A stretch of DNA of 64,000 bases from positions 469,313 to 533,312 of the forward strand of contig NZ_BMGS01000002.1 in assembly GCF_014640315.1 (NCBI RefSeq). The letters run 5' to 3'. Below, in pieces: positions 1-64,000 of the stretch. The position numbers were made by a program, and so were the translations under genes. Under the pieces are notes generated by a model. It ran no database searches. It saw only the letters and a list, made by a program, of their open reading frames with translations, and was not told where the DNA came from. This DNA comes from Hymenobacter glacieicola (GTDB lineage: Bacteria > Bacteroidota > Bacteroidia > Cytophagales > Hymenobacteraceae). How positions within the stretch are numbered: position 1 is the first letter of the stretch; each line of letters begins with the position of its first letter.

Positions 1-18
1 AGAACTACTCAGATGCCC

Positions 19-55
19 GCGCGCAAGATTTCTCGCTGCGCTCGGAATGACGGTC
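19..55. repeat. Partial copy of dispersed palindromic repeat (copy A)
   Basis: This is the right half of the intergenic repeat family seen elsewhere in the window. On the minus strand it reads GTCATTCCGAGC, then a short spacer and GAGAAATCT, matching the arms of the copies near 34.9 and 54.7 kb. The left half lies beyond the window start. It sits just downstream of the stop codon of the first minus-strand gene, the usual position for this family. Confidence 0.6.
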
Positions 56-81
56 TGGCGTTTTTCACACTGTTTCCTACT

Positions 82-1356
82 CTATTTCCCCTTTACATAA
101 AACGGAATGTTGGCCGTGGCCACGTTATCCTTACCGTCGTAGGCGTACACGAACAGGCGGTAGGCGCCTTCTTTGGTGGGGGCTTTGAGAGTAGTCTGGG
201 CTTTGGCGCCGGCCGGAATCAGGCCGGGAATGGCGGCGGGGCGGCTTTCCCGGTCGCCGCCGGATTTGAGGTCGGTACTTTCCGGCAGCAGCTCGTAGCG
301 GTACGTGAGGGCGTCTTTGTCGGGGTCCGTGACGGTGACAACGGCGGGGTAGCTCTGGCCAGCTTGTAGGTACACGTTGTCGGTAGCCTGCTTACCGTTT
401 AGCTGAAACGAGGTGAGATGGGGGGCGCGGTTCCGGGGCCACTTGCCGCTCCACAGGTACTGCATCACGTCCACCACTTCCGATTCCTTGCCATCCTCCG
501 TGAAGATGCCATACCAGGTGGGCGTGCGTTCTTGCTTCTGGCCCCACAGAAACACGTAGGTACCCAGGCACTGGGTTTTATCCTTGGCCACGGAGGCCTC
601 GTAGCGGCTCTGGTACACGGCAGCTTTCTGGCTGCTGGTTTCCTCCACGGAGGCTTTCCAGGGCGTAACGGGGCTTTCCCAGTGGCCGGTGGGGCCCCAC
701 TCGGCTACCACGTAGGGGCCGGTCCAGCCGGTGGTGCGCACTTGCTGCGGAATGGAGGCCAGGCCAGCGTAGGTGTTGATGCTGAGGATGTCCACGGCCG
801 GGCACTGGGCCTTGATGTAGTCGACTTCCTTTTGGTTGAGGCCCGCCAATACGGTACTGGTGGGGTGGTTGGGGTCTACCTCGTGAATCATCTGGGCAAT
901 CTGCTGCACGGCGTCCCAGACTTTAGGGTTAGTGTACTCCAGGTTCAGCTCGTTGCCGATGCCCCAGAACAGCACGGCCGGGTTATCCTTGTATTTGAGC
1001 ACCTCAGCGCGCAACTTCTGCAACTGCTCGGCCACGGCCTGGGGGTTGTTGTAGTCGAAACCGTGCCGCTCCCGGGCCACATCCAGCCCCAGCATTACGG
1101 TGAGGCCGTTTTTATTGGCGTCGGCCAATACTTTATCGGCCCCGCCGGTGCCCCAGGTCCGGATGGAGTTGCCCCCGCAGGCCTTAATGCGCTCCGGAAA
1201 CTGACCGCCGCCCGCTCCGTTGATGAAATAGGGCTGGCCGCCGCGCAGCAACTGGTAGCGGCCAGCCGCCTGCTTTACTTCAACTTTAACAGGACCAGTC
1301 TGGGCGTTGGCGGCCGTGGCCAGGGCAAGTAGGGCGACAGCGAGGTAAGGTTTCAT
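82..1356 (-). CDS. Secreted clan GH-A glycoside hydrolase (GH2-type TIM barrel)
   Basis: A secreted retaining glycosidase of 424 residues whose substrate is not clear. The N-terminus is a signal peptide (MKPYLAVALLALATAANAQ), which fixes the start; a longer upstream reading is possible but would bury the peptide. A TIM barrel follows. Its probable acid/base is Glu136 in GIGNEL after a beta-strand, and its probable nucleophile is Glu219 in VVAEWGPTG, the clan GH-A arrangement. The last 100 residues look like an immunoglobulin-like beta domain. The barrel resembles the GH2 catalytic domain without the GH2 N-terminal sandwich domains; GH5-like families cannot be excluded. It is the last gene of the minus-strand row with trehalase, SusD, SusC and GH13, 283 bp after trehalase, so it may share their regulation or have its own promoter. 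The glycosidase call is firm; the family is less so. Confidence 0.75.
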   Translation of the reverse strand: MKPYLAVALLALATAANAQTGPVKVEVKQAAGRYQLLRGGQPYFINGAGGGQFPERIKACGGNSIRTWGTGGADKVLADANKNGLTVMLGLDVARERHGFDYNNPQAVAEQLQKLRAEVLKYKDNPAVLFWGIGNELNLEYTNPKVWDAVQQIAQMIHEVDPNHPTSTVLAGLNQKEVDYIKAQCPAVDILSINTYAGLASIPQQVRTTGWTGPYVVAEWGPTGHWESPVTPWKASVEETSSQKAAVYQSRYEASVAKDKTQCLGTYVFLWGQKQERTPTWYGIFTEDGKESEVVDVMQYLWSGKWPRNRAPHLTSFQLNGKQATDNVYLQAGQSYPAVVTVTDPDKDALTYRYELLPESTDLKSGGDRESRPAAIPGLIPAGAKAQTTLKAPTKEGAYRLFVYAYDGKDNVATANIPFYVKGK

Positions 1357-1639
1357 AGGGTAGGGAAAGTAGGCACGGAATTCTGAAGTGCTCAAATTAA
1401 GTGTTTTTCACCCTACTCCCCTACCCCGGTCCGCTGCCCCCAAGGAGCAAGCCCTGGCCGGCTGCACTATCCGCCCAGCAACCGGCCCCGCTGCTACCTC
1501 ACAACGGGGCCGTGCCGCAGTTCCAACTCGCTGGGTTCCGGCTACACCAAGGCTGACAGCAGGCAGTGTTTATCCTGCCCGTCCTGCGGAGCGTAGTCAA
1601 ACAGGTATTGGGGTTTCCTACCCAGGCCTGCATGTAACT

Positions 1640-3208
1640 TTACTGGCTTTTCTGCTCATTCAGCAGCTTAAGTAGCACCCCGTTGGTCCAACCGAAACCG
1701 TCCTGGAGCTTGTATTCGCCACCCCCGGCGGGGCGGGTCAGGTCCGTGACGTTGTACTTCTCCAGCAGCTTGCCGGTTTGGGTGAACACGCGCACGTTCA
1801 GGTCCGTCCAGCGGCGGGCAATGGTGTTGGCCAGCACCGGCTGCTGGTAGCGGCGCAGGCCCTCAATAGCCACGTACTGCAGCGGAGCCCAGGCATTGGG
1901 CGCGTCCCATTGCTGACTGCTGGCGTTGGTGGTCGTCAGCAGACCGCCCGGTTTCAGAAACTCACTTTCCAGGCCTCGGGCAATGGTGCGGGCCTGCTCG
2001 GGGGTAGCCACGCCGTAAGTGAGCGGAAACGTGCCGGCCAATGTGCGCGCGGTAGCCGGGCGGCGCTGGGTCAGGTCGTAGTCGACAAACCAGCCGGCCT
2101 GGGCATCCCAGCAGTAGCGCCGGATGGCGGCAGCCCGGGCCTGGGCTTTTTGCTCAAACTCCCTGGCCTGGGGCAGCTGGCCGGCAGCGCGGTGGGCGCG
2201 GGCCAGGGCCTGCTCCATGGCCAGGAGCAGGCAGTTCAAATCAACGGGCACCAGCTCGGTGGTACGAATGGAGCCCAGCTGCCCGTCGGGGCCAAACCAG
2301 CGGGTGCTGAAGTCCCAGCCCGAGGCCGCAGCGGCGCGGATGTTGCGGTAGAACTGCGCAAGGGGCTGCGTGGTGCGGCGGGCCGCTTCCACGTCGGCGC
2401 GGTACGATTCTTCCCGCGGCTGGTCACTGTCGTCCCAGTAACGGTTGAGCAGCTCGCCCCCGGGTAGGCGCACCACCCGGCGGTCGGCCTGGCCGGGTTT
2501 CAGGGCCTCGGCGCCCGCCATCCAGTAGCTATACTCGCGGGCCAGGGCCGGCCGGTAGCGGCTGAGTACCGCCACTGAATCGGGACCTTCCGCCAGCAGG
2601 CCCACCATTTGGGCAAAGAAAGGCGGCTGCGAGCGAGTGAGGTAATAAGTGCGGTTCCCGTTGGGAATAAAGCCTAGCTTATCAATCAGGTAGGCGAAGT
2701 TATCAACCATGTCGCGAACCAGATCCTGACGGCCGGCCTCGCGCAAGCCCAGCATGGTAAAGTACGAATCCCAGTAGTATACTTCCCGAAAACGGCCGCC
2801 CGGCACCACGTACGGGTGGGGCAGCGGCAGCAAGGAGGAGTAGGGAGGCACCTGGGTTTGGGCCGGGCGGCGCAGCACCGTCCAAAGCGTGTCGAGGTGG
2901 GCCCGGACGCCGCCCTTGATGTTGCTGCGGTACAGGGCCGTATCGGTGGCGGGCAGGTAGAAATAGCGCTTGGTGAAGGCTTTCAGATCAAAGCCGGACC
3001 GGTTTTTTTCCTTCTGATACGCGGCCAGCACTACCGCCGGGGCGGTGGTGGGTAGCATGTCCACGAAGGTTTTGCCATCGGGGTACACCTGCCCCAGCTG
3101 CACCGCCTCAAACAGCCCCGGATACAGCTGGCGCGGGGTTGGCTGGGCCAGGGTCAGCAGGGGTAGCAGCAGCAGGCCAGCGGCCCCGATTCTCTTTATT
3201 GTCGGCAT
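1640..3208 (-). CDS. treA: Periplasmic trehalase (GH37)
   Basis: Inverting trehalase that splits alpha,alpha-trehalose into two glucoses in the periplasm. The protein has 522 residues starting with a signal peptide (MPTIKRIGAAGLLLLPLLTLAQ), which is why this Met was preferred over one 16 codons upstream. Both family signatures are visible: PGGRFREVYYWDSYF at 136-150 and QWDAPNAWAP at about 433-442. The predicted catalytic acid is Asp299 in SGWDFSTRW and the base is Glu498 in GGGEYKLQDGFGWTNG, matching the family. It lies 108 bp downstream of susD on the same strand, with a hairpin between them, so it can be read through from the SusCD operon or expressed separately. It suggests that trehalose, or an oligosaccharide releasing it, is among the sugars handled by the locus. 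Confidence 0.93.
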   Translation of the reverse strand: MPTIKRIGAAGLLLLPLLTLAQPTPRQLYPGLFEAVQLGQVYPDGKTFVDMLPTTAPAVVLAAYQKEKNRSGFDLKAFTKRYFYLPATDTALYRSNIKGGVRAHLDTLWTVLRRPAQTQVPPYSSLLPLPHPYVVPGGRFREVYYWDSYFTMLGLREAGRQDLVRDMVDNFAYLIDKLGFIPNGNRTYYLTRSQPPFFAQMVGLLAEGPDSVAVLSRYRPALAREYSYWMAGAEALKPGQADRRVVRLPGGELLNRYWDDSDQPREESYRADVEAARRTTQPLAQFYRNIRAAAASGWDFSTRWFGPDGQLGSIRTTELVPVDLNCLLLAMEQALARAHRAAGQLPQAREFEQKAQARAAAIRRYCWDAQAGWFVDYDLTQRRPATARTLAGTFPLTYGVATPEQARTIARGLESEFLKPGGLLTTTNASSQQWDAPNAWAPLQYVAIEGLRRYQQPVLANTIARRWTDLNVRVFTQTGKLLEKYNVTDLTRPAGGGEYKLQDGFGWTNGVLLKLLNEQKSQ

Positions 3209-3256
3209 AGGTACAAGCGCATCGTGTGAAAGCCAGAGCAGGTAGTCCGGGTACAA

Positions 3257-3294
3257 CAGAAGCAGCGGCTAGCTCACGCTGGCCGCTGCTTCTG
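3257..3294. terminator. Hairpin between susD and trehalase
   Basis: A perfect 13-bp inverted repeat (CAGAAGCAGCGGC / GCCGCTGCTTCTG) with a 12-nt loop, just after the susD stop codon. There is no strong T tract on the minus strand, so it may be a partial terminator or an mRNA-stabilising 3' hairpin that lowers expression of trehalase relative to SusCD. Confidence 0.5.
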
Positions 3295-3316
3295 CTAGCT
3301 GCCCCTCGGTACCGGG

Positions 3317-4882
3317 TTAGTACCCGGGGTTTTGGGTGATGTTACGATTTACGTCCACTTGGGTCTGCGGTACAGGGTAAACCAGGTATTTTGGGTCGCT
3401 CTGGGGCTTGTCTTTGCGGGCCTGCAGGAACTTACTGAACCGGATCATGTCCTGTCGCCGCCACGATTCTCCGTATAGTTCCCGGCCCCGCTCATCGAGC
3501 AATAGGTCAAGAGTGAGCGAGCTTAAGGCGCTAGCTCCGCGCGAGGGGTGCGTGCGCAGGGAGTTGACGATGGCCAGCGGCGTACCTCCGTACGAGCCGG
3601 CGCTGGTAGGCGTGGCTCCCCGCAGAATGGCTTCGGCCTTCATCAGCAGCACATCGGCCAGCCGAAAGCTTACGTGGTCGTTTTCGCAGCCATTGCCCCC
3701 TTTGCCCTCGCTTACGTAATCAACGGGGTATTTCACGGGCCGGATGCCCTTGGCTTCGAGGTCGGCCCCGGTTTCAAACAGGTTAATTTCCTTAGTGAAA
3801 GCCAGCGGAGCCCCACCGCGCGTGGTCAGGGGCGCGTCGGTAGTTAGGTTGTACTGCTGCCCGATCAGAAAGCCCACGTTGATGCGCCGGCCGGGGTTAG
3901 CGGGGCCACCATCAATATCGTAAGCTACGCCCCGGCGCTTGTCGGTGGCCTCAAACAGGTCGTAGAAGGCGGCGGTGGTGGCCGGCCCATTGTAGCCGTC
4001 CACGGGCCGCATGTTGTAGTGCGACACAAACTTCCAGGAGTCGCGGGTGGGCCCGCTGTTGCCAAAGGTATTTTCCTGGGTAAAGATGTTTTCGCGGCCG
4101 ATAGCGCCGTTGTTAGGAGCGAAATTATCGAAGAAGTTGGGCGTAAACGAGTACTTGCCGCTGTTGATGATTTCGTCGGCTAGTGTTACCACCTGGTTCA
4201 TGTCGGCCGCCGCGAAGGTGGGAGCCTGGCGGTTAGCGTACACGCCCTTGTTGAGGTAGCACTTCATCAGCAGCACCCGGGCGGCGTCTTTGGAGGCGCG
4301 GCTGGCGGGGCCGTCGGGTAGGTCTTTCTGCACGGCCGTGATTTCACTGACGATGTAATTGAGCGCCTCCGTGCCTTTGCGCACCCGGGCCAGCTCGCTG
4401 AGCCGTTCGCCTGGCTCCCGGTACAGGACTTGGTCGTACAAATCGAGCACCAAGTAACTGGCCCAGGCCCGCAGGAACCGCGCCTCGGCCTGCTGTTGTA
4501 CCGTGGGGTCGAAGCGGAGCAGGTCGGTGGCAGCGTAAATAACGCCGTTGAGTTGGGTGTAGGTCTCGCGTACCCGCTCGTTGTTGGGGTCCCAGGTATG
4601 GTTAAACAGGGCGCGCCACTTGCCATTGTCGTCCCAGTCTGGGCCGCGGGTGGGCATGATACGAGCATCCGTAGAAACCTCTTGCAGGGCAAACACGCTC
4701 ACGTGGCCCTGAATAGGGTCGCGCTGCGAATTATACACGCCGATGAGCAGTGCTGCCGGGTTGCCGCGCGGAATCTGGTCCTGCGTGAGCTGACCTTCCA
4801 GGGTTTCGTTTAACTCACAGCTGCTGGCCACCTGTAGCAACGCCAGAACGGCGGCCGTGCAAACAATCTTGGAGTAGTTCAT
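3317..4882 (-). CDS. SusD/RagB-family outer-membrane glycan-binding lipoprotein
   Basis: Surface lipoprotein that captures an oligosaccharide and works as a lid on the SusC channel encoded just upstream. It has 521 residues, a signal peptide and a lipobox ending at Cys22 (VASSC), then the TPR-rich SusD fold. Recognisable family features are the early NETLEGQLTQDQ stretch, the tract around AEARFLRAWASYLVLDLYDQ, and the C-terminal part with RLADVLLMKAEAILRG and LLLDERGRELYGESWRRQDMIRF. The gene starts 19 bp after susC, so the two are co-transcribed. Neighbouring GH13, GH37 and GH65 genes point to an alpha-glucoside ligand, though SusD sequence alone does not give specificity. Confidence 0.95.
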   Translation of the reverse strand: MNYSKIVCTAAVLALLQVASSCELNETLEGQLTQDQIPRGNPAALLIGVYNSQRDPIQGHVSVFALQEVSTDARIMPTRGPDWDDNGKWRALFNHTWDPNNERVRETYTQLNGVIYAATDLLRFDPTVQQQAEARFLRAWASYLVLDLYDQVLYREPGERLSELARVRKGTEALNYIVSEITAVQKDLPDGPASRASKDAARVLLMKCYLNKGVYANRQAPTFAAADMNQVVTLADEIINSGKYSFTPNFFDNFAPNNGAIGRENIFTQENTFGNSGPTRDSWKFVSHYNMRPVDGYNGPATTAAFYDLFEATDKRRGVAYDIDGGPANPGRRINVGFLIGQQYNLTTDAPLTTRGGAPLAFTKEINLFETGADLEAKGIRPVKYPVDYVSEGKGGNGCENDHVSFRLADVLLMKAEAILRGATPTSAGSYGGTPLAIVNSLRTHPSRGASALSSLTLDLLLDERGRELYGESWRRQDMIRFSKFLQARKDKPQSDPKYLVYPVPQTQVDVNRNITQNPGY

Positions 4883-4901
4883 GGTGGGAAGAAATTAGAG
4901 A

Positions 4902-7900
4902 CTACAAGGAGAAGTTGACGCCGAGTGTGAAGGTGCGCGCACTAGGATAGGGTAGGTAGTCGATGCCAATGGAAGGCACCTGATTGGCCCCACGCTTTAC
5001 CGTGTTAATTTCCGGATCAAACCCATCGTAGTCGGTAATCACAAACAGGTTCTGTCCCGTCACGTACACCCGCGCTCCTTTCACAAAGCCGCCCACGTCA
5101 CCGAAGGAGTAAGAAAGCGTGACGTTGGACATTTTGAGGTAGTCGCCTTTCTCCAGGTAGCGCGTGGAAGCCGCCGACGGGTTGCCCGTTGCTTCCTTAA
5201 CCGAGTTTTCAAAGGTGGAGAGGGCAATATTTTTGCCTGCCCCAATCTGGCCCACGTTACCCACCGCGTTGAGCGTGTTGTTGTAGATATACTGGCCGAA
5301 CACGCCGGTCATATTCGCAATCAGGGCAAGCTTGCCGTAGCGGGCATTAGCACTTAAGCCTAGCAGCGTGCGCGGGTTGGGGCTGCCGGAATAGGCAATG
5401 GGTCCGAATTCGTTGGACAGGCCTTGTTCGTCCAGGCCGGTGTACTGGGGTAGAAAAAAGGCGTTGATCGGGTACCCATTGCGGATACTCTGCGACAGTG
5501 CTCCTGACAGGCCCTGCCCATTGATGGCGCCCGTGGGAATAGCTGCGCCGGTCAGGTCCGATACCTCATTGCGAATGAACGTAGCGTTGGCGTTAAAGCC
5601 TACGTCCACTTTATCGTTGCGCACGAGCACGGTACCTAAATCGAACTCTACCCCTTTGTTCACGATTTTGCCGTCGAGGTTTTCCCAGCGGATGGCGGCG
5701 TTGGCGGGCCGCGGCTCGCCGGGAGTAGTCGGGAATAGTAGGTCGGTAGTGGTTTTGTAGAAGTAGTTGGCCGTGAACAGCAGGCGGTTGTCGAGCGCCC
5801 CTACGTCGATGCCGGCGTTAAACTGGGCGTCGGACTGCCACTTCAAATCAACGTTTTCGTCGTTGAGCGGCGACTGAGCCCCGTTATTGTCAAGGGTGTA
5901 GCGGAACTGGGCCGCGCCCGCCGGAAACTCCTGGTTGCCGGTGCGGCCGTAGCCGGCCCGCAGCTTGAGTTGGGTAAGTTTCTCGGCCGGAAAAAAGGCC
6001 TCGCGGCTTAGGTCCCAGGCAATGGCGAAGGAAGGAAAGTAGCCGACCCGGTTGTTGGGACCAAACTTGCTGCTCTCATCGCGGCGCAGGGTGCCGGTCA
6101 GCACGTAGCGGTCTTTGAAATTCAGGATGGCTCGCCCAAACACCGACTGCAGCTCCGACGACGGATCAAAGAACGAGGACACATTGCGGGCTCCGGTGGC
6201 CGAATACTGAATGTAGTTGGTGTAGTCGAGGCCAAACACTCCGAAACCTCCCACGGCTGGGTTGCCAAACGCATTCGTGTTGGAGCCCGAGTTGGCAAAC
6301 TTCGTGTACTCATACCCCAGCACCGCGTTCAGGTTCACGGCGCCGGCTATGGCCTTGTTGAAGTTGAGCGTGTGCGCGATTTGCTGCGTCACCAGCTCAT
6401 TGTCGCTGATGGCGGCAAAGCCTTTGTCAATTAAGTCAGGGAAGTTGATCAGGCGCTGGTCGATGGAGGTGCGCCGCTGGCCAGTATTGTAATTTATACT
6501 GAGCAGCGCCCGATATTCCAGCCAGTTAGTGAATTTGTAGTACGGCGCGGCACTGGCCAAAATGGTAGTTACGCGGGAGTTATCATTGAAATACTCCTGG
6601 TTGGCCAAAGGATTTACCACGTCGCCGGCCTGCACAAACAGCGACCCATCGGGGTTGCGCAGGGGCTGGGTGGGGTTCCATTGCAGCGCCTGCCCAATGA
6701 GGCTACCCCGGAAGCCCGCATCGGTGGTAATGGGGGCCAACTGCTCCCGGAACTGGCTGGTGTTCAAGTTTACGTCGAGCCCCAGCTTCTTGCTTTGCAG
6801 AAACTGCAGGTTGGTGGAGAGGTTGGCGCTGTACTTCTTAAACCCGGTTTTGCGCACAATCCCATCCTGATCCAAGTACCCGAGCGAGATGCGGTAGCGG
6901 CCCGTTTCGCCGCCTCCGCTCACGGCCAGGTTGTAGTTCTGCAGGTAGCCGGTGCGCAGAATTTCATCCAGGGCATCCACATCGCCGCCTTTGTCAGTGG
7001 AAGCAGGCACCCCATAATAGGTTATTGCCTCCCGGTACTGACTGGCATCCAGGAATTCGGGCCTGCGCAACAGACTTGAAAAGCCGCCGGATACGCCCAC
7101 GGTGAGCACTGGCGCGCCTACTCGACCTTTCTTGGTTGTAATGAGCACTACCCCATACGCAGCCCGCGAGCCGTAAATAGCCGTGGCTGAGGCATCTTTT
7201 AGAACCGTAAACGTCTCAATATCATCAGGATTGAGAAAGTTGAGCGGATTACTGTCGGCGCCAGCCCCAATATCGGTGGAGGCTACCAGTCCGGGCCGGG
7301 CCGAGCGCCCATCGAGCGGGACGCCGTCCACTACGTACAGGGGCTGGCCGGTGCCCGTTACGGCCGAGTTCCCCCGAATGCGGATGGTAGCTGGCCCGCC
7401 AGGCTGGCCACTGTTGTTGCCTACCTGCACCCCCGACACGCGGCCCTGAATGAGCTGATCGGGCGACGCGAAAGTACCTCGGTTAAAGTCTTTCTCGCCA
7501 ATAACGGCCACAGCTCCGGTTACGTCATTCTTTTTAACCGCGCCGTACCCTACTACTACTACCTCGTCCAAGGCCTTGGCATCATCTTTCAGCGCGACTT
7601 GCACCGAGGACTTGCCCGTGATACCAACCTGCTGGGTAGTGAAGCCAACAAACGAGAAGGAAAGCGCCGTGGCCGTAGTAGGAACTTCCAGTTGGAAGGA
7701 GCCATCACCGCCGGTGCTCGTCCCGACGGTGGAGCCGGGCACAATCACCGTCACGCCCGGCAGGCCTGCGCCCGTTCCATCAACTACTTTACCCGAAACT
7801 GACCGCGTGGCCTGGGCCTGCACCAGCATGGGCAGCAGGCTCAGCACCAGGCTGGGGACCAAAACCGACAGCTGCCAGCATTGCCGACTACCCATCGTAA

Positions 7901-7949
7901 CCCCCAACTGCTCAGATGAAAGGGACCGTTTGTACCAGTTATTGCTCAT
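4902..7949 (-). CDS. SusC/RagA-family TonB-linked outer-membrane transporter
   Basis: TonB-dependent channel that imports oligosaccharides across the outer membrane with its SusD partner. The protein has 1015 residues: an N-terminal leader with a signal peptide at about 25-47 (preceded by a basic stretch), a carboxypeptidase-regulatory-like domain (SVSGKVVDGTGAGLPGVTV), the hallmark DEVVVVGYG motif of SusC proteins, a plug domain and a 22-strand beta-barrel ending in ARTFTLGVNFSL. Length and order are normal for the family. The ATG used here gives an unusually long pre-signal stretch; the Met at residue 19 is an alternative start that puts the signal peptide first. It lies 184 bp downstream of the GH13 gene and leads the tight susC-susD pair. 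Confidence 0.95.
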   Translation of the reverse strand: MSNNWYKRSLSSEQLGVTMGSRQCWQLSVLVPSLVLSLLPMLVQAQATRSVSGKVVDGTGAGLPGVTVIVPGSTVGTSTGGDGSFQLEVPTTATALSFSFVGFTTQQVGITGKSSVQVALKDDAKALDEVVVVGYGAVKKNDVTGAVAVIGEKDFNRGTFASPDQLIQGRVSGVQVGNNSGQPGGPATIRIRGNSAVTGTGQPLYVVDGVPLDGRSARPGLVASTDIGAGADSNPLNFLNPDDIETFTVLKDASATAIYGSRAAYGVVLITTKKGRVGAPVLTVGVSGGFSSLLRRPEFLDASQYREAITYYGVPASTDKGGDVDALDEILRTGYLQNYNLAVSGGGETGRYRISLGYLDQDGIVRKTGFKKYSANLSTNLQFLQSKKLGLDVNLNTSQFREQLAPITTDAGFRGSLIGQALQWNPTQPLRNPDGSLFVQAGDVVNPLANQEYFNDNSRVTTILASAAPYYKFTNWLEYRALLSINYNTGQRRTSIDQRLINFPDLIDKGFAAISDNELVTQQIAHTLNFNKAIAGAVNLNAVLGYEYTKFANSGSNTNAFGNPAVGGFGVFGLDYTNYIQYSATGARNVSSFFDPSSELQSVFGRAILNFKDRYVLTGTLRRDESSKFGPNNRVGYFPSFAIAWDLSREAFFPAEKLTQLKLRAGYGRTGNQEFPAGAAQFRYTLDNNGAQSPLNDENVDLKWQSDAQFNAGIDVGALDNRLLFTANYFYKTTTDLLFPTTPGEPRPANAAIRWENLDGKIVNKGVEFDLGTVLVRNDKVDVGFNANATFIRNEVSDLTGAAIPTGAINGQGLSGALSQSIRNGYPINAFFLPQYTGLDEQGLSNEFGPIAYSGSPNPRTLLGLSANARYGKLALIANMTGVFGQYIYNNTLNAVGNVGQIGAGKNIALSTFENSVKEATGNPSAASTRYLEKGDYLKMSNVTLSYSFGDVGGFVKGARVYVTGQNLFVITDYDGFDPEINTVKRGANQVPSIGIDYLPYPSARTFTLGVNFSL

Positions 7950-8133
7950 AAGTGAAAGAATAAAATGGTGGGAAGTAGAAAGGTGCCTGGCCTCGTTGCC
8001 GTTCGGTGCAATCGTTTTCGGCCTGGAGTCCGCGGTGTTCAGCCGTTGGCCGGAGGTGGAGCATCAGCAGCCCATGCATCCGGCCGGAACAGCGCCATTG
8101 TGCCTAAATCAGCTTTTTGCTACCCTTTTTGGC

Positions 8134-9882
8134 TTATTGCAGCTTCATTACTACTGCTTGCCAGGGTTGTAGCATGAAGGTTGGACTAGTAGCTAGCGTC
8201 GGGTAATTGTTAAGCCAGGGTTGGCCGCTGGGTTTCAGGCCGGCCGGCAAGGGCCAGCTGCGCTGGGTATCGGAGAAGTTGAGCACCACCAGCACCCGCT
8301 CGGGACCCAGCGTGCGGGTGTAGGCGTAAATGTGCGGGTTGGCTGCATCCAGCAGTTGGTACTGCCCATGGACCAGCACGGGGTGCTGCTGGCGCATGCT
8401 AGTGGCCCGGCGGAAGTGGTTCAGCACCGAGTTGGGCTGCGTTTCCTGGGCCGCCTGGTTGAGCGTTGCGTAGTTGGGGTTAACTTTTATCCAGGGGGTG
8501 CCCGTAGTGAAGCCCGCGTGGGCGGAGGCGTCCCACTGGAAGGGCGTGCGGCTGTTGTCGCGGGAAAAGCGCTGCATGGCTTGGATGTAGGCCGGTAGGC
8601 TCCCACCCTGAGACTTCACCAGCTGGTAGCCATTGAGGGCCGCCACGTCGCGGTAATCAGCAATGTTGTCGAACCCAATGTTGGTCATACCCAGTTCGTC
8701 GCCGTTGTAACAGTAGGGTGTGCCCCGCATGGTCAGCAGGAAGGTATTGAGCAGCTGGGCCGAGGCCGCCCGGAACTCCGGCCGGTCGTCGCCGAACTTG
8801 CTGGTCATGCGTGGTTGGTCGTGGCTGCCCAGGTAAATCGACTGCCAGCCTTTGCGGGCAAAAGCGCTGTCCCAGCGCGTGAACACGCGTTTCAGGTCCG
8901 TCAGCTGGTAGCGCTCGGGCGTGTTGCCTACCCCTACCGCCTCAAAGTGGTAGGTCATGTTCAACTCCCGGCGGGCCGGGTCCACGAAGAGCATGGCCTC
9001 GGTGGGGTTGCGGCCGGCTCCCTCCGCCACGGTCATGATGTTGTAGTGGCTGAGCACCTCCCGGTTCATTTCCTGCAGGTAGTCGTGGAGGCGGGGGCCG
9101 TGGTTGTAGGCGTTGGTGTAGTTGGTCTCGTTCAGGCCCGGCATGGGCGGAAACGTGGGGTCTTTGGCCACAAACTGGAAGGCATCCATTCGGAACCCAT
9201 CAATGCCCTTATCCAGCCAGAAGCGCATCATGCGGTACACTTCCTGGCGCAGCTTGGGGTTGTTCCAGTTCAGGTCGGGCTGGCGGACGGAAAAGTAGTG
9301 CAGGTAGTAGGCATTCGTAAGCGAGTCGTACCGCCAGGCGTTGCGGTTGACGTCGAAGGTGCTGTAGCGGGCCGGGGGCGTGCCCTTCTCGGCAGGCCAC
9401 CAGTAGTAGTAGTCACGGTAAGGGCTTTGGCGCGAACTGCGCGCCTGCTTAAACCACCGGTGCTCGTCGCTGCTGTGGTTTACCACCAAGTCCATTATAA
9501 GCTTCAGGCCGCGCTGGTGCATGCCGCGCAACAGCTCGTCAAAGTCCTGCATTGTCCCGAACTCGGGCATAATCTGCTGGTAGTCTGAGATGTCGTAGCC
9601 ATTGTCATCGTTGGGCGAGGCATAAATGGGATTCAGCCATACCGAGCCTACCCCAATGCTTTTGAGGTAGTCCAGCCGGGAAATGATGCCGCGCAAGTCG
9701 CCTATACCGTCGCCGTTGCTGTCCTGAAAACTGCGGGGGTAGAGCTGATACACCACCGTTTCCTTCCACCAATCCGGCTTTTTATCAAGCGCACCAGTTG
9801 GTGTCGCTGGCTGCCCGTTACCTGGTAAGCAGGCAAGCAGGGCGGCGCTGCAAGTCAGCAGAAAAAGTAGCAGTCTTTTCAT
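8134..9882 (-). CDS. GH13 alpha-glucosidase, exported (oligo-1,6-glucosidase-like)
   Basis: Alpha-amylase-family enzyme that most likely releases glucose from short alpha-glucosides. It has 582 residues, a signal peptide with a possible lipobox (LLAC, Cys18), then the GH13 barrel beginning at WWKETVVYQLYPRSF. The four conserved regions are present: DLVVNH at about 131-136, GFRMDAFQF with nucleophile Asp233, TVAEGAG with acid/base Glu287, and SHDQPR with Asp355. The QPDLNW stretch near 201 is typical of the alpha-glucosidase/oligo-1,6-glucosidase subfamilies rather than of amylases. Region IV reads GSHDQ instead of the more common NNHDQ, which may affect the +1 subsite. It is the first gene of the minus-strand row and has a palindromic site about 62 bp upstream of its start. 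Exact linkage preference cannot be read from sequence. Confidence 0.9.
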   Translation of the reverse strand: MKRLLLFLLTCSAALLACLPGNGQPATPTGALDKKPDWWKETVVYQLYPRSFQDSNGDGIGDLRGIISRLDYLKSIGVGSVWLNPIYASPNDDNGYDISDYQQIMPEFGTMQDFDELLRGMHQRGLKLIMDLVVNHSSDEHRWFKQARSSRQSPYRDYYYWWPAEKGTPPARYSTFDVNRNAWRYDSLTNAYYLHYFSVRQPDLNWNNPKLRQEVYRMMRFWLDKGIDGFRMDAFQFVAKDPTFPPMPGLNETNYTNAYNHGPRLHDYLQEMNREVLSHYNIMTVAEGAGRNPTEAMLFVDPARRELNMTYHFEAVGVGNTPERYQLTDLKRVFTRWDSAFARKGWQSIYLGSHDQPRMTSKFGDDRPEFRAASAQLLNTFLLTMRGTPYCYNGDELGMTNIGFDNIADYRDVAALNGYQLVKSQGGSLPAYIQAMQRFSRDNSRTPFQWDASAHAGFTTGTPWIKVNPNYATLNQAAQETQPNSVLNHFRRATSMRQQHPVLVHGQYQLLDAANPHIYAYTRTLGPERVLVVLNFSDTQRSWPLPAGLKPSGQPWLNNYPTLATSPTFMLQPWQAVVMKLQ

Positions 9883-10874
9883 ATAGGTTGGTTAGTGCAA
9901 AACTGACTGACATAGCTACCTACTCAAACTTCCTACTATGAGGCTGAGTGCTCAGTGAGTATTTACTCACGGCTAACACTCATATGGAATAATAAAATAA
10001 AATTTTGTAATAAACAAATAATCAACCAGCTGTGCTAGCTGCATTCAACGGCACACTAGCGGCGCGACGTTGTGTTCATAATGACATGTTTACCAGGCGT
10101 TTGCTCTAGCAAGAGCCAAGCAAGGACTACTACTATTCCGAGCTTATGGTGCTACTACTCGTCGAAGGAAGTCTGAGCGGGTTTGGCAAAGGAATTCGCT
10201 TCCCTAATTTTCTAAAAACACGCATAGAGACATTATCAAAAATTACACAACTCATAAGACCATAATTACTTATATACCAAGTATTTACAACACAAACAAC
10301 TGACCCAATAATATAGACCTACTATCAAGTGTGTATTAGCCAAATAGAGCCTTTTAGAGGCTTGTTGCACCCTAGAAGTCTAAAAATTGAAACAGCCGTT
10401 TTCTTCCGCTTTCTACCTTCAGCGCTCCACGAAGCTCGCTGCTGAAGGATGTGCACTTTTGCTGATGCTGGCAGCAGTGGCTCTTTCATCATTCAGCAGA
10501 ACCAAAACCAGAGCAAAGTCTTTTGAGCGCGCGGCGGTTACGCGAAGAGCAGGTATGCAGTTTCCAACTTGACGCCACTGCTGCACCCCACGCGCAAGGT
10601 GCCTCGCTCAAGTTCTGCAGCAAACAGTTAGGGTTGCGTTGGACATAACTTGCTACTCACCATTAGCCCCTGCTACTCCACCTTTTAGGAAGAAAATCGC
10701 CACTATAAAAGGAAAGTTATAGGTAGGCTTTTCGCTTGTATCGGTTAAGTTGTTAGCTTAGGGACGAGCTGTTTAAAATCCTGGATTCACCTCGATAAGT
10801 ACTACTGCCGTCAGGGGGTGGAGCGTTGCTTACTCAGCCGATTATTACGTCCTGCCCCAGTTCCTGCCCGCCCC
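9883..10874. other. Long intergenic region between GH13 and the DUF6377 regulator
   Basis: Nearly 1 kb without a convincing gene, between divergent units. The part from about 9970 to 10390 is markedly AT-rich compared with the surroundings, as expected for promoters of both units. From 10418 to 10450 there is an imperfect inverted repeat (CCTTCAGC ... GCTGCTGAAGG). A 61-codon reading at 10387-10572 lacks coding character. No clear -33/-7 pair could be fixed. Confidence 0.5.
9944..9970. promoter_or_regulatory. Double palindrome upstream of the GH13 gene (candidate operator)
   Basis: Two overlapping palindromes, CTGAGTGCTCAG (9944-9955) and GTGAGTATTTACTCAC (9955-9970), lie 62-88 bp before the GH13 start codon in otherwise AT-rich DNA. 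This is a plausible operator for the neighbouring DUF6377 regulator, or a 5'-leader hairpin. The assignment to a regulator is inference. Confidence 0.4.
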
Positions 10875-12563
10875 ATGCTACACTCCCTGATTCTTCGTGG
10901 TATCCGGTTTATTGTTCTGGGGAGTCTGCTGCTGAGTGCCCTACCTGGTTGGGCCGGCGGCAGCCGCACGGATAGCCTGTTGCGGATGCTGGACCAAACG
11001 CTGGTCCACCAAGCCAGCTATGATAAGCAGCGCCTTGACCGGCTGGCCGCCCTGAAAGCCGAATTGCGGTCTGAGAAGGCTGATGCCAACGCCAGCTTCA
11101 CCTTATCGCTGCTGATTTGTGATGAATACCAGGTGTTTACCTATGACTCGGCTTTCGTTTACAGCCTCAAGATGGGAGCCCTGGCCCGGCAGCTTCGCAG
11201 CCCGGTAAAGCTGCAAACCGCCCGCACAAAGCTAGCCTACACGCTTCGCTCGGCTGGTTTGTTTAAAGACGCTTTCGATACGCTTAAAGCCATTGACGTT
11301 CGCCAGCTGGAGCCCCGCTACAAGGCCGAGTTCTACGAAATCTATAGCATTGTGTGTATTGAGTTGGCTGAGTACGACCAGGATGCTTTCTACCAACCTT
11401 ACTACACAGCCCAATCCGACGCTTACGCCGATACAGCGGCCCGATACAGTCGGCCCGGCTCCTACCCCCACCTGGCCCAACAGCTCTACCGAGCTAAACA
11501 GCGCAACGATTTGGGCGCGAGCATGGCCATCTACGCCCAGCTCCAGCGCCTACCCCTAACAGCTCACCAGGTTGCCATTAATGCCAGCTCCATGGCTAAG
11601 CTCTACGAAAATGCCGGCCTGAAGGAAAAAGCGCTGCAATTCATGGCCTTGGCCGCTATCAGTGACATCAAATCGGCAACGAAAGAAGGTATTGCCCTCT
11701 TTAAAGTATCCGATTACTGCTACCAGCGGGGCGACTTGTCGCGGGCCCGCTGGTATATCAGTGAGGCCCGGAAAGCCGCCAACTTCTACAAGGCCCGGCA
11801 ACGGTTGGTACAAATGTCGCCCATTTCTACCTTAATTGACGGCCGGAAAATCAGCCTCGTTGAAAAGCAGCGGCAGCAGGCTAACATATACGCCCTAGCC
11901 ATTGGGGTGCTGGCTACCCTGCTACTGGGCACGGCCTTCGTTATTTACTTCCAACTCCGACGCCTGCAATCAACGGGGCGCCTGCTGGCTGCCACCAACC
12001 AGGAGCTGCACCAGAACAATGTTCAGCTTCAGGCGCTCAACGCCCGGCAGCAGGACTTGAACGGCAAGTTGCAGGAACTTAACCAGGGCCTGAATGAGGC
12101 CAACCATGTGAAGGAGGAGTACATAGGATACTACTTCAACAATACCTCCCGCTACATCGACAAGCTGGAAGTACTCCAGAAAAAGCTCAGCACGCTGCTC
12201 TCAACCAAGCAGGTTGCGTCGGCGCAGCAGCTGGTGAAGGACATTGACATTAAGTCGGAGCGCAATGCTTTGTTCAAGGGCTTCGATACGGCCTTCATTC
12301 ACCTCTTCCCCAACTTTGTGGCCGAGTTTAATGCCTTGTTCACCGAGGCCGACCGGATTCAGCTGGCCGATGAGCATTTGCTTACGACGGAACTCCGCAT
12401 CTTCGCGCTTATCCGCCTGGGTATCAGCGACAGTGAGCAGATTAGCCGCATCCTGGGCTACTCTATTCATACCGTATACGCCTACAAAACCCGGGTTAAA
12501 AATCGTTCTTTCCTGCCCAACGAAACCTTTGAGGCGCGGGTGCTGGCCATTCAGGCCACCTAA
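10875..12563 (+). CDS. Membrane-anchored DUF6377 transcriptional regulator (SusR-like)
   Basis: A one-component sensor-regulator of the kind that controls polysaccharide utilisation loci in Bacteroidota. The protein has 562 residues from the chosen Met, which opens a signal sequence; a Met 19 codons upstream is less suitable. Order: signal or anchor segment (about 1-30), an alpha-helical TPR-like periplasmic part (about 35-330), one transmembrane helix around 337-361 ([20 protein letters not shown]), a coiled coil to about 420, and a C-terminal domain ending in a helix-turn-helix ([20 protein letters not shown] followed by [20 protein letters not shown]). That C-terminus is characteristic of DUF6377. 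It stands between the GH13-SusCD row and the GH65 gene, so it probably senses an alpha-glucoside released in the periplasm and activates both sides. Confidence 0.88.
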
Positions 12564-12842
12564 CGCTGGCTTGCTTATCCAAATCGGCCTGCGTGGTCTG
12601 GTGCCGCTTGTTGAAGCTGCTCGGGCTGCTTGTTTAGCTGCTGTTCAGATGCGCTCTGAGTGAGCTGCCTTGGCCTTGGTTCAGGCATGGAATACGGCGC
12701 TGGACAGCCATTCTACTACCTATAGGCCTTGGGCGAATAGGTTAGTTTTCCGCTGATGCCTAAACTATCGGCGGTCGGCTGCGGGGGTATTACTAGGTGC
12801 GCACTCAGTATTCTTTTCTTCCACTTTCTACCTACCTGCCTG

Positions 12843-14882
12843 TTGAAAACGTACCTCTGCGCCTGGTTGCTTTTGCTTGCGTTCCACCGGCCGCTGGCGG
12901 CTCAAACGCCCGACCCTTGGCGCATTACGGCGGAGAAGATTGACCCGGCCAATTACTACGGCGTAACGGTAGCCAACGGCATGCTGGGCATTGTGTCGGC
13001 GCCGGTGCCGTTTCAGGTGAAAAATGTGGTGCTGGCCGGGGCCTACGACCAGTACGGGCGGGGGCGGGTAAGCAACTTTCTCAACAGTTTCAACCTGCTG
13101 AATATGTATCTGGAGGTGGATGGCCACCGCCTGGGCGCCCAGGACGCCCGCAACTTCCACCAGCAGCTGGACATGCAGCGGGCCGCCCTGACCACTACCT
13201 TCGATTACGCCGACAAGGCCACCATCAGCTACACCACCTATGCCCTGCGCCACCTGCCCTACACGGTGCTGCTCGACGTATCCATCAGGGCCCGCAAGGA
13301 CGTGGCCCTAACGGCCGCCAGCGTGATGGAAGCCCCCGATGCCCTGCGCGAGGTGCAGAATTATTACAACGAAATCGACCGGCCCCACACTACCCTAAGC
13401 CTGCTCACTTCCTCGGCCAAAAGTCCCACGGGCAAGCTGCTGCTCTGCGCCAGCACTAGTTTTCTGTTTGAGGAGCCGCACGGGCAGGAGCCGCGCATCA
13501 TTCATGAAATGTGGGACAACAACATGCACCTGATGAAGTTCAGCAGGGCGCTAAAGGCTGGCCAAACCTATGCCTACGCCGTGGCGGGCTCCAGCATCAC
13601 CTCGGCCCACCACCCCGACCCGCTGAACGAGGCCGAGCGCCTGACCATCTTCGCCCGCCTGGAAGGTCGGAAGCGGCTGCTGGAGTTTCACGAAAAAGAC
13701 TGGCAGAGGCTCTGGCAAAGCGACATTCAGATAACCGGCGACGCCCAGGCCCAGCAAGATGTGCACAGCATGCTCTACCACCTCTACAGCTTCTCCAGGG
13801 CTGGCACCGACTACTCGCCCTCGCCGATGGGCCTCTCGGGTCTGGGCTACAACGGCCACGTGTTCTGGGACACCGACGTGTGGATGTTCCCGGTACTGGC
13901 CGTGCTGCAGCCCGAAATTGCCAAGTCGTTAGTAGAATACCGCTTCAACCGCCTGGAGTTGGCCCGGCGCAACGCCTTTGCCCACGGCTATAAGGGCGCC
14001 ATGTACCCCTGGGAAAGTGCCGATACGGGCGTGGAAGAAACGCCCGTCTGGGCCCTTAGCGGACCGTTTGAGCACCACATTTCGGCCTGCGTGGCACTGG
14101 CGGCCTGGCAGTACTACTGCGTAACCCAGGATAAGGAATGGCTGCGCGAGAAAGGCTGGCCCATACTCTCCGCCACCGCCGATTTCTGGGCCAGTCGGGT
14201 GGAGCGCAACGGCCCGGGCCACTACGACATCAAGAACGTGGTGGCCGCCGACGAGTGGGCCGAAAACGTGGACAATAACGCCTTTACCAATGCCGCCGCC
14301 CGCGTGAATCTGCAAAACGCCACGGCCGCCGCCCGGCTGCTGGGCTTGCGCCCTACCCCCGACTGGCAGCACGTAGCGCAGAACATCCCGCTTCTGCGCA
14401 TGCCCGACGGTGTAACCCAGGAACACGCCACTTACCGCGGCCAGGGCATCAAGCAGGCTGACGTGAACCTGCTGGCTTATCCCCTGGGCGTTATCACCGA
14501 CCCCGCCCAGATTCGTAAGGACCTGGTTTACTACGAAACCCGCGTACCCAATGAGGGCACGCCAGCCATGACCCAGGCCATCTTCGCCCTGCTCTACGCC
14601 CGGCTCGGCGACGGAGCCAAGGCCCAGCACTTTTTCCAGGACGCCTACCAGCCCAATCTGCTGCCCCCGTTCCGCGTCATTGCCGAAACCAAGGGCGGCA
14701 CCAACCCCTATTTTGCTACTGGTGCGGGCGGCGTGCTTCAGGCCGTGCTCATGGGCTTCGGCGGCCTTGATATTACGCCCTCTGGCATCACCCAGCGCAA
14801 AACTACTCTGCCAACCGGCTGGCAATCGGTGAAGATTACCGGCGTGGGAGTGCAGCGCAAAACCTATTCCGTAAGCCGCTGA
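12843..14882 (+). CDS. Secreted GH65 enzyme, kojibiose-hydrolase type
   Basis: Family GH65 contains inverting phosphorylases and hydrolases of alpha-glucosides. This protein is exported, which argues for a hydrolase, because phosphorylases are cytoplasmic. A TTG start is proposed because it opens a compact signal peptide (KTYLCAWLLLLAFHRPLAAQ) and gives 679 residues; an ATG 87 bp upstream would add a poorly shaped leader. The (alpha/alpha)6 barrel carries GHVFWDTDVWMFPVL, the general acid Glu471 in ADEWAENVDNNAFTN, and a candidate base Glu615 in IAETKGGTNPYFATGAGG. The last motif, a glutamate where phosphorylases carry phosphate-binding residues, is what I recall from characterised Flavobacterium and Mucilaginibacter kojibiose hydrolases. 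Acid-trehalase activity is the alternative. It follows the DUF6377 regulator on the same strand. Confidence 0.85.
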   Translation: MKTYLCAWLLLLAFHRPLAAQTPDPWRITAEKIDPANYYGVTVANGMLGIVSAPVPFQVKNVVLAGAYDQYGRGRVSNFLNSFNLLNMYLEVDGHRLGAQDARNFHQQLDMQRAALTTTFDYADKATISYTTYALRHLPYTVLLDVSIRARKDVALTAASVMEAPDALREVQNYYNEIDRPHTTLSLLTSSAKSPTGKLLLCASTSFLFEEPHGQEPRIIHEMWDNNMHLMKFSRALKAGQTYAYAVAGSSITSAHHPDPLNEAERLTIFARLEGRKRLLEFHEKDWQRLWQSDIQITGDAQAQQDVHSMLYHLYSFSRAGTDYSPSPMGLSGLGYNGHVFWDTDVWMFPVLAVLQPEIAKSLVEYRFNRLELARRNAFAHGYKGAMYPWESADTGVEETPVWALSGPFEHHISACVALAAWQYYCVTQDKEWLREKGWPILSATADFWASRVERNGPGHYDIKNVVAADEWAENVDNNAFTNAAARVNLQNATAAARLLGLRPTPDWQHVAQNIPLLRMPDGVTQEHATYRGQGIKQADVNLLAYPLGVITDPAQIRKDLVYYETRVPNEGTPAMTQAIFALLYARLGDGAKAQHFFQDAYQPNLLPPFRVIAETKGGTNPYFATGAGGVLQAVLMGFGGLDITPSGITQRKTTLPTGWQSVKITGVGVQRKTYSVSR

Positions 14883-14904
14883 ACTGAAGGCTAGCCACAA
14901 GCAC

Positions 14905-14949
14905 TAACACCCCGCAGCCCGGCGTAATACATTGGGCTGCGGGGTGTTA
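14905..14949. terminator. Bidirectional hairpin after GH65
   Basis: A perfect 16-bp stem (TAACACCCCGCAGCCC and its complement) with a 13-nt loop lies between the converging GH65 gene and the small minus-strand gene. There is no long T run, but its size and position fit a shared terminator. Confidence 0.65.
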
Positions 14950-14966
14950 AGTGAATTTGCTAGCAG

Positions 14967-15224
14967 CTACAGCGGCTCGTCGTTGCTGGTATTGCTGGCG
15001 CTAGGGTCTGAGTCGCCGCCCGAGTCGGATGAGGTAGTAGAGGCGGTTGAGTCGGTAGGCGTTTCGGTTTCGGAAGAGGTTTCTGCTGGCTCAGTTGGGG
15101 TAGCCTCGGGGCGTGGTAGGTTGGTGGCGTGGTCCGCGTCGGCGCTCTGGGTATCGGTGGTGCCTTTTGCGGGTAAGGTGTTCTCAGCGGGCTTGGGCTG
15201 TTTGGAAGTGTTTTTAGGGTCCAT
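14967..15224 (-). CDS. Small acidic low-complexity protein, unknown
   Basis: An 85-residue protein made mostly of Ser, Thr, Asp, Glu, Pro and Ala, with no signal peptide, membrane segment or recognised domain. It is likely disordered (for example TSSETETPTDSTASTTSSDS). It ends beside the GH65 terminator and reads as a single-gene unit. I do not recognise a family. The composition is that of a genuine low-complexity bacterial protein, but it could be a chance reading frame. Confidence 0.5.
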   Translation of the reverse strand: MDPKNTSKQPKPAENTLPAKGTTDTQSADADHATNLPRPEATPTEPAETSSETETPTDSTASTTSSDSGGDSDPSASNTSNDEPL

Positions 15225-15370
15225 GACGGGTAGTGCCTAAGAATTTACAAGAACTGCTAACGAGGTAGCAGCTATTATACCCATATACGTTGAAGCTGAA
15301 CAGTTGGGTATCTTCAACCCTGCTGATTCAAACTACGTTACATACCTATTCACCATTCCCCTTGTCAAGC

Positions 15371-15604
15371 ATGAGCATCTTTGGTTCCGACCGCCCAAGC
15401 GGTACACTAGGTGGCCTCATTTCGGGCCTGTTTGGCGGTAGAAACGCCGCTACCCCTTCCACCGGCGCCTACAACATCCCGGCCCGCTCCGGCGGCAACC
15501 GGAAGCTGCTGGGTGGCGCCCTGCTGGCCGCCGGCGCAGCCTACTTCTACAACCGCAACAGAAACAAAAACAACGCCGCTACCACCTTTAACCCGAACCT
15601 GTAG
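15371..15604 (+). CDS. Small glycine-rich protein with one hydrophobic segment
   Basis: A 77-residue protein from the ATG that precedes SIFGSDRPSG; an upstream in-frame start has no support. It contains glycine-rich stretches (GGLISGLFGG), a short hydrophobic helix around 48-60 (LLGGALLAAGAAYFY) and an Asn/Arg-rich tail (NRNRNKNN). It may be membrane-attached. A strong hairpin follows 20 bp after the stop, which supports a real transcript. Function unknown. Confidence 0.6.
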   Translation: MSIFGSDRPSGTLGGLISGLFGGRNAATPSTGAYNIPARSGGNRKLLGGALLAAGAAYFYNRNRNKNNAATTFNPNL

Positions 15605-15623
15605 GTTGCCCGCCTGAATAGTT

Positions 15624-15668
15624 GAAAGCCCCACCGCTGACCAGTTTTGGTTAGCAGTGGGGCTTTTG
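15624..15668. terminator. Terminator after the small glycine-rich gene
   Basis: A long imperfect stem (AAAGCCCCACCGCTGACCA / TGGTTAGCAGTGGGGCTTT) with a short loop and a T-rich 3' flank on the plus strand. It is well placed to end the 77-codon gene. Confidence 0.75.
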
Positions 15669-15748
15669 TTTGCTAGTGGTACACACTTAACCGACGTGAG
15701 TTTAGCATAACGTACTTCGTAGCAACCATCAAGCATTCTTTCCAAGAG

Positions 15749-16292
15749 TTACTCTACAAAGACTGGCATAGATGTAATTAATTCAAAATGCCCGTAATCC
15801 TTGATTTCTGTCCCAGGTACATTTTCTTCCCGAATCACCCATTCACCAACACGCTCGCCCTTGTATCGAACTCCTTGCATTCGAAGCTGATTATTGCAGG
15901 CCCACCAAGTAGATATACCATACGGTTCACCGTCTACAAATATTCCTTCAAAAGCAAATGACCCATTTTCACAAACCTCTCTTCTTAACTCATAATCTTG
16001 TGTTTGAGCGTGATATGACTCAAACACAAGATTTTGGTATTGATAGCGTCGTTGTAAAAAAACTTTTTTTGAAAAATAATTTCTCATCTCGAATTGTGCT
16101 GTCTCGCCAAAATACAGTTACAACGGAATCTGCATGTAGTTTGCACTGTAATAGTATATTTTCTTTGACAGTGTTATACCATCTTTCTTGATACCATGAT
16201 ACGTAAGTTTGGCAGCTACAGAGTAGTGCAGTAAACACCGTTCCTAAAGCAATTAATTTATAGATAATACTTTGCTTTCTTATCTTATACAT
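15749..16292 (-). pseudogene. Frameshifted small lipoprotein (MORN-like C-terminus)
   Basis: Two overlapping minus-strand frames make sense only as one protein. The first gives a start at MYKIRKQSII, a hydrophobic segment with a lipobox-like LLCSC, and continues to DEKLFFKK. The second frame continues with VFLQRRYQYQNLVFE and runs to the end, with repeats of the type GIFVDGEPYGIS and GVRYKGERVGEW that recall MORN motifs. The break falls in a run of seven A followed by G and seven T (minus strand, about 16056-16070); losing one base would restore a protein of about 180 residues. It may be a true mutation, a phase-variable tract or a sequencing error. The gene is much richer in AT than its neighbours, suggesting acquisition. 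Confidence 0.6.
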
Positions 16293-16345
16293 GCTACATA
16301 TTATTATTTTTTCACCTAACTGTCCATTCGCTAAGTAGTACAAAT

Positions 16346-18646
16346 TTAACCCTCCGACGGCCGCGCCGCCATCGTAAACACCAGTTCCCCGCCATTCAGA
16401 ATATCCTGATGATTCAGGAACGGCCGCGTGAGTTTCTGGCCGTTTAGGCGGGCTTCTTTTACATATACGTTTTTGTCGCTCTGGTTTTTGACGGTAATGC
16501 GGAAGGTTTTGCCGGTTGAGAGGCGTAGGGTAGCGCCGTGGATGGCGGGGCTGCCGAGGGCGTACTCGGGGGAACCGGGGGCTACGGGGTAGAAGCCCAG
16601 GGCCGAGAAGATGTACCAGGCCGACATCTGCCCGCAGTCGTCGTTGCCGCCGAGGCCATCGGGGGTGGGACGGTACATCTTGGGCAGAATCATGCGCACG
16701 CGGGCCTGGGTTTTCCAGGGCTGGTTGGTCCAGTTGTAGAGGTAGGCGGCGTGGTGGGCGGGCTCATTACCGTGCACATAGTTCCCGATAATACCGTCGC
16801 GGGTGATGTCCTCGGTTTCGGCGAAGAACTTATCGGGCAGGTGCATGGTGAACAGAGAATCCAGGTGGGGCACGAAGCGGGCGTTGCCACCCATTTTGGC
16901 GATGAGCGCGGCGGGGTCCTGGGGCACGTAGAGGCTGTAATTCCAGGCGTTGCCCTCAATGAAGCCCTGGTTGTGGGTGCTCAGCACGTCGAACTCCCGG
17001 CGGAACGAGCCATCGGAAAGGCGCGGGCGCATAAACCCGATGCGCTGGTCATAGACGTTCTGCCAGTTCTGGGCGCGCTTGCTGAATTCCTGCTCAATAT
17101 CCTGGCGGCCCAGCTTGCGGGCAGCCTGGGCAATGCACCAGTCGTCGTAGGCGTACTCCAGGGTTTTCGAGACGGAGGAGCCGCTCTTATCCTCGGGCAC
17201 GTAGCCCAGGCGCAGGTAGTCCCCGATGCCGTCGTACCATTGCTGGCGGGCGGTGGTTACGCAGGCATCCAGGGCCTTATTGGCATCGAAGGGGGCGTTG
17301 CCCTTGATGATGGCATCGGCCACGACGGGCACCGCGTGGTAGCCAATCATGCACCAGTTCTCGTTGGCGTAGTGGCTCCACACCGGCAGCATGTGCTCGG
17401 CGCTCTGCTGGTAATGCGCCAGCATCGACTGAATCATGTCGGCGTTGCGCTGGGGCTGCACTACGTTGAACAGCGGGTGCAGGGCCCGGTAGGTATCCCA
17501 GAGCGAGAAGGTGGTGTAGTTGGTGAAGCCTTCCGCCTTATGAATGTTCTGGTCGAGGCCGCGGTACTGCCCATCTACGTCCTGGTAGGTGGTAGGGCTC
17601 AGGAAGGCATGGTAGAGGGCCGTGTAGAAGTTGTCCTTGTCTACCCGTTTCGGGCTCTGGATGGTCACCTTGCTTAGCTCCTGCTGCCATTGCTCCTGCC
17701 CCTGGCGCTTCACTTGCTCGAAGTTCCAGCCCGGCAGCTCGGCCCGCAGGTTGCGCAACCCCCCCTCCGTACTCACCGAGGACAAGGCCATTTTCAGCTT
17801 AATCTTCTCCCCGGCTTCCGTCTTGAAATCGAAGTACAGGCGCAGCTGCTCGCCGGCCTGCTCCGGGAAGTTATGGGCCTGATCGAAGCGGCCCCAGAAC
17901 CCGCGGTACGCCTGCTTTTTGGCGTAGTTGCGGGCCCCGTACTGGCGGAAGGGCTTGGAAAACTGCAGAGCGAAGTACTGGGTACGGGTGCGGGCCCAGC
18001 CGTGGGTCTGGCGGTAGCCGGTCACCAGCGAGTCGTTTTCCACCCGCACAAAAGTCCAGACGTTCTTATCGGGGTAGTTGTAGATGCCGGCCGTGAGGTC
18101 GAGGATAATGTGGGCCTCGTCAGCCTTGGGGAAGGTGTACTGGTGCATCCCTACCCGGTTGGTCGCCGTCAACTCGGCCAGGATGTTGTGGTCGTCGAGC
18201 TTCACGCGGTAGTAGGCCGGCTCGGCTACCTCATTCTTATGCGAAAACGCGGAGCGGAAGCCACTCTGAGGTTTATCGGCAGTGCCGGGGTTGAGCTGCA
18301 GCGGCCCGGTCGTGGGCATGATGAGGAAGTCGCCGAGGTCAGAGTGACCGGTGCCGCTGAAGTGGGTGTGCGAAAACCCGACGATGGTGTTGTCCTCGTA
18401 CTGGTAGCCGGCGCAGTATTCGTACACCTTGGGGTTGTACTTGCCGTTCAGCTCGTAGCTGATAGTATCAGTATCGGGCGAGAGCTGTACCATGCCAAAC
18501 GGCACCGTCGCGCCCGGAAACGTGTGCCCCATGCGCTGCGTCCCCACAATGGGGTGGGCGTACTGCACCAGGTTTTCAGCAGGCTTCGGAGTTTGAGCGA
18601 GGGTAGGCAGGGCCGTGAGCAGCGCGGCCAGCAGCGAGAGTTTCAT
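16346..18646 (-). CDS. Secreted GH92 alpha-mannosidase
   Basis: Calcium-dependent inverting exo-alpha-mannosidase acting on mannan or N-glycan side chains in the periplasm or at the surface. It has 766 residues, with a signal peptide (MKLSLLAALLTALPTLAQ) that sets the start 22 codons inside the longest frame. Family landmarks are VGTQRMGHTFPGATVPFGMVQ near the start, GFSHTHFSGTG, the (alpha/alpha)6 domain with FSLWDTYRALHPLF, GNEPAHHAAYLYNWT, and near the end GLGGNDDCGQMSAWYIFSALGFYP with the catalytic-site acidic residues. It stands alone with no SusCD next to it, so it may be a constitutive or separately regulated enzyme. The GH92 call is very secure; linkage (1,2-, 1,3-, 1,4- or 1,6-) is not visible. 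Confidence 0.95.
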   Translation of the reverse strand: MKLSLLAALLTALPTLAQTPKPAENLVQYAHPIVGTQRMGHTFPGATVPFGMVQLSPDTDTISYELNGKYNPKVYEYCAGYQYEDNTIVGFSHTHFSGTGHSDLGDFLIMPTTGPLQLNPGTADKPQSGFRSAFSHKNEVAEPAYYRVKLDDHNILAELTATNRVGMHQYTFPKADEAHIILDLTAGIYNYPDKNVWTFVRVENDSLVTGYRQTHGWARTRTQYFALQFSKPFRQYGARNYAKKQAYRGFWGRFDQAHNFPEQAGEQLRLYFDFKTEAGEKIKLKMALSSVSTEGGLRNLRAELPGWNFEQVKRQGQEQWQQELSKVTIQSPKRVDKDNFYTALYHAFLSPTTYQDVDGQYRGLDQNIHKAEGFTNYTTFSLWDTYRALHPLFNVVQPQRNADMIQSMLAHYQQSAEHMLPVWSHYANENWCMIGYHAVPVVADAIIKGNAPFDANKALDACVTTARQQWYDGIGDYLRLGYVPEDKSGSSVSKTLEYAYDDWCIAQAARKLGRQDIEQEFSKRAQNWQNVYDQRIGFMRPRLSDGSFRREFDVLSTHNQGFIEGNAWNYSLYVPQDPAALIAKMGGNARFVPHLDSLFTMHLPDKFFAETEDITRDGIIGNYVHGNEPAHHAAYLYNWTNQPWKTQARVRMILPKMYRPTPDGLGGNDDCGQMSAWYIFSALGFYPVAPGSPEYALGSPAIHGATLRLSTGKTFRITVKNQSDKNVYVKEARLNGQKLTRPFLNHQDILNGGELVFTMAARPSEG

Positions 18647-18708
18647 CAGCTTCAATCGGAGTAGCGTTGAGGCTGGGAAGGTAGGAAAGGTGGGGTATAA
18701 ACAGATGG

Positions 18709-19053
18709 TCATTCTTCAAACCACCTTTTCCTCATAGCGACATAAGTCAAGTGCCTTATCATTATATTCTTAACTTTTAGCTTGTCACGCTCAGACGCCG
18801 AGAAAATAGATTTTATCAATCTAAAGAGTATAAAATTCTCGTTAGTCACATATTTTTCAACAGCAAAGTCTTGCGGATTAGCAATCTGAAATTGCGTGAA
18901 GAAATCTTCGTAGAAAATAATTGTATCAAGCCCTGCTATACGTACGTCTTCTTCGATTCTTGTGTCTTCTGACAATTTATTCTTCGCTATACCAAGCTGA
19001 TTTGAAACGAATATTTTAACAATTTCAAGTGCTTGCTGATATTCTATATCCAT
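18709..19053 (-). CDS. DUF1493-like small acidic protein
   Basis: A 114-residue cytoplasmic protein with no signal peptide. The N-terminal half (IVKIFVSNQLGIAKNKLSED followed by TRIEEDVRIAGLD) has the helix pattern of DUF1493, a family distantly similar to acyl-carrier proteins, and the end (IRHLTYVAMRKRWFEE) matches the closing motif of that family. It lacks the serine of a phosphopantetheine site (reads IAGLDT). It is AT-rich compared with its neighbours and comes 63 bp before the GH92 start on the same strand. Function is unknown; some relatives sit among immunity-like small genes. The family call is from motif memory only. Confidence 0.6.
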   Translation of the reverse strand: MDIEYQQALEIVKIFVSNQLGIAKNKLSEDTRIEEDVRIAGLDTIIFYEDFFTQFQIANPQDFAVEKYVTNENFILFRLIKSIFSASERDKLKVKNIMIRHLTYVAMRKRWFEE

Positions 19054-19111
19054 TACTCAAAACAGAAATTACGTTTTTCTAGTCCCTTAGAAACAAGGCA
19101 ATACTATCCCC

Positions 19112-19642
19112 CTAATGTCCATAACTCACTACCCGCGTCACTTTCCACTGCCCGTCGCGTAGGCGCCACACCATCATATTCTTGAAGGTGCCGCAGTCAT
19201 CTTTGCCATTCTCGACGTGGCAGAAGCGGTGCTGGTAGGTTTCCACGGCTCCGTAGCCGCTGATGGGGTAGACTTCCAGGGTGCCGGGCACGAGCTGGCG
19301 GTTGAGGCCGGTGGTTTGGTTCTGGGCAAACAGGTTGCGGAAGCCCTGCATGGTTTGCTCGAAGTTGGCCAAACCGCCCTTGTCGTGGTAAAACTCCAGG
19401 TCCTCGGCGAAGAAGGTTTGCAGCTGGGCGGCATCGTGGCGGTTGAAGGCCGCGAACATGGCGCTATCCTGCCGGGCAATGGTGCGGTACAGCTCCAGGG
19501 ATACGGGCGGAGGTAGCGCAGTAGCGGCGGAAGTAGCGTGTTGCACAGTGCACCCCGGCGTGCAGCAGGCGGCCAGCAAGACGACTACACCAGCTGGGTA
19601 AGCGGTTCGTTGGCGGGCAGCCGCTAAGGCTCGAATAGGCAT
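19112..19642 (-). CDS. NTF2-like (DUF4440/SnoaL-type) exported protein
   Basis: A 176-residue protein with a hydrophobic N-terminal segment and a cysteine cluster (LLAACCTPGCTVQ), probably a lipoprotein or exported protein. The rest is a single NTF2-like fold: IARQDSAMFAAFNRHDAAQL, EDLEFYHDKGGL, the strand YGAVETYQHRF and a final MVWRLRDGQWKVTRVVSYGH, the usual closing strand of DUF4440 proteins. Family members are small binding proteins or isomerase-like enzymes, so no substrate can be given. The start was set at the Met directly before the basic and hydrophobic leader. It is transcribed away from the helicase gene. Confidence 0.75.
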   Translation of the reverse strand: MPIRALAAARQRTAYPAGVVVLLAACCTPGCTVQHATSAATALPPPVSLELYRTIARQDSAMFAAFNRHDAAQLQTFFAEDLEFYHDKGGLANFEQTMQGFRNLFAQNQTTGLNRQLVPGTLEVYPISGYGAVETYQHRFCHVENGKDDCGTFKNMMVWRLRDGQWKVTRVVSYGH

Positions 19643-19779
19643 AGGACCTGGGTTGTAATGGGAAGTACGGCACAAGAAACGTCATGCGGAGCCGAAGGGA
19701 AAGGCCAACAAAATAAGCCCGACGTTTCTGGAGCCCGGAAAATGCTGGCACCTTTGGGGTCCATTACCCCAACGCAGCC

Positions 19780-21849
19780 GTGATGAACGCAACCGAGCAG
19801 GAAGAACGAGAATATCTGGAAGAAATCAAGGAAAAGCTCACGCTGGCCGTCCGGCGCGTAGACGACGCCGTGCGGCAGTTTTCCAGTGAGCTGCGGCAGA
19901 AAAAGCAGTACATCCACGAGCACCAGTCGGGCATGGACGAGGCCGACATGGTAGCGGCCGGCCAGTCCATCGACCGCATGGCCTTCACGGGCGAGGCGGC
20001 CGTAAGCCGGAAACGCCGGCTGCTCAAGCTGGCTCAGTCGCCGTACTTTGGCCGGATTGATTTTGCTACCCCGCAGCAGCCGGAAGCTACGCCGGTCTAC
20101 ATCGGGGTGTATTCCTTCTTTGATGAGCAGCAGCGCCAAAACCTGATCTACGACTGGCGGGCGCCCATTTCCTCCCTGTTCTACGATTTCGAGCTGGGGC
20201 CCGCCTCCTACCCTACCCCGTCCGGCACCGTCCAGGGTAGCATTGCGCTGAAGCGGCAATACAAGATCCGGGACGGGCGGCTGGAGTTTCTGCTCGACAG
20301 CGACGTGAACATTCACGACGACGTGCTGCAGCGGGAGCTGGCCAAGTCATCCGACGATAAGATGAAGAACATCGTGGCCACCATTCAGCGCGACCAGAAC
20401 GCCGTGATTCGCAACGAGGAGGCCTCGGTGATGGTTATTCAGGGCGTGGCGGGCTCGGGCAAAACCTCCATTGCCCTACACCGCATTGCCTTTTTGCTGT
20501 ACCGCTACCGGGAAAGTATTGCGGCCAAAGACGTGCTTATCATCTCGCCCAACAAAGTCTTCGCCGACTACATTTCCAACGTGCTGCCCGAGCTGGGCGA
20601 GGAGCACATTCCGGAGCTAGGCATGGAAGAGCTGGCGGCCGACCTGCTTGACAACCGCTACACGTTCCAGACCTTTTTTGAGCAGGTTTCGGCGCTGCTG
20701 GAGCAGCACGACGCCGCTTTCATTGAGCGCATCCGGTTTAAATCTTCCTTTGGGTTTCTCAGCCAGCTAAACCAGTACCTGCTTCACATTGAGAATCACT
20801 ACATTACGATTACTGAGCTGCGGGTGGGGCGCACCGTCATTCCGGCGGCCGTTATTCAGCAGAAGCTCCGGGCCTACCACCGGGTGCCGCTCCTGAAGCG
20901 TTTCCCCCTGGTTGCGAATGACTTGCGAGCCTACCTGCGCGACGCCGTCGGCCGCAAGCTGACCGGGCAGGAGAAAACCACCCTCGGAGAGGCCCTGCCG
21001 CGCATGTTCAAGCTCAGCAATGTGCTGGACTTGTACCGGGATTTTTACCGCTGGATTGGCCGGCCCGAGCTGCTGAAGCTTGACGCGCACCGCCTGCACC
21101 TGGAGTACGCCGACGTTTTCGCCCTGATTTACCTGCGCCTGCGCCTGGAAGGCATTACGGCCTACGACCACGTAAAGCACTTGCTGGTAGATGAAATGCA
21201 GGATTACACCCCCGTGCAGTACGCCGTGCTGTCCCGCCTGTTCCACTGCCGCAAAACCATTCTGGGCGACGTCAGCCAGACGGTAAACCCCTACAGCGCC
21301 TCCTCCGCCGAAACCATTGAGCGAGTATTTCCGCAGGCCGACATCGTGAAGCTGTTCCGCAGCTACCGCTCGACGGTTGAAATTACAGCCTTCGCCCAAC
21401 GCATTACGCCGAACCTCGACATCATTCCGCTGGAGCGGCACGGGCCGGAGCCGGTTATCATGCACTGCTCTAGCAACGAGGAGGAACTGCAGACGCTTGC
21501 CCAGCTGGTTGCCGCCTTCAGTAGCTCCGGAAACCACTCGTTAGGGGTCATCTGCAAAACCCTGCGCCAGGCCCAAAAGGCTTATCAGGCTCTGCAAGGC
21601 CCCAACGTGCATCTGCTCACCGATGAGTCCACGACGTTTAAGGAAGGCATTATCATCACCACGGCGCATTTGGCGAAGGGCTTGGAGTTTGATGCCGTCA
21701 TCGTGCCCTTTGCCTCAGCGCGGAATTACAAGACGGAAGTAGACAAGAGCATGCTGTACGTGGCCTGCACCCGGGCCATGCACCAGCTCACGCTAACGTT
21801 TACCGGCGAGCCTACCGCCTTTCTGTCTGCTGAAGAACACAAGCTCTAG
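19780..21849 (+). CDS. HelD-type superfamily 1 helicase / RNA polymerase recycling factor
   Basis: A 689-residue UvrD/Rep-like ATPase of the HelD class, whose studied members bind RNA polymerase and free it from nucleic acid. Features in order: an N-terminal antiparallel coiled-coil region (about 5-95, with EEREYLEEIKEKL) like the HelD arm, YIGVYSFFD and DWRAPISSLFYDF which are class hallmarks, Walker A GVAGSGKTS at about 222-230, Walker B DEMQDYTPVQ near 471, and the C-terminal motifs FRSYRSTVEI and HLAKGLEFDAVIVPFA plus YVACTRAMHQL. The start has two successive ATG codons, either possible. A single-gene unit between unrelated genes. It could equally be annotated as a UvrD-like helicase, but the N-terminal domain favours HelD. 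Confidence 0.85.
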   Translation: MMNATEQEEREYLEEIKEKLTLAVRRVDDAVRQFSSELRQKKQYIHEHQSGMDEADMVAAGQSIDRMAFTGEAAVSRKRRLLKLAQSPYFGRIDFATPQQPEATPVYIGVYSFFDEQQRQNLIYDWRAPISSLFYDFELGPASYPTPSGTVQGSIALKRQYKIRDGRLEFLLDSDVNIHDDVLQRELAKSSDDKMKNIVATIQRDQNAVIRNEEASVMVIQGVAGSGKTSIALHRIAFLLYRYRESIAAKDVLIISPNKVFADYISNVLPELGEEHIPELGMEELAADLLDNRYTFQTFFEQVSALLEQHDAAFIERIRFKSSFGFLSQLNQYLLHIENHYITITELRVGRTVIPAAVIQQKLRAYHRVPLLKRFPLVANDLRAYLRDAVGRKLTGQEKTTLGEALPRMFKLSNVLDLYRDFYRWIGRPELLKLDAHRLHLEYADVFALIYLRLRLEGITAYDHVKHLLVDEMQDYTPVQYAVLSRLFHCRKTILGDVSQTVNPYSASSAETIERVFPQADIVKLFRSYRSTVEITAFAQRITPNLDIIPLERHGPEPVIMHCSSNEEELQTLAQLVAAFSSSGNHSLGVICKTLRQAQKAYQALQGPNVHLLTDESTTFKEGIIITTAHLAKGLEFDAVIVPFASARNYKTEVDKSMLYVACTRAMHQLTLTFTGEPTAFLSAEEHKL

Positions 21850-22359
21850 CGGGCTTGGCTGAGCTGGCCGAGGTAGCAAGTGCCGAACTTTTTGGTGGCA
21901 ATGTTTTTCGATCGTCTCGCTGTGTTTGGTGGCAGGACTGATGAGGGTTTGCCTTAGGCCAGCAACCAACAGATTCGCGTACAACGCATTGCCTGGATCC
22001 TCACGCCACCTTCAGCGGCGGCCCGGCGACCTTCCTTTCGTGGGCGGCGAACAGGTGGGCTACTTGTTGCCGCGTGTTGCTCCGCGGGCTCGGTTTTGAG
22101 GGCAGCCAGGTACGTCTGGATCAATCGGCGGCGTTGCATGGCAGGCCAGAAACAGGAGCAGTCGGGGCGAGTCTGGCTTTCGAATATACCAGTACATCTA
22201 TGCTTACACACTGGCGTAGAGCTACTTCAATAACTCCTCCGTTGCCACCTCCCCGTGCTAAAATCCGTTTGAAAGCTGATGCCTGCGCTAGCCCCCCGGT
22301 TGCTTGCGCACTGGGTATCGGCAGGCTACGTGTATTCGGACTTTAACCCTGGAACTAGC
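21850..22359. other. Intergenic region without recognisable gene
   Basis: About 500 bp between HelD and the PhyH-like gene. Reading frames on both strands are short, basic and of low coding character (for example a minus-strand frame at 21954-22211 ending in QAMRCTRICWLLA). No repeat copy, terminator-like perfect stem or RNA gene was found. It may be decayed coding DNA. Confidence 0.4.
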
Positions 22360-23205
22360 ATGGAAACAGCAGAGCCAACCACCCGTACTTCGCCGGCCTA
22401 TGAGGTAGCCCAGCTTATGGGCGGCCTGTACGGCGACGGAATTATCGGTCTGAAAGGGGCTTTTAGCCGCCAGTGGGCCCAGCAGCTGCACGAGGACGTC
22501 ACGCGCCTGTACGCCGAGGCCCTGCAGCGCCCCGGCGGGGCCCTGGGGCGCGGCCCCAAGCGCCACTACGTCGAGATTCACCCCGAAGATATTCGCGGTT
22601 TCGTGGAGTTGGCCACGCATCCGTGGGTAGTGGCGGTGTGCCAAGCAGTGCTGGGGCCGGAGTATAAAATCGTGGAAATTGGGTTTGACGTGCCCAATCC
22701 CGGTGCCATGAACCAGCCCTGGCACCGCGACTTTCCGGCCCCCAACGACACCCTCATCGGCCGCCGCCTCAACTCCCTGGCCTTCAACCTCACTACCGTT
22801 GATGTAACCGAAGACATGGGCCCCTTTGAGGTGGCGCCCGGCACCCAGTGGGACTTACCGGAGGGATTCGACCACGGCATGTTTCCGCCCAAGAGCAACA
22901 GCCCCCGCTACGAGGCCCGCGCCCAGCGCAAAATGCCCCAGATGGGCGACATCTCGGCCCGCTCGGCCCTTACCATTCACCGCGGCACGGCCAATCATTC
23001 CGATAAGTCTCGGCCCGCCCTGGTGCTGGGCGTCGATGCTCCTACTGCCACCAACGCCGAGCGCCACGATCTGCAAATCACCCGCGCCTACTACGCTACC
23101 TTGCCCGAGAGCCTGAAACAACACCTAACCTGCCGCCTGGTAGATCAGCTGGAGCCCATTGTACAGGCCCACACCATTGAGGGGCTGATGATGGGCGAGG
23201 CGTAG
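22360..23205 (+). CDS. Phytanoyl-CoA dioxygenase (PhyH)-family oxygenase
   Basis: A 281-residue non-heme Fe(II)/2-oxoglutarate-dependent dioxygenase. The double-stranded beta-helix shows the metal ligands: His122 and Asp124 in PWHRDFPAP and probably His207 in LTIHRGTANHS, followed by Arg218 in SDKSRPALVLG which should hold 2-oxoglutarate. The start was set at METAEPTTRT, since the 27 codons before it look non-coding. The family hydroxylates very diverse small molecules, so the substrate is unknown. The gene is alone on its transcript, followed by a palindromic repeat. Confidence 0.85.
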   Translation: METAEPTTRTSPAYEVAQLMGGLYGDGIIGLKGAFSRQWAQQLHEDVTRLYAEALQRPGGALGRGPKRHYVEIHPEDIRGFVELATHPWVVAVCQAVLGPEYKIVEIGFDVPNPGAMNQPWHRDFPAPNDTLIGRRLNSLAFNLTTVDVTEDMGPFEVAPGTQWDLPEGFDHGMFPPKSNSPRYEARAQRKMPQMGDISARSALTIHRGTANHSDKSRPALVLGVDAPTATNAERHDLQITRAYYATLPESLKQHLTCRLVDQLEPIVQAHTIEGLMMGEA

Positions 23206-23259
23206 CGGAATTGGTACCGGATAGAAGAACAAGCTGGTAGAACAAAACTCCCGGCGTTT

Positions 23260-23357
23260 GTCCTGCTGAGCTTGTCGAAGCATCTGTACCGCTGGCTAAC
23301 TACAAGCCTAGAATAGCAACGAAGCAGTAGAGATGCTTCGACTGCGCTCAGCAGGAC
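23260..23357. repeat. Dispersed palindromic repeat, copy B
   Basis: An inverted repeat with outer arms GTCCTGCTGAGC and inner GTCGAAGCATCT, separated by a loop of about 35 nt. It belongs to the GAAGCATCT subfamily together with copies at 46.5 and 47.5 kb. It lies between the PhyH-like gene and the broken GH43 gene. Confidence 0.8.
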
Positions 23358-23391
23358 GTTCTGTGCTGATACATTACGCTTCACCATCCGC

Positions 23392-24393
23392 ATGCACACT
23401 CCAGACGACCATACGTACCAGGAGGCGCACCTAGCGCCCATGACCGTAGCCGAAATCAATGAGCTAACCCGCCGGGCCCGCGCCCTACCCCCCAGCGGCG
23501 ACCAAACCCACGTGCTGGTGCCCGATGGCGAAGACCCCTGGGTTGTTGCCCACGAAGGCCAGCTCTACTACTGCACCGTAGATAGGCTAAAGCAGAAAAT
23601 ACTGGTGGCCCGGTTTTCCAGCCTCCCGGAAATGGCAACCGCCGAGCTGGTGCAGGTGTGGCCCAGCAGCTAGGGCACTACCCCTGAGTTCGTGGAAATA
23701 TGGGCGCCGGAGCTACAGCTCCTTGAGGGCACTTGGTACATCTATTTTGCCCTCTATAACGCCCGTAATGGCGAGGAACGCCTCTATACCTTGCAAGCCA
23801 CTACCCCCGATGCTCAGGGCAACTACGAGTTCAAGGGCAAGCTGGAAATCCCAACGGACCGGTGGGCCATTGATGGCTCGGTGCTACCCATGCCCGATGG
23901 ACAGCTATACTTCATCTGGTCGGGGTGGGAAGACTTCACCAACACCAGCCAGAACCTCTACATTGCCCGCATGAGCAACCCCTATACCATTGCCTCGGAT
24001 AGGGTATGTATTTCGCGGCCCGAATACCCTTGGGAAAAGCAGGGTTATCCCTACGTGAATGAGGGGCCGCAGGCATTGGTGCACGGCAGCCGCATCTTTA
24101 TCATCTATTCCGCCAGTGGCAGCTGGACCGACGACTACTGCCTGGGCCAGCTGACCTACCTGGGTGGCGATGCGCTAGCCCCTACCTCCTGGCGCAAGGA
24201 GCCCCGGCCGGTTTTCGCCAAGACGGACACCATTTTTGGGCCCGGCCACGCGTCGTTTGTGCAGATTGAGGGGCAGGACCACATTATTTACCACGCCGCC
24301 CGCCGCAGCCAGGCCGGCTGGGCCCGGCAGATTCGGGCCCAGCCGTTTACTTGGCACGAAGACGGCTCGCCCAACTTTGGCCAGCCGGTGTAA
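23392..24393 (+). pseudogene. GH43-like beta-propeller glycosidase interrupted by an in-frame TAG
   Basis: One continuous frame of 333 codons encodes a five-bladed-propeller glycosidase of the GH43 type, but codon 94 is TAG. The sequence on either side joins without loss (LVQVWPSS, stop, then GTTPEFVEIWAPELQLLEG), and WAPEL with WYIYFAL is the standard continuation after this point. All three catalytic acids are present: Asp48 in EDPWVV as base, Asp161 in IDGSV as pKa modulator and Glu224 in NEGPQAL as acid. There is no signal peptide. A short downstream product could start at a GTG at 23692 but would lack the catalytic base. The most likely reading is a recent nonsense mutation or a sequencing error; suppression of the stop is less likely. 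GH43 members act on arabinan, xylan or related glycans. Confidence 0.8.
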
Positions 24394-24469
24394 GACCGAA
24401 CGTAGATGGCTACCCTGGGGGACGCCTACCGAGCAGAACAGGGCGGAATGTATTGCGGGCCGGGAGGGT

Positions 24470-24477
24470 TAACTTTG
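24470..24477 (+). promoter_or_regulatory. Candidate -7 box for sbcC
   Basis: TAACTTTG matches the Bacteroidota consensus TAnnTTTG and lies 70 bp before the sbcC start. A TTG is present upstream, but at 14 bp the spacing is shorter than ideal, so only the -7 element is convincing. Confidence 0.4.
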
Positions 24478-24546
24478 TAGTTGCCCCCGACGGTTGTAGT
24501 CGCCCGGAGGCTCCTCCCCTATTCGCTCCGGCGACGTTCTGCCCGC

Positions 24547-27500
24547 ATGAAAATTCTCCGCGTCCGCTTTTACAATCTGAACTCCCTGCGCGGGGAGCAC
24601 ACCGTTGATTTCAGCCAAACGCCGCTTTCGGATGCGGGCCTGTTTGCCATTACCGGCCCCACCGGCGCGGGCAAAACCACCATTCTCGATGCCATTACGC
24701 TGGCCCTCTACGGCCAGGTTCCGCGCCACGAAACCAGCGGCCCCGAGCACGTCATGAGCCACGGCACCGGCGAAAGTTGGGCCGAAGTTGAGTTTGAGGT
24801 AAACGGCCAGCAGTACCGCTCGAAGTGGGGCCAGCACCGGGCCCGCAAGCGCCCCGAAGGGCCTTTGCAGGACCCGCGCATGGAGCTGAGCGAGCGAAAA
24901 GTAGCCGAAGGCGGCGAAGAAACCTGGCCCTTCCTGGAAACCTACAAGTCGCGGGTACCGGGCCGCATTGCCGACCTGAGCGGCCTGGAGTACAAGCAGT
25001 TTCTGCGCTCCGTGCTCCTGGCCCAGGGCGACTTTACCCGGTTCCTGAAAGCCCCGGCCGGCGAGCGGGCCCAGCTGCTGGAAAAGATTACCGACACCCG
25101 CAAGTATTCCGACATCTCGCGGGCCGCCTTCGAGCAGGCCAAGCAGGAAAACCAGAAAGTGGAGCAGCTGCGGGCCGGCCTGGCGGGCGTGGTGTTGCTT
25201 TCCCCGGAGGAGGTAGCGTTTCTGGAGGAAGAAGCGCAGCAGCTCACCACGCAGCTAGCCGCCGCCACCGCCGCCCAGGAGCAGCTGCGCGAGGCCCGGC
25301 AGTGGCACGTGCGCCTGCACGAGCTGCGCCAGAAGCTGCACACTACCCAGCAGCGCCAGCACCAACTCACGGCCCAGGCCGAAACCCTCACGCCGCTGCG
25401 TCAGCGCCTGGCCCTGCACCAGCAGGCCGCTCCCTTCGCCACCGATTACGCCCTGCTCCGCCAGGCCGATGAGCACCTAAGCCGCCTGGGCCGGGAAGTA
25501 GAGCGGCTGCAAAGCCAGCTGCCCCAGCTGCAGGAACGGCGTGCTACCGCCGAAACGGCCCGCACCAGCGCCCGCCAGGCCCACGAGCAAGCCAGCGCCG
25601 CCCGGGAACTGCAGGAACCCAAGCTCCGGGAAGCCGAGCTGCTCGACCATCAGATTCGGGAAAAGCAGCAGCGCCTCGACCAGGGCAAGCAGGAGTACCA
25701 GGAGCAAAACCAGCTCTGGAAGCAGCAGCACCAGGAAGCCGTGCACGCCGACGGCCAAAGCAAGCAGCAGCGCCAGCAGGTACGCGAGCTACGGGAGTGG
25801 CTGTTGCCGCGCACCGTGCTCAGCACCGTGGCCGAGGCGCTGCCGCCCCTGAGCGGCTACCTCCAGGATTGGCAGTATGTGCAGTCGGAGCTAACTGAGC
25901 TGAGCCGCACCTCTATGCTCCGGCAGCAGCAGCTGGCCGCGGCCACGGCCACCGAGCAAACCAGCGCCGAGCTGCTCCGGGAGGCTCATACCCAGCTAGC
26001 CACTGCCACCCGGCAGCAAACCGCCGCCACCGCCGCCCGCCTCGACTGGCGCCACCAGCTCAGCCACCACGTAGCGCGCCTGCACCGCGAGGAGGAAACG
26101 CTGGAAAAAGGTCTGCAGGACCTGCGCCGCCTCATGCACGCCCACCAGCTGATTCTCACCCACGAAGATGCCCGCCAGCACCTGCACGCCGGGGAGCCCT
26201 GCCCCCTGTGCGGCGCCCTGGAGCACCCCTACGCGGCCGGCGTGCTGGGCGTAAGCGAAGATTCCCTGCTGCGGGACCGGGAGCGGGAACAGGCCCTCAC
26301 CCAGCAAACGGTAGCCCTGAAAGGCCGCATCAATCGGCTGGTGAGCATTAGCGGGCTGCTGGACACGGATACGCTGCCGACCGCCCCGGCCGATGCGGTG
26401 TTGCGCTGGCTGACGGAGGAAGAGGAAACGACCGTGCCGGGCATCGTGCGCGGGCTGGTGCAGGAGCTGCGCACCCTGGAGCAGCAGCAGCAGCAAGCCC
26501 GCCTGGCCCAAACCCAGGCCGAAGCCGACCAGCGCAACGCCCGCCAGCAGCAGCAGCAGTTGCAAGCGGAGCTGAAGGAGTTGGAGTTGCGCCTCCAGGA
26601 TGCCCAGGAGCAAGCCCCCAAAATCCGGGAAATCATCAGTAGCCTGCTCCAGTCGTTTGGGCTGGAGTTTTCGGGCGAAAACGGGCCGGAGCTGGTGCGC
26701 CGCCTGGAGCAGGCCGGGGCTGCCTACCGCCAGAAGCTGCAGGAAGTTGAAAAGCTGGAGCGGGAGCTGGAAGTAAACCAGGAGCGCACCAAAGCCGCCC
26801 AGCAGCGCCGCGACGAGCTGCAGCAGTGGCTTAATCAGCGCAAGACAGAGCTGCACACGGCCCACACCGCTGTGCAGCAGCAGCAGCTGCGGCGCCAGGA
26901 GCTGCTGCCCGAAGCCAACGTAGCCCAGGCTCGGCAGCAGCTGGAAGAAGCCCTGCGCACCGCCGACCAGCGCCGCCAGCAAGCCGAGCAGCAGTTTCAG
27001 CAGCACGACACCGCTTTCACGGTGGCCACCGCCCGCCTGCAGCAGCACGAGCAGGATGCTGAGCAGCAAGCGCACACCCGCGCGCAGCGCCACGCTACCC
27101 TCACCGCCGCCCTCACTACCGCGGGCTTGGCCCCCGACCCAGCGGCCCTACCCGCCCTGCTGCTGCCCGACACCGAGCTGCACACCCTGCAAAACCAGCT
27201 GCGCCGCCACGAGCAAGACCTAGCCCTGATTGCCCAAACCCTGCAGGAAACCACGCAGCAGCTAGCGCAGGAAGAAGCCCGCCGGCTGACTACTGAGCCG
27301 CTGGAAAGCATTGACCAGCAGCTAACCACCAACACCCAGCAGCTAGCCTCCCTGAACCAACAGCTGGGGCAGCGGCAGGAGCGCCTAAGCAACCACCGCG
27401 CCGGCCAGGAGCGCCACGCTACCCTGGCCGCGCAACTGGAAAAGCAGCAGCAGGAAGCCCAGCGCTGGCGGCAGTTGGCGGAGCTAATCGGCTCGGCCGA

Positions 27501-27978
27501 TGGCAAGAAGTTCAGCGAGTTTGCTCAGGGCCTTACCCTGGCCCGCCTCGTGGACTTGGCCAACCGCCACCTGCACCGCTTCACCGACCGGTACCGTATC
27601 CTGCGCAACCCCGAACAGCACCTCGACCTGCTGATTCAGGATGAGTACCAGGCCGGGTCGGTGCGTTCCATGAACTCCTTGTCGGGTGGGGAAAGCTTCC
27701 TGGTGAGTCTGGCCCTGGCCCTGGGCCTCTCGGAGCTGGCCGGCCGCCGCACCCAGATTGACACGCTCTTCATCGATGAAGGCTTCGGCACCCTCGACCC
27801 GGACACGCTGGACGTGGCCCTTTCGGCCCTGGAAATGCTGCAGGGCACGGGCAAAACCATCGGCATCATCTCCCACGTGGAGGCCCTGAAGGAGCGCGTA
27901 ACTACCCAAATCAGCGTGCGCAAAGGGGCCGGCGGCGTTAGCTCCCTGCAAGTGCTGGGGTTTGGGCAGGAGGTATAG
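24547..27978 (+). CDS. sbcC: SbcC/Rad50-like SMC-type ATPase
   Basis: Large subunit of the SbcCD nuclease, which opens hairpins and trims DNA ends during replication and repair. The start at MKILRVRFYNLNSLRG is typical of the family and gives 1143 residues. The N-terminal ATPase lobe has Walker A GPTGAGKTT (37-45); two long Gln/Glu/Leu/Arg-rich coiled-coil arms flank a zinc hook CPLC at 552-555 in GEPCPLCGALEHPY; the C-terminal lobe has the signature SLSGGESFLVSLALAL (about 1042-1057) and Walker B LFIDEGFGTLD (about 1072). Its usual partner sbcD is not next to it: upstream is the GH43 pseudogene, and downstream, converging, is DUF6687. SbcD must therefore be encoded elsewhere if the complex is functional. 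Confidence 0.95.
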   Translation: MKILRVRFYNLNSLRGEHTVDFSQTPLSDAGLFAITGPTGAGKTTILDAITLALYGQVPRHETSGPEHVMSHGTGESWAEVEFEVNGQQYRSKWGQHRARKRPEGPLQDPRMELSERKVAEGGEETWPFLETYKSRVPGRIADLSGLEYKQFLRSVLLAQGDFTRFLKAPAGERAQLLEKITDTRKYSDISRAAFEQAKQENQKVEQLRAGLAGVVLLSPEEVAFLEEEAQQLTTQLAAATAAQEQLREARQWHVRLHELRQKLHTTQQRQHQLTAQAETLTPLRQRLALHQQAAPFATDYALLRQADEHLSRLGREVERLQSQLPQLQERRATAETARTSARQAHEQASAARELQEPKLREAELLDHQIREKQQRLDQGKQEYQEQNQLWKQQHQEAVHADGQSKQQRQQVRELREWLLPRTVLSTVAEALPPLSGYLQDWQYVQSELTELSRTSMLRQQQLAAATATEQTSAELLREAHTQLATATRQQTAATAARLDWRHQLSHHVARLHREEETLEKGLQDLRRLMHAHQLILTHEDARQHLHAGEPCPLCGALEHPYAAGVLGVSEDSLLRDREREQALTQQTVALKGRINRLVSISGLLDTDTLPTAPADAVLRWLTEEEETTVPGIVRGLVQELRTLEQQQQQARLAQTQAEADQRNARQQQQQLQAELKELELRLQDAQEQAPKIREIISSLLQSFGLEFSGENGPELVRRLEQAGAAYRQKLQEVEKLERELEVNQERTKAAQQRRDELQQWLNQRKTELHTAHTAVQQQQLRRQELLPEANVAQARQQLEEALRTADQRRQQAEQQFQQHDTAFTVATARLQQHEQDAEQQAHTRAQRHATLTAALTTAGLAPDPAALPALLLPDTELHTLQNQLRRHEQDLALIAQTLQETTQQLAQEEARRLTTEPLESIDQQLTTNTQQLASLNQQLGQRQERLSNHRAGQERHATLAAQLEKQQQEAQRWRQLAELIGSADGKKFSEFAQGLTLARLVDLANRHLHRFTDRYRILRNPEQHLDLLIQDEYQAGSVRSMNSLSGGESFLVSLALALGLSELAGRRTQIDTLFIDEGFGTLDPDTLDVALSALEMLQGTGKTIGIISHVEALKERVTTQISVRKGAGGVSSLQVLGFGQEV

Positions 27979-27993
27979 GTGTTATTGATAGAA

Positions 27994-28076
27994 CCGTGTC
28001 ATGCCGGGCAGAGTGAGGAATCTGAGTTAATCGTTGAGGTAACCTAGATTCCTCGCTTGGGCTCGGCATGACACGG
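27994..28076. repeat. Dispersed palindromic repeat, copy C, at a convergent gene end
   Basis: Outer arms CCGTGTCATGCC and GGCATGACACGG are perfect; the inner parts carry GAGGAATCT and AGATTCCTC. It fills the gap between the converging stops of sbcC and the DUF6687 gene and could act as a terminator for both. Confidence 0.8.
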
Positions 28077-28084
28077 CCTTTCCA

Positions 28085-29149
28085 CTACCGCTCGCCTACC
28101 GCCCGAATGTCAGCCCAGCTCCAGTAGCGCCGGGGCTCCATGCCCGCGTAGCGGCGGCGGAAAAACGCTACCACTTCTTCCTCCAGTTGCGCGGGCGGAA
28201 TGGCAGATGAATAGATGGGCCGTTGGTCGGGGTCGGCGTAGCGCTGGGCTTTGGTGAGGTCTTGGCCGCTCAGGCGCAGCAGCGGGCCGGTGTCAGTGAT
28301 GCCGTCGAAGGTCCAACGGCGCGCTCCGGGCTCTAACTCGTTCAGGCGGGTAGCCAGCGCATCCAGCGGCAGGCGCGGCCGCGTGGGCCGGCTTTCCAGG
28401 TCAATCCAGGTGGTGTACTTGTACTCGAATTCGTAGCGCTGCCCATCGTACAGGCTCAACACCATGTCCAGGCCGGCGGTAGGGCTAAACAGGGCGTAGT
28501 AGGGCACGGGCTCCGGCGTCCGAACGACCACCAGCCCAAGCTCAGGGTAGGGCCGCATGACGGTGGCCGGGCTCTGCATGACGGCGGCGGCCTGCTTTAC
28601 CCGGCTATATTCTGGCTGCCAGGCTGCCTGGCCCAGGGCTGGGTTTTCCAGCACGGCCGCAAAGCGCGGCAGAAACCATTCAAACTTCTCGGCGGAGGCT
28701 TCGTCCTCCCGGCGGCGCCGGATCGGCGCCCCGAAGGGCTCGTAGAAACGCGCTTTTTCCTCCGCATTCAGCCAGCACACCAACTGCAGGGCGTGGTCAG
28801 CCAGCGGGTCGGCCCAGTTGATTTCCCGAAAGTCGCCCAGGGTAGCTACCATGCGCAGCAGCGGCTCGTGGCGCAGGGCCAGCGCCGGGTTCAGCAGCGC
28901 CCACACGCCCACAAAACCATCCACATCGAAATGGTTGGCCGTAACGGCCGCCGCTTCCAGGCCAGGCGTGGCGGGCTGGTGCAACGCGCGCAGCACCGAG
29001 CCGGCGCTGGTATCGTCGCGCAGGGGCACGGGGGTAGCGGCTCCGCGCCAGTGTGCCAGCGTAAGCACGGCCCCCAGTCCGGTACTATCCACCACAATGG
29101 TAGGCTGCTGGCGAAGTTGCCGAAAGGGAACGAAGTGCTTGGAAGTCAT
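28085..29149 (-). CDS. DUF6687-family protein, unknown function
   Basis: A 354-residue soluble protein. The start region (HFVPFRQL, then IVVDSTGLGAVLTLAHWRG) and the motif VTANHFDVDGFVGVWALLNP near residue 70-90 are what I remember of DUF6687; the acidic DDTSAG and HFDVDG segments could be metal ligands, but this is inference. The end is alpha-helical and rich in Arg and Trp (RRRYAGMEPRRYWSWADI). No signal peptide. It overlaps nothing and converges on sbcC. Function has not been established as far as I know. Confidence 0.7.
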   Translation of the reverse strand: MTSKHFVPFRQLRQQPTIVVDSTGLGAVLTLAHWRGAATPVPLRDDTSAGSVLRALHQPATPGLEAAAVTANHFDVDGFVGVWALLNPALALRHEPLLRMVATLGDFREINWADPLADHALQLVCWLNAEEKARFYEPFGAPIRRRREDEASAEKFEWFLPRFAAVLENPALGQAAWQPEYSRVKQAAAVMQSPATVMRPYPELGLVVVRTPEPVPYYALFSPTAGLDMVLSLYDGQRYEFEYKYTTWIDLESRPTRPRLPLDALATRLNELEPGARRWTFDGITDTGPLLRLSGQDLTKAQRYADPDQRPIYSSAIPPAQLEEEVVAFFRRRYAGMEPRRYWSWADIRAVGER

Positions 29150-29209
29150 GCGTCGAGAAATGGAGGGTGGTCAGGCAAAGGTATTGACCGATACGCCTGC
29201 CACCGGCTT

Positions 29210-29527
29210 CTACCGCCGAGCCCGCCGGTTGCTGATGCGCTCTACCCGGCTGCGCCGCACCCAGTACAGGTACTTCTGCAACTCCTCGGCGCTGCGCAGG
29301 CTTTCCACGGTGTTGTAGCGCCGGGCCAGGTCGCGGTTGGTGAGCAGCAGATGCACCGTGCTGTGGCAGGGCTGGCACAACTCAACGGTTGGCCCGTGGC
29401 GGCCGCCTTCTTCGCGGGGTACCAAATGGTGGCGGGAGGTATGCTGTACTTCCCGCTGGCACAAGCCACAGCGGGTTTCGTTGGCTAACGCCTCCGGGGG
29501 CGTCCGTTCCGGCTTTCTTCGGGGCAT
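29210..29527 (-). CDS. HNH endonuclease-like protein
   Basis: A 105-residue protein with the HNH/zinc-finger core: CGLCQREV, then RHHLVPREEGG, then LCQPCHSTVH, i.e. two Cys pairs for structural zinc and the His-His/Asn-type catalytic segment. The tail is basic (RRSRVERISNRRARR). The Met at MPRRKPERT was chosen because it removes a non-conserved 12-residue leader. Such stand-alone HNH proteins may be nicking enzymes or DNA-binding proteins; there is no phage or restriction context here. It lies 60 bp upstream of the DUF6687 start on the same strand and may be co-transcribed. Confidence 0.85.
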   Translation of the reverse strand: MPRRKPERTPPEALANETRCGLCQREVQHTSRHHLVPREEGGRHGPTVELCQPCHSTVHLLLTNRDLARRYNTVESLRSAEELQKYLYWVRRSRVERISNRRARR

Positions 29528-29621
29528 GTCGTAGTTTTTTGGCTCTACTCCACTCCAGAACACCCGCCTACGCGTTTTGGTCCCATCTTGCTTTCATGAT
29601 AAAATAAAGGCCAAAATTTTG

Positions 29622-29650
29622 TTGGCGTTTTCAAATAAGAACTATATTTG
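29622..29650 (+). promoter_or_regulatory. Strong candidate Bacteroidota promoter
   Basis: A -33 TTG (29622-29624) and a -7 TATATTTG (29643-29650) are separated by 18 bp, which fits the -33 TTTG / -7 TAnnTTTG consensus very well. Transcription would begin about 97 nt before the start of the exported 146-residue protein. It is the best promoter match in the window. Confidence 0.65.
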
Positions 29651-29753
29651 GTTGCACCTCAGCTGTATGCGTTTCATTGGCGCAGCTCACCAGCTTGATT
29701 CACTCTTCTTTTTTCAGAGACTTATTATTTTTTCACTTCTTCACTGCTTTTCT

Positions 29754-30194
29754 ATGCGCGTTTCTACTCCTGCTTTTTCTTTGTCTCGTGTGTTGCGGGT
29801 AGCAGGGTTGCTACTGGCACTGGTTGTCTTTGCCCCCACTACCTCCAAGGCGCAAACCTGGCTGGTTTCCACCGACGCTTACGTGAAGCTGGGCGTGATG
29901 GACAAGTTCGGCCAGCTGGGAGCCTACACCGCTAAGTTTGTGGTCATCAACCAGGAAACGGGCAAAGAGTACGTTCTGGCCAAGCAAATTGCCAAGGGCC
30001 AAAATGGCATTGATGTTATTTTTCCGTCGGAAGCTTCGGAGGCCGACTACTTTAAAACGGAGACCGGGGAAGCGGCCCGCGCCAAGCCCGGCCGCTACAC
30101 CTGGGAATGCCAGGTAGCCGGAAAAAAAGTGGTGGGAGGGCGCTTCAGTTTTTCTGAAGTCGCAAATGATGTTACCTTGCTAGGCAAGAACTGA
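29754..30194 (+). CDS. Small exported protein, unknown
   Basis: A 146-residue protein with a clear signal peptide (about 1-33, core AGLLLALVVFAPTTSKA). The mature part is short and probably all-beta (DAYVKLGVMDKFGQLGAY, TAKFVVINQETGKEYVLAKQ, GRYTWECQVAGKKVVGGRFSF), resembling a small immunoglobulin-like or lipid-binding fold; no named family is recognised. It has its own strong promoter and is followed by a textbook terminator, so it is a single-gene, probably well expressed unit. Confidence 0.75.
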   Translation: MRVSTPAFSLSRVLRVAGLLLALVVFAPTTSKAQTWLVSTDAYVKLGVMDKFGQLGAYTAKFVVINQETGKEYVLAKQIAKGQNGIDVIFPSEASEADYFKTETGEAARAKPGRYTWECQVAGKKVVGGRFSFSEVANDVTLLGKN

Positions 30195-30225
30195 TTTCCT
30201 CCTTTTCACCCACTCACTACAAGAG

Positions 30226-30257
30226 AAAGCCCGGCGTTGCAGCGCCGGGCTTTTTTT
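30226..30257 (+). terminator. Rho-independent terminator
   Basis: An 11-bp perfect stem (AAAGCCCGGCG / CGCCGGGCTTT), 6-nt loop and a run of seven T. It ends the transcript of the exported protein before the thioredoxin gene. Confidence 0.9.
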
Positions 30258-30348
30258 GTTGGCCCCGCAGGCGGCTACCTCCGGCCCGTTTGCGCGTACA
30301 AGCCCAGGGGCTGGCGCGGGGCCAGCCTAGCCATTCCCATGTGTACTC

Positions 30349-30663
30349 ATGCCTAAAAAGTCTTTTTCCGAACTCATCAGCAGCCCCGGCATGCCGGTGC
30401 TCGTCGATTTTTACGCCGACTGGTGCGGCCCCTGCAAAACCATGGCCCCTATTCTGGAGCAGGTAGCGGCACAGCACCAGGGCAAGGTCAAAGTCATCAA
30501 GATTGACGTGGACCGCAACCAGGCCGTGGCCCAGCAGTTTCGGGTGCAAAGCATTCCTACCCTGATTCTCTTCCACAAAGGCCAGCCGGTGTGGCGGCAG
30601 GCGGGCGTAGTGTCGGCGGCCCAGCTGGGGCAGGTGGTGCAGGGAGTAACGCAGGGCGGCTAG
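30349..30663 (+). CDS. trxA: Thioredoxin
   Basis: A 104-residue cytoplasmic disulfide reductase. It has the active site WCGPC (residues 27-31) after VDFYAD, the cis-proline loop IPTLILF and the usual length and order. There is no signal peptide or membrane anchor, which separates it from periplasmic TlpA/ResA-type proteins. It lies 154 bp after the previous gene with a terminator between, and 87 bp before the TonB receptor, which has its own -7 box. Confidence 0.93.
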   Translation: MPKKSFSELISSPGMPVLVDFYADWCGPCKTMAPILEQVAAQHQGKVKVIKIDVDRNQAVAQQFRVQSIPTLILFHKGQPVWRQAGVVSAAQLGQVVQGVTQGG

Positions 30664-30718
30664 CGCAACGGCAGTAGCGTAAACTTCTGACCCCCTGTGG
30701 GCGTTGGGTGAGTGTCCG

Positions 30719-30726
30719 TACTTTTG
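30719..30726 (+). promoter_or_regulatory. Candidate -7 box for the TonB receptor
   Basis: TACTTTTG matches TAnnTTTG exactly, 24 bp before the ATG of the receptor gene. The -33 region is not a good match, so this is a probable rather than certain promoter. Confidence 0.45.
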
Positions 30727-30750
30727 GATGCTCATCTATAGTTTCCTCAC

Positions 30751-33096
30751 ATGGCATTACGCCTTACAGTTTTAAGTTTTCTGATTAGTCTCAGTGCGTG
30801 CCTGCCCCCGCAGGTGCGGGCCCAGGCGCGCTACACGCTCACGGGCCTGGTGCGCGCGGCCAACAACGCGGAGGCCTTACCCGGCGCCACCATATCGGTG
30901 CCAGCCCTGGGGCTGGGCGCTACTACCGGCGAGGACGGCACCTATTCGCTGAGTTTACCCGCCGGCCGTTACCAGGTAGTTGCCTCCTTTATTGGGTACG
31001 AGTCGCAAAGCCGGGACATCAACCTGACCCGCAATCAGCGGCTGGCGTTTCAGCTGCCGGAAGCGGGCAACCAGTTGGGCGAGGTAGTAATTGAAGGCTC
31101 GGGCACGCTGGAGCAAAAGCTGCAAACCACCCAGATGAGCGTGGAGCGCCTCACGGCCCGCGAGGCCAAGCTGCTGCCTGCCTTGTTCGGGGAAGTTGAC
31201 ATCCTTAAAACGCTCCAGCTGAAGCCCGGCGTGCAGAACGGCGGGGAGGGCACCTCGGGCCTGTTCGTGCGCGGCGGCTCCGCCGACCAGAACTTGGTGC
31301 TGCTCGATGACGCGCTGGTGTACAACCCCAGCCACTTGTTCGGGCTGTTTTCCGTGTTCAACCCCGATGCCGTGCAATCGGTGGATTTGTACAAGGGTGG
31401 GTTTCCGGCGCAGTACGGGGGTAGGCTTTCTTCGGTGGTTGATGTGAAGCTGCGCCCCGGCAACCCCGAGAAGTTTACGGCCAGCGGCGGCCTGGGCCTG
31501 ATTTCCTCCCGCCTTACCCTGGAAGGTCCCCTCCAAAAGGGCAAAGGCGCCTTTCTGATCTCGGGCCGCCGCACGTACTTCGACGTGTTTACCCGGCAGA
31601 TCAACCGCCTCAACGAAGACGACCCCGACTACAACCCCATTCCCGACTACTACTTCTACGACTTCAACGCCAAGGCCAACTACAAGCTGGGCGACAAGGA
31701 CGAGGTGTTTCTGACCGGCTACCTGGGCAACGACAAGTTCGGGTTTAACTCCCAGAATGGCTTCAACTTTGACTTCAACTGGGGCAATACCGTGGCCTCC
31801 CTGCGCTGGAACCACGTGTTCAACCCGCGCTTGTTTCTGAACACCTCGGCTTCGCTGACCAAGTACCGGTACCAGATCAGCAACAAGCTCGACCAGTTTG
31901 CCTTCAACCTGTCCTCCGACATCCGGGACCTGACCCTGCGCTCTGACCTTGACTACACGCCCAACAACCGGCACACCCTGCGGTTTGGGGTTACGGCCAC
32001 CCAGCACCGCTTTGGCACCGGCCGCCTGCAGGCCGGCTCCCAGGATGGCAGCGTCAACTTCGGCTCCGACATCACTTACAATGGCACCGAAGCGGCCCTC
32101 TACGCCTCCGATATTTACAAGCCTTCCGAGAAGCTGCAATTAGAGTACGGCCTGCGCCTGTCCGGCTTCCAGTCCGGCTCCGATGCCTACGGCGGCCTGG
32201 AGCCGCGGGCAGCCGCGCGCTACTCGCTCACGCCCAACCTGTCGGTGAAAGGCAGCTACGCCCTGATGTACCAGTACGTGCACCTGGTTACCAACACCGG
32301 CGCCTCCCTGCCCACGGATATCTGGTACCCTTCGCGCAAGTCGGTGCAGCCCCAGCGCAGCCAGCAGGTGGCGGCGGGCGTGAGCTGGCTGCTCGGCGAC
32401 GGGCGCTACCTCATTACCAACGAAGTATACTACAAGTGGGCCCAGCGGCAGATCGACTTCAAGGACGGCGCCCAGCTCTTCGTGAATCCTGACCTGGACG
32501 CCGAGTTTCTGTTCGGGCGGGGTTGGGCTTACGGCAACGAGGTGTACCTGGAGAAAAAGCAGGGCCGCACCACCGGCTGGATTGGCTACACCCTGGCCTG
32601 GAGCAAGCGGCAGTTTCCGCCCCAGCGCGGCACCAGCGGCATCAACAACGGCAAGCCCTTCTACCCCACCTACGACCGGCGCCACAACCTGACGGTGGTG
32701 GGGCTGCACCAGCTCACGGAGCGCCTCAGCCTGACGGGCTCGTTCGTGTATACCACCGGCAACGCCACCACCCTGCCCGCGGGCCGCTTTGCCGTGCAGG
32801 ATGTGTTCGGGGATGACCTGGCGGCCGTGCCCATTTACCCCGACCGCAACTCGTACCGCCTGGCTCCCTACCACCGCCTCGATCTGGGCGTGGTTTGGAA
32901 ACTGAAGCCCAACCGCTGGTTCCTGGAGTCGGACCTGACGTTTAGCGCCTACAACGCCTACAACCGCCGCAACCCTTACTTCGTGTACTTCGACCAGGTG
33001 CGCAGCGGCGAGGACGGACCGGTTACCAGCTACCGCGCCCGGCAGGTTTCCCTGTTCCCCGTAATTCCGGCCGTGACCTACAACTTCAAATTCTAA
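30751..33096 (+). CDS. TonB-dependent outer-membrane receptor (non-SusC type)
   Basis: A 781-residue receptor. It has a signal peptide (to about residue 25), a carboxypeptidase-regulatory-like domain (YTLTGLVRAANNAEALPGAT) that is common in Bacteroidota receptors, a plug domain with LFVRGGSADQNLVLLDDALV, and a beta-barrel that closes with IPAVTYNFKF, a terminal aromatic residue as expected for insertion by BAM. It lacks the SusC VVVVGYG motif and its partner is a DUF4249 lipoprotein rather than SusD. The ligand is unknown; a metal chelate, a peptide or an organic compound are all possible. Confidence 0.92.
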   Translation: MALRLTVLSFLISLSACLPPQVRAQARYTLTGLVRAANNAEALPGATISVPALGLGATTGEDGTYSLSLPAGRYQVVASFIGYESQSRDINLTRNQRLAFQLPEAGNQLGEVVIEGSGTLEQKLQTTQMSVERLTAREAKLLPALFGEVDILKTLQLKPGVQNGGEGTSGLFVRGGSADQNLVLLDDALVYNPSHLFGLFSVFNPDAVQSVDLYKGGFPAQYGGRLSSVVDVKLRPGNPEKFTASGGLGLISSRLTLEGPLQKGKGAFLISGRRTYFDVFTRQINRLNEDDPDYNPIPDYYFYDFNAKANYKLGDKDEVFLTGYLGNDKFGFNSQNGFNFDFNWGNTVASLRWNHVFNPRLFLNTSASLTKYRYQISNKLDQFAFNLSSDIRDLTLRSDLDYTPNNRHTLRFGVTATQHRFGTGRLQAGSQDGSVNFGSDITYNGTEAALYASDIYKPSEKLQLEYGLRLSGFQSGSDAYGGLEPRAAARYSLTPNLSVKGSYALMYQYVHLVTNTGASLPTDIWYPSRKSVQPQRSQQVAAGVSWLLGDGRYLITNEVYYKWAQRQIDFKDGAQLFVNPDLDAEFLFGRGWAYGNEVYLEKKQGRTTGWIGYTLAWSKRQFPPQRGTSGINNGKPFYPTYDRRHNLTVVGLHQLTERLSLTGSFVYTTGNATTLPAGRFAVQDVFGDDLAAVPIYPDRNSYRLAPYHRLDLGVVWKLKPNRWFLESDLTFSAYNAYNRRNPYFVYFDQVRSGEDGPVTSYRARQVSLFPVIPAVTYNFKF

Positions 33097-33119
33097 GCCC
33101 CCGCGTGCAACCGATTCTT

Positions 33120-33962
33120 ATGCTTTCTAACGTAAAACGAAGCTTGTTGGCCCGCAAGCTGGCCGGGCTGCTGGTGCTGTGTGGCCTGGCGAGCTGCAAC
33201 TTGGAGCAGAATATTGACGTGGATTTGCCGGTACTACCGGCCCAGCTAGTGGTAGAATGCTACCTCGAAGACGGCCAGATACCGCGCCTGACCGTGACGG
33301 AAACGGTGCCCTACCTCTCGGCCCCGGACCCCGCAGTACCCACCGATGTAACCGTGCGGCTAACCCTGGCGAACGGCCGGGTAGAAACCCTGCGGTTTCT
33401 GCCGGGGCAGAACGCGGAAACGGGTAAGTTCTTCACCCATACCGGCCTGCAAAAACTCGTGGCCCGCCCCGGCGAGACGTTCCGGCTGGAAGTTACGGAT
33501 ACGAAAGGCCGCCGCGTGACGGGCACGGCCACCATGCCCCGCCGCATCCCCATTGATTCGGTGCAGTACGAGTTCAACAGCCTCCCGCCCGGGCAGCGCG
33601 AAGCCTACGTTCTAACTAAATTCCAGGACCCCGTGGGCGTGGGCAACTATTACCGCCTGCAGATTCACCGCGACAGTATTTCTGAAGACCCGGAAATCGA
33701 CTACGACGTAGAGGACCGACTCACGGATGGCAAGCAGATTACCCTGGGCACCAGCTACCGGTTCGACCCCAACGACACGCTGCTGGTCACGCTCTACCAC
33801 TTCGACCGGCCGTACTACCTGTTCCGCCAGTCCATCAACGACGCGCAGAATGCCAACGGCAACCCGTTTGGCCAGCCCTCATCTATCAAAAGCACGGTAG
33901 AGGGCGGCGTGGGCGTTTTCACGGTGCTGAGCTACCAGCGGCGGCAGCTCGTTATCAAGTAA
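33120..33962 (+). CDS. DUF4249 lipoprotein paired with the TonB receptor
   Basis: A 280-residue lipoprotein: signal peptide with the lipobox GLASC (about residue 25), then the beta-rich DUF4249 domain (IDVDLPVLPAQLVVECYLED near the start, IPRLTVTETVPYL, and a closing GVGVFTVLSYQRRQLVI). An in-frame GTG 15 bp upstream is a less likely start. It follows the receptor by 23 bp, an operon layout seen again and again for receptor-DUF4249 pairs in Bacteroidota. By analogy with SusD it may capture ligand for the receptor, but this is not established. Confidence 0.88.
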   Translation: MLSNVKRSLLARKLAGLLVLCGLASCNLEQNIDVDLPVLPAQLVVECYLEDGQIPRLTVTETVPYLSAPDPAVPTDVTVRLTLANGRVETLRFLPGQNAETGKFFTHTGLQKLVARPGETFRLEVTDTKGRRVTGTATMPRRIPIDSVQYEFNSLPPGQREAYVLTKFQDPVGVGNYYRLQIHRDSISEDPEIDYDVEDRLTDGKQITLGTSYRFDPNDTLLVTLYHFDRPYYLFRQSINDAQNANGNPFGQPSSIKSTVEGGVGVFTVLSYQRRQLVIK

Positions 33963-34020
33963 AGCCGTACTTCCGGCGAAATCATCTGGCAAGTGTACTT
34001 GCTGGCGCTGTTTGCTACCT

Positions 34021-34054
34021 AAAAAAGCCGCTGCACAAGTGCAGCGGCTTTTTT
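34021..34054. terminator. Bidirectional terminator
   Basis: A perfect 16-bp stem (AAAAAAGCCGCTGCAC and complement) with a 2-nt centre, T-rich on both strands. It ends the receptor-DUF4249 operon on one side and the PNP gene on the other. Confidence 0.9.
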
Positions 34055-34092
34055 ACGCCTGGTTGGCGGCGCAGACAGGTAGTACAGCTGTC

Positions 34093-34911
34093 TTACAGCT
34101 TTTCCAGCACCCGGCGCAGCAGGGCCGTAAGGCGGGGCTCGGCCACGGCGGCCGTGCGCAGGATGTCGGCAATGTCAACCTTCTTGAGCTTGCCCGGCGC
34201 GCACAAATCGGTAATGACGGACACGGCCAGTACGGGCAGGCCCATGTGCACGGCGGCAATAACTTCGGGTACCGTGCTCATGCCCACGGCGTCGGCCCCA
34301 ATGGTGCGCAGGTAGCGGTACTCAGCCGGCGTTTCCAGCATGGGACCGGGCAAGGAGGCGTACACCCCACGGCGCAGGTACTGGCCTAAACCCAACTCCT
34401 CGGCCGCTTCCTGGGCCAGCTGCAACAAGCTAGGGTCGTAGGGCTCCAGCATGTCGGGGAAGCGCGGGCCCAGCTCGTCGAGGTTCCGGCCAATAAGCGG
34501 GTTGGTGGGCTGCAGGTTGATGTGGTCAGAAAGCAGCATCAGGTCGGAGTAGTCGTAGTCGGGGTTAAGGCCACCGCTGGCGTTGCTCACGAACAGGCGC
34601 CGGATGCCGAGCAGCTTCATCACGCGCACCGGAAACACGACTTGCTCCATGGTGTAGCCCTCGTAGTAATGAAACCGGCCGCGCATCACCAGCACCCGTT
34701 TGCCGGCCAGCGTGCCCGCCAGCAGCTCGCCCGCGTGACTTTCCACGGTAGAAACCGGAAAATGCGGAATATCGGCGTAGCTGAAGCGGTGCTGCACCTC
34801 CACATCTTTTACCAAAGCCCCCAACCCCGTGCCGAGGATGATGCCCGCTTCGGGCTGGAAATCGTGCAGGGTTTGGCGGAGGTAGGCGGTAGCTTCGTGA
34901 AGTTGGTGCAT
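34093..34911 (-). CDS. Purine nucleoside phosphorylase (trimeric PNP type)
   Basis: Cytosolic enzyme that phosphorolyses inosine and guanosine (and deoxy forms) in purine salvage. With 272 residues it has the trimeric-PNP length. Visible motifs are ILGTGLGAL, the phosphate site HAGELLAG with RGRFHYYEGY, the family signature beginning FPVRVMKLLGIRRLFVSNAS, the purine-site segment SLPGPMLETPAEYR and GADAVGMSTVPEVI. The guanine-specific trimeric class is more likely than the hexameric DeoD class. It is a single minus-strand gene with a bidirectional terminator downstream and the longest repeat of the window upstream. Confidence 0.94.
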   Translation of the reverse strand: MHQLHEATAYLRQTLHDFQPEAGIILGTGLGALVKDVEVQHRFSYADIPHFPVSTVESHAGELLAGTLAGKRVLVMRGRFHYYEGYTMEQVVFPVRVMKLLGIRRLFVSNASGGLNPDYDYSDLMLLSDHINLQPTNPLIGRNLDELGPRFPDMLEPYDPSLLQLAQEAAEELGLGQYLRRGVYASLPGPMLETPAEYRYLRTIGADAVGMSTVPEVIAAVHMGLPVLAVSVITDLCAPGKLKKVDIADILRTAAVAEPRLTALLRRVLEKL

Positions 34912-34943
34912 AAGGTAGAAGTTGATTGAGCTGGAAAAAACAA

Positions 34944-35069
34944 AACGTCATTCCGAGCGAAGCCGCAGGCGGAGTCGAGGAATCTCGCGGGCTGACGTTG
35001 CAAAACTAATCAGATTACCCTCTGGCGAGATTCCTCGACTCCGCCTGCGGCTTCGCTCGGAATGACGTT
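34944..35069. repeat. Dispersed palindromic repeat, copy D: 45-bp perfect arms
   Basis: The arms at 34944-34988 and 35025-35069 are perfect complements over 45 bp, around a 36-nt loop. Each arm begins AACGTCATTCCGAGCG and ends GAGGAATCTCGC. It lies between sppA (stop 31 bp away) and the PNP start (33 bp away), so a transcript from sppA must read through this very stable hairpin to reach PNP. Confidence 0.95.
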
Positions 35070-35099
35070 CCTACTGGCTGTTTTTACCTTACCCCCGCA

Positions 35100-36863
35100 T
35101 TACTGCATCGTCACCTCGAAGGGCATCCGCATCTGAGCGCCCTTCATTTCCGAGAGCTTCTTGTACTGCTGGTACATGGGGTACATGGGGCCCATTTCCT
35201 CGCGCACTAGGCGCATTTTGGCTTCCTCGTTAAAGGAGCTGAACAGGTTTTCGGCAAAGGACTTCTGGCGGGGCAGTTTCTGGATGCGGTAGTCGCCCTC
35301 CTTGAGGTTGGCGCGGCGGGCGGCAATGCGCAGGGCATCGTCAAAGGAACCGAGCACATCCACGAGGCCGCGGGCTTTGGCTTCCGTGCCCGACCATACC
35401 CGGCCCGAGGCCAGGCGGCGCAGGCGCTCCACCGGCATGCGGCGGCCCTGGGCAGCTTTGGTGGTGAAATCGGCGTAGATGCGGTTGATTTCGGCCTGGA
35501 ACTGGCTTTGCTCGAACGGAGTCAGGGCGCGGGTGATGGTGGGGAAGTCGGAGAACTTGCCCGTAGTGACGCGGTCCGTGGTGACGCCAATCTTGTCGCG
35601 CAGGAAGGGCTCGATGTTGGGTAGCACGCCGAAGACGCCAATGGAACCCGTAATGGTGGTCGGGTGGGCCACAATCGTGTCGCAGCCCATGGCAATGAAG
35701 TAGCCGCCCGAAGCTGCTACGTCCGACATGCTGGCAATAACCGGCTTCACTTTCTTGGTCAGCATCACCTCGCGGTAAATGATATCAGAAGCCAGCGAGG
35801 AGCCGCCGGGCGAGTTTACGCGCAGCACCACGGCCTTCACTTTCTTATCCAAGCGGGCTTTGCGGATGGCCTCGGCGAAGCGGGTGCTGCCGATGCTTTC
35901 GTTGCCGCCCTTGCCCGTTACAATGTCGCCCTCGGCGTACACCACCGCAATACGGTTGCCGCTGGTGCTGCCTTCCGCGTCCTCGTCGTCAGCCTTTTCG
36001 TAGTCCGACAGCTCAATCAGGCTGAGCTTCTCGTCTTTCTCTACCCCGAGCTTGCCCTTGATGTAGTCGGTAGCTTGGTCGTAGTAGCCCAGGTCCGTTA
36101 CCAGGTTCAGGCGCTTGGCGTCGTCGGCGTTGTGCACCAGCATGGAGTCGCTGATAACTTTGAGGCGGGCCGGCGCGATTTTGCGGGCGGCGGCTACCTC
36201 AGCCAGCATGGAGTTGTTCAGGGAATTCAGGAACGAGGACGTTTGCAGGCGGGCCGAATCCGACATGCTGGTGCGGAAATACGGCTCCACGGCGCTTTTA
36301 AACGAGCCGACGCGGAAAATCTGGGCCTGCACGCCCAGCTTGTCGAACAGGTTTTTGTAGTACATCGTCTCGGAGCTCAGGCCGTTGAACTCCAGCGTGC
36401 CCTGGGGGTTCAGGTAGATTTTATCGGCCACGGAGGCGAGGTAGTAGCTTTTCTCCGACTGCGCATCGGTGTACGACACCACAAACTTGCCGGACTTCTT
36501 AAAGTCGAGCAGGGCGTTGCGGATTTCCTCCATGGAGGCCATGCCACCCTGCACCAACTCCAGGTTCAGGAAGATGCCCTTGATGTCCTCGTCGGTCTTG
36601 GCCCGGCGGATGGCGGCTTTCAGCTCATCGAGGCCAATGGAGCTGCTCTGCCCGCCGGTAAAGCCCGACAGCGGGTTGTTAAACTCCCGCTCGCCAATCG
36701 GCTTATCGAGCTTCAGCTCGAGCACGGAGTTACTGGCCACGGTCACTTCTTTGTCGGAAGAAGCCGCGGCGGCAATCAGGGCCACCAGCAGCACTACCCC
36801 TACCAGGGCAAACAGCACGAGGCCGGTGAGGGTAGCCAGCACGTACTTAAAAAATTGTCTCAT
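35100..36863 (-). CDS. sppA: Signal peptide peptidase SppA (long, 67K type)
   Basis: Membrane-bound Ser/Lys protease that degrades signal peptides left in the inner membrane. The protein of 587 residues starts with a transmembrane helix (FKYVLATLTGLVLFALVGVV and further). It has two S49 domains, as in the long E. coli type. The catalytic pair appears to be Lys189 in VGSFKSAVEPY (N-terminal half) and Ser385 in SDVAASGGYFIAMG (C-terminal half), a spacing close to that of E. coli. The Met of MRQFFKY was chosen over one five codons upstream because it directly precedes the helix. A TAnnTTTG box lies 36 bp upstream. Confidence 0.95.
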   Translation of the reverse strand: MRQFFKYVLATLTGLVLFALVGVVLLVALIAAAASSDKEVTVASNSVLELKLDKPIGEREFNNPLSGFTGGQSSSIGLDELKAAIRRAKTDEDIKGIFLNLELVQGGMASMEEIRNALLDFKKSGKFVVSYTDAQSEKSYYLASVADKIYLNPQGTLEFNGLSSETMYYKNLFDKLGVQAQIFRVGSFKSAVEPYFRTSMSDSARLQTSSFLNSLNNSMLAEVAAARKIAPARLKVISDSMLVHNADDAKRLNLVTDLGYYDQATDYIKGKLGVEKDEKLSLIELSDYEKADDEDAEGSTSGNRIAVVYAEGDIVTGKGGNESIGSTRFAEAIRKARLDKKVKAVVLRVNSPGGSSLASDIIYREVMLTKKVKPVIASMSDVAASGGYFIAMGCDTIVAHPTTITGSIGVFGVLPNIEPFLRDKIGVTTDRVTTGKFSDFPTITRALTPFEQSQFQAEINRIYADFTTKAAQGRRMPVERLRRLASGRVWSGTEAKARGLVDVLGSFDDALRIAARRANLKEGDYRIQKLPRQKSFAENLFSSFNEEAKMRLVREEMGPMYPMYQQYKKLSEMKGAQMRMPFEVTMQ

Positions 36864-36898
36864 CGTCAGGAAAATCAATAGTCAGTTCGGTCTGGAAA

Positions 36899-36906
36899 CA
36901 AAAGTA
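36899..36906 (-). promoter_or_regulatory. Candidate -7 box for sppA
   Basis: On the minus strand TACTTTTG, an exact TAnnTTTG match, ends 36 bp before the sppA start. The -33 element is not clear. Confidence 0.45.
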
Positions 36907-37010
36907 TCGGCTTTTCCTCCCCGGTGCCGGGTATTCAACCAACGGGCGGTTTTGGGGCGGGAACGGGCGAGGATTGGGGTGTGAGGGTATGTGGGTAAGA
37001 GAAAAATACA

Positions 37011-37163
37011 CTAATCCATCTGGCTAATGGCAGCGTCTATGTCCTCTTCTGTGTCTATATCCGGACCGATGTTCAGCAGTAGAGTAAACAGCATAAGTAG
37101 CACTAAGAAGCTGATCAGTAGTAGGCGCAACAGAAAATGTAATCGTTTGAATTGTGTTAACAT
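37011..37163 (-). CDS. Possible 50-residue single-pass membrane protein
   Basis: A short frame in the gap between rarA and sppA encodes 50 residues with a basic start (MLTQFKRLHF), a hydrophobic stretch of about 22 residues (LLRLLLISFLVLLMLFTLLL) and an acidic tail (DIDTEEDIDAAISQMD). The positive-inside, acidic-outside layout is that of a real small membrane protein, and the tail is unlikely by chance. No clear ribosome binding site, as is common in this phylum. It is on the strand of rarA, 39 bp after its stop. Function unknown. Confidence 0.5.
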   Translation of the reverse strand: MLTQFKRLHFLLRLLLISFLVLLMLFTLLLNIGPDIDTEEDIDAAISQMD

Positions 37164-37202
37164 AGTCTACTAAAGTGACTTTGTTCTTTGTTGGTTGTGC
37201 TT

Positions 37203-38540
37203 TTAATACCCATACTTTTCGCCCCACAAGTGCCGTAGGCGCTCCTGGGCTTTGGCCTCGGCGGGGTTTTGGCCGGGATGGTAGAACACGCGGCCGCTGA
37301 GCTGCTCGGGCAGGAATTCCTGGTAGGCGAAATTGCCTTCGTAGTCGTGGGAATACAGGTATTTGCTGCCGTAGCCCAGCTCTTCCATCAGTTTGGTGGG
37401 GGCGTTGCGCAGGGCAATGGGCACGGGCTGCACGCCTTGTTGGCGCACCAGCGCCCGGGCCTCCCGGATGGCTTTGTAGCTGGCGTTGCTCTTGGGCGAG
37501 GTGGCCAGGTACACCACCGTCTGGCCCAGAATAATGTCTGACTCCGGCATGCCGATAACCGTCACGGCTTGAAAGCAGCTCTGGGCCAGCATAAGGGCGT
37601 TGGGGTTGGCCAGGCCCACGTCTTCGCTGGCCAGAATGAGCAGGCGGCGGGCAATGAATTTCACGTCCTCGCCACCTTCCAGCATCACGGCCAGGTAGTA
37701 AAGCGCCGCGTTGGGGTCGGAGCCGCGGATGCTTTTGATAAAAGCCGAAATAACGTCGTAGTGCATTTCACCGCCTTTGTCGTAGCGCGCCAGGTGCTGC
37801 TGGGCCAGCTGCTGCACGGCCTGGTCGGTGATGACGATTTCGCCGGTTTTCGGGTCGGGGCGGCTGGCCTCTACCACAATTTCGAGCAGGTTCAGCAGCT
37901 TGCGGGCGTCGCCGCCGGAAATGGTGAGCAGGGCGTTGTAGTCCTGCACGCGCACCTTTTTCTGCTTTAGAAGTTCGTCTTCGGCCAGGGCTTTATCTAC
38001 CAGGCTGGTCAGCACGTCTTTGCCCAGGGCCTCCAGCACGTACACCTGGGCCCGACTCAGCACGGCCGGGATAACCTCAAACGACGGATTCTCGGTAGTG
38101 GCCCCAATAAGCGTGACTACGCCCTGCTCCACGGCCCCCAGTAGGGCATCCTGCTGCGACTTGCTGAAGCGGTGAATCTCGTCAATAAACAGCACCGTGC
38201 CGCGCTGCTTGCGGGCCCGCTCAATTACGTCACGCACATCTTTCACGCCGGCGTTAATGGCCGAAAGGGCCGCAAAGGGTAGCCCCAGCTCCTGGGCCAG
38301 CAAGTGGGCCAGGGTGGTTTTGCCTACCCCGGGTGGGCCCCACAAAATCAGGGAAGGCAGGCGGCCCGCGTTGAGGTAGCGGCGCAGCACGCCCTCGGGG
38401 CCGATGAGGTGCTGCTGGCCGGCGTAGTCGTGCAGGGTGCGCGGGCGCATGCGCTCCGCGAGCGGCGCGCCGGGACGGGGCACGTAGGCGGCCGAAGGCT
38501 CAGGAGCGGGGTCAGAGTCGAAAAGGGAGCCAGTGGCCAT
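37203..38540 (-). CDS. rarA: RarA/MgsA-type AAA+ ATPase
   Basis: Replication-associated recombination protein A, a clamp-loader-like ATPase acting at stalled forks and on single-strand-binding-protein-coated DNA. It has 445 residues from [10 protein letters not shown]; 32 further in-frame codons upstream are proline/arginine-rich and probably not translated. Motifs: [20 protein letters not shown], Walker [10 protein letters not shown], Walker [19 protein letters not shown], sensor 1 [12 protein letters not shown], and the tetramerisation domain with [20 protein letters not shown]. It is divergent from the EamA transporter. Confidence 0.95.
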
Positions 38541-38633
38541 AGGAAAGGAAGCGCAGGTGAAGGGAGCCCGGGGCGGGGAGCGGCCGGTAAACCAGCCGCG
38601 CGCCGGCGGCCGGCGGGGGCGTGGTGCCAGCAA

Positions 38634-38641
38634 CAAAGGTA
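38634..38641 (-). promoter_or_regulatory. Candidate -7 box for rarA
   Basis: On the minus strand TACCTTTG matches TAnnTTTG, about 94 bp upstream of the rarA start and in the divergent gap with the transporter gene. Confidence 0.35.
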
Positions 38642-38702
38642 ACTACGACATTCAGCGGTTTTGTGCTGCGGGGGCGTGGCAGGCTGCTACCTTCGTGGCT
38701 GC

Positions 38703-39635
38703 ATGAAGAACTCGTTGAAAGTACACGCGGCCCTGCTGGTGGTGGCTCTGATTTACGCGGCCAACTACAGTATTTCCAAGGATGTGATGCCGCGCTACAT
38801 GGGGCCGTTTGCCCTGGTATTGCTGCGCGTGGTGGGCGCCACGGTTTTCTTCGGAGTGCTCAGCCGGCTGGTTGCCCCGCACGACCGGATTCAGGGCCGG
38901 CCGGATCAGTTGCGGGCCGTAGCCTGCGGGGTGTTGGGCATTGGGCTAAACCAGTTGCTGTTTTTTTCGGGCCTGAACCTGACTTCGCCCATTAATGCTT
39001 CCCTGATTCAAACCATTGCTCCCGTAGTAACCGTGCTGGCCTCGGCGGTGCTGCTGGGCGAAAAGCTCACGCTCCCCCGGCTGCTGGGCATAGGGCTGGC
39101 GGCCTCGGGTGCGGCCAGCATCATCCTGAGTCGGGGGCCGGTAGCGGCGGGCGGGCAAGACGGGCTGCTGGGCAACGTATATATTCTGCTTAATGCCACC
39201 GCCTTCGGGATTTACCTAGTACTGGTAATGCCACTGATGCGCAAGTATCACCCGTTTACGGTGCTGGCGCGCATCTTTCTGGTGGGCGCCGTGCTGGCCG
39301 TGCCCGCCGGCTGGCAGCAAATTCAGCAGCCCGACTACGCCAGCTTCCCGGCCAGTATTTGGGCCGCTATTGCCTATATGGTCATCTGCCTGACTATTCT
39401 GGCCTACCTGCTCAACAACTGGGCTCTGAAATATGCCTCGCCCTCGTTATTAGGAGCTTACATCTATTTGCAGCCCGCCCTGGCGGTGCTCATTGCCGTG
39501 GCCCTGGGCAAAGACGCGCTTACCTGGTCCAAAGCCCTGCAGGCCCTGCTAATCTTCGCGGGCGTGTTTCTAGTAAGCCGCAAGCCCCGGCAGCCAGCGC
39601 CGGCAGCCGTGCCCCTGGAGCCCGTGCAGGACTAA
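38703..39635 (+). CDS. DMT-superfamily transporter, two EamA domains
   Basis: An inner-membrane transporter of 310 residues with ten predicted helices in two EamA repeats. The first repeat contains NYSISKDVMPRYMGPFALVLLR and ends around SIILSRGP; the second begins at GNVYILLNATAFGIYLVL and ends with the typical LLIFAGVFLVSRKP. The start at MKNSLKVHAALLVVAL was preferred because 14 upstream codons are Cys/Gly-rich. The family exports amino acids, metabolites or drugs; no substrate can be named. Single gene, followed by a dispersed repeat. Confidence 0.9.
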   Translation: MKNSLKVHAALLVVALIYAANYSISKDVMPRYMGPFALVLLRVVGATVFFGVLSRLVAPHDRIQGRPDQLRAVACGVLGIGLNQLLFFSGLNLTSPINASLIQTIAPVVTVLASAVLLGEKLTLPRLLGIGLAASGAASIILSRGPVAAGGQDGLLGNVYILLNATAFGIYLVLVMPLMRKYHPFTVLARIFLVGAVLAVPAGWQQIQQPDYASFPASIWAAIAYMVICLTILAYLLNNWALKYASPSLLGAYIYLQPALAVLIAVALGKDALTWSKALQALLIFAGVFLVSRKPRQPAPAAVPLEPVQD

Positions 39636-40145
39636 AGAGTGGCAGCGCTGAGTTGAGTTACTGAGCGTAGCCGGCGCTTTCCGGCTTCACCAATGGGCTT
39701 GGTGGCAAGCAGCTTCTCCTTAAACTAAACTGTCCTTCCGACGCGAGAGAAATCAGGGTTAACCAGTTGAATGGCTAATCCCGATTCCTCCCTCCGGTCG
39801 GAAGGACAAGGTACCCACGAAGGTGTATGGACACTACCCTTAAGGCCCGTCAGGCAGAAACGGCGGCGAAGCATCTGGCTTGGCTAAGGGCGCCGGCGTA
39901 AGCAGTCGTCAGCCAGGTAAGCGGCCTTGGCGCTGCATCAGGCGCGAAATGCTCGGCAGAGCAGTCTGGTTTAAGCGAAAGGCACTTACTGTTCACGCGG
40001 CCTAGCAAATGGTAGCTGAACGGGCGGGCCGGGCAGTACCGGCGGGCGGTTGTTCTCGTATTAGATTTTTCCGGCTGCCGGGTGCAGCCCTCAGCCTGCG
40101 TTTTGGGCTGTTGTACTTCTCTCCTCGCTCCGCTGCGCTTTGTGT
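39636..40145. other. Intergenic region with repeat copy E
   Basis: Beyond the palindromic repeat at 39731-39808 no gene was found. A minus-strand frame at 39850-40164 is rich in Arg, Ala and Cys, without recognisable features, and reads like non-coding GC-rich DNA. Confidence 0.5.
39731..39808. repeat. Dispersed palindromic repeat, copy E
   Basis: Outer arms TGTCCTTCCGAC and GTCGGAAGGACA are perfect; the inner parts degenerate around GAAATC / GATTCC. It is the most diverged full copy, lying about 95 bp after the transporter stop. Confidence 0.7.
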
Positions 40146-41810
40146 ATGACCCAGCTTTCCCCACCTGTTGCCACTGCTCCGGAACCGCAGCCGACCCTGC
40201 TCACGCCCTTCGCCTACTCCTTGTTCCGGGCTATCTGGATTGCCTCGGTGGTTTCTAACATCGGCACCTGGATGCAGAACGTGGCGGGCGTGTGGCTGGT
40301 CACGACGCTTACTTCCTCGGCCCTGCTGGTGGCCCTGATGCAGACTGCCACCAGCCTGCCGGCCTTTCTGCTGAGCATGCCCGCCGGGGCCATTGCCGAT
40401 TTAATTGACCGGCGCCGCCTGCTGCTGTTTACCCAGGGGTTTATGGCGGTAGTGGCGCTGCTGCTGACCGGACTTACGTTGCTGGGCGAGGTTTCGGCCT
40501 TTAGCGTGCTGGGCTTTACGTTTCTGCTGGGCATTGGCGCGGCCATCAACGCGCCCGTGTGGCAAACCGTGACCATTGAGCTGGTGCCCCGGCGGGTGCT
40601 GGGCTTTGCCATTACCCTGAACGGCGTCAGCAACAACATTGCCCGGGCCATCGGGCCGGCCATTGGCGGGGCCATCATCACGTATTACTCACCGGGCTGG
40701 GTATTTCTGGTTAATGCCGTGTCGTTTCTGGGTACGTTTGCCGTCGTGTATGCCTGGAAGCGGGAAGCGGAGGTAGCCAGCGGCCCGGCCGAAAACTTCA
40801 CGGGGGCCCTGCGCGCGGGCATGCGCTACGTGCAGTACTCGCCGGCTATTTACGCGGTGCTGTTTCGCACGTTTGCCTTTGCCTTCGGGGCCAGCGCCAT
40901 GTGGGGCCTGCTTTCCGTGGTTACTGCCCGCCGCCTGCACCTCAGTTCCGATACCTACGGCGTGCTGCTTTCCTGGCTGGGGGCTGGGGCCATTACCGGG
41001 GCCTTTCTGATGGGCCGGGCCGGCAACCGCCTGAATTTCAACCAGCGCGTCTTGCTCGGCAGCGCCGTGTTCGTGGGCACCAACGTGGCCCTGGCCCTGG
41101 TGCCGTCGGTGTACTGGCTGTACCCGGTTATGTTTGTTTCGGGAGTTGCCTGGCTGATGGCCATGACCAGCTTCAGCACCACCGTGCAGCTGCACGTGCC
41201 AAAGTGGGTGCAGGCCCGGGTGGTGAGCATGTACATGCTGGTGTTTCAGGCCGGGTTGGCCCTGGGCAGCGTGGCGTGGGGCGAGCTGGCCGACCGCACC
41301 ACGCTGGAAACGGCCCTGCTGGCCACGGCCGCCTGGATGCTGCTGAGCTTGCTGCTGGCCATTCCGTTTCCGATGCGCTCCGCCGAAGGCCTCAACCTGG
41401 ACCCGGCCGAGCACTGGCCCGCCCCCACCGTAGCCGGCGACATCGACCCCGATGACGGGCCGGTGGTAGTTATGGTAGAATACGACGTGGCCCTGGCCGA
41501 TCAGCCCGCATTTCGGGTGGCCGCCGCCCAGCTTACTCGCTTGCGCCTGCGCGACGGCTCGTTGCGGGCCGGAGTATTCACGGACCTGGCCCAGCCCACC
41601 CGCATTACCGAGTTTTTCTACGTGGCTACCTGGGGCGAGCATCAGCGCCAGCACCACCGCTTCACCAAGGAAGATTTGGCGGTGGAAGCCGATGTCCGGC
41701 AGTTTCACGTGGGGCCGGCGCCGCCCCGCGTCACGCACTTTCTGGCCTTCCCCCGCTCCGTTAACGTGGAAATGGCTACCCCCTACGAAACAATGGAAAG
41801 TCCGCAGTAG
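40146..41810 (+). CDS. MFS exporter with C-terminal ferredoxin-like (ABM-like) domain
   Basis: A 554-residue protein. Residues about 20-415 form a 12-helix major-facilitator transporter of the EntS/MFS_3 type (NIGTWMQNVAGVWLVTTLT, MPAGAIADLIDRRRLLLFTQ, NNIARAIGPAIGGAII). The last 120 residues (VVVMVEYDVALADQPAFRVA through FFYVATWGEHQRQHHRFTKE) form a soluble alpha/beta domain whose pattern recalls antibiotic-biosynthesis-monooxygenase dimeric barrels. I recall C-terminal extensions of this kind in some MFS_3 proteins. It probably exports a small molecule such as a siderophore or drug; the role of the extra domain is unknown. An upstream TTG two codons earlier is possible. Confidence 0.88.
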   Translation: MTQLSPPVATAPEPQPTLLTPFAYSLFRAIWIASVVSNIGTWMQNVAGVWLVTTLTSSALLVALMQTATSLPAFLLSMPAGAIADLIDRRRLLLFTQGFMAVVALLLTGLTLLGEVSAFSVLGFTFLLGIGAAINAPVWQTVTIELVPRRVLGFAITLNGVSNNIARAIGPAIGGAIITYYSPGWVFLVNAVSFLGTFAVVYAWKREAEVASGPAENFTGALRAGMRYVQYSPAIYAVLFRTFAFAFGASAMWGLLSVVTARRLHLSSDTYGVLLSWLGAGAITGAFLMGRAGNRLNFNQRVLLGSAVFVGTNVALALVPSVYWLYPVMFVSGVAWLMAMTSFSTTVQLHVPKWVQARVVSMYMLVFQAGLALGSVAWGELADRTTLETALLATAAWMLLSLLLAIPFPMRSAEGLNLDPAEHWPAPTVAGDIDPDDGPVVVMVEYDVALADQPAFRVAAAQLTRLRLRDGSLRAGVFTDLAQPTRITEFFYVATWGEHQRQHHRFTKEDLAVEADVRQFHVGPAPPRVTHFLAFPRSVNVEMATPYETMESPQ

Positions 41811-41884
41811 CTGCCGGCCCTGGGCGGGTGGTTTTTCCGGCGCCGGTAATCTGTTACCTTACCATCCTACCTTTCCTTGCCGTC

Positions 41885-43531
41885 ATGAAGCTCCTCATCC
41901 TGTTATCCTTGCTAGCGGCCGGCGCGGCGCCGGCTGCCCGGGCCCAGACTCCCACCTCTACGCGCATGGCCGCCGCTCCTACCCAGGTTCAGACCGCAAA
42001 TGGTATGCTTGAAGGCCAGACTACGACCACCGGTATTCGCGCCTTTAAGGGCGTTCCGTTTGCGGCCCCGCCCGTAGGCGAGCGGCGCTGGAAAGCCCCG
42101 CAACCCGTTGCCAACTGGACGAATGTGCGCCCGGCCAAGGAATTCGGGCCGCGGGCCATGCAGCTACCCTTGTTTGGCGACATGAACTTTCGCTCCAACG
42201 GCGTCAGCGAGGATTGCCTCTACCTCAACGTCTGGACGCCCGCCAAGTCGGGCCAGGAAAAGCTGCCGGTGCTGGTGTATTTCTACGGCGGCGGCTTTGT
42301 GGCCGGCGACGGCTCGGAGCCGCGCTACGATGGGGAGAGCATGGCCCGGCGGGGCATTGTGGCCGTTACGGTTAACTACCGGCTCGGCGTATTCGGGTTT
42401 CTGGCCCACCCCGAGCTCACCCAGGAGTCCCCGGACCACGCCTCCGGCAACTACGGCTTTCTGGACCAGAGTGCCGCGCTGCGCTGGGTGCAGCAAAACA
42501 TTGCCGCCTTCGGGGGCGACCCGCGGCAGGTGACGATTGCCGGCGAGTCGGCGGGGTCCATGTCGGTTAGCGCCCAAATGATTTCACCCCTGTCCAAAAC
42601 CCTGTTTGCCCGCGCCATTGGCGAAAGTGGCTCGATGCTGAACACGGGTTTCGGCCCAATTCCGCTGTCCCAGGGCGAACAGGCGGGGGTAGCCTTTGCC
42701 AGCAGTTTGGGGGCTTCCTCCCTGGCGGCTCTGCGGGCCCTACCCGCCCAGCAATTGCTGGAAGCTACGGGCAAGCCCGGTACGCCCCGTTTTGCCCCTA
42801 CCCTGGATGGCTATTTCTTCCCGAAGCTGCCCGTAGCTACGTTTGCCGCCGGCGAGCAGGCCCGCGTGCCCCTGCTGGTGGGCTGGAACTCCCAGGAAAT
42901 GTCGCATCAGTTTTTGCTGGGAAATGAAAAACCCACCGTGGCCAGCTACACCCAGGCAGTGCAGAAGCTGTACGGCGAGCGGGCCGCGGAAATCCTGAAG
43001 CTCTACCCCGCCGCCAACGATGCCCAGGCCGAGCAGTCGGCCACGGCCCTGGCCGGTGACCGGTTTATTGCCTACAGCACCTGGAAATGGGCCGATATGC
43101 ACGCCCAAACCAGCGGCCAGCCCGTGTACCGCTACCTCTACGCCCGGCCCCGGCCCGCCATGACGCCCGAAATGGGCAACGCCACGGCCGGCCTGGCGGG
43201 CGGAGTAGTCAAGCAAGCGCCCTCGGCCCCCAAAGCGCCGCCCGCTACCGGCGCCGTGCACTCGGCCGAAATTGAGTACGCCCTGGGTAACCTGGGTACC
43301 AACAAAGTATACGCCTGGACTCCCGAGGACTACAAGGTGTCGCAGACCATGCAGAGCTACTTTGCCAACTTCATTAAAACCGGCAACCCTAACGGCAAAG
43401 GCCTCCCTACGTGGCCAGCCCTGGGCAAAGGTTCGGGCGCGCAAGTGCTGCGCTTGGATGTGCAGACCAAAGCCGAGCCGGACCAGACCCGTCCCCGCTA
43501 CCTCTTGCTGGACCAGCAAGTGGGCAAGTAA
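41885..43531 (+). CDS. Exported type-B carboxylesterase
   Basis: A 548-residue alpha/beta-hydrolase of the carboxylesterase type B/PnbA family. It starts with a signal peptide (MKLLILLSLLAAGAAPAARAQ), so it is periplasmic or secreted. Motifs: GIRAFKGVPFAAPPVGERRW and EDCLYLNVW near the start, oxyanion-hole YFYGGGF, VNYRLGVFGFLAHPE, and nucleophile Ser222 in TIAGESAGSMS; a catalytic His in the C-terminal part is expected near AVHSAEIEYALGN. It probably cleaves small esters or acyl decorations. The gene is 74 bp after the MFS exporter and is closed by a terminator-like stem. The 328-bp gap to dinB holds no other gene. Confidence 0.92.
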   Translation: MKLLILLSLLAAGAAPAARAQTPTSTRMAAAPTQVQTANGMLEGQTTTTGIRAFKGVPFAAPPVGERRWKAPQPVANWTNVRPAKEFGPRAMQLPLFGDMNFRSNGVSEDCLYLNVWTPAKSGQEKLPVLVYFYGGGFVAGDGSEPRYDGESMARRGIVAVTVNYRLGVFGFLAHPELTQESPDHASGNYGFLDQSAALRWVQQNIAAFGGDPRQVTIAGESAGSMSVSAQMISPLSKTLFARAIGESGSMLNTGFGPIPLSQGEQAGVAFASSLGASSLAALRALPAQQLLEATGKPGTPRFAPTLDGYFFPKLPVATFAAGEQARVPLLVGWNSQEMSHQFLLGNEKPTVASYTQAVQKLYGERAAEILKLYPAANDAQAEQSATALAGDRFIAYSTWKWADMHAQTSGQPVYRYLYARPRPAMTPEMGNATAGLAGGVVKQAPSAPKAPPATGAVHSAEIEYALGNLGTNKVYAWTPEDYKVSQTMQSYFANFIKTGNPNGKGLPTWPALGKGSGAQVLRLDVQTKAEPDQTRPRYLLLDQQVGK

Positions 43532-43601
43532 AAATCCTGCCCGAGGGGTAGCGCAAGTATTCTTTCGTTCCGCTAATTGACCACACGTTTCACTGGTACC
43601 G

Positions 43602-43633
43602 GAAGGGAGCTTGGCTTAGGCCAAGCTCCCTTC
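43602..43633 (+). terminator. Hairpin after the esterase gene
   Basis: A perfect 14-bp stem (GAAGGGAGCTTGGC / GCCAAGCTCCCTTC) with a TTAG loop, 70 bp after the esterase stop. The T run is short, so it is a probable terminator. Confidence 0.65.
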
Positions 43634-43859
43634 TGCTTGTATCAACTGTCGGCTAACTGGAGGTGCTTGTGCAAGCAACGCGCAGCTGGGCACTTCCGGG
43701 CTTTTTCTGGGCTACAATGCTGCCTACTTCCAAGGTCGGGGCCTTCCCGCATCATTCGGCTTCGCCTATATTCTTCCTCGTCTCGTCGGCAACTCGGACC
43801 TTTGTTGGGCAGATACCTTCGGGGGAATTCAACTCTGTCATCAAGCCCAATACCAGCCC

Positions 43860-44939
43860 GTGGACACCTCGGAAGCCCGCAAGATTATTCACCTTGACAT
43901 GGATGCTTTCTATGCCTCCGTGGAGCAGCGCGATAATCCGGTATTGCGGGGCAAGCCCGTGGCCGTGGGGGGCTCCCGGCAACGCGGCGTAGTAGCGGCG
44001 GCTTCCTACGAAGCCCGGCAGTTTGGGGTGCGCTCGGCCATGCCCTCCAGCACGGCCTTGCGCAAATGCCCGGAGCTGGTATTCGTGAAGCCCCGTTTTG
44101 AGGTCTATAAGGACGTTTCGCGCCAGATCCGGGCCATCTTCTCGGAGTACACGCCTTTAGTTGAGCCTCTTTCCTTGGATGAGGCCTACCTTGATGTCAC
44201 CGAAAATCTTAAAGGCATTGCCCTGGCCACTCAGGTAGCCCGCGAAATCCGGGCGGCTATTCTGGAAAAAACCCAGCTCACGGCCTCGGCGGGTATTTCC
44301 TACAATAAGTTTCTGGCTAAGCTGGCTTCCGATTACCGCAAACCCAACGGGCAGTTCGTTATCCGGCCTAACCAAGGGCTGGCGTTTGTGGCGGGCCTGG
44401 CGGTGGGGCAGTTTCACGGTATTGGCCCCGCTACGGCGGCACGCCTCAACAACCTGGGCATCTTCACGGGCCTGGACCTGCGGCAGCAGACGGAAACATT
44501 TCTGCGTCAGCACTTCGGCAAGGCGGGTTCGCACTACTACCGCATTGCCCGCGCCCAGGATTTCCGCCCCGTTGTGCCCGACCGGCTGCGCAAGTCCATT
44601 GGCTCAGAAACCACTTTTGAGCACGATTTGCTTACCCCGGAGGAGTTGACCAGTGGCCTGCAACCTTGCCTGGAGTCGGTGTGGCAGCATTGCCAGCGTA
44701 CCGGCCTGCGGGGCCGCACCGTGACACTCAAAGTTAAATACGCCGATTTTCAACAGATTACCCGCAGCCGCACCTTGTTTGGGGTAGTGCCTGGCCCCGA
44801 TGCCCTGGCCCAGATCAGCCACGAGCTACTGACGGGCATTCAACCCATTTCAAGAGGCATCCGGTTGCTGGGCGTAACACTGTCAAACCTGGAAGCCCCG
44901 GAGGAAGCCGTGGGTAGGCAGCTGGCCCTGCTGCTGTAA
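43860..44939 (+). CDS. dinB: DNA polymerase IV (Y family)
   Basis: Error-prone translesion polymerase of 359 residues. A GTG start is used; the next ATG lies inside the first catalytic motif. Metal ligands are Asp13 and Asp107 with Glu108, in HLDMDAFYASVEQRD and SLDEAYLDV. The steric-gate position is Tyr18 (Phe in E. coli). The little-finger domain begins near SIGSETTFEHDLL. The C-terminus (LEAPEEAVGRQLALLL) lacks the QxxLF-like clamp-binding motif of many family members, although the end is hydrophobic. No SOS box was identified. Confidence 0.95.
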   Translation: MDTSEARKIIHLDMDAFYASVEQRDNPVLRGKPVAVGGSRQRGVVAAASYEARQFGVRSAMPSSTALRKCPELVFVKPRFEVYKDVSRQIRAIFSEYTPLVEPLSLDEAYLDVTENLKGIALATQVAREIRAAILEKTQLTASAGISYNKFLAKLASDYRKPNGQFVIRPNQGLAFVAGLAVGQFHGIGPATAARLNNLGIFTGLDLRQQTETFLRQHFGKAGSHYYRIARAQDFRPVVPDRLRKSIGSETTFEHDLLTPEELTSGLQPCLESVWQHCQRTGLRGRTVTLKVKYADFQQITRSRTLFGVVPGPDALAQISHELLTGIQPISRGIRLLGVTLSNLEAPEEAVGRQLALLL

Positions 44940-44943
44940 ACGC

Positions 44944-44978
44944 AAACCGCCCCGACTTGTGCAGCCGGGGCGGTTTTC
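44944..44978 (+). terminator. Terminator after dinB
   Basis: An 11-bp perfect stem (AAACCGCCCCG / CGGGGCGGTTT) with a TTTTC flank, just after the dinB stop. It also faces the stop of the converging Thr-rich gene. Confidence 0.8.
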
Positions 44979-44997
44979 TAGCAGAAAATACGTGACC

Positions 44998-45327
44998 TTA
45001 CTGGGGGTCAGCTTTTACTTTCGACTTTCTTTTCTTGTCCTTCATCTTCACGTCCGCCGGCTTGGTAGTCGTAGGCGCGTAGGTGCCGGAGGTGCTCGAC
45101 TGCGTTTCTACCGTGGTAGTAGTGGTAGCGGGCGTCGTCGTAGTCGACTGGTTAATTGTGCTGCCGGAGGTAGTACCCTGCATCGTACCCTGCGTAGGCT
45201 GGGTCTGGATGGTTGTGTTCTGGGTCGGCTGCGTGGTGGTGGTAGTGGTGGTGCTGGAGTTGGTCTGGGCGTTAGCCGCAGAAACACCGGTTACCAGTAC
45301 AGCAGCGAGGGCAAGGAGCTTTTTCAT
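44998..45327 (-). CDS. Exported Thr-rich low-complexity protein
   Basis: A 109-residue protein: signal peptide (MKKLLALAAVLVTGVSAANA), a long Thr/Gln/Ser tract (TTTTTTTQPTQ, TTTTPATTTTT) and a Lys-rich basic tail (KMKDKKRKSKVKADPQ). Such proteins are frequent in this group and may be surface-associated or disordered spacers; no function is known. It converges with dinB. Confidence 0.7.
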   Translation of the reverse strand: MKKLLALAAVLVTGVSAANAQTNSSTTTTTTTQPTQNTTIQTQPTQGTMQGTTSGSTINQSTTTTPATTTTTVETQSSTSGTYAPTTTKPADVKMKDKKRKSKVKADPQ

Positions 45328-45437
45328 AGCAGGTGAGAGTTAAGGTGAAGCAAAGTCGACCGTATGGTAGACTCCTGAGTAGCCTTTAACGCAGCTCAGC
45401 CGCTAGGGTTGATTCAAGACGGAAATAGCCGCCTCTG

Positions 45438-45465
45438 CCCTACCCTACCCTACCCTACCCTACCC
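45438..45465. repeat. CCCTA pentanucleotide tandem repeat
   Basis: Five perfect CCCTA units plus CCC, 16 bp downstream of the argF' stop codon. A non-triplet microsatellite in intergenic DNA can vary by slippage. The CTACCC word is common in this genome's third-position usage, so it may be only a local expansion. Confidence 0.9.
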
Positions 45466-45481
45466 AGGCTGCTCGGCCCTC

Positions 45482-46426
45482 CTACTTCAGCAGTTCGTGC
45501 AGCACGGTTTGCATGGAAAACACCCGGTTGCCGGCCTCCTGAATCACCAGGGAGTTCGGCGAATCCAGAATAGCATCCGAAACTTCCACGTTGCGGCGCA
45601 CGGGTAGGCAGTGCAGGAACTTGGCGTCGTTGGTGCCGGCCATATGTTCAGGCGTGAGCATCCAGGCTGGGTCGTTGCTGAGGACCTGGCCGTAGTCGTG
45701 GTAGCTGCTCCAGTTTTTGGCCTGCACGTAGTCGGCGCCTTCCAGGGCTTTCTTCTGGTCGTACTCGATGCGGGCACCCTTCGTGAATTTGGGGTCTAGC
45801 TCGTAGCCCTCGGGGTGAGTGATGACAAAATCTACCCAATCCACTTCCGCGAACCAGTCGCAGAACGAGTTGGGCACGCACTGGGGCAGGGCGCGTACGT
45901 GCGGGGCCCAGGTCAGCACCACTTTCACGCGCTCCTTTTTCTTTGTCTCCGCTACCGTAATCAGGTCGGCAAACGACTGCAGCGGGTGCAGCGTGGCACT
46001 TTCCAGGCTAATAACCGGCACGGTGGCATACGTCAGAATCTTGTTGAAGACTTCCTCGCTGTAGTCGGCCTCCTGGTCCTTGAGCGTGGGGAAGGTGCGT
46101 ACGCCCAGCACGTCGCAGTACTGGCTCATCACGGCAATGGCCTCCTTAATGTGCTCCTGGGTACCGCCGTTCATCACTGCGCCATCGGCCATTTCCAGGG
46201 TCCAGGAATCGGCGCCGGCGTTGAGCACCCAGGCTTGCGCACCCAGGTTGTAGGCCGCCTTTACTGAGCTAAGCCGGGTCCTGAGGCTGGGATTGAAGAA
46301 GATCAGCCCCACGGTTTTGTTCTTGCCGATGTGCTGGTACCCGTACGGATTCGTCTTGATTTCCAGGGCTTGCTTGAGCAGGGCTTTATAGTCGCCCGCA
46401 TCGGCGAAGGAGGTGAAGTTTTTCAT
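45482..46426 (-). CDS. argF': N-acyl-L-ornithine carbamoyltransferase
   Basis: Transfers the carbamoyl group to N-acetyl- or N-succinyl-ornithine, the special arginine step of Bacteroidota and Xanthomonas. The 314-residue protein has the carbamoyl-phosphate site FFNPSLRTRLS (where standard OTC has STRTR), the family-specific AWVLNAGADSW and EMADGAVMNGGTQEHIKEAI loop, and FLHCLPVRRNVEVSDAILD near the end. The difference between acetyl- and succinyl-ornithine use rests on one loop residue, which I cannot assign safely. It is the last gene of the minus-strand arginine arm; a half repeat lies upstream and a CCCTA tract downstream. Confidence 0.92.
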   Translation of the reverse strand: MKNFTSFADAGDYKALLKQALEIKTNPYGYQHIGKNKTVGLIFFNPSLRTRLSSVKAAYNLGAQAWVLNAGADSWTLEMADGAVMNGGTQEHIKEAIAVMSQYCDVLGVRTFPTLKDQEADYSEEVFNKILTYATVPVISLESATLHPLQSFADLITVAETKKKERVKVVLTWAPHVRALPQCVPNSFCDWFAEVDWVDFVITHPEGYELDPKFTKGARIEYDQKKALEGADYVQAKNWSSYHDYGQVLSNDPAWMLTPEHMAGTNDAKFLHCLPVRRNVEVSDAILDSPNSLVIQEAGNRVFSMQTVLHELLK

Positions 46427-46457
46427 TTGTTGGGAGAGTGGCCTAGGCCTAAAAGAA

Positions 46458-46489
46458 CGTCATGCTGAGCTTGTCGAAGCATCTCTACC
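46458..46489. repeat. Half copy of dispersed repeat (copy F)
   Basis: Only one arm, CGTCATGCTGAGC followed by TTGTCGAAGCATCTCTACC, is present, nearly identical to the left arm of the full copy 1 kb away. No partner arm follows. It separates argF' from the zinc-ribbon membrane protein. Confidence 0.85.
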
Positions 46490-46515
46490 GCTTTGGTAAA
46501 CAGAAAATCAGTGTG

Positions 46516-47151
46516 CTACCTCTTCAGTATTTCAACCTTAATAGGGTGCTTTCTACGATGTTCATAGTACTTGACCGCCTCCCTCTCTACTTCAGCTTTC
46601 GATACAATGGGCCGCCAAGATTTATCTAACATGTATCCATCTTCTGAAATAGCTGGCTGCTCAAAGCTTACAGCAGTTTTCTCATCATCTGGAATCAAGT
46701 AAAAGATCTGATCCAACCGAACTAACGAATTCATGGACGCAAAGCCTGATTCGTGCATTTCCTCTTCAGTTAGTTCCTCACCGCAATTGTCACATGATTT
46801 CTCCCGTGCATTAAAGGCTATGTAGCCACAAACTGGACAAGTTGAGTAAGTGGTACCATTTTTTGCAAGGGCTTTGTCGTGCGTAGATAGAAGAATGGTT
46901 GGTAATGCCGATATAACTATCACACTTGCTAGTACAGCTATACGAACGGCGAAGGACCGTTTATTAGTGAAGTAGTATCCCGCAAAGCCTACTGGACCGA
47001 CAACAAGGCCAGCCAACCCACTGTAGAGAACTTTCATTCCTTTATCGGTGGTGTATTCATTGCCAAACTGCATGGCAATGACTAGAGGTACCACTAAAAA
47101 AGCGCTAACCCAGTATATCTCAACATTAGATTTTGATTGGTCTGATTTCAA
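46516..47151 (-). CDS. Membrane protein with zinc ribbon, unknown
   Basis: A 211-residue protein with three hydrophobic helices (about 12-30, 42-62 and 67-90) followed by a zinc ribbon with two Cys pairs (CPVCGY and CDNCGE) and a soluble C-terminal part rich in Lys, Arg and Glu. No named family is recognised. Lower GC than the arginine genes suggests it was inserted into the cluster, and the remains of a GIY-YIG gene follow directly upstream. Confidence 0.75.
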   Translation of the reverse strand: MKSDQSKSNVEIYWVSAFLVVPLVIAMQFGNEYTTDKGMKVLYSGLAGLVVGPVGFAGYYFTNKRSFAVRIAVLASVIVISALPTILLSTHDKALAKNGTTYSTCPVCGYIAFNAREKSCDNCGEELTEEEMHESGFASMNSLVRLDQIFYLIPDDEKTAVSFEQPAISEDGYMLDKSWRPIVSKAEVEREAVKYYEHRRKHPIKVEILKR

Positions 47152-47184
47152 CTTTATCAGAAATTTGAAGTGTATACCCTGTTG

Positions 47185-47480
47185 TTACCCTGTCCATGTC
47201 TTCAGGTCAATAACCTGCCACTTTGGATTGAAAGCTGTAATCAGCGCATCTTTCTTTTGTCGCGTCCAGCCTTTTAGCTGCTTTTCCCGCGCAATAGCCT
47301 GTATAGCATCTGGGCACTGTCCAAAGTACATCAGTAAGTCCGCTTGATAGCGGCTAGTGAACTTGCTCGCATTACCCCGGCCACTACTGTGCTCGTAAAG
47401 CCGCCGTGTGATTTCGTTGGTGGTACCGATGTATAGGACAGTTTTAGTTGAATTGGTTAGGATGATAGATATACATGCAT
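47185..47480 (-). pseudogene. Decayed GIY-YIG nuclease-superfamily gene
   Basis: The minus strand encodes YIGTTNEITRRLYEHSSG, then REKQLKGWTRQKKDALI and a closing AFNPKWQVIDLKTW, the typical small GIY-YIG protein of about 85-95 residues. The in-frame N-terminus has no start codon. The expected beginning (ATG CAT GTA TAT, i.e. MHVY) is present but out of frame: about 5 extra bases (or 2) separate it from ILTNSTKTVLYIG. Removing them gives MHVYILTNSTKTVLYIG, a perfect family N-terminus. So this is a frameshifted copy, or one that starts at a rare codon. It abuts a 35-bp-arm palindromic repeat. Confidence 0.75.
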
Positions 47481-47499
47481 GTACGGCACGAAGAAAATC

Positions 47500-47600
47500 A
47501 GACCGTCATGCTGAGCTTGTCGAAGCATCTCTACTGTTTGTCCTCACAACAGGAGTTAGTCAGAGGTAGAGATGCTTCGACAAGCTCAGCATGACGGTCT
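47500..47600. repeat. Dispersed palindromic repeat, copy G: 35-bp perfect arms
   Basis: Arms at 47500-47534 and 47566-47600 are perfect complements over 35 bp around a 31-nt loop. Each arm reads GACCGTCATGCTGAGC, then TTGTCGAAGCATCTCTAC. It lies between the carB stop (18 bp) and the decayed GIY-YIG gene (about 20 bp). Confidence 0.95.
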
Positions 47601-47618
47601 ATTCTTAATTCTAGCCAG

Positions 47619-50600
47619 TTACATAGCCTTATACTCGTTCCAGCTCTTAATCTTCAAATCCTGCATTTCCAGAGTGCAGAAGGCTTGGATAAAGGCTTTG
47701 GCCAGACGGGCATTGGTGAGCAGCGGGATGCCGAAGTCGATGGCGGTGCGGCGGATTTTGTAGTCGTTGTCCAGCTCGCCCTTCGAGAGGTTCTTAGGGA
47801 TGTTGATGACCAAGTCGATTTTCTTCTCCTTGAGGTAGGTCAGCACGTTGGGCTCCTGGTAGTCGTCGGGCCAGAAGACGAGGGAGCTGGGCACGTTGTG
47901 TTCGGCAAAGAAGCGGTGCGTGCCCTGGGTGGCGTAAATGACATAGCCACTTTGCACCAGCAGCCGCGCCGATTCCAGCAGGGCTATTTTGGAGAGGATG
48001 GGGCCGCTAGAAATCAGCACCGACTTCTGCGGAATCTTGTAGCCCACGCTCAGCATCGATTTCAGCAGGGCTTCCTCGGCCGTGTCGCCCAGGCAGCCTA
48101 CCTCGCCGGTGCTCACCATGTCCACACGCAGCACGGGGTCGGCGCCGGGCAGGCGGGTAAACGAGAACTGCGGGGCCTTCACACCCACGAAGGGCAGGTC
48201 GTAGACCAGCTCACTTGCGTCGCGCTCCACTTTCTTGCCCAGCAGCACTTGGGTGGCCTTGCGGATAAGGTTGTTGCCCGAAACCTTGGACACAAACGGG
48301 AAGGAGCGGGAAGCGCGGATGTTGCACTCAATCACCCGGATTTCGCGGTTTTTCTCCAGGAACTGGATGTTGAACGGCCCGCTGATTTCGTAGCGCTTGG
48401 CAATCTTTTCGGCAATGACTTTGAGCTTGCGCACTGTGCCCACGTACACGCGCTGGGGCGGGTAGTACATGGTGGCGTCGCCGGAGTGCACGCCGGCAAA
48501 CTCCACGTGCTCGGAAATGGCGTAGCTCACAATTTCGCCCTTGTCGGCCACCGCGTCCAGCTCAATTTCCTTGGCCTCCTGGATAAACTCCGACACTACC
48601 ACCGGATACTCGGCGCTTACTTCGGCCGCCGCTTTCAGGAACGACTCCATTTCAAACGCGTTGGAAACCACGTTCATTGCCGCTCCCGACAGCACGTAGC
48701 TCGGCCGGATCAGCACGGGGTAGCCTACCTCGCCCACAAACTCGAACATAGCGTCCAGGGAAGTCAATTCCTTCCAACGGGGCTGGGCAATGCCCAGCTC
48801 GTCCATGATGCTGCTGAACTTGTGGCGGTTCTCGGCTTCATCAATGCGGGCCGGGGCGGTACCCAAAATAGGCGCCTTGGCGTCGGCCAAGCGGGTAGCG
48901 AGGTTGTTCGGAATCTGGCCGCCGGTGCTCAGGATGACGCCCTGGGGCTGCTCGAACTCCAGAATGTCCATCACCCGCTCGAAGCTCAGCTCCTCGAAGT
49001 ATAGCCGGTCCGACACGTCGTAGTCCGTCGAAACGGTTTCGGGGTTATAGTTGATGATGATGGTTTTATAGCCCTCTTCGGCGGCCGTCTGCACGGCATT
49101 TACCCCGCACCAGTCGAACTCCACGGAGCTACCGATGCGGTACACGCCCGAGCCCAGCACCACGATGGACTTGCTGGTTTCTTGAGCCAGGTCGTTTTCG
49201 GTGCCGTGGTAGGTGCTGTAGAGGTAGTTGGTTTTAGCCGGAAATTCAGCCGCCAGCGTGTCAATCTGCTTGATAACGGGCAGCACGCCCAGGGCTTTGC
49301 GGCGGGCGCGCACCAGCAGCTCGTCGGCTTTCACGTCGCCTTCGCCGAGCAGCTTCACGGCAATTTGCTGGTCGGAGAAACCAGCTTTCTTAGCCTCGCG
49401 CAGTAGGCCAGTTTCCAAGGCACCTAGGCCACTGGCGCGCTTCTCTGCCAGCTTCTTGCCCAGCTCGAAAATGGTGAGCAGACGCTGCAGAAACCAGTGG
49501 TCAATCTTGGTCAGCTCGTGGACCTGCGCCAGGGTATAGCCGGCCTCAAACGCCAGGTTGATGGCGAAGATGCGCTCCTCGTTCGGCTCGCTCAGCAGCT
49601 TGTCGATGGTGGCGTTGTCTACCTGCTCGGGCTTATTAGCCACGAAGCCGCGCTTGCCGGTATCCAGCATGCGCAGGCCCTTCTGGATGGCTTCCTCGAA
49701 GGATTTGCCGATGGCCATGACCTCGCCCACGCTCTTCATGGCCGAGCCAATCTGCCGGTTCACGCCCTCAAACTTGGCCAAATCCCAGCGCGGCAGCTTC
49801 ACCACCACGTAATCCAGGGCCGGCTCGAAGAAGGCCGATGTGGTCTGGGTCACGCTATTTTTCAGCTCCGAGAGCGAGTAGCCCAAACTCAGCTTAGCCG
49901 CCACGAAGGCCAACGGGTAGCCCGTAGCTTTGGAAGCCAGCGCCGAGGAGCGCGACAAGCGGGCATTCACCTCAATCACGCGGTAGTCCTCCGATACGGG
50001 GTCGAGGGCGTACTGAATGTTGCACTCGCCCACGATGCCGAGGTGGCGGATGGTCTTGATGCCGATGCTGCGCAGCTTGTGGTACTCGCGGTTGCTCAAG
50101 GTCTGCGACGGAGCTACCACGATGCTCTCCCCGGTGTGGATACCGATGGGGTCGAAGTTCTCCATGTTGCAGACCGTGATGCAGTTATCGTACTGGTCGC
50201 GCACCACTTCGTACTCCACTTCCTTCCAGCCCTTGAGCGACTCTTCCACCAGAATCTGGTCGGAGGTGGTGAAGGACTTCTGGGCCAGGGCCCGCAGCTC
50301 GTCCATGTTGTTGGCGAAACCACTACCTAGGCCACCCAGCGCAAAGGCCGCCCGCACGATGATGGGGAAACCGATTTTCTCGGCCGCGGCCAGCGCGTCT
50401 TCCATATTGGTCACGGCCACGCTGCGGGCCGAGAGCACGCCAATCTGGTCGAGCTTCTCCTTGAAAATGTCCCGGTCCTCGGTGTCGATGATGCTCTGCA
50501 CGGGCGTGCCCAGCACCTGCACGTTGTACTTCTCGAACACCCCGGCGCGGAACAGGGCCACGGCGCAGTTCAGGGCCGTTTGGCCCCCAAAGGCCACCAG

Positions 50601-50849
50601 AATACCATCGGGCTGCTCCTTTTTGATGACTTCCTCCACGAAGTAGGGCGTCACGGGCAGGAAATACACGTCGTCGGCAATATTGTCCGACGTCTGCACG
50701 GTGGCAATGTTGGGGTTAATGAGGATGGTGCGGATGCCTTCCTCTTTCAGCGCCTTGAGGGCCTGGGAGCCGGAGTAATCGAACTCACCGGCCTCGCCAA
50801 TTTTCAGCGCGCCGGAACCGAGGATGAGAACTTTCTGTGGTTTTTCCAT
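47619..50849 (-). CDS. carB: Carbamoyl-phosphate synthase, large subunit
   Basis: Makes carbamoyl phosphate from bicarbonate, ammonia delivered by CarA, and two ATP, feeding both arginine and pyrimidine synthesis. It has 1076 residues from MEKPQKVLILGSGALKIGEA; a longer 21-codon extension upstream is proline/threonine-rich and improbable. The two homologous ATP-grasp halves are visible: the first starts ILGSGALKIGEAGEFDYSGS, the second LGSGVYRIGSSVEFDWCG. The C-terminal allosteric domain (SVGYKIPQKSVLISSGPI onwards, with YATQGTHRFF) is complete. Length is close to the usual 1070. It lies 93 bp from a small membrane-anchored gene on the same strand. Confidence 0.97.
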   Translation of the reverse strand: MEKPQKVLILGSGALKIGEAGEFDYSGSQALKALKEEGIRTILINPNIATVQTSDNIADDVYFLPVTPYFVEEVIKKEQPDGILVAFGGQTALNCAVALFRAGVFEKYNVQVLGTPVQSIIDTEDRDIFKEKLDQIGVLSARSVAVTNMEDALAAAEKIGFPIIVRAAFALGGLGSGFANNMDELRALAQKSFTTSDQILVEESLKGWKEVEYEVVRDQYDNCITVCNMENFDPIGIHTGESIVVAPSQTLSNREYHKLRSIGIKTIRHLGIVGECNIQYALDPVSEDYRVIEVNARLSRSSALASKATGYPLAFVAAKLSLGYSLSELKNSVTQTTSAFFEPALDYVVVKLPRWDLAKFEGVNRQIGSAMKSVGEVMAIGKSFEEAIQKGLRMLDTGKRGFVANKPEQVDNATIDKLLSEPNEERIFAINLAFEAGYTLAQVHELTKIDHWFLQRLLTIFELGKKLAEKRASGLGALETGLLREAKKAGFSDQQIAVKLLGEGDVKADELLVRARRKALGVLPVIKQIDTLAAEFPAKTNYLYSTYHGTENDLAQETSKSIVVLGSGVYRIGSSVEFDWCGVNAVQTAAEEGYKTIIINYNPETVSTDYDVSDRLYFEELSFERVMDILEFEQPQGVILSTGGQIPNNLATRLADAKAPILGTAPARIDEAENRHKFSSIMDELGIAQPRWKELTSLDAMFEFVGEVGYPVLIRPSYVLSGAAMNVVSNAFEMESFLKAAAEVSAEYPVVVSEFIQEAKEIELDAVADKGEIVSYAISEHVEFAGVHSGDATMYYPPQRVYVGTVRKLKVIAEKIAKRYEISGPFNIQFLEKNREIRVIECNIRASRSFPFVSKVSGNNLIRKATQVLLGKKVERDASELVYDLPFVGVKAPQFSFTRLPGADPVLRVDMVSTGEVGCLGDTAEEALLKSMLSVGYKIPQKSVLISSGPILSKIALLESARLLVQSGYVIYATQGTHRFFAEHNVPSSLVFWPDDYQEPNVLTYLKEKKIDLVINIPKNLSKGELDNDYKIRRTAIDFGIPLLTNARLAKAFIQAFCTLEMQDLKIKSWNEYKAM

Positions 50850-50942
50850 TCTGGGGGTTAGAGTAACAGGCCGCGGGGGCGGTCGTGTTAAAAGGCAGTC
50901 GTGCGCGGCCAACTAAGGCGGTTGGCGCTGAGGAGTGTGCTG

Positions 50943-51311
50943 TTAATTAGAGTAAACGGTGTCGCTCTTTACCATCTTCCACTCGCCAGAGGGTTGTTTG
51001 ATCACCCTGGTTCTGATGGTAGCGGTAGCCTTTTCGCCTTTCAGAATAATGCGAAAGGTGAGCGAATCCTGTTTAGGGCCAGGTTTACCGGCGTCAAATT
51101 TCTTAGAGACAATCTTGCCTGTACGGCTCAGTATTCTGGGTGAGGCATTACCGGCCCCCATGGCTGAAAGAACGATGTCCGACTTCTTGCCTAAGGCTAA
51201 TTTGATAAAATCTTCTCCCTTTAGACTCTTGATGAAGTAGAACAGGGCAAACGCCGCTGCTCCCAATGCTACATACCCCCAGTTCTGAAAACCTCTGTCT
51301 TTGGATTGCAT
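50943..51311 (-). CDS. Small membrane-anchored protein, Coa1/Tim21-like
   Basis: A 122-residue protein: one N-terminal transmembrane helix (YVALGAAAFALFYFIKSL) and a soluble beta-rich domain ending KGEKATATIRTRVIKQPSGE followed by WKMVKSDTVY. The anchor plus small alpha/beta domain resembles bacterial Coa1-like proteins, but the resemblance is weak and the function unknown. It lies between carA and carB on the same strand and may be carried along with them. Confidence 0.65.
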   Translation of the reverse strand: MQSKDRGFQNWGYVALGAAAFALFYFIKSLKGEDFIKLALGKKSDIVLSAMGAGNASPRILSRTGKIVSKKFDAGKPGPKQDSLTFRIILKGEKATATIRTRVIKQPSGEWKMVKSDTVYSN

Positions 51312-51469
51312 AGGAGTAGTAAGTTGGAGAGTGGTGATATTGGAAGACGGCGCGTTTGTTGAATGGAACTGATGCTTACACTGGTTAAGAATGTACTTAT
51401 CCTTTGAGCATTTGCGCTGATGTTTAGCAGGGAAACTCTTTAGGTGAGGCGTAGTTCATGGGGAGGATT

Positions 51470-51796
51470 TTAGTTTCCGAAACGCCTAGAGAAACCCTTT
51501 TTCAAATCTGCGTTATCTGGGTCAGTTTGGCAGTAGATGACAAAGACAGTATCGCCTATTATGCGTCCTTGCAGCAGATCTTCTGGCTGCCTACGCTTGA
51601 ACGAGTAAGTTTTGCCAGCGACTTTGTATTCAACAGCAGTGTTCCTGCCAATTTCAGTGAGCACTCCAACAGCAAACGCAGGCTTTCTAAGTATTTCTTT
51701 GGCTTCGTACTCCCGGTAAGCTTTCGTTATCAAGTAGAGTAAAACGGGAAGGCCAAATACAACTAGGAGAAGCTTAATTTTCTCAATGTGCTGCAT
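51470..51796 (-). CDS. Small membrane-anchored protein, unknown (DUF3592-like)
   Basis: A 108-residue protein from MQHIEKIKLLLVVFG, with one transmembrane helix at 7-26 (IKLLLVVFGLPVLLYLITKA) and a small soluble domain (AVGVLTEIGRNTAVEYKVAG, then KTYSFKRRQ and GDTVFVIYCQTDPDNADL). The strand order and the ending are like DUF3592-type domains, which bind nothing known. A 24-codon upstream extension is basic and probably not translated. It is 75 bp after the carA stop on the same strand. Confidence 0.65.
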   Translation of the reverse strand: MQHIEKIKLLLVVFGLPVLLYLITKAYREYEAKEILRKPAFAVGVLTEIGRNTAVEYKVAGKTYSFKRRQPEDLLQGRIIGDTVFVIYCQTDPDNADLKKGFSRRFGN

Positions 51797-51871
51797 TGTC
51801 TGAAATGCCCCCTCTATTCTGGGGCGCGTTTTAATCCGACCTTTTCGCTTCCTCAATTGCCGGCTCACCCG

Positions 51872-52966
51872 TTAGCTGTCTTGCCCGGCCTTATACTCCG
51901 CAACCGACTTCAGAAAGTCGTCGAACAGGTACTCCGTATCCTCAGGGCCACCGGCGGCTTCGGGGTGGAACTGGGTGGAGAAGAACGGCTTGCTCTTGTG
52001 CTTGATGCCTTCGCAGGTGCCGTCGTTGAGGTTCTCAAACAGCATGGTCCACTCGGCGGGCAGCGTGTCGGTATCCACCGCGAAGCCGTGGTTCTGGCTG
52101 GTGATGTAGCTGCGCTTGGTGCCCGAAAGCAGCACCGGCTGGTTGTGGCTGCGGTGGCCGTATTTCAGCTTGAAGGTGTCGCCGCCCGCCGCCAGGCCCA
52201 TGAGTTGGGAGCCCAGGCAGATGCCGAAGATGGGCTTGTCCTGGCTTAGGGCGGTTTGCAGGTGCTGGATGGTGGCGGTGCACATCTTCGGGTCGCCGGG
52301 GCCGTTGCTCAGGAACAGGCCGTCGTAGTCGAGCTGGGTGAAGTCGTAGTCCCAGGGCACCCGAATCAGCTCCACGTCGCGCTGGAGGAAGCAGCGGATG
52401 ATGTTGGTTTTGGTACCGCAGTCCACTAGCACGATTTTGTGCTGGCCCTGACCGTAGTGCTTTACCTCGGTGGGGCTCACCTGGGCTACCAGGTTGTCCT
52501 GGTTGGGGTCGTGCAGCTCTACGTCCTGCCCCCCGGCCACAATCTTGCCCAGCATGGCGCCCTTCTCCCGCAGGATTTTGGTGAGCATGCGCGTATCCAC
52601 CCCGAAGATGCCGGGGATGTTGTACTCCTTGAGCCAGTCGCCGAGGCTCTTGGCCGCGTTCCAGTGGCTGTGCTCCTCGGAGTAGTAGTTCACTACCAGG
52701 CCGGCAATGTGAATCTTGTCCGACTCGAAAATCTTGGAAATCGACTTGTACAGCTCCTCGCCGGGCACGCCGTAGTTGCCCACCATGGGGTAGGTCAGCA
52801 CCAGAATCTGGCCGGCGAAGGACGGGTCGGTGAGGTTTTCGGGGTAGCCGGTCATGGCCGTGCTGAACACTACCTCGCCCGCGGTCGAAGTAAACGCCCC
52901 GAACGAAGTACCCTCGATTGCAGTGCCGTCTTCGAGAATGAGTTTTACCGATTTAGCGTTTTCCAC
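51872..52966 (-). CDS. carA: Carbamoyl-phosphate synthase, small subunit
   Basis: Glutamine-hydrolysing subunit that channels ammonia to CarB. The 364-residue protein begins SVKLILEDGTAIEGTSFGAF and has the class I amidotransferase triad: nucleophile Cys250 in PIFGICLGSQLMGLA, and the His and Glu in TQFHPEAAGG near the end; KYGHRSHNQPV is also a family signature. It is separated from carB by two small membrane-protein genes. The 530-bp region upstream contains an 11-bp inverted repeat that might be regulatory. Confidence 0.96.
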   Translation of the reverse strand: MENAKSVKLILEDGTAIEGTSFGAFTSTAGEVVFSTAMTGYPENLTDPSFAGQILVLTYPMVGNYGVPGEELYKSISKIFESDKIHIAGLVVNYYSEEHSHWNAAKSLGDWLKEYNIPGIFGVDTRMLTKILREKGAMLGKIVAGGQDVELHDPNQDNLVAQVSPTEVKHYGQGQHKIVLVDCGTKTNIIRCFLQRDVELIRVPWDYDFTQLDYDGLFLSNGPGDPKMCTATIQHLQTALSQDKPIFGICLGSQLMGLAAGGDTFKLKYGHRSHNQPVLLSGTKRSYITSQNHGFAVDTDTLPAEWTMLFENLNDGTCEGIKHKSKPFFSTQFHPEAAGGPEDTEYLFDDFLKSVAEYKAGQDS

Positions 52967-53498
52967 TCTGTTATGCGAAAAAAGGTTTACTCTATGGTTG
53001 ATTTTCTGCGGTAGTCATGTCCGTGGATTTCCCGTTGCGTGCGCGGAGGCGGCCGCTGTGCCCACCAGCCCTAGCAATGCTACTCGGAAACCGACCTACG
53101 GAGGGGGCATGCGCCAATACGGCCTGCCCAATGCCGGGCGCCGGGCGCAGGCGCGGCGGGGCGGCGGCCCGGTTTCGGAACCGCCCGGATACAATTTCGG
53201 CTGGAACAGAACCAAACAGTAGAGGTCTATTCCAGCCGAACGGGGGGTAAGCCCAACGGGAGCGAAAGAAGGTAGCTCAATCGGTCCCGCGCCCTGCCGC
53301 TCCCAGATGTCAGGCATCGGGAAATCGGGCGGGCACGCCTGCTGAAAGAAAAAGGAAGTGGCCGTTCTTCCGCGGAAAGAACCAGCCGGTTGCTGCGCAA
53401 TAGTCACCAATGGCAGCGTGCAGCTAATCAGAAGGGGAGCCTGGCTCTTGGGCTTCATCGTGCTACTCATTGGGGCTGCAAGTTAGGTTACAAGTCGT
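52967..53498. other. Intergenic region upstream of carA
   Basis: No confident gene. A minus-strand frame at 53096-53470 starts with a hydrophobic stretch but then becomes Arg/Pro-rich and non-protein-like. The clearest element is an inverted repeat TTCGGCTGGAA / TTCCAGCCGAA at 53196-53206 and 53230-53240. The region holds the carA promoter and 5' leader. Confidence 0.6.
53196..53240. promoter_or_regulatory. 11-bp perfect inverted repeat upstream of carA
   Basis: TTCGGCTGGAA (53196-53206) and its exact complement (53230-53240) flank a 23-nt loop, 230 bp before the carA start. It could be a leader hairpin, an operator or the terminator of the argD side; no T run follows on either strand. Confidence 0.4.
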
Positions 53499-54638
53499 TT
53501 ACTTTTTCACCTCGGCCGGAATAAGTGTGTACAGCGCCTGCAGGAACCGGTCAACTTCATCCTTGGTGATATTCAAGGGCGGCAGCAGGCGCAGCACCCC
53601 AGGGTCGGAGGCATTGCCCACGAAGATGTGGCAGTCGGAGAGCAGCTGGTCGCGCAGGTCCTTGATGGGGAAATCGTACTTGATGCCCACCATCAGGCCC
53701 CGGCCGCGGATTTCCTCGGCCCCGGCATTGGCTTCGAGCGCAGTGCGCAGGTAGTCGCCCATTTCGGTGGCGTGGGTTAGCAGGTTTTCCTGCTCGATGA
53801 CTTCCAGCACGGCCAGCGCGGCGGTACAGGCCAGGTGGTTGCCGCCAAAAGTGGTGCCCAGCAGACCGTAGGAGGCTTTCAGTTCCGGCGCAATCAGGAT
53901 GCCGCCGATGGGGAAGCCGTTGCCCATGCCCTTGGCCACCGAAACAACGTCGGGGCGGATGCCGGCGTGCTGGTGGGCAAAGAACTTGCCGCTGCGGCCG
54001 TAGCCGCTCTGCACTTCGTCGGCAATCAGCAGGGCGCCGTACTGTCGGCACAGCGCCGCCAGCCCTTGCAGGAACTCATCGGAAGGCATGATGATGCCCC
54101 CTACCCCCTGAATGGGCTCGATGATGGCCGCGCACACGTCGCCGCCCTGCAGCACCTGCTCTACCGCCGCCAGATCGTACTCCACGAAGGAAATGGCGTG
54201 GCCGGCGTTGAAGGGCGCTACAATTTTGGGGTTATCGGTAGCGGCTACCGTCCCGGAAGTACGGCCGTGGAAGGCGCCCTTGAAGGCCACCACGCGCTTC
54301 TTGCCGGTGTGGAAGGACGCCAGCTTCAGGGCATTCTCGTTGGCCTCGGCCCCAGAGTTGCACAGAAACAGCGAGTAGTCCGCGTAGCCCGACACCTGGC
54401 CCAGCTTCTCGGCCAGCTCCCGCTGAATCGGAATCTGCACCGAGTTGGAGTAGAAGCCGATGTTCTGCAGCTGCTCCGTCAGCCGCTGCACGTAGTGCGG
54501 GTGACTGTGGCCGATGCTGATAACGGCGTGCCCGCCGTAGAAATCCAGGTATTCCTGGCCCTTATCGTCCCAAAGTTTCGCCCCCAGCGCCTTTACCGGC
54601 GTGATATTGACGAGCGGATATACGTTGAAAAGCTCCAT
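53499..54638 (-). CDS. argD: Acetyl(succinyl)ornithine aminotransferase
   Basis: PLP enzyme that makes N-acyl-ornithine from the semialdehyde with glutamate as donor. The 379-residue protein has GGHAVISIGHSHP near the start, NSGAEANENALKLA, AFHGRTSGT, the cofactor Asp in LIADEVQSGYGRSG and the Schiff-base Lys in VVSVAKGMGNGFPIGG. The order argG-argC-argD follows the minus arm, and a palindromic repeat (copy H) separates it from argC. Fold-III aminotransferases of this group may also act on succinylated or lysine-pathway substrates. Confidence 0.94.
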   Translation of the reverse strand: MELFNVYPLVNITPVKALGAKLWDDKGQEYLDFYGGHAVISIGHSHPHYVQRLTEQLQNIGFYSNSVQIPIQRELAEKLGQVSGYADYSLFLCNSGAEANENALKLASFHTGKKRVVAFKGAFHGRTSGTVAATDNPKIVAPFNAGHAISFVEYDLAAVEQVLQGGDVCAAIIEPIQGVGGIIMPSDEFLQGLAALCRQYGALLIADEVQSGYGRSGKFFAHQHAGIRPDVVSVAKGMGNGFPIGGILIAPELKASYGLLGTTFGGNHLACTAALAVLEVIEQENLLTHATEMGDYLRTALEANAGAEEIRGRGLMVGIKYDFPIKDLRDQLLSDCHIFVGNASDPGVLRLLPPLNITKDEVDRFLQALYTLIPAEVKK

Positions 54639-54701
54639 TTTTATAGAAGTGCGAGCTGAGAGGTTAGATGGTAGAAGCAGTTGTCAGAACTCAGGAAAAG
54701 A

Positions 54702-54810
54702 CCGTCATTCCGAGCTTGCCGAGGAATCTCGCGTGCTGATGTTGGAGTAGTAATTCGGACGTCAGCACGCGAGATTCCTCGACTTCGCTGCGCTACGCTC
54801 GAAATGACGG
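54702..54810. repeat. Dispersed palindromic repeat, copy H, inside the arginine operon
   Basis: Left part CCGTCATTCCGAGC ... GAGGAATCTCGCGTGCTGA, right part TCAGCACGCGAGATTCCTCG ... GAAATGACGG. The inner 25 bp are a perfect match; the outer parts differ by an insertion. It lies between argC and argD, which would otherwise form a continuous operon. Confidence 0.9.
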
Positions 54811-54819
54811 CCGGTGGGG

Positions 54820-55800
54820 TTAAAACAGCCCGGCTTTCAGGCCTAGGCCCGTCGTTTCGGGTAGGCCAAACAGCAGGTTCATGTTCTGCACCGCTTGGCC
54901 GGAAGCGCCTTTCACGAGGTTGTCAATAACCGAGGTGATGAGCAGTTGCTTGCCGAATTTCTGCACGTGCAGCAGGCACTTGTTGGTGTTCACTACCTGC
55001 TTCAAGTGAATTTCCTGGTCCGAAACCGTAGTGAACGGCGCATCAGCGTAGAATTTCCGGTAAAGCTCCTGCGCTTCGTCCTGGGTCAGGTCTGACGGCG
55101 TGTAGACGCTGGCGAAGATGCCCCGGGTGAAGTTGCCGCGGTAGGGAATGAAGTGCAGGGCGCTGTCCAGCTGCGGCTGCAGCTGCGCCAGGCTCTCCCC
55201 GATTTCGCCGAGGTGCTGGTGGGTGAAGGGCTTGTAGATGGACACATTATTGCTGCGCCAGGAGAAGTGCACCGTCTCCGACAAGCTCTGCCCCGCACCC
55301 GTGCTGCCCGTTATAGCCGACACATGCACGTCATCCGCGAGCTTGCCGGCCTGCGCCAGGGGTAGCAGGGCCAGCTGAATGGCCGTGGCGAAGCAGCCGG
55401 GGTTGGCAATGCTCTGGGCCTGCTGGATGCGGCTCCGGTTCAGCTCCGGCAACCCGTACACGAACTCCCGCTCCCCGAATTCGGCGTCGGCTTCCAGGCG
55501 GAAGTCGTTGCTGAGGTCGATGATGTGCGTTGTTTCGGGCAGCTCGTGCTGGGTCAGCCAAGCCTTGGAGTTGCCGTGGCCCAGGCACAGAAATACTACG
55601 TCCTCATCCCCGGCCAGCTCCGACGTAAACACCAGGTCCGTATCGCCCACCAAATCATCGTGGACTTGGTAGACGGGGTTACCGGCGTTAGAAGAGCTGA
55701 CGATGGCGCCCAACTCCGCGTACTCATGGTGCAGCAGGATGCGGACCAGTTCCCCGGCCGTGTAGCCGGCCCCGCCTACAATACCAACCTTAATTTTCAT
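54820..55800 (-). CDS. argC: N-acetyl-gamma-glutamyl-phosphate reductase
   Basis: NADPH-dependent reductase that makes the acyl-glutamate semialdehyde. It has 326 residues from MKIKVGIVGGAGYTAGE; a longer frame inside argG is not the true start. The dinucleotide motif GGAGYTAGE is at the N-terminus and the catalytic Cys136 in IANPGCFATA. Its start codon lies within the last codons of argG (11-bp overlap), so translation is coupled. Confidence 0.95.
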   Translation of the reverse strand: MKIKVGIVGGAGYTAGELVRILLHHEYAELGAIVSSSNAGNPVYQVHDDLVGDTDLVFTSELAGDEDVVFLCLGHGNSKAWLTQHELPETTHIIDLSNDFRLEADAEFGEREFVYGLPELNRSRIQQAQSIANPGCFATAIQLALLPLAQAGKLADDVHVSAITGSTGAGQSLSETVHFSWRSNNVSIYKPFTHQHLGEIGESLAQLQPQLDSALHFIPYRGNFTRGIFASVYTPSDLTQDEAQELYRKFYADAPFTTVSDQEIHLKQVVNTNKCLLHVQKFGKQLLITSVIDNLVKGASGQAVQNMNLLFGLPETTGLGLKAGLF

Positions 55801-56983
55801 CGTTAAACGAGGCGTGAATGCGCAGCTGGTTGCTGAATATTTTGATGAAGCCTTTCGCGTCGCGCGAGTCCCAGGCATTGTTTTCCTCGCCGTAGGTCGC
55901 CACTTTCGACTGCATCATATCGAAGTCGGACTCAATGCCCAGCAGCTCAAACTGGTAAGGCTTCAGCGTCACGTACACCGTGCCCGACACGCGGGCCTGC
56001 GACGACTCCAAGAAAGCCTCCATGTCGCGCATCACCGGGTCGAGGTATTGAGCCTCGTGCAGCAGCGTGCCGTACCAGTTCGCTACGTAGTCTTTGTGCA
56101 GTTGCTGCCAGCGGCTGAGCACATGCTTCTCCAACAAATGGTGGCCTTTGATGAGAATCAGCGGGGCCGGAGCCTCAAACCCCACGCGACCCTTGATACC
56201 GAGAATCGTGTCGCCCACGTGCACGTCGCGGCCGATGGCGTACTGGCCGGCCAGCTCGTTCAGGGCCACAATCAGGTCCACCGGGTTCATTGCTTCGCCG
56301 TTCAGGGCTACCGGCTCGCCTTCTTCGAAGGTGATGCTGATTTCCTGGGGCTCAGTTTTGCTGAGCTGAGTTGGCCAAGCTGATTCCGGCAAGCCCTGGC
56401 GGGAAGTCAGGGTTTCAACCCCGCCTACGCTAGTGCCCCAGATGCCTTTGTTGATAGAGTACTTGGCCTTTTCCCAGCTCATCTCTACCCCGTTCTGTTG
56501 CAGATACTCAATCTCCTGCTGGCGCGACAGGCCCAGGTCGCGGATGGGCGTAATGATTTCCGTATCGGGCGAAATCACCGAGAAGGCTACATCGAAGCGC
56601 ACTTGGTCGTTGCCGGCGCCGGTGCTGCCGTGGGCAATGTAGTCAGCCTTGTTTTCGCGGGCGTACTCGGCCAGCGCCAAGCTCTGAAACATTCGCTCCG
56701 CGCTGACGCTCAGCGGATACGTGTCGTTTTTCAGAATATTACCTGCCAGCAGATAGCGCAAACATTCCTGGTAGAACCGCTCCGTTACATCAATTACCTC
56801 GTGGCGCTTGGAGCCCATTTCGTAGGCGCGCTTTTCGATGCCAGCTAGCTCTTCCTGCGAGAAACCACCCGAGTTAACAATAACCGTGTGGACTTCCAGG
56901 CCCAGCTCTTTCGTCAGATAGACGACGCAATAGGATGTATCCAATCCGCCGCTGTAGGCGAGAACTACCTTTTTTTGAGACAT
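55790..56983 (-). CDS. argG: Argininosuccinate synthase
   Basis: ATP-dependent ligase joining citrulline and aspartate. The 397-residue protein begins KKVVLAYSGGLDTSYCVVYL, the PP-loop that holds ATP, followed by AHGSTGAGNDQVRFD and, later, GKGIW-like YSINKGIWGTSVGG and ITFEEGEPVALNG. It lies 69 bp after the GNAT gene and overlaps argC by 11 bp. Confidence 0.95.
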   Translation of the reverse strand: MSQKKVVLAYSGGLDTSYCVVYLTKELGLEVHTVIVNSGGFSQEELAGIEKRAYEMGSKRHEVIDVTERFYQECLRYLLAGNILKNDTYPLSVSAERMFQSLALAEYARENKADYIAHGSTGAGNDQVRFDVAFSVISPDTEIITPIRDLGLSRQQEIEYLQQNGVEMSWEKAKYSINKGIWGTSVGGVETLTSRQGLPESAWPTQLSKTEPQEISITFEEGEPVALNGEAMNPVDLIVALNELAGQYAIGRDVHVGDTILGIKGRVGFEAPAPLILIKGHHLLEKHVLSRWQQLHKDYVANWYGTLLHEAQYLDPVMRDMEAFLESSQARVSGTVYVTLKPYQFELLGIESDFDMMQSKVATYGEENNAWDSRDAKGFIKIFSNQLRIHASFNDEN

Positions 56984-57052
56984 GAGAAAATGAGAAGTGA
57001 GAAAAGCACCGGGAGAATTGTACTCTAGTCCGTCAGGCGGGCCGTAACAGGC

Positions 57053-57625
57053 TTAACCTTGCTCCTGACTCAGAATTTCAATGGTTTGCTGGCTGAATTT
57101 GTCATTCAGGTTGTCGTACACCATACCCGTGCACAGGCACATTTTGCGCTGATTTTCCATCAGGATGCCGTAGTTTTTACAGCTTGAGCAGCCTTTCCAA
57201 AAGTCGTCGCTTTGGGTGAGCTCAGGGAAAGTTACCGGCCGGTACCCCAGCTCATTGTTGATCTTCATCACGGCCGCTGAGGTAGTGATACCGAAGATTT
57301 TAGCTTCCGGATATTTCGTGCGCGAGAGCTCAAACACGCGGTGCTTGATGGCGCGCCCCAGTCCCTCCTTCCGGAGCTCGGTATTTACAATCAAGCCCGA
57401 GTTGACCACGAACTTGTTGTCCTCAAAGGTTTCGATGTAGCAGAAGCCAGCCAACTGCTCATCAAGGAAGGCAATGATAGAATCGCCCCGCTCCATCTTC
57501 TTTTTCAGATAGTTAGGGTCGCGCTTGGCAATGCCAACGCCGCGCGATTTGGCAGATTCCTCATACCACTGACAAAGGGTATCCACGTACTGCACATCGG
57601 CAGCATGGGCGACTCGTAAAAGCAT
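57053..57625 (-). CDS. GNAT acetyltransferase, probable N-acetylglutamate synthase
   Basis: A 190-residue single-domain GNAT protein. The acetyl-CoA site is RKEGLGRAI (motif A, about 85-93) after the strand VVNSGLIVNTELR. The C-terminal part carries four cysteines, CSSC at 146-149 and CLC at 163-165, which could bind a metal. It lies first in the minus-strand arginine arm. No standard ArgA or ArgJ is present in the cluster, so it is the best candidate for the first acylation step; this rests on context, not on a demonstrated family. Start at MLLRVAHAADV, because the upstream 20 codons are not conserved in character. Confidence 0.75.
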   Translation of the reverse strand: MLLRVAHAADVQYVDTLCQWYEESAKSRGVGIAKRDPNYLKKKMERGDSIIAFLDEQLAGFCYIETFEDNKFVVNSGLIVNTELRKEGLGRAIKHRVFELSRTKYPEAKIFGITTSAAVMKINNELGYRPVTFPELTQSDDFWKGCSSCKNYGILMENQRKMCLCTGMVYDNLNDKFSQQTIEILSQEQG

Positions 57626-58239
57626 GGTCGAAGCTCGGTTGGTTGCCTTGGTATACGGCAACAGACACGGGAAGACGATAGACAAAGGGCTGAAAACGCC
57701 GTTTTTAGCTGAAGCTAGGCCATTGCCAGCGCAGAAGCTGGTGGCAGAAATAGAGCCCGGAAAAGCAAGGAGGCCAGGACGGCAAACCGCCGGAGCAGTT
57801 AGGCGAAATTTGGCCGGGGGAGGTGCACGGAGGCTTACACTCGTGTCAATTCGTTATTCGTAGAACCTTTCTTCAGTAGGGCGTTACTTTCAGAGCCCTA
57901 TCGTCGGTTGTTATTGCACTAAAAATGCCGACGAGATATTGCATGCCAGCGTTTAAGCTGGCATTGTTCGCACGACCAGGTTGGGTCGTCGCAGAAGCGC
58001 AATAGAAGAGAGACGAATCATGAAGACTGCCGGTGGGCAAGGGAGGTGTTTCTGCGGTTTAAAATGAATAGGACCGCTAAATCGTTGCAAAACTAGATGT
58101 TTTTTTTCGGAAACTTTGCTGGCCCGGTGGCAAAAAAAGCGCCGACCTGTGCGCTGTTTGCCTAGGCAGTTAGCCGGGCTGCACCTTCATTTTGGCGGCA
58201 ATTGCCCCTGTACGGCCCGTTTTTCTCCTCTACTTTTTT
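57626..58239. promoter_or_regulatory. Divergent control region of the arginine arms
   Basis: About 600 bp between the GNAT and argB starts. It contains two consecutive hairpins on the plus strand: TGCCAGC-GTTTAA-GCTGGCA at 57944-57963 and ACGACC ... GGTCGT at 57972-57989. A minus-strand TAGTTTTG (58088-58095) fits a -7 box loosely. No ArgR-like box was recognised. Both arms are probably regulated here. Confidence 0.45.
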
Positions 58240-59025
58240 ATGCGCGAAGGCCTGAAAATTTTCAAGATTGGCGGTGGTATCATCGACGATGCCGCTGAGT
58301 TAAGCCAATTTCTGACCCAGTTTGCCCAGGTGCCAGGCCACAAAATGCTGGTGCACGGCGGCGGCAAAGGTGCTAGTCAAATGCTGGCTGATTTGGGCAT
58401 TGAGCCGAAAATGGTGCAAGGCCGCCGCATCACCGACGCCCCTACCCTCGACATCGTGACCATGTTTTACGCGGGCAAAACCAACAAGCAAGTAGTGGCG
58501 CTGCTACAAGCCAGCGGCGTCCATGCCCTGGGCCTTTCCGGCGCCGACGGCAACGCCATCCGGGCCGTAAAGCGGCCGGTACAGGACATTGACTACGGTT
58601 TTGTGGGCAACCTGCCCGAGGGTAGCATCAACGCGCAGCTGCTGGAGTTGCTGCTGCAGGCGGGCATCACGCCGGTGTTCTGTGCCATTACCCACGACGG
58701 CCGCGGCCAGCTGCTCAACACCAACGCCGACACCATTGCCGCTACCCTGGCCCGAGCGCTGGCCGGCCAGTATGAGGTGGAGCTGCACTTCTGCTTCGAG
58801 AAGGACGGCGTGTTGCGCGACATCAACGACGACACCTCCGTGATACCGCAGATTACCGCCCAGCAGTACCAGCACCTGAAAGCCGAGGGCATTATTGCCG
58901 CCGGCATGGTGCCCAAGCTGGACAACGCCTTTGCCGCCCTGGAGGCTGGCGTGGAACGGGTGGTAATTGAAAACGCCCTAAAAATCAATGAACCCGTAAA
59001 AACTGTGCTATGTCGGAGCAACTAG
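58240..59025 (+). CDS. argB: N-acetylglutamate kinase
   Basis: Amino-acid-kinase-family enzyme, second arginine step. The 261-residue protein has KIGGGIIDD, the glycine-rich HGGGKGASQML, NTNADTIAATLARAL for the substrate and FEKDGVLRDINDDTSVIPQI for ATP. The start at MREGLKIFKIGGG was chosen because it directly precedes the first strand. Its end overlaps argE by 16 bp. Confidence 0.95.
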   Translation: MREGLKIFKIGGGIIDDAAELSQFLTQFAQVPGHKMLVHGGGKGASQMLADLGIEPKMVQGRRITDAPTLDIVTMFYAGKTNKQVVALLQASGVHALGLSGADGNAIRAVKRPVQDIDYGFVGNLPEGSINAQLLELLLQAGITPVFCAITHDGRGQLLNTNADTIAATLARALAGQYEVELHFCFEKDGVLRDINDDTSVIPQITAQQYQHLKAEGIIAAGMVPKLDNAFAALEAGVERVVIENALKINEPVKTVLCRSN

Positions 59026-60080
59026 CGCGGCTGACCGAGGACGCCATTGCGCTGCTGCAAGAGCTGATCAGGACGCCTTCCCTTTCGCGGGAAGAAGCCC
59101 AAACGGCGGAGTTGATTTTCCGGTTTCTGGCCTCCCACGGCGCCCAGCCCCACCGAGACAAAAACAACGTCTGGGCCGTATCGAAGCACGTTGACGCCAG
59201 CAAGCCCACCATTCTGCTGAACTCCCACCATGACACGGTAAAGCCCGGCACCACCTGGACCTACGACCCGTTCGGGGCCACCGTGGAAGGCGACAAACTA
59301 ACCGGCCTGGGCAGCAATGACGCGGGCGCTTCGGCCGTGAGCTTACTCGCCACGTTTTTGCACTTGTACAAGCGCACTGACCTGGCTTACAACCTGATTT
59401 GCGCCATTACGGCGGAGGAGGAAGTGTCGGGCGCGAACGGTATCCGAAGTGTGCTACCCCAGTTAGGACCTATCGACTTGGGCATTGTGGGCGAGCCAAC
59501 ACAGATGGACCTAGCCATTGCTGAAAAAGGTTTGGTAGTCCTCGACTGCGTGGCCCACGGCCGCACCGGCCACGCCGCCCGGGAAGAGGGCGACAATGCT
59601 TTGTACAAAGCCGTGACCGATATTCGCTGGTTTGAGCAGTTCCGCTTTCCGCAGGTTTCACCGCTGCTGGGCCCCGTGAAGATGACGGTAACCCAGATTC
59701 AGGCAGGCTCCCAGCACAATGTGGTGCCCGACCGGTGCACTTTCGTGGTGGATGTGCGCACAAACGAGTGCTACGCCAACCAGGAGGTAGTGGAACTGGT
59801 GCGGCAGCACGTCACCTCCGACGTTACCCCCCGCTCCACTCACCTCAACTCCTCCCGCATCGACCTGAGCCACCCCCTCGTGCAGCGGGGCGTAGCCCAG
59901 GGCCGGCGCCCGTTCGGCTCGGCTACCCTCTCCGACCAAAGCATGATGCCCTTTACCACCGTCAAAGTCGGCCCCGGCGACTCGGCCCGCTCGCACACGC
60001 CCGATGAGTATATTCTACTTAGTGAAATCCGGGCGGGCGTGCAGGGCTACGTAGCTTTGCTGGACGGGCTGCGGTTATGA
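59010..60080 (+). CDS. argE: ArgE-like M20 deacylase (probable N-acyl-citrulline deacylase)
   Basis: Metallopeptidase-fold deacylase of 356 residues. Metal and catalytic residues: ILLNSHHDTVKPG, GLGSNDAGASA, and AITAEEEVSG with the catalytic Glu pair, and VGEPTQMD. Because the pathway here uses ArgF' on acyl-ornithine, the likely substrate is N-acetyl- or N-succinyl-citrulline rather than acetylornithine, as in Xanthomonas. It overlaps argB by 16 bp, so the two are translationally coupled. Confidence 0.88.
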   Translation: MSEQLARLTEDAIALLQELIRTPSLSREEAQTAELIFRFLASHGAQPHRDKNNVWAVSKHVDASKPTILLNSHHDTVKPGTTWTYDPFGATVEGDKLTGLGSNDAGASAVSLLATFLHLYKRTDLAYNLICAITAEEEVSGANGIRSVLPQLGPIDLGIVGEPTQMDLAIAEKGLVVLDCVAHGRTGHAAREEGDNALYKAVTDIRWFEQFRFPQVSPLLGPVKMTVTQIQAGSQHNVVPDRCTFVVDVRTNECYANQEVVELVRQHVTSDVTPRSTHLNSSRIDLSHPLVQRGVAQGRRPFGSATLSDQSMMPFTTVKVGPGDSARSHTPDEYILLSEIRAGVQGYVALLDGLRL

Positions 60081-60084
60081 GGTA

Positions 60085-60179
60085 GCGCGAACGGGGTAGT
60101 TCGCGTGCCTCCAGCGTAACCTCTTTGCATATTCCACGGTCACATAGAACCGTACACACGCGAACCACCCCGTTCGCGC
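60085..60179. repeat. Pair of inverted 23-bp elements, each itself palindromic
   Basis: The element at 60085-60107 and its complement at 60157-60179 agree in 22 of 23 positions. Each element is also palindromic (CGCGAAC-GGGGTA-GTTCGCG). This is unlike the GTCATTCCGAGC family. It fills the gap between argE and argH. Confidence 0.8.
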
Positions 60180-60193
60180 CACACCATCACGAC

Positions 60194-61492
60194 ATGAAAA
60201 TCTGGGATAAGGGCATTGCCGTCGATAAAAAGATTGAACAATTTACCGTGGGCCGCGACCGGGAACTGGATAGGTACCTGGCGCAATTCGACGTGCAGGC
60301 TTCCAAAGCCCAGGCTAACATGCTGGCCCGGGCCGGTCTGCTTTCCGAAGCGGAAAACCAGCAGCTGCAGCAGGGCCTGACGGAGCTGGCCGCGCAAATT
60401 GAAGACGGTACCTTTCTCATCGAGGAAGACTTTGAGGATGTACATTCCAAAATTGAGTACTACCTGACGGAGAAGTTCGGTGACGCGGGCAAGAAAATTC
60501 ACACGGCCCGCTCCCGCAACGACCAAGTGCTCACGGCTATTCAGCTGTTTCTGAAGGACTACACCGCGCGCGCTACCGCCAAAACGTTGGAGCTGGTGCA
60601 GGTGCTGCTGCAGAAAGCCGAAACCCACCAAGCCGACCTGATGCCGGGCTACACCCACTTCCAGGCCGCCATGCCCAGCTCCTTTGGGCTGTGGTTTTCG
60701 GCTTACGCGGAGCACCTATTGCTGGACCTGGCCTTGTTCGAGGCGGCCCACGCCGTGGCCGACCAAAACCCGCTGGGCTCGGGCGCGGGCTTCGGCAGCT
60801 CCTTTCCCATCGACCGACTTCAGACTACGCGGGAAATGGGCTTCGGTAATCTGGCCGTGAGCAGCGTGGGCGCCCAGATGCTGCGGGGCAAAACGGAAAA
60901 AACGGTGGCGTTTGCGTTGGCAGGCATGGCCGCTACCCTGGCCAAAATGGCCTACGACCTGGTGCTCTACAACGGGCAGGACATGGCGTTTGTGGAGCTG
61001 CCGGCAGCTTTTACCACCGGCTCCAGCATTATGCCCCACAAGAAAAACCCCGACGTGTTTGAGCTGATTCGGGCCCGCTGCAACGCCTTGCAGGCCCTGC
61101 CCAACACGCTAATGCTGGCCACCAGCAACCTACCCAGCGGCTACCACCGCGACTTCCAGATTCTGAAGGAGCTACTCTTCGAGCCCATGACGCAATTTCT
61201 GGACATTCTCGACATTGTGCTGTTTGCCTTACCCCAGCTGCGCATCAAGCCCAACCTGCTGAACCAGGAGAAATACGACGCCGTGTTCACCGTGGAGAAT
61301 ATCAACCAGCTTATACAAGCCGGCACCCCGTTCCGCACCGCCTACAAGCAGGTGGGCCAAGCTGTGGAAGAAGGCAGCTACGTGCCCCACAAGGACTTTC
61401 ACACGACGCACCTAGGTAGCGTGCACAACCTCGGGCTGGCCGAAATTCAAGCGAAAGTAGACCGGTTCAAAGAGAATACCCGCATGCGCTAA
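60194..61492 (+). CDS. argH: Argininosuccinate lyase
   Basis: Last arginine step, splitting argininosuccinate to arginine and fumarate. The 432-residue protein starts MKIWDKGIAVDKKIEQFT and carries EDVHSKIEYYLTE, HTARSRNDQVLTA, GYTHFQAAMPSSFGLW and the fumarase/ASL signature GSSIMPHKKNPD with the catalytic Ser. The ATG was set after the repeat pair; an upstream in-frame start lies inside the repeat. It ends the plus-strand arm. Confidence 0.96.
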   Translation: MKIWDKGIAVDKKIEQFTVGRDRELDRYLAQFDVQASKAQANMLARAGLLSEAENQQLQQGLTELAAQIEDGTFLIEEDFEDVHSKIEYYLTEKFGDAGKKIHTARSRNDQVLTAIQLFLKDYTARATAKTLELVQVLLQKAETHQADLMPGYTHFQAAMPSSFGLWFSAYAEHLLLDLALFEAAHAVADQNPLGSGAGFGSSFPIDRLQTTREMGFGNLAVSSVGAQMLRGKTEKTVAFALAGMAATLAKMAYDLVLYNGQDMAFVELPAAFTTGSSIMPHKKNPDVFELIRARCNALQALPNTLMLATSNLPSGYHRDFQILKELLFEPMTQFLDILDIVLFALPQLRIKPNLLNQEKYDAVFTVENINQLIQAGTPFRTAYKQVGQAVEEGSYVPHKDFHTTHLGSVHNLGLAEIQAKVDRFKENTRMR

Positions 61493-62096
61493 CCAGCCGC
61501 CAAGAATACTTTAGGGTTGAAGACAGCTACCCGGTTGAAACCTTTACTTTCTCACCAAACAACCAATTGGAAGCAGAAGAGGTACTCGACTTAAGGCTTT
61601 AGAAGCCATGACAAAATTTTAAACATATTGTATAAAACTCATACTGTCAATTGTTTGCAGAGTAAAATCATTAAGGTGAGTGATTACTTACAATAAAAAA
61701 GTGAGCTACTACTTACTAGTTTCAGAAATTCTGCTTAATATTGCTCTCACTATCAGACAGCGATTCCCACTAATTGTTCGATAGGCAATTCCCACGCCCC
61801 GTTTACCCGGATGTACTCCCACCCTCATCCGGAATCCTTCAAGAACCGCGCGGCCCTGCCCCCGGCCTCGCCGCTCGCAGGTTTTTGAATCCCACGTAGC
61901 CGGCCGATTTGGTGCTCCCAAATCGGCCGGCTTCTGTTTTTAGCCGAGTTCAGCAACCGGCAACGCGGACTTAAAAACACCGTTTCTAAAAAAAATAGCG
62001 CGTTTTAGCTCGCATAGACCGAACTTGCAGTGTTCCTACTAGTAGTAGAAAGAAAGACTACGCGGCGTAGTGCCATCACATTGAACTTGTCTGTCT
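61493..62096. other. Intergenic region between argH and the TetR gene
   Basis: An AT-rich first half (about 61560-61760) with a tandem pair of related 16-bp words, GTGAGTGATTACTTAC (61676-61691) and GTGAGCTACTACTTAC (61701-61716). The GC-rich second half ends in a strong terminator. No coding frame is convincing. The layout of AT-rich leader, GC-rich body and terminator would also suit a small RNA. Confidence 0.45.
61898..61940 (+). terminator. Strong Rho-independent terminator
   Basis: A perfect 15-bp stem (AGCCGGCCGATTTGG / CCAAATCGGCCGGCT) with a 5-nt loop and a T-rich tail (TCTGTTTTT). It is 400 bp after argH, so it ends either a long 3' leader or an independent transcript. Confidence 0.85.
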
Positions 62097-62630
62097 ATGA
62101 CTAACCGCAAACAGCACATTGCAGAAATAGCATTGCAGCTATTTGGGGAAAAAGGCTTTGAGAATACCTCCACGCAGCTGATTGCCAAGGCGGCGGGCGT
62201 TTCAGAAGCGCTTATTTTCAAGCACTTCGGCTCGAAAGACCAACTCCTGGAATTCGTTATCCGCAATGGCTACAAGCGCATTATAGAGGATAACCGCGGC
62301 GGCTTGGCCGAGCCTGATCCGCTGGCGTTTATTTACAGCGTTATTGAATTGCCCTTTAAGCTGGTGCAGGCCGAGCCCCACTTCTGGAAGCTCCAGTACC
62401 GCCTGGCCGACTCGGAAATGGCCCGCCAGCAGCACGAGCGGTTTATGAAACCCGTACCCGCCCTGCTTCGGGAGGCATTCAAAAAGCTGAGCTACGCTGA
62501 CCCCGACAAAGAAACCGAGCTGCTGCTGCTGCTGGTTGAGGCGTTATGGAAGCAAGAAGCCACTAAAACCGAAGAGCACGGCCGGGATATGCTGGACTTC
62601 ATCAAGGGAAAATACCGCGCCCAACAGTAG
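62097..62630 (+). CDS. TetR/AcrR-family transcriptional regulator
   Basis: A 177-residue repressor-type protein. The N-terminal helix-turn-helix (QHIAEIALQLFGEKGFENTS, AKAAGVSEALIFKHFGSKDQ) is textbook TetR; the C-terminal helical domain (about 60-177) should bind a ligand. No target gene stands next to it: the downstream gene converges. A very long perfect hairpin follows 17 bp after the stop. Confidence 0.93.
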   Translation: MTNRKQHIAEIALQLFGEKGFENTSTQLIAKAAGVSEALIFKHFGSKDQLLEFVIRNGYKRIIEDNRGGLAEPDPLAFIYSVIELPFKLVQAEPHFWKLQYRLADSEMARQQHERFMKPVPALLREAFKKLSYADPDKETELLLLLVEALWKQEATKTEEHGRDMLDFIKGKYRAQQ

Positions 62631-62647
62631 CCTTACTGCAAAGTACG

Positions 62648-62710
62648 TGTAAGCCAAAAACCCAACTACCCCGGCCAGCATGGCCGGGGTAGTTGGGTTT
62701 TTGGCTTACA
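62648..62710. terminator. Bidirectional terminator with a 30-bp perfect stem
   Basis: Arms at 62648-62677 and 62681-62710 match over 30 bp without a mismatch, with only GCA between. T runs occur inside the stem on both strands (GGGTTTTTGGC). It stands between the TetR stop and the stop of the converging small membrane gene. Confidence 0.9.
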
Positions 62711-62716
62711 GTTGAT

Positions 62717-62932
62717 CTACGATTTCTGATCTAGCCGGGAAAAGAACTTGAGCCCGATAAGAAGGAGAGCAACCACCATCAGCAACAAACCCAACAGCCG
62801 GACACTAGCAAAAACACCCGTATCCGAGGACATCACCTCGCCCCGAATCATGCCAATTGAGCCGGCAATCTGGAGCACAAAGCCCAGGATAAACAGCGAA
62901 AACAACTTAACAAAGGAGGGTAGCCATTTCAT
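62717..62932 (-). CDS. Small two-helix membrane protein
   Basis: A 71-residue protein from MKWLPSFVKLF, with two hydrophobic helices (about 8-28: FSLFILGFVLQIAGSIGM; about 45-63: LLGLLLMVVALLLIGLKFF) and a short charged end. Family unknown. It lies upstream of nothing obvious and converges with the TetR gene; the lpdA terminator is behind it. Confidence 0.7.
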   Translation of the reverse strand: MKWLPSFVKLFSLFILGFVLQIAGSIGMIRGEVMSSDTGVFASVRLLGLLLMVVALLLIGLKFFSRLDQKS

Positions 62933-62978
62933 AATAGCAGAATAATAGCGGGTCGGTCGAGAAGTACGGAGGTAAAGC

Positions 62979-63012
62979 AAAAGCCCCGCTCAAAGGCTGA
63001 GCAGGGCTTTTT
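62979..63012 (-). terminator. Terminator of lpdA
   Basis: A 14-bp stem with one mismatch (AAAAGCCCCGCTCA / TGAGCAGGGCTTTT), T-rich on the minus strand, 23 bp after the lpdA stop. Confidence 0.8.
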
Positions 63013-63034
63013 AGGTAGCCTACGCCACCAATTT

Positions 63035-64000
63035 TTACAGGTGAATCACCTCGCCGTAGGCAGCCGCGGCGGCCTCCATCACGGCCTCCGACATGGTGGG
63101 GTGCGGGTGCACGGCCTTGATGATTTCGTGGCCGGTGGTTTCGAGCTTGCGTGCTACTACCACTTCGGCAATCATTTCGGTTACGTTGGAGCCAATCATG
63201 TGGGCGCCCAGCCACTCGCCGTACTTCTTGTCGAAAATCACCTTCACGAAGCCGTCCTTAACGCCGCCCGCGGAGGCTTTGCCGGAGGCCGAGAAGGGGA
63301 ATTTGCCCACCAGAATGTCGTAACCCTGCTTTTTGGCTTCTTCTTCGGTGAGGCCTACCGAGGCAATTTCCGGCGAGGCGTAGGTGCAGCCGGGAATGTT
63401 CTGGTAGTTAAGCGGCTCGGGGTGGTGACCGGCAATTTTCTCAACGCAGATAATTCCTTCCGCCGAAGCGACGTGCGCCAGCGCCGGGCCGGGCACAATG
63501 TCGCCGATGGCGAAGATGCCGGGCACGTTGGTCTGGTAGTAGTCGTCCACGATGACGCGGCCTTTCTCCACCTTAATGCCCAGTTCTTCCAGGCCCAGGT
63601 TTTCGAGGTTGGTTACTACCCCGGCGGCGCTCAGCACTACGTCGCAGGCAATTTGCTGCTCGCCTTTGGCCGTTTTAATGGTCACGTTGCAGCCTTCGCC
63701 GGTCGTATCCACCTTGGTTACTTCCGCGCTGGTCAGCACGTTGACACCAATTTTCTTGAAGGATTTCTCCATCTGGCGCGATACTTCCTCGTCTTCCACG
63801 GGCACGATGCGGGGCAGGTATTCTACCACCGTTACCTCGGAGCCCATGGTGCGGTAGAAGTAGGCAAACTCGACGCCGATGGCACCGGAACCTACTACCA
63901 CGAGGCGCTTGGGCAGGGCCGGCAGCACCATGGCCTGGCGGTACCCAATGATTTTTTTGCCGTCGATGGGCAAGGCGGGCAGCTCGCGCGAGCGGGCGCC
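63035..64000 (-). CDS. lpdA: Dihydrolipoyl dehydrogenase, C-terminal part (truncated by window end)
   Basis: E3 component of the 2-oxoacid dehydrogenase complexes, re-oxidising dihydrolipoamide with NAD. The 321 visible residues run from ATG-like GARSRELP (end of the first FAD region) through the NAD-binding VVVGSGAIGVEFAYFYRTMG, the second FAD segment GIFAIGDIVPGPALAHVAS, and the dimerisation domain with the catalytic HPHPTMSE. The redox-active cysteine pair and first FAD motif lie beyond the window, so the start cannot be placed; internal start codons are not the true start. Confidence 0.95.
   Translation of the reverse strand, partial: GARSRELPALPIDGKKIIGYRQAMVLPALPKRLVVVGSGAIGVEFAYFYRTMGSEVTVVEYLPRIVPVEDEEVSRQMEKSFKKIGVNVLTSAEVTKVDTTGEGCNVTIKTAKGEQQIACDVVLSAAGVVTNLENLGLEELGIKVEKGRVIVDDYYQTNVPGIFAIGDIVPGPALAHVASAEGIICVEKIAGHHPEPLNYQNIPGCTYASPEIASVGLTEEEAKKQGYDILVGKFPFSASGKASAGGVKDGFVKVIFDKKYGEWLGAHMIGSNVTEMIAEVVVARKLETTGHEIIKAVHPHPTMSEAVMEAAAAAYGEVIHL

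Follow-up and report, generated by a model that had tools for sequence, protein, structure and literature searches.

The arginine cluster in the window, which is the whole 64,000-nucleotide stretch of Hymenobacter glacieicola DNA that was analysed, raises the question of which enzyme acylates glutamate at the start of the pathway. A sequence-only reading of the window had found every step of arginine synthesis except a recognised N-acetylglutamate synthase, and had proposed that a cysteine-bearing GNAT leading the minus arm of the cluster takes the place of ArgA. Our best explanation, to which we give a probability of about 0.8, is that this GNAT belongs to the ArgA2 family and catalyses the first step of arginine synthesis as an N-acylglutamate synthase, with succinyl-CoA as the most likely donor and a structural zinc ion as the most likely occupant of its cysteine site. 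It builds on the gene itself, its neighbours, the predicted fold, the phyletic pattern and the invariance of the cysteines, from which we infer the substrate, the donor and the metal.

The GNAT gene, its neighbours and its distribution

The gene, predicted from gene order, fold model and phyletic pattern to be of the argA2 type and to encode an N-succinylglutamate (or N-acetylglutamate) synthase, lies at 57053..57625 on the minus strand. Its reading frame is intact, running from an ATG at 57625 to a stop codon at 57053-57055 and encoding 190 residues. The start is supported by the alignment with the closest named relatives, which begins at residue 1; an alternative TTG start at 57685 is purely mechanical and the gene call can do without it. 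Among the 80 best-matching of at least 582 relatives, these are Hymenobacter proteins with identities of up to 90%. A search of the window's genome gave no further close copy, the next match reaching only E 0.072.

As proposed, the gene stands at the head of the minus arm of the cluster, which both its reading frame and the gene order bear out. After a gap of 69 bases it is followed by argG (argininosuccinate synthase, 55790..56983), argC (N-acyl-gamma-glutamyl-phosphate reductase, 54820..55878, with a listed start that is perhaps too far upstream), argD (N-acylornithine aminotransferase, 53499..54638), carA (carbamoyl-phosphate synthase small subunit, 51872..52966), carB (large subunit, 47619..50912, listed with a TTG start, an ATG lying at 50849) and argF (N-succinylornithine transcarbamylase type, 45482..46426, 10.6 kb downstream of the GNAT, best PDB matches 2g7m, 1js1 and 2fg6), all on the minus strand. 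On the opposite strand, from 58192, lie argB (N-acylglutamate kinase, 58192..59025), an argE-like M20 deacylase (59010..60080) and argH (argininosuccinate lyase, 60125..61492). Six of these genes score over an NCBIfam cut-off: argB (TIGR00761), argG (TIGR00032), argC (TIGR01850), argH (TIGR00838), carA (TIGR01368) and carB (TIGR01369, searched from 50858). Among the 25 matches listed for each, argD and argE have matches below cut-offs only, argD with TIGR00707 at 367.3 of 410.05 bits and argE at family level (best 25 of 48); by analogy with BT3549, the latter is a probable N-succinylcitrulline desuccinylase. An open reading frame at 46516-47151 (minus strand), between argF and carB, carries two CxxC pairs (CPVC and CDNC) after hydrophobic stretches. 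Among the loci of named relatives, argG directly follows the GNAT on the same strand in 70/80 (the 80 top-ranking of at least 582 relatives, several of these loci ending at contig ends), and the association of the two genes is thus more than chance.

The cluster does lack a recognised N-acetylglutamate synthase, and a separate ArgA or ArgJ elsewhere in the genome, which would have spoken against the proposed replacement, was looked for as well: neither ArgA (TIGR01890) nor ArgJ (PF01960, best 12.1 bits vs 32) scored over the curated cut-offs in this genome, whose listed completeness is 100%. PF01960 was over its cut-off in 10/14 control genomes, and TIGR01890 in 1/14, which makes the latter a stringent test that could miss a divergent ArgA; PF04768, which matched 1/14 controls and none over cut-off, is unsuited as a test for bacterial ArgA. 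The genome contains other GNATs, the best of which scores 1.1e-4 against ArgA. The GNAT at 57053-57625 is itself not a classical ArgA, having 190 residues and no kinase-like domain, and no match to TIGR01890 is listed for it at E 0.001.

In Pfam and NCBIfam the protein comes up as no more than a weak GNAT, the closest Pfam score being 20.3 bits against a gathering score of 20.7, and a PDB search with its sequence returned only distant GNATs (best E 0.025). Its fold and CoA motif place it in the GNAT superfamily even though the Pfam scores stay under gathering. The motif, R-x-x-G-x-G/A, is well kept (R85 in 130/130 matches, G88 in 122/130, and A or G at position 90 in 128/130), and a structural model with a mean pLDDT of 89 was obtained from the window protein together with sequences from 43 of the 80 named loci (44 in all). 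The best match of this model is the N-acetylglutamate synthase 2r8v (Z 16.6, rmsd 2.5, 149 residues aligned), which also comes top in Foldseek. The acetyltransferase PA2271 (9cr5, Z 15.9) is tied with it, and 5yge, titled 'ArgA complexed with AceCoA and glutamate' (Z 15.6, rmsd 2.3, 140 aligned), lies 1.0 below 2r8v. Since PA2271 and Ard1 (Z 15.4) come close behind the N-acetylglutamate synthases, fold alone does not settle the substrate.

The distribution of the gene adds to this. In a sample of 296 genomes of the window's phylum, the GNAT (E 1e-5 or better) occurs in 124, a relative of the window ArgF (E 1e-40) in 145, and ArgJ in 120; 53/296 have neither the GNAT nor ArgJ. All GNAT genomes (124/124) also carry the window-type ArgF, and only one of the 124 (G227) has ArgJ, in counts that are uncorrected for relatedness between genomes. 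The pattern by which ArgA2 is recognised, co-occurrence with a transcarbamylase of the ArgF3 type in genomes without ArgA or ArgJ, is thus found here, the absence of ArgA being read in the window's own genome. These co-occurrence counts are new support for a first-step role of the ArgA2-family GNAT, and on gene order and phyletic pattern the window protein is very probably an ArgA2. That the GNAT replaces ArgA is therefore well supported by gene order, by the absence of any ArgA or ArgJ over cut-off and by the fold match, and such a replacement is already known from the literature (PMC7311316, PMC9026213, PMC5317091, in their accessible parts). The GNAT closes the apparent gap in the arginine pathway of this genome without new biology.

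Acyl donor and the four cysteines

In the proposed pathway, the single GNAT domain would acylate the amino group of L-glutamate with an acyl-CoA as donor, most likely succinyl-CoA, so that N-succinylglutamate is formed. ArgB, ArgC and ArgD would convert this to N-succinylornithine, which the window ArgF would carbamoylate, and the ArgE-like hydrolase would then strip the succinate before ArgG and ArgH complete arginine. The choice of donor draws on ArgF. According to the available text of a review, three residues separate acetyl- from succinylornithine transcarbamylase, the succinyl type having A/S/P/V/Q, P and V/I/E where acetylornithine transcarbamylase has E92, N185 and K302 (PMC4581275). 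The window ArgF, with Q90, P181 and E281, is of the succinyl type at all three positions, both when aligned with solved acetyl- and succinylornithine transcarbamylase chains and by position. We take 1js1, 2fg6 and 2g7m to be B. fragilis chains and 3kzc to be from X. campestris. The ArgF beside the named relatives is of the succinyl type at all three positions in 27/27 cases (27 of the 80 loci had an ArgF in reach). Among the 124 ArgA2 genomes of the phylum sample, the reading of residues covered the window's own ArgF and the 13 genomes whose ArgF is more distant, and in these 13 the type is succinyl in 13/13 at positions 90 and 281 and in 11/13 at 181, where two have Ala. The idea that ArgA2 genomes with a distant ArgF work with acetylated intermediates was rejected on these same residues.

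Because the window ArgF has the residues of an N-succinylornithine transcarbamylase, succinyl-CoA appears likelier than acetyl-CoA as the acyl donor of the GNAT. The other possibility, an N-acetylglutamate synthase proper with acetyl-CoA as donor and acetylated intermediates throughout, seems unlikely to us but has evidence of its own: the closest fold is an N-acetylglutamate synthase, and Cabys_1732, a Caldithrix abyssi protein stated to be more than 50% identical to BT3761, was reported as an N-acetylglutamate synthase in the accessible text, so that the donor may be acetyl-CoA after all (PMC7311316, PMC5317091). It also has the NCBIfam name of the window ArgF, N-acetylornithine carbamoyltransferase (PRK04523, 292.6 bits vs a cut-off of 288), which the three diagnostic residues mark as a likely misannotation. 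Against it stand those residues, both in the window and in the 13 genomes with a distant ArgF. Complementation of an E. coli argA mutant could mislead should the enzyme accept only succinyl-CoA.

The second question concerns the cysteines. The codons of the CSSC (residues 146-149) and CLC (163-165) motifs lie at 57131..57190 on the minus strand, and the model places Cys146, 149, 163 and 165, a probable metal site, between the strands 129-131 and 166-170, where the prediction is confident. On the model, these two strands would be the sixth and seventh of the GNAT fold, which corrects the earlier view that the cysteines are not part of it. All four are kept in 130/130 matches from 124 genomes and are among 22 invariant positions, while two other cysteines vary (C18 present in 89/130 and C62 in 121/130). 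A count of 80/80 among the named relatives carries no weight here: CLC was the core of one of the two patterns used in the scan, and the 80 are the top-ranking part of at least 582 relatives. Likewise, the notion that part of the ArgA2 family lacks the cysteines was rejected: the three misses behind a count of 27/30 came from the second pattern of the filter, and all three proteins carry the four.

Six genomes (loci L120, L121, L122, L123, L124 and L125) have a second, diverged ArgA2 copy with 44-51% identity; the match in L123 crosses a stop codon behind the cysteines. The second copies have lost Tyr39 (6/6), Ala33 (6/6) and Glu65 (5/6), all three invariant in the other 124, yet they keep the four cysteines in 6/6. 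That the cysteines outlast other conserved residues in these copies speaks for a structural metal site rather than a switch. It is most likely that the four cysteines bind a structural metal, and we picture them as holding one zinc ion between the sixth and seventh strands. Naming zinc rather than iron is a guess on general grounds; Hymenobacter lives aerobically, and anaerobic groups carry the GNAT gene too.

The sequence-only reading had seen in the cysteines a metal site, perhaps with a regulatory role. Its first half is plausible, all four being invariant; the second finds no support, as the second copies suggest a structural role. A redox- or iron-responsive site, whether an iron-sulfur cluster or a switch, that gates arginine synthesis is accordingly doubtful. 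Invariance of all four cysteines would suit it, and so would the lack of the arginine repressor C-terminal domain PF02863, which was not found in this genome at E 1 and which matched 10/14 controls, including Bacteroides ihuae, making some other control of arginine synthesis possible; but six second copies that keep their cysteines despite the loss of Tyr39, Ala33 and mostly Glu65 fit a structural site better. The four-cysteine site, invariant as it is, stands out as a clear feature of a family that occurs in 124/296 sampled genomes of the phylum. That the GNAT acts on some other substrate, a protein or a small amine, and merely travels with the operon while the real first enzyme lies elsewhere is very improbable: GNATs are diverse, the Pfam matches stay under gathering scores and the genome has the other GNATs mentioned above, but the tight gene order, the phyletic pattern and the published fitness data for BT3761 (PMC7311316, PMC9026213, accessible text) all speak against it.

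A P-loop protein in genomes without the GNAT

Twenty-one of the 296 genomes carry the window-type ArgF but no GNAT. A profile search for a hidden ArgA2, run without a positive control, found none at E 0.01 (0/21), no ArgA was over the TIGR01890 cut-off in any of them (0/21), and ArgJ is absent from 20/21, being present in G223. In 12/12 loci read (11 of the 21 genomes plus G030), a P-loop protein of about 350 residues is encoded between argG and argC. It lies on the minus strand at L242:11797-12840, L243:11408-12487, L246:11821-13005 and L247:11270-12349, and occupies the same place in L240, L241, L244, L245, L260, L262, L263 and L264. A profile built from four copies gave strong matches (E 1.2e-143 or better) in 22/296 genomes, namely all 21 and G030, which encodes the P-loop protein within its arg operon and an ArgA2 elsewhere and is the only one of the 124 ArgA2 genomes with a strong match. 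At E 1e-10 the profile matched 28 genomes, with six weak matches (1.6e-24 to 5.7e-18), five of these in ArgA2 genomes.

The P-loop protein weakly resembles DUF1611, BioD and MobB, the DUF1611 match being below the Pfam gathering score. Its profile matched no solved structure at E 0.001, and up to E 5 it returned six weak dethiobiotin-synthetase matches and one unrelated entry. DgcN, a DUF1611 protein, acetylates D-glutamate. The P-loop protein has no name of its own to search by, and a search of the open-licence literature through the distant relatives DgcN and DUF1611 found no paper on it. Stand-alone GNATs resembling the acetyltransferase part of ArgA occur in 6/21 of these genomes (G008, G050, G058, G155, G195 and G231; TIGR01890, E 4.5e-12 to 1.4e-7, none over cut-off) and could be short ArgA enzymes, which leaves the P-loop protein a candidate only. 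The ArgF of these genomes fits the residues listed in the accessible part of the review in 6/7 cases read, G223 having Thr at position 90, outside that list (PMC4581275). We regard the chances as evenly balanced that two or more unrelated enzymes open the succinyl-type arginine pathway: the GNAT in 124/145 genomes and, in the other 21, the P-loop protein, which would then represent a new fold class among N-acylglutamate synthases and might be driven by ATP. The protein bears on a step for which other genomes are still without a recognised enzyme.

Comparison with known first enzymes

The name ArgA2 comes from a gut-microbiome reconstruction, the accessible text of which describes a GNAT in the arginine operon, together with ArgF3, in 190 Bacteroidetes genomes (PMC9026213). 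Its Bacteroides thetaiotaomicron member, BT3761, was assigned a role in arginine synthesis, probably as N-succinylglutamate synthase, in the GapMind study (PMC7311316), and fitness data in Bacteroides show that growth without arginine requires it (PMC7311316, PMC9026213); it is also named in a figure legend concerning a different enzyme family (PMC9765024). The window GNAT and ArgA2/BT3761 have in common that a GNAT gene sits in the arginine operon, that the Bacteroidetes genome around it lacks ArgA, and that the ArgF is of the succinylornithine type, ArgF3 (PMC9026213). Judging by the locus tags of BT3758 (aminotransferase) and BT3760 (a candidate argininosuccinate synthase), from which adjacency is read, the genes would be ordered as in the window. 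The likeness is thus one of gene order and phyletic pattern, the cysteines going unmentioned in the accessible text of the two papers (PMC7311316, PMC9026213). A literature search on cysteines or zinc in the ArgA2 family, judged by title and the start of the abstract, found no related paper.

Cabys_1732 was described as a "newly characterized" N-acetylglutamate synthase on the basis of unpublished results, and was reported as the first enzyme of the locus argAGCBEH (PMC5317091). It shares with the window GNAT, a predicted first enzyme, its place in an arg locus, and it differs in its reported activity as an N-acetylglutamate synthase and in coming from another phylum (PMC5317091). Its gene was described in 2017 as confined to Bacteroidetes and C. 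abyssi (PMC5317091, available text), and ArgA2 is apparently spread more widely than that. Records that carry the labels Ignavibacteria, Kapaibacterium, Balneolaceae and Rhodothermia contain relatives too (L086, L096, L099, L110, L066, L075 and L113).

The two-domain ArgA of Neisseria gonorrhoeae (2r8v) shares with the window protein the GNAT domain that is its best structural match, and differs in having an amino-acid-kinase domain, which the window gene lacks, and in an identity of only 17%. Closer in architecture are the short N-acetylglutamate synthases, the 'ArgA' of 5yge, which we take to be the M. tuberculosis enzyme, and Rv2747 of Mycobacterium tuberculosis (5yo2); 5yge differs in sharing 14% identity with the window GNAT over the alignment, and both, like the window protein, consist of a single GNAT domain with no kinase domain.
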